The position numbers and the translations under genes are program-made. This document shows, in pieces, positions 1-23,517 of a DNA stretch of 23,517 nt; position 1 is the stretch's first letter, and every line of letters starts with the position of its first letter. The stretch is from positions 1 to 23,517 of IMG/VR virus record IMGVR_UViG_3300009085_000087, one strand, 5' to 3'. Origin of the DNA: a virus. Under the pieces are notes generated by a model. The model saw only the letters and a program-made list of their open reading frames with translations. It was not told the origin of the DNA and did no database searches.

Positions 1-96
1 GAACGGGATGACTCCCGCCACTCCCGCCTCCGGGACCTCGGGAGCCACAGTGGGTACTGCGCTGCCGAACGGCCCTGTAATGTCCTGCTTTGCCAT
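1..96 (-). CDS. N-terminal fragment of a further virion protein (cut by left edge)
   Basis: An open frame starts with ATG at 96-94 and runs off the left edge, giving 32 residues (MAKQDITGPFG... rich in Pro, Val, Ala). A strong ribosome binding site, AAAGGAGAG, lies about 7 bases upstream. The start is 3 bases beyond the stop of the lysozyme-bearing internal virion protein. In phiKMV-like phages the next gene encodes the very large internal core protein (T7 gp16 / phiKMV gp37 position), so that is the likely identity by position. The visible residues alone do not identify it. Confidence 0.72.
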   Translation of the reverse strand, partial: MAKQDITGPFGSAVPTVAPEVPEAGVAGVIPF

Positions 97-99
97 GTA

Positions 100-2928
100 T
101 TACTCTCCTTTGTAGATTTGGTCAATGAGCTTTAAGTAATGCCTCTGCCGGCGTGTCTCGAGGAGACGTGCCTTCGGATCAGCGCTGTGATACCATGCTG
201 CGGTTTGCTTGAACGCCTCTTTTGCCAGCTCCGGGTGCCCGTTCTTCAGGGCGTTCAGGAACACGCGGTACTTCACTGCGGTCGGGGTGAACTCCGTCTT
301 AGACTTCTGCGCCGTGGCAAAGGAATTGCCTGAGTGGTACGCAAGCTCAGACAGGAGCTGAAACGTAGCCTTGGAGTTCGGGTTCAGCTTGAAGTCATTC
401 GTAACCCTGCGACCGCTTAGCGCGGCCTCATTAGACGCAGCTAGGAAGCTCTTGGTGATCGCCTCGCTCGAGACCTTACCGTCAGGGCCTGCCTTCGGGT
501 AGTGCGGGTTCTCAGAGCTGATACCCACGCCGACAGACATGAGCGGCTGCCCAGTCTTGCGGTGCTTACGGCCCGACGCGTCCTTGTGCGGCGTGCCCAC
601 CAGTCCCTCGTGTCGCACTAGGTTATCGCGGAAACCGAATACCCATTCGTCGTTCACGCCAACAGTGTTCTGCCCGTTGTACCGGATCGTCGCACCGCCT
701 GCGCTGTGCTCCCGGCCCTTGCCGAAGATTTGGCCAGCCTTCTCGGTATCCGCCTTAACGCGGGCCTCGACTGCCTTTGCCACCTCGGTCGGCTTGAGGT
801 ACCTTGGGTTCCCGATCTCAACTCCCTTCGAGTCCAGCTCAGTCGCCTGAATGCCCCGGTGTGTGTACTGCACGTGCCAGCGGGAATCCCGCTTGGTTTC
901 CTTCAGGATGTCGTCGAGCGCTGGGCCGATCTGGGAGACGTTGCCCGGAGCCACTCCGAATACCTCGGAGGCGTTCGCCTTGTGCGGCAGGATGATTGGG
1001 CCGTTCCGCGTCTTGATCGTGCGGCTCGCCACATCCGCCTTTGCCAGAATCATGAGCTGGGTGGCGTCGGTGAGCGGCTGCGCGAGCTGGATGCGGCTCC
1101 CGGCGAGCGTGAGTTCCTCCTTGAGGTTCTTCACGTACTTCTCAGCCACAGGGCTATCGCCCCACAGCCCGCCGTCACGCTTGCCCATACGGGAGGGAAT
1201 CTCGATCCCCTTGTCCGCTGCTGCCTCCTCACTGAACATGGAGGAGATTGATCCCCACACGGACTCGAACAGGTTCTTAGGCTCGAGGTCCCCCACAGCC
1301 TTCTGCATCACTGCGCCTGCCCCAGTGTTCAGGGCTGCGCGCATTGCCGGCGTCATTGCGTTCTCGCGTGCCTCGGTGTCTGCGGCCTCGGCCAGTGCAG
1401 CGTCGAGCGAGCGCGACCACGGCTTTTCCTGCAGCGCCCACACGCGGGTGAGGAACGTGCGGTCCTGATCACTCATGCCCGACAGTAACTGCATGCGGGC
1501 GTTCATGTTCGGATTCGACCCACTTTCGGCGCGTGTGACTGCCGCTGAGATAGTCTCGTACACCTGCTTATGCTGCGGGAGCACAGTGCCGTCAGGCTGG
1601 CGGATTTGGCGGAGGCTCGAGCTGAGCATCTCACCTGCGCGTTGGAACGCACCATCAGTGCCGTTCACGCCTGCGGTGAGGTACGAGTTCAACCGGACCT
1701 CTGGCGTTGCACCAGACTTCGCGAGGTGCTCGTCAAGCGCCTTCATGGTCTGCTCTTGCGTGGCCCCGGCAGTGAATGCACCGTGCGTGTTCCCGGTGAG
1801 GGCGAACTGGTACAGGTTCGCGCCGGCCTGCGTCTGTAGCTGCTTCACGGTGAACGCCTTCAGGATGCCTGCCGCCTTTTCACCCGTGATTACCTTGCGC
1901 TGCACGAGAGGCTCGAGCGTCTGCTCAAGCTCCACGTACCCCTTGTCGAACTTGTTCTCTTGGATGTGCGCCTCGATGGTTGCCACCGTGGTGAGGTCGC
2001 GCCAGTTCCGTTGGTCGTTCGTGCGGGACTGCGCCTCGCGGTACGCGCCTGCGATCTGCTGCTGCTTCTCCATCGGCAGGCGGGACAGCAGGGTGCTCGT
2101 GCCACCCTCACCATCGGGCATCGGGTTCTGGGCGAGGAAGTCGTACATCTCGGTCGAGTCGTTCATCAGCGTCATCTTGAGCATGTCGAACGTCATGGTC
2201 TGCTTCACGTCCTCGGGGAGGGCCGCGTCCATCCACACCGAACCTACCATCGTGCCAGCGGTGCTCTGCACGTGCGCGTTGAAGTCCTTCTCGGATGTGT
2301 CACCCATGCGGAACTTCGCCTGCGCTTCACCAAGGCTGGCGAGCGCGACGCTATGCTGGGTGGCCACGGCTTTCCGCCGCTCCTCGATGATGAACGCGGT
2401 GTGCTCGGCAGTCCAAGTCTGAACTGCGGCGCGGTCCTGCAGGAGGAGCTGGCCGGTAGCGGCTGCACGTGCCTCGCGGCTCATCCCGGCGATACCGGGC
2501 ATGATCTCTGCGCGGCGCTTTGCGAGGTAGCTCTGCAGGTCCTCCGGGTTACCTTCCCGGAGCTTCTTGATGTCTAAGTTGAACTTCGCCTCGGAGTCTG
2601 CGAGGGCGAGCTTGCCCATCGTGTCGCGGTACCCGGCGACTTTCCAGTCACGGGTGAGGGAGTTCCCCTGCAGCTCAGCCTCTGACTCGACAACACCAGC
2701 CGCAGCCTGCCCTTCGAGGTACAGGTTGCTGAACTCGATGTCGGCCATCTTGTCAAGGTGGTCTGCACCTTGGCGGGCGAACTGCGAGAGCATGTTGTCG
2801 CGCCAGTCGGCGTCACCAACTTGAATGGCAGCGCCAGTGGCTTGCCCCGGGCCACCCACCTGCCCCTGTAGGGCGGTGCGCTGGTCCCGTACCCCGAAGT
2901 CCGGGGCGTCGTACTTACGTGTTACCAT
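100..2928 (-). CDS. Internal virion protein with C-terminal lysozyme-like domain (phiKMV gp36-like)
   Basis: This 942-residue protein occupies the T7 gp15 position. Residues 1 to about 750 are Ala/Gln/Glu-rich and mostly helical in character, as expected for an ejected core protein. From about residue 758 the character changes to a lysozyme-like fold: a Glu in the RHEG motif (E774), then HKDASG and a SVGVGIS strand near 798-804, followed by a helical lobe. This matches the layout of phage muramidases (catalytic Glu, then a GxGxT/S strand). phiKMV gp36 (about 900 aa) has its peptidoglycan-cutting domain at the same end. By inference the protein is ejected and opens the murein layer for DNA entry. 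The ATG at 2928 has TAGGAG upstream. The preceding gene ends 16 bases away. Confidence 0.88.
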   Translation of the reverse strand: MVTRKYDAPDFGVRDQRTALQGQVGGPGQATGAAIQVGDADWRDNMLSQFARQGADHLDKMADIEFSNLYLEGQAAAGVVESEAELQGNSLTRDWKVAGYRDTMGKLALADSEAKFNLDIKKLREGNPEDLQSYLAKRRAEIMPGIAGMSREARAAATGQLLLQDRAAVQTWTAEHTAFIIEERRKAVATQHSVALASLGEAQAKFRMGDTSEKDFNAHVQSTAGTMVGSVWMDAALPEDVKQTMTFDMLKMTLMNDSTEMYDFLAQNPMPDGEGGTSTLLSRLPMEKQQQIAGAYREAQSRTNDQRNWRDLTTVATIEAHIQENKFDKGYVELEQTLEPLVQRKVITGEKAAGILKAFTVKQLQTQAGANLYQFALTGNTHGAFTAGATQEQTMKALDEHLAKSGATPEVRLNSYLTAGVNGTDGAFQRAGEMLSSSLRQIRQPDGTVLPQHKQVYETISAAVTRAESGSNPNMNARMQLLSGMSDQDRTFLTRVWALQEKPWSRSLDAALAEAADTEARENAMTPAMRAALNTGAGAVMQKAVGDLEPKNLFESVWGSISSMFSEEAAADKGIEIPSRMGKRDGGLWGDSPVAEKYVKNLKEELTLAGSRIQLAQPLTDATQLMILAKADVASRTIKTRNGPIILPHKANASEVFGVAPGNVSQIGPALDDILKETKRDSRWHVQYTHRGIQATELDSKGVEIGNPRYLKPTEVAKAVEARVKADTEKAGQIFGKGREHSAGGATIRYNGQNTVGVNDEWVFGFRDNLVRHEGLVGTPHKDASGRKHRKTGQPLMSVGVGISSENPHYPKAGPDGKVSSEAITKSFLAASNEAALSGRRVTNDFKLNPNSKATFQLLSELAYHSGNSFATAQKSKTEFTPTAVKYRVFLNALKNGHPELAKEAFKQTAAWYHSADPKARLLETRRQRHYLKLIDQIYKGE

Positions 2929-2944
2929 TGAGTGCTCCTAGTGT

Positions 2945-3517
2945 TTACTTGCCGAGGCCGAGGGTCATCTTGCGCGTTGCGTACCCCGAGGCGAACTGTG
3001 CCGCGCCGCCGAGGGCCGCGCCGAGTAACATCTGCCCTGTGCTCGGGCCGACGTCCGTGATGGGGCGAGGCGCGGTGGCGCTCTGCTCCGTGTTCAGTAC
3101 CATCATCTGCAGGTCCAGATTGTGCTGATCCAGAGAGTTCTCGTACTCTGAGTTCGTCAGGTCGAGAGCCTCCTGTGCCTTCTGATTGATGTCGCTGATC
3201 GCGGCGGTAGTACTTGCCCCGATGCTCCCGGTCGCTGCGTTCCCGAGCGTGACGTCTGCCCGGGCGGCGAGGGCGGCGGCGGATACGCCTGCGCCCTGCT
3301 GCGCGAGCTGCTTCTTCTTCAGGCCGAGCTGCATCTGCGAGAACGCAGTCGAGTACGAGTTCCTGATGGTTGTGTTCAGCCGCTCCTTCGCGATAGCCAC
3401 ACCCTCGGCCTTGCTCACCGCGTTCGCGTTGCGCGTGGCTGAGTTTGCTGCGGCGTTACCCGAGAGCAAGCTCCCGCCCACCGATAGGGCGGCACCTCCT
3501 GCCATAAACCAAGTCAT
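2945..3517 (-). CDS. Internal virion protein, T7 gp14-like
   Basis: The protein has 190 residues, close to T7 gp14 (196). The N-terminus (residues 1-30) is a Gly/Ala-rich hydrophobic stretch, MTWFMAGGAALSVGG, followed by Ala/Ser/Gln-rich helical sequence and a second Gly/Ala hydrophobic patch near 163-180. This composition and the position directly before the large gp15/gp36-type protein fit the small ejected core protein that T7-like phages insert into the outer membrane. I chose ATG at 3517 because CGGAGG lies 7 bases upstream and it forms an ATGA overlap with the stop of the cupin gene. A longer in-frame extension to 3604 would run far into that gene and lacks support. The assignment rests mainly on size, composition and synteny. 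Confidence 0.78.
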   Translation of the reverse strand: MTWFMAGGAALSVGGSLLSGNAAANSATRNANAVSKAEGVAIAKERLNTTIRNSYSTAFSQMQLGLKKKQLAQQGAGVSAAALAARADVTLGNAATGSIGASTTAAISDINQKAQEALDLTNSEYENSLDQHNLDLQMMVLNTEQSATAPRPITDVGPSTGQMLLGAALGGAAQFASGYATRKMTLGLGK

Positions 3518-3945
3518 GATTCTACCTCCGAAAAGTCTGTTGCGATAACCTCGCGTTCGATGTCCGCTAGGTCGGTCTTGTCTGTGACGTGCACCGTGGT
3601 CCACACAGTGTCCTCGATGACGTGCACGGCCCGCTTAGTCCCGGGCGATGACACGAAGGTGCACGGAGCGCTTAGCTCGAGTACACCATCGTGCTCTGTG
3701 AATACTTGCACGCGTCCTTTACTGATCACGTTCACATGCGCGTGCTTGTGAATCTTACCTACCACTACCATGCCGGCTGGCAGGAACATTTCCCTGCCGT
3801 ACGCGCCGGGTGCGAAGTGGTGCTTCACAGGGCACGACTCCGGGCCTACAGCGTGCCCCGAGTCTAGGATGCGCTGCTGTAGCCGCAGGATGGCGCTGCG
3901 TCGCGCCGCCTGCATTGCCCGCTTGGGCACCACTTCGATCTGCAT
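3514..3945 (-). CDS. Cupin-fold protein in the tail module
   Basis: The 143-residue product has a basic N-terminal helix (residues 8-27) and then a compact beta-rich segment (40-120). A His cluster H66, H68, H70 is followed by a Gly at 77, resembling cupin motif 1 (HxH...G), although the usual motif Glu is missing. Further His residues at 108 and 119 could complete a metal site. It lies between tail tubular protein B and the gp14-like protein, where T7 has gp13. A structural or assembly role is an inference from position. An enzymatic role is possible but unsupported. Start ATG 3945 has CGGAGA upstream, and the stop of the preceding gene lies 2 bases away. Confidence 0.72.
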   Translation of the reverse strand: MQIEVVPKRAMQAARRSAILRLQQRILDSGHAVGPESCPVKHHFAPGAYGREMFLPAGMVVVGKIHKHAHVNVISKGRVQVFTEHDGVLELSAPCTFVSSPGTKRAVHVIEDTVWTTVHVTDKTDLADIEREVIATDFSEVES

Positions 3946-3947
3946 GA

Positions 3948-6266
3948 TTATCTCCGTTTGATTTTGGGATGGAACTTCGCCACGTACTCAAGGAACGTGA
4001 TATTCAGCTCACCAGTATCCTCCGTGAACACCTCCATGTTCGTGCTGCGCATACGCGTCCTGCACGGCACGACACTCGCTGCGGTCTCACTGAACAGACC
4101 TCTGCCTAGCTCTAGCTCGGAGCTGGTCCACGTTAGAGTCGGGACGTCTACCTCCTCGCCCTCTGCCGCGGAGTCGGACACCACCACATTGAACTCCGAG
4201 GAGCCTTCGGTGCCGACCAAGAAGCGTAGCAGGGTAGCCTTGCCGCTGTGGATCACCTTGGAGTCGTAGTCCCGCACTACCGGGGCCGATGGGATGAACC
4301 CGCTGTAGTACCTCGCCCCGATGCCTACTGTTCCGCTCGGGTGGGATAGCACCGTGGTGAACTCAGTGCCGGCCTCATTCAGCGTTGCGCCGACAGGCTC
4401 GCCAGCGAGTGCCCCAGTGAGCAGCACGAGCGAGAGCTTCTCCCCGACTGCCGGGTCAAACGCGAGCAACCACGCCGGGATTGTCACGACGTGATCGACG
4501 ATCTCCGCCGTGGTGTATCCGTCTAGGAATGGGCGGCGTTCGCCGTCTACGTTCAGCAGCCCTGCACGCGGGTCGATGGTGCAGAACACCATAGTCTCGT
4601 TCTTCACGAACATGACTACGATGAGATCACCTGCGAAGTACGCCGCTGCGACAGGGTACTCGAACAGCCACTGGTGCCAAGCCTGCTGCTGCTTCTCGTT
4701 CCCACTCCAATGATACTCATGCACAATCAGTGAGTTCATATCCCCGCTCGGTGCGAACAGCACGAGGTTCGCCACACCCGAGGACACGGCGAAGCGGCAG
4801 CGCCCGCCCATGTACTTCGGCAGGTGCGGCGTAGCGTCGTGCGAGGTGTACTGCGCGTCACTGTACTCGGACGGAATCATCTCGAGCGCGCCGAAGAAAT
4901 CTTCGGACTTCGGCGTGCAGTACATCAGTGTGCGGCCCACGCTCACCGGAGGGCATGTCGTATCCACCTCGTGTGAACTCGTGGGCAGTACCGTCGCAGT
5001 TGTTGGCGTTACAGCCTGCCCACCTGACGGCAGCACGGCCTGATACATCCTGCTGAACAGCACGAGGTCCTTCTGGAACTGCACGGCGTACTCGTACGCG
5101 GCAGCGCTCTGCATGCCCGCGCCAACCTCGATAGGGTCCGAGGATAGGATGCTGGTGACAGTGGTGCGGAAGAACTTCCGTGGCTGCGCGCTCGCGCTGA
5201 GTGCCACCATCGGCCCAGATAGGATCACAAGCCTCCCTTGGTATGCACCCATGCCAGTGATGCCGTACGTCATCCACTCAAGGAGCGGATTGCTAGTGTC
5301 ATCACCCGCCGCCCGCCCAGCGAATGCCGCAGTGTTCAGTGCCCACGCGGAGCCATTCCAGATGATGCTGATCGGCACGTTCGTGATGCTGGTAGGGCTT
5401 CCCCACACGCCGCACTCGCGCCACTCGGTCGTGCTGTGCTGGTACTTGAAGTACTGCGACACACCCACGCGGCAGATGAAGCCATCCCCCTCCGCTGGGA
5501 GGCGGGAGGGCAGTGTGCCAGCCACGGGCACGTACTGCGCCTTCGACGTCACCATGTACGCATCCCCGGTGCTAGAATTCACACTGATGTCGGAGCTGTA
5601 CTGAATGAATACGTATGGCCCAGACCTGTACACCGTGACAGGGGACGCCCCGGTCGATAGCTGGGTGGCAAGGGTAGCCGCGATGTACTCTGGGGTCGCC
5701 AGTGCAGCATCCCCGGCACTGGCACCAGATGGGGTCGTGTACGACACCCCAGTCTTAGCCCCACCGGACCACGTAACAGATACCTCGTAGGTCTTGCTGA
5801 ATGCGCCAGCCACTACGTACAGGAAGCCGCGCTTACCCGGATCGGGGGCTGCCTCTCCATACACCAGCGACGGTGTCTTGCCGACGTTGCACAGCATGAA
5901 CTCGTTACCCACGGTGCCGACGCGGATGTCGCTCGGGGTGACGGTGGTGAGGTACGCGCCGGCTGCGAGGGTGCTCAGCACGGTGTAGTCCTCATCGAGG
6001 ATGCGGATACTACCATCAGCAGTGTTCAGCACGATGTGCACGCGTGCCCCGGCGATGTCGGTGAACCACGCCCGCACAGAGCTGTCCGTGGCGTCGTCCA
6101 CTGTCAAGGACTTCCGAAACATCGCACCGGGTCTGCGCCGCAAGTTCGTGACTGGGTCGGATAGCATGTTCGTCTGCGACGTTAGCTGCCCCGGCAAGCG
6201 CTCGTCAGGGCGCTGTTGTGAGACCCCCTGAAGGAGAGACTCGTATGCTGCTTCGTAAGTTGACAT
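3948..6266 (-). CDS. Tail tubular protein B (T7 gp12-like nozzle protein)
   Basis: At 772 residues the product is close to T7 gp12 (794). The N-terminal block, with SLLQGVSQQRPDERLPGQ and then NMLSDPVTNLRRRPG, is the family signature: T7 has GGISQQPD...Q...KRPP at the same place. The rest is beta-rich, with many Thr/Ser/Val/Gly, as expected of the beta-propeller nozzle at the tip of the short tail. It follows tail tubular protein A by 3 bases, the standard order in T7-like phages. The start ATG at 6266 has CAAGGAT upstream, and the TAA of the previous gene lies inside the spacer. Function is assigned from family and synteny. Confidence 0.93.
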   Translation of the reverse strand: MSTYEAAYESLLQGVSQQRPDERLPGQLTSQTNMLSDPVTNLRRRPGAMFRKSLTVDDATDSSVRAWFTDIAGARVHIVLNTADGSIRILDEDYTVLSTLAAGAYLTTVTPSDIRVGTVGNEFMLCNVGKTPSLVYGEAAPDPGKRGFLYVVAGAFSKTYEVSVTWSGGAKTGVSYTTPSGASAGDAALATPEYIAATLATQLSTGASPVTVYRSGPYVFIQYSSDISVNSSTGDAYMVTSKAQYVPVAGTLPSRLPAEGDGFICRVGVSQYFKYQHSTTEWRECGVWGSPTSITNVPISIIWNGSAWALNTAAFAGRAAGDDTSNPLLEWMTYGITGMGAYQGRLVILSGPMVALSASAQPRKFFRTTVTSILSSDPIEVGAGMQSAAAYEYAVQFQKDLVLFSRMYQAVLPSGGQAVTPTTATVLPTSSHEVDTTCPPVSVGRTLMYCTPKSEDFFGALEMIPSEYSDAQYTSHDATPHLPKYMGGRCRFAVSSGVANLVLFAPSGDMNSLIVHEYHWSGNEKQQQAWHQWLFEYPVAAAYFAGDLIVVMFVKNETMVFCTIDPRAGLLNVDGERRPFLDGYTTAEIVDHVVTIPAWLLAFDPAVGEKLSLVLLTGALAGEPVGATLNEAGTEFTTVLSHPSGTVGIGARYYSGFIPSAPVVRDYDSKVIHSGKATLLRFLVGTEGSSEFNVVVSDSAAEGEEVDVPTLTWTSSELELGRGLFSETAASVVPCRTRMRSTNMEVFTEDTGELNITFLEYVAKFHPKIKRR

Positions 6267-6269
6267 AAA

Positions 6270-6824
6270 TTATCCTTGCATTGCGTTGAGGATGTTCTGC
6301 CAGCGGCGCGACTTCCGCGTGCTGTGCTTCCGCTGCTTGAGGTGCTCGGACAGCATCGCACTCCAACCTGATGCTGCTAGGCTCTGCCACACGGTGAGTT
6401 CCTGCGTCACACCTAAGTCAGTGGCGTACGCCTCGACGAGGGAGGAGTAGAACACGTAATTCGCGGCGGACTCTGGGAGTTCATCGAACGCGACGTTCTG
6501 GATCACCACGCCCGGCACGTGCTCCGTGAATACGTACGAGAGGGTGGCGGGGTTGTACAGGCGCTGCCCGCGCACAACGGCGGTCCCGGCTGTGTACGGG
6601 ATGAAGGCTAAGGCGTCCGCGCCGATGTCGATCTCGCCGTCACCGTTCGGGTATGCCTTATAATCGAATTCGTTGAACCACCACCCGGACATGAGCACAG
6701 TGCGCTGCGTCTGGTCGATGATGGGTAGTAGGATTGCGAGCGTCGGGTGCTTCACAGTGAGCGACGTCACTGGGCGCTCTCCGAGCTTCGGGAGTACTAG
6801 GTTTACTGCGGTGAGTAGTTCCAT
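6270..6824 (-). CDS. Tail tubular protein A (T7 gp11-like adaptor)
   Basis: The product has 184 residues (T7 gp11 has 196). The start, MELLTAVNLVLPKLGERPV, is typical of the family (a helix followed by the G-E-x-P-V turn), and an internal SGWWFNEFDY block matches the conserved GWWFN segment of gp11 proteins. It forms the ring joining the portal to the nozzle. It is the first gene after the capsid terminator and so receives only read-through transcription from upstream unless another promoter exists. The ribosome binding site CGGAGG lies 7 bases before the ATG. The C-terminus is basic (KQRKHSTRKSRRW). Confidence 0.92.
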   Translation of the reverse strand: MELLTAVNLVLPKLGERPVTSLTVKHPTLAILLPIIDQTQRTVLMSGWWFNEFDYKAYPNGDGEIDIGADALAFIPYTAGTAVVRGQRLYNPATLSYVFTEHVPGVVIQNVAFDELPESAANYVFYSSLVEAYATDLGVTQELTVWQSLAASGWSAMLSEHLKQRKHSTRKSRRWQNILNAMQG

Positions 6825-6842
6825 TTCAAACCTCCGAACGAC

Positions 6843-6873
6843 AAAAAGGGGAACACCCTTGCGGATGCTCCCC
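6843..6873 (-). terminator. Intrinsic terminator after the capsid gene
   Basis: Read on the minus strand, GGGGAGCATCC (6873-6863) and GGGTGTTCCCC (6858-6848) form an 11-bp stem closed by a GCAA tetraloop, with two G-U pairs. Five T residues follow directly (6847-6843). It lies 15 bases after the capsid stop and before the ribosome binding site of tail tubular protein A. T7 has its main terminator (T-phi) at the same place behind gene 10. The expected effect is to make capsid messages far more abundant than tail messages, with partial read-through. Confidence 0.93.
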
Positions 6874-6888
6874 TAGTTGGCAGTTCAA

Positions 6889-7911
6889 TTAGTCGGTGGA
6901 CAGCACAGCGACTGCGTCGCCGCGCTTGATGCCGACAGTGTACATGGTGTACGAGTCCAGCACGTTCGCGAAGTTCTCCTTGTCGTCCCACACGCGAGCG
7001 ACCATGCTCTGTGCTTCGACGGTCACCAGCGTCTTGCGCGGGTGGAAGATCACGACACGGGCCTTGGCTTCGGTAGCGGTCACGTTGAACGCCGGGCCGA
7101 GGATGTGCGCAGCGATTGCGCCAGTCGGGAACCGGGGAGTCTCGATGACTTTCACGCCGTTCAGCCAGCCGATGCGACGCGATGCGAAGTTGTTGTCGCC
7201 CATGCCACCTTGGAAGTCCACGTTCATGAGCTTCTTGTGGTCGAGCAGGACGTTGAACGCATCGGGTTCGATCAGGGTGACGAACTCAGCCAGAGAGCCG
7301 CCGAGGTCACGCTTGACGAAGGTAGCCAGAGCGTCCTTGTGCTTCTGGACGATCAGGTTCGCAGCGGTCTCGTTGCCGGCTTCGGTGCCCAGAGCAACAG
7401 CAGCGGCGTAGCCGGTCATGGTGAGGGCGATGCCGTCGTAGAACGAGCCGCTGGCCTTCAGCGAGGCGGGAGCTTCCCAAGTGCCGGCCTTGATCAGTTG
7501 GATCAGGTGAGCTTGGTCGAACGACTTCGCGTGCGAGCTGCCGTGTTCGGCGGAGTACTCGGCTTGGAAGTCGGGAGCGGTCCAGTCATCCTGATAGTCG
7601 ATGGGCGTGCGGATGTAGCTCGTGGTATCCACGGTGATCAGCAGCTTCTCGTTCACGATGCGGGTCGGGTCCAGAGCTTCGCCAGCCTTACGGCCTTTGA
7701 CGGTAGCGCCGCCGACGCGGTCACCGCGCCAAGTGTTCGTGCGACCAGCAACGGTCTTGAAGTTCGTCAGGCCGCTCGAACGGAACAGCGACTCAACACG
7801 GAACGAACCCTCGATGTCGCCTTCGTAGGCTTCGAGGTGGATGTCCATGTCGGCATCGGAGCCGCCCCAGTGGGGACGGGACATGGTATTGACGTACGGG
7901 GTATCAGCCAT
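6889..7911 (-). CDS. Major capsid protein (T7 gp10A-like)
   Basis: The protein has 340 residues (T7 gp10A has 345) and an HK97-type arrangement: an N-arm with DADMDIHLEAYEGDIEGSF, a central E-loop/P-domain region containing TSYIRTPIDYQDDW, and a C-terminal A-domain with RVWDDKENFANVLDSYTMY. The order scaffold, 64-aa protein, capsid and terminator fits the T7-type head module. The ATG at 7911 is preceded by AAGGAAACC with an AT-rich leader that should be open for ribosomes. No -1 extension like T7 gp10B is seen: stops follow immediately and the terminator hairpin begins 15 bases after the stop. Codon use is strongly biased to GC-ending codons. Confidence 0.95.
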   Translation of the reverse strand: MADTPYVNTMSRPHWGGSDADMDIHLEAYEGDIEGSFRVESLFRSSGLTNFKTVAGRTNTWRGDRVGGATVKGRKAGEALDPTRIVNEKLLITVDTTSYIRTPIDYQDDWTAPDFQAEYSAEHGSSHAKSFDQAHLIQLIKAGTWEAPASLKASGSFYDGIALTMTGYAAAVALGTEAGNETAANLIVQKHKDALATFVKRDLGGSLAEFVTLIEPDAFNVLLDHKKLMNVDFQGGMGDNNFASRRIGWLNGVKVIETPRFPTGAIAAHILGPAFNVTATEAKARVVIFHPRKTLVTVEAQSMVARVWDDKENFANVLDSYTMYTVGIKRGDAVAVLSTD

Positions 7912-7938
7912 TTTCAGGTTTCCTTAATTAAGTTTGAA

Positions 7939-8133
7939 TTACGCGTTGACAGCGGTGATCGCGTTCGAGACGGCGGTGATCTGCGTGTCGATCTGGGCTT
8001 CGGTGAAGCGGCCCGGCTTGGTGGCAGTTGCGTCGCCGTTCTTGTACGGGCGCAGCATGACTTCCAGCTTGGCTACAGCGTTCGCCAGCGTGACGATTTC
8101 GGCGGTGGTATCGGTACCGGATGCGAGAGACAT
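7939..8133 (-). CDS. Small protein between scaffold and capsid
   Basis: A 64-residue protein (MSLASGTDTTAEIV...) with Ala/Thr/Val-rich helical stretches at both ends and a charged middle (LRPYKNGDATATKPGRF). The ATG at 8133 has GAAGGAAC upstream, and short non-coding spacers of 26 and 27 bases flank it. I do not recognise the family. Its location inside the scaffold-capsid pair and codon bias like the capsid gene suggest a head-associated role (minor head or decoration protein), which is inference only. Confidence 0.75.
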   Translation of the reverse strand: MSLASGTDTTAEIVTLANAVAKLEVMLRPYKNGDATATKPGRFTEAQIDTQITAVSNAITAVNA

Positions 8134-8159
8134 TTAAGTTCCTTCAGAGTTACGATTAA

Positions 8160-9071
8160 TTATTTGCCAGAGCGCTTGCCGAGTGAGCGGCGTGCGAACA
8201 GCGCGGAGCGGGCTTCTTCATACCCGGGGGTGTCAGGCTTGAGCGACTTCAGTTCCGACTGGAACTCTGCCTTGCTCAGACCTTGCCCAGCAATGCCGCC
8301 TGCTGCGTTCTGCAGAAGCGGAGCGCCGGCTTGCGGGATCATGCCAGAGTTCTTGCCGAACTCAGCGATGATCTTAGCGCCTGCAGTGACGAACTCCGCC
8401 TTGGGCGAGTCCAGCATCTGCGCGATGGTGACGCGGAGTTCCTGCGGGGCCGATGCGTTGAACGCAGCGACCGCGGAGTTCCAGCCAGCCTCACCACCTG
8501 CGAGGGCGTGCACCGACGACGTCACGGCATCAGCCTTGGCCTCAACGGCCTGCACGATACCACGAGCGATCTCAGCGAGCTGCTTCGCGTTAGCGCCGCC
8601 CTTCTCTGCGAGGTATGCCTCGTCGATCAGGGATGCGTCACCGTGAGCCAGTGCCTTGCCGAGAACGCGGTCGAGGTCGAGGTCCTTCCCAACCGTTTGC
8701 ATGACTGTGGCCATGCTGCGGATGATGGGGTCGTCGATCTGCGACACGTCGAACTCATTTGCCGATGTCTGCATCCACGATGGGCGCTCGGTAGCTTGCG
8801 CTTCCGGGACCACAGGTGCGGCGGGGGCTGCGCTGCCGGCGAGGGCAGACTGCAGCATCGCCACGATGCTAGACATATCAGGGGCAGCGGGTGCAGGCGG
8901 CGGCGCGACAGGCGCTACAGCGGCAGGCTGCTGGCCCTGCGGGAGCCAGCCGGGGTTCTGTCCCGGGGATACAATCGGATTGCCGCCCGGGATTCTGGCC
9001 GGGTCACCTGCCGGGGGCACGGTGAATGCCGGTTGAACGTCGGGCTGGGTCGGGGTTGCGGTCTGTGTCAT
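8160..9071 (-). CDS. Scaffolding (capsid assembly) protein, T7 gp9-like
   Basis: The product has 303 residues (T7 gp9 has 307). Residues 1-95 are low-complexity and Pro/Ala/Gly/Gln-rich. The middle is acidic and helical (DPIIRSMATVMQTVGKDLDL), and the C-terminus is strongly basic (FARRSLGKRSGK), the usual capsid-binding end of scaffolds. It lies between portal and capsid, as in T7. The start forms an ATGA overlap with the portal stop, with GAAGGAG as ribosome binding site. It should act inside the procapsid and be released on DNA packaging. Confidence 0.9.
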   Translation of the reverse strand: MTQTATPTQPDVQPAFTVPPAGDPARIPGGNPIVSPGQNPGWLPQGQQPAAVAPVAPPPAPAAPDMSSIVAMLQSALAGSAAPAAPVVPEAQATERPSWMQTSANEFDVSQIDDPIIRSMATVMQTVGKDLDLDRVLGKALAHGDASLIDEAYLAEKGGANAKQLAEIARGIVQAVEAKADAVTSSVHALAGGEAGWNSAVAAFNASAPQELRVTIAQMLDSPKAEFVTAGAKIIAEFGKNSGMIPQAGAPLLQNAAGGIAGQGLSKAEFQSELKSLKPDTPGYEEARSALFARRSLGKRSGK

Positions 9072-10627
9072 TGCGCTCCTTCGAGTGTCGATGTGAGCTG
9101 GCCGGCTTGATCAGCCAGTGTGCCAGCTTGCAGCAGGTTCTGCGCTGCGTTAGCTTGTGCGGTCTCAGCTTCTTGGTTGGCCTTCTGCTCCTCTTGCGTG
9201 AAGAACAGTGCCTCCGTGTCGATGCTGCGCCCGGTGAGGATCATGTCCACCACCTTCTGCGGGTTGATGCGCTTGTCCACCTGAGTTACGGGGATCACTG
9301 CGCTCAGCTCCTGCGCCGCCATGAGTAGGTTCTGTACGTCCGAGGAACGTCCGAGGGCGGGGATACCGGCCACAACATCGGGCTGTAGCTCACCCGAGAT
9401 GAGTCCCGGCAGCGCCATGTCCGACACCTCAGTCATGAGGATGTGTGCCATAGGTACCTGAATCCCACCTGAGAGGGTGCTGTACACGCCGCCAAGGCCG
9501 TACTCAGCTTCCTGAGCGTCGGTCTGCAGTTCGTACGCAGTGACGCGTTCCGCATCGCGGGTCGCGCCTTGGTACATGAACGCCTTTGCAAGCCGCCCGA
9601 TGACGCGCTCTAGTTGTGCTTCCACGACTTCGAGCTTCTGCGAGTCACCGGCCTCGTGCACGGCGATGTTGTTCGGGTCACCCCGCACCCACTCACCTGA
9701 TTCAGAGTTCGCGAGTTCGTCGATGTCACCACCGCCGCCCGCGCCTACAAGGTGCACCACACGCATGATCTCAATGCCGTACAGTGCCGCAGCCTCAGAG
9801 AGGCCAGAGAGGCGAGCGAACCCGCCTGCGTAATCCTCAACCATACCGCGCCCGTAGTGCTCGCCGGGGATGATCACCCAAGTCGGGCACATCCACGGGC
9901 ACAGGTTCTTCGGGTACCAGCTTGCCTTGCCGACCGAGACGGTGTCAACCTCTTGGGATACTTCGTACCCCTCCCTGCCGTTCATCGTCTTGCGATGAAT
10001 GCGGGTGTACTTCTGCACCTGCTGCGTATCGAGCTTGTACTTCGACCCGCTTGCCAGCCGCAGTGCGGCCTTGATGTCCTCGGGCAGTGCCTCGACCGTG
10101 GTGTACTCCCGCAGGATGCAATCCATGAGGGAACCATTGCTGTCGCGGCGGGTGCTGAAGCTCTGCAGGCCGAACGTGACGACCTGCCCACGGGCGGAGT
10201 CCCTGTACAGCAGGGCCTGCCCAGTCACGATCAAGTGCTTGAGCGCGAGGATCAGTGCTGCGTACCCAGAGTTCACGAACAGCCGCTTGTTCGCGGACAT
10301 CTCGATGCGTGCGAACATGGCACGAAGCCCAGCCTCATCGAGGCCCTGCTGGGTTGCCACTCGCTTGAACTCGCCAGAGGCGCTTGCTTGGAAGAACGGG
10401 TGCTGCGTTGGGAATAGCAACCGGGTGAGCTTGCTCGCCAAGTTGTTCGTAAATAGTGCGCCGATCTCTTGGAAGTCCCGCTCGACTACCACACGTCCTG
10501 ACGAGCTGACCTCCTCGAGGTCTGCCATCAGGTACGGCAGTGTCCACCGTGCGTACTGCTCGCAGCGGTTGATGACTGTGTCATCGCGGTACTTCTGGAA
10601 AAGGGCCTTGTGTGATAGCCCTGCCAT
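9068..10627 (-). CDS. Head-tail connector / portal protein (T7 gp8-like)
   Basis: A 519-residue protein (T7 gp8 has 536). Family signatures include the N-terminal GALFTNNLASKLTRLLFP (57-73, cf. T7 GLNNLASKLMLALFP), GEHYGRGMVEDY (255-266), RDAERVTAYELQ (357-368) and GLGGVYSTLS (377-386). It forms the dodecameric ring through which DNA is packaged and ejected. The ATG at 10627 has only a weak ribosome binding site and lies 4 bases after the TAA of the previous gene, so translation probably depends on coupling. The C-terminal 50 residues are Gln/Ala-rich and likely flexible. Confidence 0.95.
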   Translation of the reverse strand: MAGLSHKALFQKYRDDTVINRCEQYARWTLPYLMADLEEVSSSGRVVVERDFQEIGALFTNNLASKLTRLLFPTQHPFFQASASGEFKRVATQQGLDEAGLRAMFARIEMSANKRLFVNSGYAALILALKHLIVTGQALLYRDSARGQVVTFGLQSFSTRRDSNGSLMDCILREYTTVEALPEDIKAALRLASGSKYKLDTQQVQKYTRIHRKTMNGREGYEVSQEVDTVSVGKASWYPKNLCPWMCPTWVIIPGEHYGRGMVEDYAGGFARLSGLSEAAALYGIEIMRVVHLVGAGGGGDIDELANSESGEWVRGDPNNIAVHEAGDSQKLEVVEAQLERVIGRLAKAFMYQGATRDAERVTAYELQTDAQEAEYGLGGVYSTLSGGIQVPMAHILMTEVSDMALPGLISGELQPDVVAGIPALGRSSDVQNLLMAAQELSAVIPVTQVDKRINPQKVVDMILTGRSIDTEALFFTQEEQKANQEAETAQANAAQNLLQAGTLADQAGQLTSTLEGAQ

Positions 10628-10631
10628 GTGC

Positions 10632-10874
10632 TTAGACGTTCACGCCGAGCTGCGAGGACAGCCCACCGGAGCGCTTCTTGCGTGCGCGCTGTACGACGCC
10701 AGAGAGCAAGCCTTGCGGGCCTTCGCTGCCGTCACCGGATACAACCTTGGCCACGTTGTCGGTCTTGAGGTCTGCGCCGAAGTTCTTGCTCAGGTTCGTT
10801 GCGGCCTCTTGGGCCTTCGCCATTGCGGCGTTAGCGGCGGCGACGCCTGAGTTGTCAACCTTAACTTTTTTCAT
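10632..10874 (-). CDS. Small basic Ala-rich protein upstream of portal
   Basis: An 80-residue protein starting MKKVKVDNSGVAAANAAM, with an Ala-rich helix, a Gly/Ser segment and a basic stretch (VVQRARKKRSGG) near the end. The chosen start at 10874 forms an ATGA overlap with the GNAT-like gene and has AAAAGGAT upstream. An in-frame extension to 10910 would overlap that gene and lacks a ribosome binding site. I do not recognise the family. The place just before the portal matches small, poorly characterised phiKMV-group genes, some of which are virion proteins. Confidence 0.75.
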   Translation of the reverse strand: MKKVKVDNSGVAAANAAMAKAQEAATNLSKNFGADLKTDNVAKVVSGDGSEGPQGLLSGVVQRARKKRSGGLSSQLGVNV

Positions 10875-11284
10875 GCTGGTATCCTTTTGTAAATGGTTTC
10901 GTAGCGCCACGGCGCTTTTCGGTGGGTGTACGCGAGCACACCGGCACAGTTATCTCGTGCAATCTTGAACGCCTCACGCATGAGGGCACGGCTTATTCCT
11001 GTGCATCGGTACTCGGGGAGCACGTACTGTGAGAACACAGACATGCACGGCCCCACATGCACGTCCCACGGATCAGAGGCGAGCACTATCGCGCCCACCA
11101 TCTTGCCGTCACGCACAACGAACACCTCGTAGCGGTCAAGCTGCGAGAGCGCCAGCAGTGTCATACCGAGCCATGTGTGCTTATCCTGCACCTGCAGCTC
11201 GATGCACTCATCCCAAGCCCGCTCGAACAGCTCGACGTTTTGGAGGGCGTCACCTGCCCGGCGAGGGGATGTCTGAACTTGCAT
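10871..11284 (-). CDS. GNAT-like acyltransferase next to head genes
   Basis: A 137-residue protein of GNAT (acyl-CoA N-acyltransferase) type. The core runs VFVVRDGKMVGAIVLAS (strands 2-4), then YVLPEYRCTGISRALMREA (87-105), which corresponds to motif A, where acetyl-CoA pyrophosphate is bound (canonical Q/RxxGxG/A; here R-C-T-G-I-S). A HRKAPWRYETIYKRI segment follows, as in motif B. Substrate unknown. The start at 11284 (ACGAGG upstream) lies 35 bases inside the preceding gene. Its position in the late region suggests a role during assembly or modification of a host or virion protein, but the sequence does not show which. Confidence 0.72.
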   Translation of the reverse strand: MQVQTSPRRAGDALQNVELFERAWDECIELQVQDKHTWLGMTLLALSQLDRYEVFVVRDGKMVGAIVLASDPWDVHVGPCMSVFSQYVLPEYRCTGISRALMREAFKIARDNCAGVLAYTHRKAPWRYETIYKRIPA

Positions 11285-11486
11285 TGAGTCCTCGTGTTCT
11301 CAGGCGAACCTGTTGCACGACGGTCTGGGTTCCGAAGTAATGCCGCATCTCAGCCTCTGAAGCGTTCGCGCCGTAAGCAACAGCGGGGAAGCAGTGTTCG
11401 AGGTATTGAAGCTGGGCAGGTGTGAAGTGCACTTCTGCATACGGGGAGAGTCTCTGCCCTTCCTGTAAGCGGGTTGTGATAGTCAT
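11250..11486 (-). CDS. Conserved-looking small protein, first gene after RNA polymerase
   Basis: A 78-residue protein (MTITTRLQEGQRLS...) with the segment FTPAQLQYLEHCFPAV followed by a Gln/Val/Arg-rich helix (FGTQTVVQQVRLR). I do not recognise a function. It is the first gene of the head module, with a clear ribosome binding site (TAGGAG) 7 bases before the ATG. Directly upstream is the inverted-repeat region, whose second arm ends 22 bases before this start, so its expression is the one most likely affected by that structure. Confidence 0.75.
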   Translation of the reverse strand: MTITTRLQEGQRLSPYAEVHFTPAQLQYLEHCFPAVAYGANASEAEMRHYFGTQTVVQQVRLRTRGLNASSDIPSPGR

Positions 11487-11640
11487 AGGTTTCTCCTAGT
11501 CCATTACGGGTGATTCTAAATGAGGCACCCTGTACGTAAGTGCTTGATTTGCTTGAGTACCCACTTAGAATCACCCTAGAATGGATACATTCGAGGTCAC
11601 GAGAAGGAATCCAGTCTCCCGGCTACAATGCACGGGAAGC
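11487..11640 (-). promoter_or_regulatory. 154-base intergenic control region between RNA polymerase and head genes
   Basis: This is the only long non-coding stretch in a window where most genes touch or overlap. It separates the RNA polymerase gene from the head module, where T7-like phages need strong late expression. It holds the inverted repeat described separately, a direct repeat CAAGCA-AAT-CAAGCA (minus strand, about 11556-11542), and the short element GTACAGGG, which vaguely resembles the TATAGGG initiation core of T7-type promoters. I see no convincing host -35/-10 pair and no terminator with a T-run. A phage promoter or RNA-processing site here is inference. Confidence 0.5.
11508..11576. 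repeat. Perfect 12-bp inverted repeat with 45-base spacer
   Basis: On the minus strand GGGTGATTCTAA (11576-11565) is followed 45 bases later by its exact complement TTAGAATCACCC (11519-11508). Inside, TAAGTG and CACTTA form a second possible 6-bp stem that borrows the last three bases of the outer arm, so a 9-bp outer stem can stack on an inner hairpin. No T-run follows, so it is not a simple terminator. It could be an RNase III-type processing structure, a translation-controlling RNA fold, or a DNA site bound by a dimeric protein. Confidence 0.8.
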
Positions 11641-14103
11641 TCATGAGAACATGAATTCACTCTCGAGTACCTCCAACAGATCAAGTGATCCTCTGGCAGG
11701 TGGCTCACCCACGCCGTCAACCTCCCACAGGAATTCAGCCAGCAGGTTCGGGCGGGAGTACAGGCGCACGAATTCGGTGCGGATGTGTGAGTGCATGCTG
11801 TCAACGTCACACGGGTGTGTGCCGAAGGAATCGTGAATCGCAACCATGCTGAGCTGCTCACGCTGCATCGCGTTCGCCACCATCGTGAGGTGGCTCGCAT
11901 CCAGTGCATGCACGAAGTTCGGGCTGATAGCGTTCTGCATTGCATGCGCGCGGGTGCCTTCGTTCCACTCCCGCACCCAGACCTGCACCACTCCGCACGA
12001 GTTCAGGCGGACCTTAGTGTCCGTGAAGTCCTGATAATCGTGCTGAACCCAGAAGCCTGTCGGGGTTCTCCATGCCATGCGCTTGCCGCTGGGCTGCTGC
12101 TTCGCGATCTCCCTGAGCCAGTGCATTGCCGAGGCCGCTGCAGGCACGGCTGCCGCGATGCCCTGAAAGAGCTTCTTCGCGAGGTACATGCTGTGCTCGA
12201 ACGTCTTGGTCTCGTCGAGCCACTGCTCCTTGGACTCCGCCAGAATCTCCTTGCTCAGCATGTACTCGATGTGCTCGGCAGTGCCCCGCAGGGTTGCGCC
12301 GTACACGTACGTCATCACCGGCTTCTTCGCGAGCTTCCGGGGTATCCCTACGCGCAGGCACCACTCCGCGAGCGCTGCCTCCTCGGCGTCTTGGCTCTCG
12401 GTGTCTCGCTTCAGCATCTGCATCGTGGCGGTTGCCACGCGGCTGTAGATGTCCTGCTTGGGGCCGCACTTGTTCGGGTCGGTTAGGTTCACGTACAGCC
12501 CGCCGACCGGGTCCCTCAGCAGGGCGCTGAAGTGCTGCAGCCCTGAGCACGTTGCGTCCATGTGCACCGGGATGCCAGTGCAGTACGCCTCGGGCCTACC
12601 ACTCCGCAGGGCCTCACGAAGCTCCCACGCGGCTGCGAACATGCACCACGGGGCATCGGTACCCCAGACCTCCGGGGAGTCCTCTGGGGCGTCCAGAGAC
12701 GCCTCTATGCGGGTCCAGTTCTGCTCCGTCCACCGGGCGCGGTCCTGCATACGCTCCTTGTCGAAGCCGTACGAGTTCGCGATGTGCACCTTCAGCCAGA
12801 ACAGACCACGTGCGCCGAGCGGCTTCTTCTCATGGAAGTGCAGCACGCCCTTCGCGAGGTCGGAGCCTTGCGGGTTCGGCAGGCCCCGGTAGTACCAGCG
12901 GCCACGGGAGTCGAAGTACACCGGGAACCAATACGGGCCGTCAGCCTCGCGGGTCGCCTTCACGAACGACCCTACCTCCCGGATGCGGCCACGCCACTCC
13001 CGTAGCTCGGTGTAGTACGCAGCGGTGCTGCGCTTCCACCTGTTGAACACGGCGAGTTCCTCCTCCGGGGCACCCTCCTTGGTCCACGTGTCGGGGTATG
13101 GGAAGTCAGGCTTCCTCGGGCCGTTCACGTCGGGCACGCCGAGCACCGCCCCGCCTGCACTCCACACGCGGACGATGGCGTCACGCGTCGGGCCGTGCAT
13201 GCTGAACGGGATGGACTGCATGAAGTTCCCTGCCCCGAACACCTCGGGCATGTTCTCCGCAGTGAACGCAGCCGCCACCTGCTCACGCATCCCCTTGCGG
13301 AGCTTGCGCACGTTCAGGAGCGGCGCTGCCGCCTTGCGGCGCAGGCTGAGGTACCCACCATCCCCGAGGTGTGTCCACGGATCGGGTGGGCACGTCATGC
13401 GGGTGTCCTCCTTGCTGATCAGGTTCCGCACGTCCGAGTGCGTGTACCCATGCAGGAACTCAGAAACTTCAGGTGCGAGTGCATACGCCACGGTCGTGCC
13501 GTTCTTGTTCGTGCCACGCACGACTTCGAGCATGCCAGCGGTGTAGCACGCGTCTACCCCGAACTTCCCGATCTGCATCATCTCGGACTTCGTGAGGCTC
13601 AGGTCGAGCGTGCCCTTGAACACGCGCTCGACGGCGACGTTGTACAGCCGGCGAAGGTGCCCGTAGTCCCGGGTGCAGTTCTCCTTCACCTGATCATGAA
13701 TCTTTTGCATGTACATCGGGTTCACTGCCTCCGCTTGGCGGATGCGAACCTCGAGTTCCCAGAGCTTGCCCACGTTGAACGTGAGGTCTTGGATATGCAC
13801 GTGCGTCTCGGGGCTGGTGCACAGGCGGATGCACTCGCGGATCGCGATCACCGCTGCCACATCGGTCGGCAGGGCGCGCAGCCAGTTCTTGTACTTCCCA
13901 CCCAGCCCACGGGTCTTGCATTCTGCGGCGAGCGTCAGCTCATCCTGCACGGCGGCGCACATGCGCCCGATCAGCGCATGCGCACGCGGTAACTCCGGGT
14001 CTCCCTCCTTACTTGCCTTGATGAGCGCAGCCAGCCGTGCGGCCTGTGCCGACGCGTCTGACTCGAGTTCCTGCTGTAGTTGTGCGGCGCGCTGGTCGAG
14101 CAT
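11641..14103 (-). CDS. Single-subunit T7-type DNA-directed RNA polymerase
   Basis: The 820-residue protein has all key palm and finger motifs: motif A MDATCSGLQHFSALLRD with catalytic D516 (T7 D537), motif B R589-x3-K593-x7-Y601-G (T7 R627, K631, Y639), NFVHALDASH (729-738), and motif C AIHDSFGTH with H757/D758 (T7 H811/D812). FPVYFDSRGRWYYRG (393-407) is the conserved block before the palm. The C-terminus ends EFMFS, comparable with the T7 FAFA foot. It should transcribe the phage late genes. Position directly before the head genes is phiKMV-like. No ribosome binding site precedes ATG 14103. The TAA of the 62-aa gene lies 2 bases upstream, so coupled translation is likely. Confidence 0.97.
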   Translation of the reverse strand: MLDQRAAQLQQELESDASAQAARLAALIKASKEGDPELPRAHALIGRMCAAVQDELTLAAECKTRGLGGKYKNWLRALPTDVAAVIAIRECIRLCTSPETHVHIQDLTFNVGKLWELEVRIRQAEAVNPMYMQKIHDQVKENCTRDYGHLRRLYNVAVERVFKGTLDLSLTKSEMMQIGKFGVDACYTAGMLEVVRGTNKNGTTVAYALAPEVSEFLHGYTHSDVRNLISKEDTRMTCPPDPWTHLGDGGYLSLRRKAAAPLLNVRKLRKGMREQVAAAFTAENMPEVFGAGNFMQSIPFSMHGPTRDAIVRVWSAGGAVLGVPDVNGPRKPDFPYPDTWTKEGAPEEELAVFNRWKRSTAAYYTELREWRGRIREVGSFVKATREADGPYWFPVYFDSRGRWYYRGLPNPQGSDLAKGVLHFHEKKPLGARGLFWLKVHIANSYGFDKERMQDRARWTEQNWTRIEASLDAPEDSPEVWGTDAPWCMFAAAWELREALRSGRPEAYCTGIPVHMDATCSGLQHFSALLRDPVGGLYVNLTDPNKCGPKQDIYSRVATATMQMLKRDTESQDAEEAALAEWCLRVGIPRKLAKKPVMTYVYGATLRGTAEHIEYMLSKEILAESKEQWLDETKTFEHSMYLAKKLFQGIAAAVPAAASAMHWLREIAKQQPSGKRMAWRTPTGFWVQHDYQDFTDTKVRLNSCGVVQVWVREWNEGTRAHAMQNAISPNFVHALDASHLTMVANAMQREQLSMVAIHDSFGTHPCDVDSMHSHIRTEFVRLYSRPNLLAEFLWEVDGVGEPPARGSLDLLEVLESEFMFS

Positions 14104-14105
14104 GA

Positions 14106-14294
14106 TTACAGGCGCACGCCGTACTTCTTTTGCACCTCGATGCGCAGGGTCTTGACGCGGCCATCGAGGGACTCGGGGGCAGATGCCAGTGCAGTGCGGG
14201 CGGCTCCGGGGTTCCCGGTCTCCATCGCAGCGTACACGGAATCACTCAGGCGGTCGCCGTCGGTCTGCTCTAACTTCTTGAATTCAAACAGCAT
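14106..14294 (-). CDS. 62-aa protein coupled to RNA polymerase
   Basis: A small, highly charged protein (MLFEFKKLEQTDGDRL...) ending in a basic helix (VKTLRIEVQKKYGVRL). The start ATG 14294 has one of the best ribosome binding sites in the window (AGAGGAG) and overlaps the previous gene by 11 bases. Its stop, TAA, is 2 bases before the RNA polymerase ATG, which has none. Family unknown. Besides any protein role, translating it probably delivers ribosomes to the polymerase gene. Confidence 0.78.
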   Translation of the reverse strand: MLFEFKKLEQTDGDRLSDSVYAAMETGNPGAARTALASAPESLDGRVKTLRIEVQKKYGVRL

Positions 14295-14814
14295 TCTGTT
14301 TCTCCTCTAGCATTGTCTCAAGCAGTGCGAGCGCACGCCAAGCGAGCTTGGCTGCGTGCAGTACGCCGTCTGTGTCGGTGGTGTGCCGGTCAATCAGGTG
14401 CCGGGCGATGCAGTCCGCGTGGTCCGCAGACTTGTCCTTCTCCCAGTACAGCGGTTGCCCGGGGTGGTGCTGGTCGTTCCCGGCCTTGCTGCACTGCGCT
14501 ACGGCAGCGATGGCCCGGGGGAAGTAGTCCAGCACGCCCGTGGTGATCGGGCTTCCCTTGCGCACGGCAGGGTCGGTGCTGAGGTGCATGCTCAGCCCAA
14601 CGGGCGGGGCGATGCGGCCATCAACATCGGCCAGCTCGAAGTTATTTGGGTCATGCGCTCCGGTGTGCTTCCAGCCGATGTACTCGGGGTACCCGGTCAC
14701 GACGATGCCGTACGCAGTGATGCCCTCCACGGAGGCAATATCACCGACCTTCATGTCGTTGTGCTCGCCGCTCACGCGGCGGACACGGTCCCCAATCTTG
14801 AACGTGGGCTTCAT
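14284..14814 (-). CDS. Predicted dATP/dGTP diphosphohydrolase-type protein with N-terminal SH3-like domain
   Basis: The 176-residue protein has two parts. Residues 1-63 look like a small beta-barrel (KOW/SH3-like): FKIGDRVRRV...GWKH...FELAD. Residues about 76-172 match the phage family (DUF5664 / dATP-dGTP diphosphohydrolase N-terminal type) with GVLDYFPRAIAAVAQCSK, GNDQHHPGQPLYWEKDKSADHADCIARHL and DTDGVLHAAKLAWRALALL. These blocks provide the E/D/H residues expected of an all-alpha NTP pyrophosphatase-like metal site. It probably trims purine deoxynucleotide pools or cleans up modified nucleotides during replication. No purZ-type or HD-type dATPase gene is nearby. ATG 14814 has TAAGGAGAG upstream. 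Family call is from recalled motif patterns. Confidence 0.75.
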   Translation of the reverse strand: MKPTFKIGDRVRRVSGEHNDMKVGDIASVEGITAYGIVVTGYPEYIGWKHTGAHDPNNFELADVDGRIAPPVGLSMHLSTDPAVRKGSPITTGVLDYFPRAIAAVAQCSKAGNDQHHPGQPLYWEKDKSADHADCIARHLIDRHTTDTDGVLHAAKLAWRALALLETMLEEKQNAV

Positions 14815-14823
14815 GTGCTCTCC

Positions 14824-15615
14824 TTAGATGCAGGTGATCAGGCTTGCGCGCTTCGCCTTCGAGTTCTGGGTGTACCGGCTGCGGCTGTGTCCGCCACAGG
14901 AGTCGCACTCGTACGAGTCGTACGTGCTCACGCCCCGGTGGATCAGGCCAGTGCTGCGCACGTTCACGCTACCGCAGCGAGGGCAGCGGCGCTGCTCATC
15001 GTCGAAGTACTGCGCGATATTCGGGTGCTTGCGCGCCCACGGGCGGAGCTTCAGGTACAGTTCCTCGGTCGCCTTCACGTCGTCGCGGTTGTACGCACGG
15101 GCTTCCTTGTACGCCGCAGGGTTCGCGTCGATGATTGCGAGCCACAGTGCGAAGCCCGGGAACTTCAAGTGCTGCGACTTATGCGTGCGCGTCATTGCGC
15201 TCATGTACTCGAGCTTGTGCGAGGTGAACTGCGCAACCTCGCGGCTCATCAGCAGGGTGTCCACGACTTGCGGCTCGCGGAACGGCTTCAGTCCGTGGTA
15301 GATCGCCCGGGCGCGGATTTTGCGCAGGTCGAACTTCTGCACGTTCTGGCCGATAACGATGTCGGCGGAGGCGAGCTGATCGCACAGCCAGCGCACGACT
15401 TCCTTGTCGTCGTACGGATCGCCGGTGCTCTCGGTGTCCATGATCTCGACCTTCTTCTGGCCGTACCACTTCGTCGCACCCATGAAGATTGACCAGTCCT
15501 TGACCAGTCGGTCCAGAGCACGCGGCTCGTCGAACAGGTGCCAGTTGTGCGTGGTGATAGGCAGGGTCTCGATGTCAGCGGTGAGAATCTTCGGGCCTTG
15601 GTAAATATGGGTCAT
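14824..15615 (-). CDS. RNase H-fold (DnaQ/YprB-like) exonuclease with C-terminal zinc ribbon
   Basis: The 263-residue protein carries the three exonuclease motifs of the DEDD superfamily: ILTADIETLP (D14, E16), VIGQNVQKFDLRKI (D96) and YNRDDVKATEELY (Y175-x3-D179, the DEDDy form). After the nuclease domain comes a treble-clef or ribbon-like zinc site C211-x2-C214 ... C237-x2-C240. It is distinct from the proofreading domain inside the DNA polymerase, which is intact. The zinc ribbon suggests binding to DNA or to a replication partner. It starts with an ATGA overlap with endonuclease VII and has AAAGGAAC as ribosome binding site. The likely job is 3'-5' trimming in recombination or host DNA breakdown. 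Substrate is not shown. Confidence 0.82.
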   Translation of the reverse strand: MTHIYQGPKILTADIETLPITTHNWHLFDEPRALDRLVKDWSIFMGATKWYGQKKVEIMDTESTGDPYDDKEVVRWLCDQLASADIVIGQNVQKFDLRKIRARAIYHGLKPFREPQVVDTLLMSREVAQFTSHKLEYMSAMTRTHKSQHLKFPGFALWLAIIDANPAAYKEARAYNRDDVKATEELYLKLRPWARKHPNIAQYFDDEQRRCPRCGSVNVRSTGLIHRGVSTYDSYECDSCGGHSRSRYTQNSKAKRASLITCI

Positions 15616-16058
15616 ACGGTTCCTTTTCTCTGGCGGGCCAGTAGTTCACGTTTAGCTTTCACGGCGGCGCGGGCTTCGCGTGCCTTGCGGTTGCGGTCGT
15701 CCTTCTTCTCGTCCGCAGTCTTGTGCATCGGGTAGATCACGTTGCGCGGCGGGTTCCGCAGGTACACGACGAGGTTCTCGAGGTACGGGATGATCGCGTC
15801 GTAACTGTTCGACTTCGCACCCCAGCGCGCGGCGGCGTTGCTGATCTTACCCTCGGCTGCGTTGCAGCTCCGGTGCAGCAGGCCACGTATGCGCCCGGTG
15901 TCGTGGTCGTGGTCGATCACTCCCTCGCCCTTGATTGTCAGGTCGATTGGCTTCCCGCACAGCGGGCAGATACCGAACTGCTCCTTCAGCATCTTGTGTG
16001 CGTACGCCCGCATCATACTGCGGGCGAGCTTCACTGTGCGTCCGACTGGCTCATCCAT
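15612..16058 (-). CDS. Recombination endonuclease VII family (Holliday junction resolvase)
   Basis: The 148-residue product shows the T4 endonuclease VII core: C31-PLC34-GK, then VIDHDHDTGRIRGLL (D49-H50-D51-H52), then HRSC65-N66. The second zinc knuckle reads HxxC instead of CxxC. The His-metal finger cuts branched DNA, clearing junctions before packaging. T7 uses the unrelated gp3 for this task, while phiKMV-like phages carry endonuclease VII. I chose ATG 16058 because GGAGG lies 6 bases upstream. The next ATG upstream (16070) and a TTG (16076) lack one. It overlaps the previous gene by 8 bases. Confidence 0.92.
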   Translation of the reverse strand: MDEPVGRTVKLARSMMRAYAHKMLKEQFGICPLCGKPIDLTIKGEGVIDHDHDTGRIRGLLHRSCNAAEGKISNAAARWGAKSNSYDAIIPYLENLVVYLRNPPRNVIYPMHKTADEKKDDRNRKAREARAAVKAKRELLARQRKGTV

Positions 16059-16554
16059 GCAAGCCTCCATCCACAACGATCTGGTGCACTATCACACGGT
16101 CACGCTTCTCGCGCAGGTTCAGGGCGCATACCAATTCGTACGCCAGCCCCGAGCGCTCATAGAACCGCTCGTTCGCGGTGAGTAGCACGTTCAGCATGCC
16201 CTTGCGCAGCGCGACGAACACGTCGTTCTCCGGGTACCCTTCAGGGTGCTCGGGTGTGCTGCTCCGGGTGTACCCTTGCTCGATGAGTAGCTCCACAGAG
16301 TACTCAAGCGTGAACACGTTGCAGTACACGACGAAGTCGATGTCGCGCCCTGCTCCGAATGCATGCCAGCTCCCTATCGGCTGTACCGCTGCGGGCATCC
16401 TTGCGCTATACAGATCGGCGTCGAGGCCGTAGTTCCCGGTCTCGCTTATCACGTCTAGGTCCACTATGTGCCCATGCGTGAGTGCGTCCTTCAGGCTGAG
16501 GCCCAAGTCCTGCAGGCAGCGCCTAGCTGCGTCAAGCGTTGGTGTCTCGCTCAT
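16051..16554 (-). CDS. Nucleotidyltransferase-like protein
   Basis: A 167-residue protein. The stretch GSWHAFGAGRDIDFVVYC (61-78) resembles the GS...DxD metal site of the Pol beta-like nucleotidyltransferase fold (D71, D73). A later strand, GMLNVLLT (119-126), would normally carry a third acidic residue, but here it is Asn122. The C-terminal helix with REKRDRVIVHQIVVDGG resembles phage proteins of this class. It may transfer a nucleotide to a protein, RNA or small molecule, or be a non-catalytic relative. The start has an excellent ribosome binding site (AAAGGAG) and overlaps the exonuclease gene by 23 bases. Confidence 0.6.
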   Translation of the reverse strand: MSETPTLDAARRCLQDLGLSLKDALTHGHIVDLDVISETGNYGLDADLYSARMPAAVQPIGSWHAFGAGRDIDFVVYCNVFTLEYSVELLIEQGYTRSSTPEHPEGYPENDVFVALRKGMLNVLLTANERFYERSGLAYELVCALNLREKRDRVIVHQIVVDGGLHG

Positions 16555-17461
16555 CTTGTTCTCCTTTCGGTGTCACCCAATCGCGCCGCACGCAGTCCTG
16601 CACGAAGTCTTGGTTCGCGGGGCTGAGGTTCAGCGTCCGCATGTACTCGTACACGTTGTCGTTGTGCCAGCGGGTGAGCCATAACAGCCACCCCTCTGCG
16701 ATTGCGTTCTGGTTGATCTTGCGGTACGCATCGAGCACGATGTTCGCCGCGTCGTGCACGTTCGTGCACTCCCCGAGCGCAGCAACTGCGCCAGCGGGGC
16801 CGCAGAGCTTGCCATCGAACTTCAGTATGCCGCCGATGTTGTCTGCGGTGTCGCCGGCCAGCATCTGCGCCCAGAAGAACATCGGGCCTTGCCCGGTCAT
16901 CTTGACGTTCCCTGCTGGTGTGAGCTTCAGGCTTACCCACCCTTCGGGTTGCCCGGGCATAACCTCGCCGCGTTCCTGTTCGTAGTACAGGTGCGGGGTC
17001 ATGCGGAGGTCCTTGTCCTCGGAGGTGATAACGCCGTGCGGCCCTAGCCGGTACGCGTCCTGCATCATGCCATCATCTGCTTCGAGTTCCCTGTGCAGGA
17101 ACACGCAGTACTCCTCGAGCCACGTGCTGTTATCAGCCACGAGTTCGCGGAGCGGCTCAAGCAGAGCCGGCTTCGACTTCCCTTTGCGCTGCCCTTGGTA
17201 CGGCTTCGCCGCCTTCACACGGAAGCGTCCGTGCTTGTCAGATGACTTCGCAGTGAGGTGGATGCGGATGTCCGTGGCTTTCGTCAGGAACATACGCTTC
17301 AGCATCTCGCTCTGGAAGTGCCTGAGCGCGGTGTCGAGCCGCTTTGCAGTGGCCGACGCCACGTAGCACGGGCCATCCCCATCGACTATCAGGGTACGGC
17401 CCGGCACGGCGTTGTCGAACTGATCGGGCAGGGCGCTAGTATCAACGCCCTGAATGATCAT
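16532..17461 (-). CDS. 5'-3' exonuclease / flap nuclease (T7 gp6-like)
   Basis: A 309-residue protein (T7 gp6 has 300). The acidic metal-binding residues of the FEN/5' nuclease family are present: VDGDG (D27, D29), ELEADD (E127, D129, D130), SEDKDLRM (D149, D151) and AGDTADNIGG (D204, D207). The basic segment KPYQGQRKGKSKP (86-98) matches the family helical arch. It removes RNA primers and degrades host DNA. The ATG at 17461 forms an ATGA overlap with the zero-frame stop of the SSB-like gene. The 20 bases before it contain no purine-rich ribosome binding site, so initiation most likely depends on ribosomes ending at that stop. Confidence 0.92.
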   Translation of the reverse strand: MIIQGVDTSALPDQFDNAVPGRTLIVDGDGPCYVASATAKRLDTALRHFQSEMLKRMFLTKATDIRIHLTAKSSDKHGRFRVKAAKPYQGQRKGKSKPALLEPLRELVADNSTWLEEYCVFLHRELEADDGMMQDAYRLGPHGVITSEDKDLRMTPHLYYEQERGEVMPGQPEGWVSLKLTPAGNVKMTGQGPMFFWAQMLAGDTADNIGGILKFDGKLCGPAGAVAALGECTNVHDAANIVLDAYRKINQNAIAEGWLLWLTRWHNDNVYEYMRTLNLSPANQDFVQDCVRRDWVTPKGEQDERDTNA

Positions 17462-18417
17462 ACAGGCAGGACAGGCTCAGAAGGGGATGTCGTCATCGAA
17501 GGCACAACCGTCGTGGGCGCAACCATCGGGGCTGGGACAGTAGGCACAGCGGGTGCGGCCATAAAAGGGGTGGCCACCTGCGGGGCTACCGCAGCAGGCA
17601 TCGCAGGAACGCCTACAGCAGGCGCAACGGGTGCGGCTGGGGCGATGGTACCGGCGACGGCTGCGGGAGCCACCACGGGCGCTACAGCGGGCGCAGCGGG
17701 CAGTGCTGCGGGTGCCGGCAGCGAGGTCACACCGTTCGACAGCAGGAGCTGCAGCGGCGAGCCTTGGAAGTCCAGAGCTGCGAGGATGGTCTCCTGCACA
17801 CGGTTCTTGCTCACGCCGTCGTCGTACTTCCCTTCGACGTACAGAGCATCCCAAGCCTCCTTGGTGGGGCGCGCCCACAGGAACATGCGGTACAGCTCGT
17901 CAGCGGCTTCCGGGATCGGGTACGGCTGGCGGGTCACGGGGTCGAGCGGCGGTAGGAATCCGTCGAGGTCGATGCGTGACACGATGCTGGTGTCGGTCTT
18001 GGACTTCTGCACGTGCTTGATCTTGACCAAGAACGTCTCACCCATGAGCTGAGCGTAGCTCTTGGCGGTGCCCTTCCAGTTCAGCGCCTTGAACATCTTG
18101 AATGCGCGGGACTTCTCATTGCGGGACAGCGCCGTGTTGTACGTGCGGACGATCACCGGGGTGCCGTCGTCGTTCTGGTAGCCTTGGCCCCAGAGTGCGA
18201 AGCCCACGGCGAACTCGAGTGCCGGGTCCTTAGCCTTGCCACCGAACTCCTGCGGCTGGTTGCCGAATTCGATGTACTCGATCAGGCGTCCAAATGCGTA
18301 GCCCTCGGGGAGGAGGCGTGCACCGCCGCCGCCCTTCTGGGCTTCGTTCATGTCGATGCCGGATTCGGCGGCGTCTTGGTTGGCTTGCTCGAGGAACTGC
18401 TGAAGTTTTGCGGACAT
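17458..18417 (-). CDS. SSB-like protein, zero-frame product
   Basis: The 319-residue zero-frame protein has an N-terminal helix (1-25), a Gly run (29-32), and an OB-like beta-rich core (about 33-228) with ARLLPEGYAFGRLIEYIE and GFLPPLDPVTRQPYPIPE. From 233 on it is a Pro/Ala/Val linker. This anatomy (binding core then disordered linker) is that of ssDNA-binding proteins, and the gene lies between DNA polymerase and 5' exonuclease. The zero-frame end (SPSEPVLPV) has no acidic tip. The ATG at 18417 has AAGGAG upstream and starts 17 bases after the micropeptide stop. The stop overlaps the exonuclease ATG. The SSB assignment is inferred from context, architecture and the alternative tail. Confidence 0.75.
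   Translation of the reverse strand: MSAKLQQFLEQANQDAAESGIDMNEAQKGGGGARLLPEGYAFGRLIEYIEFGNQPQEFGGKAKDPALEFAVGFALWGQGYQNDDGTPVIVRTYNTALSRNEKSRAFKMFKALNWKGTAKSYAQLMGETFLVKIKHVQKSKTDTSIVSRIDLDGFLPPLDPVTRQPYPIPEAADELYRMFLWARPTKEAWDALYVEGKYDDGVSKNRVQETILAALDFQGSPLQLLLSNGVTSLPAPAALPAAPAVAPVVAPAAVAGTIAPAAPVAPAVGVPAMPAAVAPQVATPFMAAPAVPTVPAPMVAPTTVVPSMTTSPSEPVLPV
17477..18417 (-). CDS. SSB-like protein, -1 frameshift product ending FDDDIPF
   Basis: If ribosomes slip -1 at the heptamer 17569-17563, residues 1-285 of the zero-frame protein are joined to 28 residues read from 17563 to 17480, with TGA at 17479-17477 (313 aa in all). The new tail is YGRTRCAYCPSPDGC... and ends FDDDIPF. The last seven residues equal the tip of E. 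coli SSB (MDFDDDIPF), which is the docking site for many bacterial replication and repair enzymes. Join: 18417-17563 then 17563-17477. Seen: the frame, the tail and the slippery site. Inferred: that slippage happens. Alternative: a missing base in the C4T4 run of this sequence. Confidence 0.68.
17563..17569 (-). promoter_or_regulatory. Candidate -1 frameshift slippery heptamer C CCT TTT
   Basis: Read on the minus strand the zero-frame codons are ACC CCT TTT ATG. The heptamer C-CCT-TTT obeys the X XXY YYZ rule in the correct phase: after slipping, both tRNAs re-pair as CCC and TTT. Six bases downstream lies a small possible hairpin, GCAC-CCGCT-GTGC, and CGCACC could instead pair with GGTTGCG further on with one bulge. 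No strong pseudoknot is evident by eye. No other in-phase heptamer of this type was found by eye between here and the start of the shared open stretch near 17878. Confidence 0.68.
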
Positions 18418-18434
18418 AGTCTTGATCTCCTTGA

Positions 18435-18518
18435 TCAGATGGAAGAAACGGCGGCGAACACAACGGAGGCGAACACCGCCCCCAAGTACACCAGTAGGAT
18501 TACTGCGAGTGCTTTCAT
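18435..18518 (-). CDS. 27-aa hydrophobic micropeptide
   Basis: A short open frame fills the gap between DNA polymerase and the SSB-like gene: MKALAVILLVYLGAVFAS followed by VVFAAVSSI. It has one Lys at the start and then an unbroken hydrophobic stretch long enough for one membrane span. Its ATG forms an ATGA overlap with the polymerase stop, the same coupling used by proven neighbours, and GAAGG lies 5 bases upstream. It ends 17 bases before the SSB-like ATG. The tight fit supports a real gene. Function is unknown. It could act in the membrane, or serve to carry ribosomes on to the SSB-like gene. Confidence 0.6.
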   Translation of the reverse strand: MKALAVILLVYLGAVFASVVFAAVSSI

Positions 18519-20953
18519 AGTACCTTCGCTTTCTCGTACATTGATGGCCCTGCCTCAACCTCGCAGGGGAACGGTACACCCAGATCGTATCCGAATTGCT
18601 TGAAGAACTCGGGCAACGATTCCATGATGTGCTTCACTGCTGCGGCTACCTCGGGCAGCACAGACAAGCAGCAGTCTAAGTACACGGCGTCGTGCACTTG
18701 GTTAATGATGAACACGCGGCCACCGAAGAAGCCACGCGAGACGAGCCAGCGCATGATCTGGCCGGCGATGCCCTGCACGAAGAACCCGGACTCCCCTTGA
18801 ATCGGATAGTTCCGCATCTGCGTGGGCTTGAACTCCATGAGTTCGACGCGCCGCCCCTCGATGTACTTCGCCTTCGGGTACTCGCGGAACTCGAACGTCG
18901 TGCCAGCAGGGCTGGTCCATGTGCCGCGCCCGTACACCCGCCAGCTACCGTTGTCGGCCTGCTCGCGGTGTATCGTCTTGGTGCGCTCAACCTGAGCGAA
19001 CACCTCGCGCTCATACCACGACTCGACCTCCGGGAACAGCGCCTTCTCTGCGTCGATGAATGCCTGCGCATCCTCGACAGTGCAGCCGGTGCTGAACGCG
19101 ATGCCCATTGCAGTTGCGCCGTACTGGTACGCGAACGCCTTCGGCTTGATGTCCGTCCGCATCGTCTTGTACCGCTTGTGCTCGGGGTGCGAGTCGTCCT
19201 TGCACTTCTTCAGGACATCCTCGTACGGCTCACCGAGTTGCTGCGACAGCCGCATGCAGTGCATGTCGATGTTGTCCAGCAGGGCACGCACTAGGTTCTT
19301 GTCCTTCGAGAACGCTGCGAGGGTGACGACCTCAAGTGCGGAGTAGTCCGCCTCGATGACAGCCCCGACGCGCTCTCCGCGTTGGATCAGCAGCATGCAC
19401 TCGTCGTACACGTCCTCCGGGATCACGCCGTGCATGAACGCCCACGTCAGCCACTTCGGATTATCGAAGCGCGAGGTGAACATCTTCTTCACCTCCGACG
19501 TGTCGCCACGCGGTGTGTTCTGCATGTTCGGGCGGTTGCTCGATAGTCGCGTGGTCACGGTGCTCGTCGTGTTCAGCACGTGGTAGATGATGTCTTGTTC
19601 GGTGAGGTACTGCAGCATGCCCGACTGCTTGAGCACGTTCCCCTCAGCGTCGCACTTGTCTCGCAGGTAGTACGTCCCGAGGTCCTTGTCGATCTTGGCG
19701 AACTTCAGGAGGTTGCCCAGCATGGTGCGGGTGCCCTCGTCGAACTCCTGTCGCTTCGACAGCATCTCGATGGCGTCGGAGCCAGTGCTGTACACCGGGG
19801 TGTCGTCTGCGAGCTTACGCTTCCCAGCGAATTCGTCCTTGAACGACTTCTGCACGTCCTTCGGCAGCAGGTTCAGGTCAACCACACCAGTCAGCATGAG
19901 CTGCCGGTCGTACCACTTCTGCTTCGGGGTGGCTGAGGGACGCTTCACGAGCTTCGCCTCGCCCTTGTTCTTGCCGGCCTTGTACCGGGTTGGTGTGCCG
20001 TACGCCGTGACGCATGCACTGAATCTGTCGGAGCCGTCGATGTTCTCGGTGGCGATGTGTGTGACTGTGCCGTCGTCGGCGGTGAACTCGTAGCACTCGA
20101 TGGTCTCGAACTTCGGCGTGACGCCATCATCCTCGAACCACGTGTCGCGCATGCGGTACTTCACAGGGCCGCCGAACAGCCACGCACTCATGTGGAAGTC
20201 GCTGGTGTCCTTGAATTCAACATGCTCGGGGATGTGCGTACGGTACGCACGAAATCCATCTGCGAGTGCAGCGAGGCGCTCCTCCTGCTCGGCCTTCTGG
20301 GTGAACGCAATGTCACGATCCACGTGCAGGCCGGCGTCCATTGCGAAGCAGTTGAAGATCAGGCCGTCCATCCGCAGCATCGCCATGTCCCACATGCCGC
20401 GCTGTTGGAGCTGAGCCACTTGGCCGTAGAACACGCGGCGAGTGTTGTCGATGTCGCCGCCCGGGCCGATGAGGTACTGGTCGTACAGCAGGTCCTTGTC
20501 GATCTGGCTCGTGAGGTACCCCTGCTGCCACAGCAGCTTCACGCCATCCACCTTGTGCGTGCCGCCGTACTTCGTGGCGGTCTCGTCAAGGCTCGGGTAC
20601 GTCTCTTGCTGGTTCGTCAGGAGGTACTCGGCGTACGCGGTGCAGAAGATGCGCCCGCCCCGTGCCAAGAACGCTTCGATCTGGGCGCGCTGCTTCACGA
20701 GGAACCAGTCCATCTCGAACGCGGCGTTGTGCGCCACGAGGAGCCACACGTCGTCCGGGATGTTCAGCCAGCTCGCGCCGTTCGCCTCATCCTTGTTATT
20801 AAAATACGTGCCGGTGATAACGCCGTCGAACGGCTGTTCATCAATGGCCCGGCCTTCCGCCACGATGTAGTTGTCTGGGTGCCTCGGGGAGGCCAGCGCA
20901 CCGCAGTGCGTGTGGTTCTCCGTCTCGAGGTCGATGATCATAATGCGGGGCAT
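18515..20953 (-). CDS. Family A DNA polymerase with 3'-5' exonuclease domain
   Basis: The 812-residue protein (numbering from ATG 20953) has an N-terminal proofreading domain: MIIDLETENHTH (D8, E10) and LVAHNAAFEMDWF (D82). The polymerase domain has motif A DYSALE (D536, E541), motif B R599-x3-K603-x3-F607-x3-Y611-G and motif C QVHDAVY (H754, D755). The F607 position is Phe as in E. coli Pol I F762, where T7 has Tyr526, so discrimination against dideoxynucleotides is expected. It is about 100 residues longer than T7 gp5. ATG 20953 is preferred over GTG 20959 because GAGGAG ends 5 bases before the ATG but abuts the GTG. The stop shares ATGA with the micropeptide. Confidence 0.96.
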   Translation of the reverse strand: MPRIMIIDLETENHTHCGALASPRHPDNYIVAEGRAIDEQPFDGVITGTYFNNKDEANGASWLNIPDDVWLLVAHNAAFEMDWFLVKQRAQIEAFLARGGRIFCTAYAEYLLTNQQETYPSLDETATKYGGTHKVDGVKLLWQQGYLTSQIDKDLLYDQYLIGPGGDIDNTRRVFYGQVAQLQQRGMWDMAMLRMDGLIFNCFAMDAGLHVDRDIAFTQKAEQEERLAALADGFRAYRTHIPEHVEFKDTSDFHMSAWLFGGPVKYRMRDTWFEDDGVTPKFETIECYEFTADDGTVTHIATENIDGSDRFSACVTAYGTPTRYKAGKNKGEAKLVKRPSATPKQKWYDRQLMLTGVVDLNLLPKDVQKSFKDEFAGKRKLADDTPVYSTGSDAIEMLSKRQEFDEGTRTMLGNLLKFAKIDKDLGTYYLRDKCDAEGNVLKQSGMLQYLTEQDIIYHVLNTTSTVTTRLSSNRPNMQNTPRGDTSEVKKMFTSRFDNPKWLTWAFMHGVIPEDVYDECMLLIQRGERVGAVIEADYSALEVVTLAAFSKDKNLVRALLDNIDMHCMRLSQQLGEPYEDVLKKCKDDSHPEHKRYKTMRTDIKPKAFAYQYGATAMGIAFSTGCTVEDAQAFIDAEKALFPEVESWYEREVFAQVERTKTIHREQADNGSWRVYGRGTWTSPAGTTFEFREYPKAKYIEGRRVELMEFKPTQMRNYPIQGESGFFVQGIAGQIMRWLVSRGFFGGRVFIINQVHDAVYLDCCLSVLPEVAAAVKHIMESLPEFFKQFGYDLGVPFPCEVEAGPSMYEKAKVL

Positions 20954-20955
20954 AC

Positions 20956-21120
20956 TCACTCCTCTGGGAACTCCCTGTGTAATGCGAGCGCAAGGTGCGC
21001 AATCTCAGCCGTGATCTGGCGGCAGCGCCTGCGCTGCGCTGGTGTCTGCGCCATGTGTGCGACGATGCCCTCAAGCTCGCGCTGTAGCTGCGCGATTCGT
21101 ACTGTGCGGTACGCGATCAT
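20956..21120 (-). CDS. 54-aa helical protein before DNA polymerase
   Basis: A short gene reading MIAYRTVRIAQLQREL...HLALALHREFPEE. It is almost entirely helix-forming and rich in Arg, Gln, Ala and Glu, so a small helical bundle or coiled coil is likely. The start ATG shares ATGA with the stop of the HNH gene and has AGGAGA six bases upstream. The stop lies 2 bases before the polymerase ATG, and the last codons GAG GAG serve as the polymerase ribosome binding site. Family not recognised. A replication accessory role is possible from position only. Confidence 0.75.
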   Translation of the reverse strand: MIAYRTVRIAQLQRELEGIVAHMAQTPAQRRRCRQITAEIAHLALALHREFPEE

Positions 21121-21575
21121 GCCGTTCTCCTATGATACGGGGTCTCTGCTGCAGCACGCACAGCGTGCGCAGCCTCGGGTGTGGCGTACGTTCCCAAGTG
21201 CTTGCCGTCGATGTACGCTCTGAACTTGCCACGGTACGCCCGCACTCCCTTCGGAAGCGTGCGCACCTTCAGTGGTCCCCGGTTTGCGGAGGACTGGCTC
21301 GGGGTTACGAGCCGCAGGTTCTCGATGCGATTGTCTCTGGTGTCCCCGTTGATGTGGTCCACGAACTTGTTCGAAGGTACTGGGCCGTGGAACGCCTGCC
21401 ATACCAGCCTATGCAGCAGCATGTTGTTCAGGTACAGGTACCCGTTCGGGCGCATGTTACCAGCAGCCGCGCCTACCCGGCACTTGTGGTGGTGCTGGGC
21501 CCACACGAGCTGGCCTTCCCTGTACTCAAGCCTTTGCTTCCCGAACTCTACGAAATACCGGATGTCTGTATCCAC
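21117..21575 (-). CDS. HNH homing-type endonuclease with AP2-like DNA-binding end
   Basis: The product (152 aa from GTG 21575) has the HNH core: LLHRLVWQAFHGPVP, then VDHINGDTRDNRIENLRLVTPSQSSANR, that is D-H-I-N-G-D...N-R...N-L, the standard free-standing phage HNH type. The C-terminus GVRAYRGKFRAYIDGKHLGTY followed by TPEAAHAVRAAAE matches the AP2-like domain that often accompanies it. Such enzymes cut DNA of related phages and spread their own gene. The start is uncertain: GTG 21575 has GGAGAGAGA some 12 bases upstream, while a TTG at 21602 would lengthen the overlap with ligase to 77 bases. It interrupts the ligase-polymerase order. The intact ligase reading frame shows that it is not an intron insertion. 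Confidence 0.88.
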   Translation of the reverse strand: MDTDIRYFVEFGKQRLEYREGQLVWAQHHHKCRVGAAAGNMRPNGYLYLNNMLLHRLVWQAFHGPVPSNKFVDHINGDTRDNRIENLRLVTPSQSSANRGPLKVRTLPKGVRAYRGKFRAYIDGKHLGTYATPEAAHAVRAAAETPYHRRTA

Positions 21576-22386
21576 CTTGCCTGTCTCTCTCCATAAAAGC
21601 AAACTCAGCCCACTGCCCGATGAACCGCTCCGGGTGCTCGTGCATCTCGCGGCCTAACTCATGCGCGATGCCGTGCGGGGTCGCTGTGCTGCCATCCTCG
21701 ACGGCGATGGTGATGCTGCCGGTGCGCCCCAGCGGGGTGCCATCCTCCGACACAGCCTCGTGCAGCGCGGTGATAGTGCCGTCCGCGTCGTCGCTCGGCT
21801 TCACCTTGAGCCAGCCGTTCGTGCGCTTCCCGCGCTCGTACAGGTGGTCTAGGCTCTTGACCATCAGGCCCTCGAACCCACGCTCGCGGGCCACGGTGAA
21901 CATCTGCTCGACGCTTGCCTCCTCGTGCGCCCATGAGCCTGCTGGCTGGTACACCTCGAAGTCCCGCGCGGCTGCTAGTACAGCCGCAGTGTGTCGCTCG
22001 GTCATGCGTCCGTCGAACGGCTTCGTGCTCTGCGGCAGGTCGAACAGGATGAAGTGCCGCACCGAGCCGATGAGGTCAACTGGGATATCCTTGCTGCGCA
22101 CCCAGCGGTACGAGTCATTGAAGTTCCCGTTCACCTCGAGGCCGGTGTCGAACTCAGTCCACCCGGTATCCTGCGCCAGCGCGATCCAGTCCTCGTCGTA
22201 CATCGAGAGGTTGTTCAGCGGCTTCTCAGCGTACGAGAGGTACTGCACGCGGGTGTGCTCGGTGCCGAGGTCCAGCACCACGACGCGGCACCTGATCTCG
22301 TCCACCTTGATCTCAACCCACGCCGGGTACGTCATCTTGTGCTTGCGCTCAGTCCACTTCTGGCCCTTCATCAGCTCAGCAGGCAT
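21526..22386 (-). CDS. ATP-dependent DNA ligase
   Basis: A 286-residue ligase, shorter than T7 ligase (359). Motif I is EIKVDEIR, with the adenylated Lys27 and R32. The usual Gly of KxDG is Glu here. Motif III appears as TGLEVNG (E84), motif IV as FEGLMVK (E172) and motif V as GWLKVKP (K194, K196). A small OB-fold-like tail follows (GTITALHEAV...GQWAEF). It seals nicks during replication and repair. The ATG at 22386 has TAGGAGA upstream, 1 base after the stop of the GNAT-like gene. The last 50 bases overlap the HNH gene. Confidence 0.93.
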   Translation of the reverse strand: MPAELMKGQKWTERKHKMTYPAWVEIKVDEIRCRVVVLDLGTEHTRVQYLSYAEKPLNNLSMYDEDWIALAQDTGWTEFDTGLEVNGNFNDSYRWVRSKDIPVDLIGSVRHFILFDLPQSTKPFDGRMTERHTAAVLAAARDFEVYQPAGSWAHEEASVEQMFTVARERGFEGLMVKSLDHLYERGKRTNGWLKVKPSDDADGTITALHEAVSEDGTPLGRTGSITIAVEDGSTATPHGIAHELGREMHEHPERFIGQWAEFAFMERDRQGGYRHPVFRRVREAKA

Positions 22387-22387
22387 C

Positions 22388-22816
22388 TCAGTCTCCTATG
22401 TATTGGAACAGGTACACCACGTCGGGTGTGCCGTACTCAGGTCGCCACAGCGTAGGGGCGAACACCTTGTTGAACTTCTTCGTGTTCACGACGCTGAAGC
22501 CGGCGCTGATCCACACGTGCTCGACAGTGCTGAAGCAATCCAGCTCGATGCCCTTGTACCACAGCGTGCGGCACAGGTCCACCACGGCGGTCGCCACATG
22601 CGCACCCCCGGCACCAGAGGCACGGAACACGCCGGTCACCTCGACTCGCCCCTTGTGCAGGCGCTTCAGGCAGCAGTACGCGTCGATGTCTGGGAAGTAC
22701 CACGGGTCACCCTCGGGGTGGAACGTGAGGCCCCACGCCTTCTCAGGGAACGTGCGGCGGAAGTCCTGCAGCGCCATCTGGTACTTCGCTTGGCTGATAC
22801 TCGTTGCGAAAATCAT
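22388..22816 (-). CDS. GNAT-like protein next to helicase
   Basis: A 142-residue protein with GRVEVTGVFRASGAGGAHVA (57-76), which resembles the strand-turn-helix of GNAT motif A, then LDCFSTVEHVWISAGFSVVNTKKFNK, which resembles the end of the fold (the Y/W...GF strand). A W-rich region follows (TLWRPEYGTPDVVYLF). It may acylate or bind an acyl-CoA-like ligand. The motif is degenerate, so loss of catalysis is possible. The start ATG 22816 shares ATGA with the helicase stop. Longer in-frame starts would lie inside the helicase gene without support. Confidence 0.55.
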   Translation of the reverse strand: MIFATSISQAKYQMALQDFRRTFPEKAWGLTFHPEGDPWYFPDIDAYCCLKRLHKGRVEVTGVFRASGAGGAHVATAVVDLCRTLWYKGIELDCFSTVEHVWISAGFSVVNTKKFNKVFAPTLWRPEYGTPDVVYLFQYIGD

Positions 22817-23517
22817 TGTGGTGCTCCATCGTTGAACACGCAGCGTGCGCCGTCGAAGTACAATTCCGACTGGAAGCACGAGGGCTTGCCCGGGGCTGCG
22901 AATTTATTCTTCGGGGAACTCAGGCCACGGATGGTCTGAGCGTCTGGGTTGTCGAGCGATCCCATCATGAGGATCACGTCGGTCGCGCCTTGGATGCCGG
23001 TCTTGGAATCCTTCAGGGCGGAGTACGGTGGGTACAGCATGTTCCCACCCTCGACGCTGATCTGTACGGTGGCGAGGCCAATGCAGTCATGCCGCACCAT
23101 AAGCTCGCGCCACTCCTGCCATATCTGCTCGACCGCGTCGGCCTTGTTGCCACCCACGGCGGCGCTGCTCAGCCTGAAGTTCCCGAGCATGTCAGCCACC
23201 ACGATGCTAGGCCGCTGCGCCTCGATCACTTGCTCGATCTGGGCGAGCGATGCGCCGTGCATGTCCTTCACTCGGATGAGGTCCGGGATGCCGCCGATGG
23301 CGTCGGTGTACGCCTGCACGAGTTCGCCAGCGTTGCTCATGCTGATGATCTCGTTCAGGTCCTTCCCGAGCGCGGCCTGATAGATGCGCGGGATGATGCG
23401 CTTGCCTGAGCCTTCGTTGTTCAGCCACAGGATCGGGCGCTCGTTCCCGTACATCTGCACCACCTGCGGAGCGAAGTCCGTGAGGATGCTCGATATGAAT
23501 GACGTCTTGCCCTTGTC
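22813..23517 (-). CDS. DnaB/RecA-type replicative helicase (5' end outside window)
   Basis: The visible 234 residues enter at the P-loop: DKGKTSF is the end of a Walker A motif whose first Gly lies beyond the right edge. They continue with WLNNEGSGK (a Glu at the usual catalytic position after strand 2), PSIVVADM (Walker B, D109 of the fragment), GLATVQIS (the sensor Gln) and GLSSPKNKF (a basic finger-like segment). This is the SF4 replicative helicase core. A primase part, if any, would be out of the window. It is the first visible gene of the replication cluster. The stop shares ATGA with the next gene. Confidence 0.87.
   Translation of the reverse strand, partial: DKGKTSFISSILTDFAPQVVQMYGNERPILWLNNEGSGKRIIPRIYQAALGKDLNEIISMSNAGELVQAYTDAIGGIPDLIRVKDMHGASLAQIEQVIEAQRPSIVVADMLGNFRLSSAAVGGNKADAVEQIWQEWRELMVRHDCIGLATVQISVEGGNMLYPPYSALKDSKTGIQGATDVILMMGSLDNPDAQTIRGLSSPKNKFAAPGKPSCFQSELYFDGARCVFNDGAPQ

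Follow-up and report, generated by a model that had tools for sequence, protein, structure and literature searches.

Does a single phage gene yield two C-termini through a programmed -1 frameshift, one of them ending in the docking tip of bacterial single-stranded DNA-binding protein (SSB)? The question is raised by an SSB-like gene in the stretch of 23,517 nucleotides analysed here (the window). The window covers part of a phage genome, in which the genes follow a T7/phiKMV-type order: DNA polymerase of family A, SSB-like gene, exonuclease and T7-type RNA polymerase. The features considered below are as follows.

18515-20959, minus strand: family A DNA polymerase gene (PF00476), upstream of the SSB-like gene; it fixes the gene order
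17458-18417, minus strand: SSB-like gene in the zero frame, 319 aa, between the DNA polymerase and exonuclease genes; phrog_862, a family with no assigned function
18417, minus strand: ATG start of the SSB-like gene, with AAGGAGATC 5′ of it
17737-18417, minus strand: conserved core, residues 1-227, predicted OB fold (AlphaFold2 and VIA-align)
17458-17736, minus strand: zero-frame tail, rich in Pro, Ala and Val, ending in SPSEPVLPV without an acidic tip
17575-17579, minus strand: AGGTG, 6-10 nt 5′ of the heptamer, a possible Shine-Dalgarno-like stimulator
17563-17569, minus strand: in-phase slippery heptamer C CCT TTT (context ACC CCT TTT ATG)
17477-17563, minus strand: -1 frame tail after the shift, YGRTRCAYCPSPDGCAHDGCAFDDDIPF, followed by the stop TGA (17479-17477)
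17504-17548, minus strand: cysteine cluster CAYCPSPDGCAHDGC in the -1 tail, a possible metal site
17477-17500, minus strand: SSB-type tip FDDDIPF and stop, in the -1 frame only
16532-17461, minus strand: exonuclease gene (phrog_107), downstream; its own ATG overlaps the zero-frame stop of the SSB-like gene

A preliminary description of this DNA had reported that the -1 frame stops right after FDDDIPF, 84 nt from the heptamer, with the shift at residue 285, and that the zero frame ends in a Pro/Ala tail lacking an acidic tip. Rereading confirmed the coordinates, the heptamer, both peptides, the distance and the residue. The last seven residues of the -1 frame are identical to FDDDIPF of E. coli SSB. 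As the frameshifted product would have 313 aa and the zero-frame product has 319 aa, the two forms would differ in the nature of the C-terminus and not in size. Among the 7,504 codons of the window, C CCT TTT is the sole in-phase X XXY YYZ heptamer with TTT, a codon that accounts for 6% of the Phe codons there. When synonymous codons were redrawn with the zero-frame protein fixed, 0.03-0.09% of the draws gave a D-(x)-I-P-F/Y-stop tip in the -1 frame, which supports the earlier statement that these features are unlikely to have met by accident. The same C4T4 run and tail occur in a near-twin contig (L001) that differs by 4 substitutions and 0 indels in 5,957 nt, which argues against an indel error in a single contig.

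Recurrence of the -1 tail among relatives

Relatives of the SSB-like gene are present in 944 phage records, and the phrog_862 profile matches the window protein over residues 6-268 (E = 3.2e-77). Among isolates, the closest genomes are those of Sphaerotilus phage R1, Macromonas phage BK-30P and Aeromonas phage PS; scans of GTDB and IMG/VR returned no further close relatives. In L006/L047/L082 (IMGVR 3300001592) a contig frameshift breaks the core, so that the alignment splits and a straight translation contains six stops.

The comparison of homologues had been set as a test beforehand, and the heptamer and the -1 tip were found to recur together at 33-66% core identity. In detail, the -1 frame ends as CCPRCWGDDIPF in L022 (66% core identity; tip WGDDIPF), as CIACDASGDIPY in L067 (59%; tip GDIPY) and as CAACDPIPF in three Achromobacter isolates (33%). 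In L053 (about 47-50%) it passes the zero-frame stop and ends as CDDCADDIPF; no relatives of this tail alone were found in phages. The zero frame of L067 is altered (TSRIS vs TSPSS) and its -1 end is still DIP-aromatic-stop. With each zero-frame protein fixed, a tip arises per lineage in about 0.01-0.16% of codon draws, and tips were observed in 5 of 44 lineages against 0.0025 expected. Across all six frames of the 469 kb of DNA retrieved, the tip was confined to the end of the SSB-like gene (frame -1 or 0), apart from one match that closes a neighbouring gene of phage MR16. The closest relatives with complete tails (L004, L006 and L008) have -1 ends of CPF or CAF and no acidic run. Even the near clade does not share the feature throughout, as L007 and L051 have no -1 evidence, and most phrog_862 members checked have no -1 tail. 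Unlike the window, members phi NF-1 and L078, both from the outgroup, carry a DxIPF-type tip in the zero frame (DDIDDIIPF and GEDDIPF, respectively).

Many relatives' tails hold more than the docking tip to which the preliminary description had, correctly, drawn attention: they carry a spaced motif, C-x-C-G-x(0-10)-[WFY]-x(2-8)-C-x2-C (Cys4), and some of them have no tip. The motif was defined post hoc on four lineages (Achromobacter, L067, L022 and L004/L006) and later widened to Tyr, which added L009, L014, L025 and L076. These four lineages keep Cys4 with a basic or neutral C-terminal end. Axy23 and Axy09 have a second copy of the motif, and L053 also carries it. All 13 matches in SSB-like gene tails are in frame -1, whereas only one was found elsewhere in 193 kb of six-frame sequence. 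That match lies in gp18 of Pseudomonas phage phi-2 (L096, 596-844), a separate gene adjoining the SSB-like gene, with the form C-x-C-G..F..C-x2-C. By codon redraw 0.15 Cys4 lineages were expected and 9 of 44 were observed. The cluster of the window, CAYCPSPDGCAHDGC, does not match the strict motif. Cysteine counts alone were dropped as evidence: Ala/Pro/Val codons are read as Cys in frame -1, where a high content is therefore expected, and the counts showed no excess over codon redraw; only the spaced motif exceeds expectation. From its spacing, one might guess that Cys4 is a metal site.

Of the 10 lineages with -1 evidence, 9 have an in-phase heptamer whose A-site codon is AAA or TTT, versus 4 of the 34 without such evidence (p = 9e-6). 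The spellings in the former are C CCT TTT, C CCT TTG, G GGA AAC, C CCA AAG and C CCA AAC. A published E. coli survey included C_CC.U_UU.U and C_CC.U_UU.G among its chosen shift-prone motifs, and described G_GG.A_AA.C as a weak shifter that is nevertheless used by insertion sequences (PMC4066793). Stops in the -1 frame lie 3-24 nt 5′ of the heptamer in Axy23, Axy09, L053 and L004, and just 9 nt of this frame are open 5′ of the heptamer in Axy23 and Axy09. In the window, L067, L022, L004, L006 and the three Axy phages, the -1 frame contains no ATG, GTG or TTG 3′ of the heptamer; L053 has GTG codons there. Given the late opening or the absence of start codons, the tails of Axy23, Axy09, L067, L022, L004 and L006 cannot come from an independent ATG, GTG or TTG start, and most -1 tails need a frameshift to be translated. 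Two Achromobacter phages have GAGGTG at the distance from the heptamer at which the window has AGGTG. A uniform RNA stimulator was not found; the predicted downstream structures were no better than shuffles (window z = -0.26), L053 excepted (z = -2.7).

Transcriptional slippage requires longer runs than C4T4, C4T3 or GGGAAAC, and was rejected on this ground. Two genomes have a pair of heptamers. In Achromobacter phage Axy23 (L015), C CCT TTG occurs at about 2691 and 2835; the -1 tail of the first site combines Cys4 with the basic end ARRARRR, and that of the second has the acidic tip. In L053, C CCA AAC is followed by C CCT TTG, each with its own -1 tail, the first of which carries Cys4 and the second the acidic tip.

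The pattern of substitutions was compared inside and outside the overlap of the two frames; all of these tests involve few sites. Between the Achromobacter isolates Axy23 and Axy21, the best pair, differences per zero-frame codon position were [0,4,1] in the overlap and [23,20,91] outside it (p = 0.006), a shift from codon position 3 to position 2. Elsewhere in the same pair they were [13,9,46] in the core, [9,10,38] in the upstream tail and [1,1,7] past the -1 stop, and the zero frame is thus constrained 5′ of the heptamer. L006 and L008 gave [2,4,3] inside and [4,1,15] outside (p = 0.017), and the Axy23/Axy09 and L004/L006 tests were not significant. Constraint on the -1 frame had been proposed as a check, and the base changes between Axy23 and Axy21 follow that frame. 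These comparisons indicate selection on the -1 frame over the overlap, and the view that a conserved -1 overlap ends this phage gene is well supported.

The core and its family

The core was modelled with AlphaFold2 on 32 relatives (mean pLDDT 90.2). The best VIA-align match of the model was PrgE, an SSB (Z 7.4, 112 residues, rmsd 4.7; the tool advises caution for Z below 8), followed by PrgE again (Z 6.7) and then Deinococcus SSB, RPA, Pf3 SSB and PriB. Nearly all of the structural neighbours are OB folds, and most of them bind single strands. With Z-scores under the safe level of the tool, this match is support and not proof. Foldseek against the PDB gave no significant match for the same model. 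Pfam assigned no family to the window protein, PF00436 (SSB) included, nor did NCBIfam and PDB-sequence searches give a named family; members of the relatives' alignment had no SSB family match. An NCBIfam profile for a phage replication initiation protein (NGO0469 family) matched weakly, below its cut-off. One GenBank relative is annotated as SSB. Other phrog_862 members bear the labels "large tegument protein", "Fe-S oxidoreductase" or "tail collar", each of which is probably wrong.

The position beside replication genes and the in-frame acidic IPF tips of phi NF-1 and L078 agree with an SSB role. The earlier label of SSB is based on the predicted OB fold, the SSB-like tip and the gene position, and not on sequence similarity to a named SSB family. 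We regard the phrog_862 core as a putative OB-fold protein that may bind single-stranded DNA. E. coli SSB consists of an OB-fold core, a flexible Pro-rich linker and a tip. The window protein would resemble this layout in its core (predicted OB fold), linker and tip, and differs in that its core is not PF00436.

Alternative explanations

A GC-rich Pro/Ala tail might leave the -1 frame open in any case, with the tip an accident. Indeed, 58-91% of resampled tails would be expected to keep the -1 frame open, and a Cys-rich reading falls out of Ala/Pro/Val codons; however, the excess of tip and Cys4 lineages over codon redraw, their association with the heptamer, the codon-position shift in the overlap and the location of the L053 tip outside the zero frame together make such an accident very improbable. 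We give as little credence to the idea that the tail is truly in frame, owing either to an indel error in C4T4 or to a single real frame in the phage. Homopolymer errors are common, and in the record of phage R1 the -1 tail comes into frame through a change of length within a C-rich stretch. Against this, the near-twin contig shares the C4T4 run, relatives that include the isolate genomes Axy23, Axy21 and Axy09 have C4T3G or GGGAAAC sites, two Axy isolates keep an in-frame -1 stop 9 nt 5′ of the heptamer, and the codon-position pattern points to a constrained zero frame upstream of it. A missing base, named in the preliminary description as what would overturn its reading, is therefore unlikely, as both the twin and differently spelt heptamers (C CCT TTG, G GGA AAC) keep the arrangement. 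The tip and Cys4 module could instead be a separate small protein made from an internal start without any frameshift, as the GTG codons of L053 and the small genes beside the SSB-like gene in phi-2 and MR16, which bear Cys4 or a DDDIPF tip, might suggest. We consider this improbable, given the lack of start codons beyond the heptamers of the window, L067, L022, L004, L006 and the three Axy phages, the late opening of the -1 frame in Axy23 and Axy09, and the lack of a Shine-Dalgarno sequence upstream of the L053 GTG on inspection.

A further alternative accepts the frameshift and denies docking. Other phage SSBs have acidic tails that are believed to mimic DNA on the OB fold, and the tip could do so within the molecule, or the Cys4 domain could be the functional part. 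The lineages whose Cys4 tails end in basic or neutral residues (L009, L025, L076 and L014) fit this explanation, as do the acidic zero-frame ends without IPF in other family members. The recurrence of a DDIPF/DIPF ending, terminal Pro-aromatic included, speaks against it, and the pockets of E. coli SSB partners bind that terminal Pro-aromatic. On balance we hold a non-docking tip to be unlikely, if worth serious attention.

Two proposed C-terminal forms and comparable systems

The most economical reading is a programmed -1 frameshift through which the product gains a Cys-rich module and, in five lineages including that of the window, a docking tip. Most ribosomes would end in the zero frame and produce a form with an uncharged Pro/Ala tail. 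After residue 285, some would slip by -1 on C CCU UUU, and the last 28 residues of their product would comprise the cysteine cluster and FDDDIPF. Judging by its identity with the E. coli sequence, this tip may serve as a docking site for proteins, from host or phage, with affinity for the C-terminus of bacterial SSB. In bacteria, SSB tips form a hub on which many enzymes of repair and replication converge. As the tip is reached only by the shift, not every subunit of the window phage would carry it, and some subunits on a DNA-coated filament would recruit partners. We consider it very likely that one gene gives tailed and untailed SSB-like forms in this way, with a tip that may dock SSB-tip partners; slippage itself, its rate, metal binding and the identity of the partners are proposed from the DNA and its translations. 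More tentatively, two successive -1 sites might give up to three forms (plain Pro/Ala; Cys4 with a basic or neutral end; cysteines with the docking tip), with the ratio of docking to non-docking forms set by the phage.

E. coli dnaX (tau/gamma) is likewise a replication gene with two C-terminal forms made by a -1 shift at an X XXY YYZ site (PMC5009743), but it encodes a different protein and its shift truncates, whereas that of the SSB-like gene would add a conserved, functional-looking tail. Low-level -1 shifts also give alternative C-termini in lambda G-T and in capsid gene 10 of T3/T7 (PMC5009743; PMC3080317). Those proteins are structural, whereas the window gene probably encodes a DNA-binding replication protein that would gain a Cys4 motif and tip. 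In the open-access literature covered here, we found no report of a frameshifted SSB or of a frameshift in the phrog_862 family. If true, a share of tipped subunits set by slippage would offer a natural test of how many tips are needed per DNA-coated filament. Moreover, the result suggests a function for a family that hundreds of phage genomes list as "hypothetical", "tegument" or "Fe-S oxidoreductase", and points to a conserved -1 coding region that gene finders have missed.

Several related sequences in the family differ in arrangement. In Sphaerotilus phage R1 (L008, 2650-2918), in which the length change in the C-rich stretch brings the -1 tail into frame, the annotated protein ends in DACRADSGCAF, and the record may hold either an error or a real switch. 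In Pseudomonas phage MR16 (L097, 540-794), the SSB-like gene is directly preceded by a small gene with the own-frame end PPTKDDDIPF, that is, a docking tip on a separate protein. Among the tails of L012/L013, L030-L033, L096 and L097, those of Pseudomonas-phage relatives have an internal zero-frame DVPFEGG, DAPFEGG or DVPFDGG, and those of Aeromonas-phage relatives DDVPPF. These motifs are possibly the same docking element placed inside the tail.
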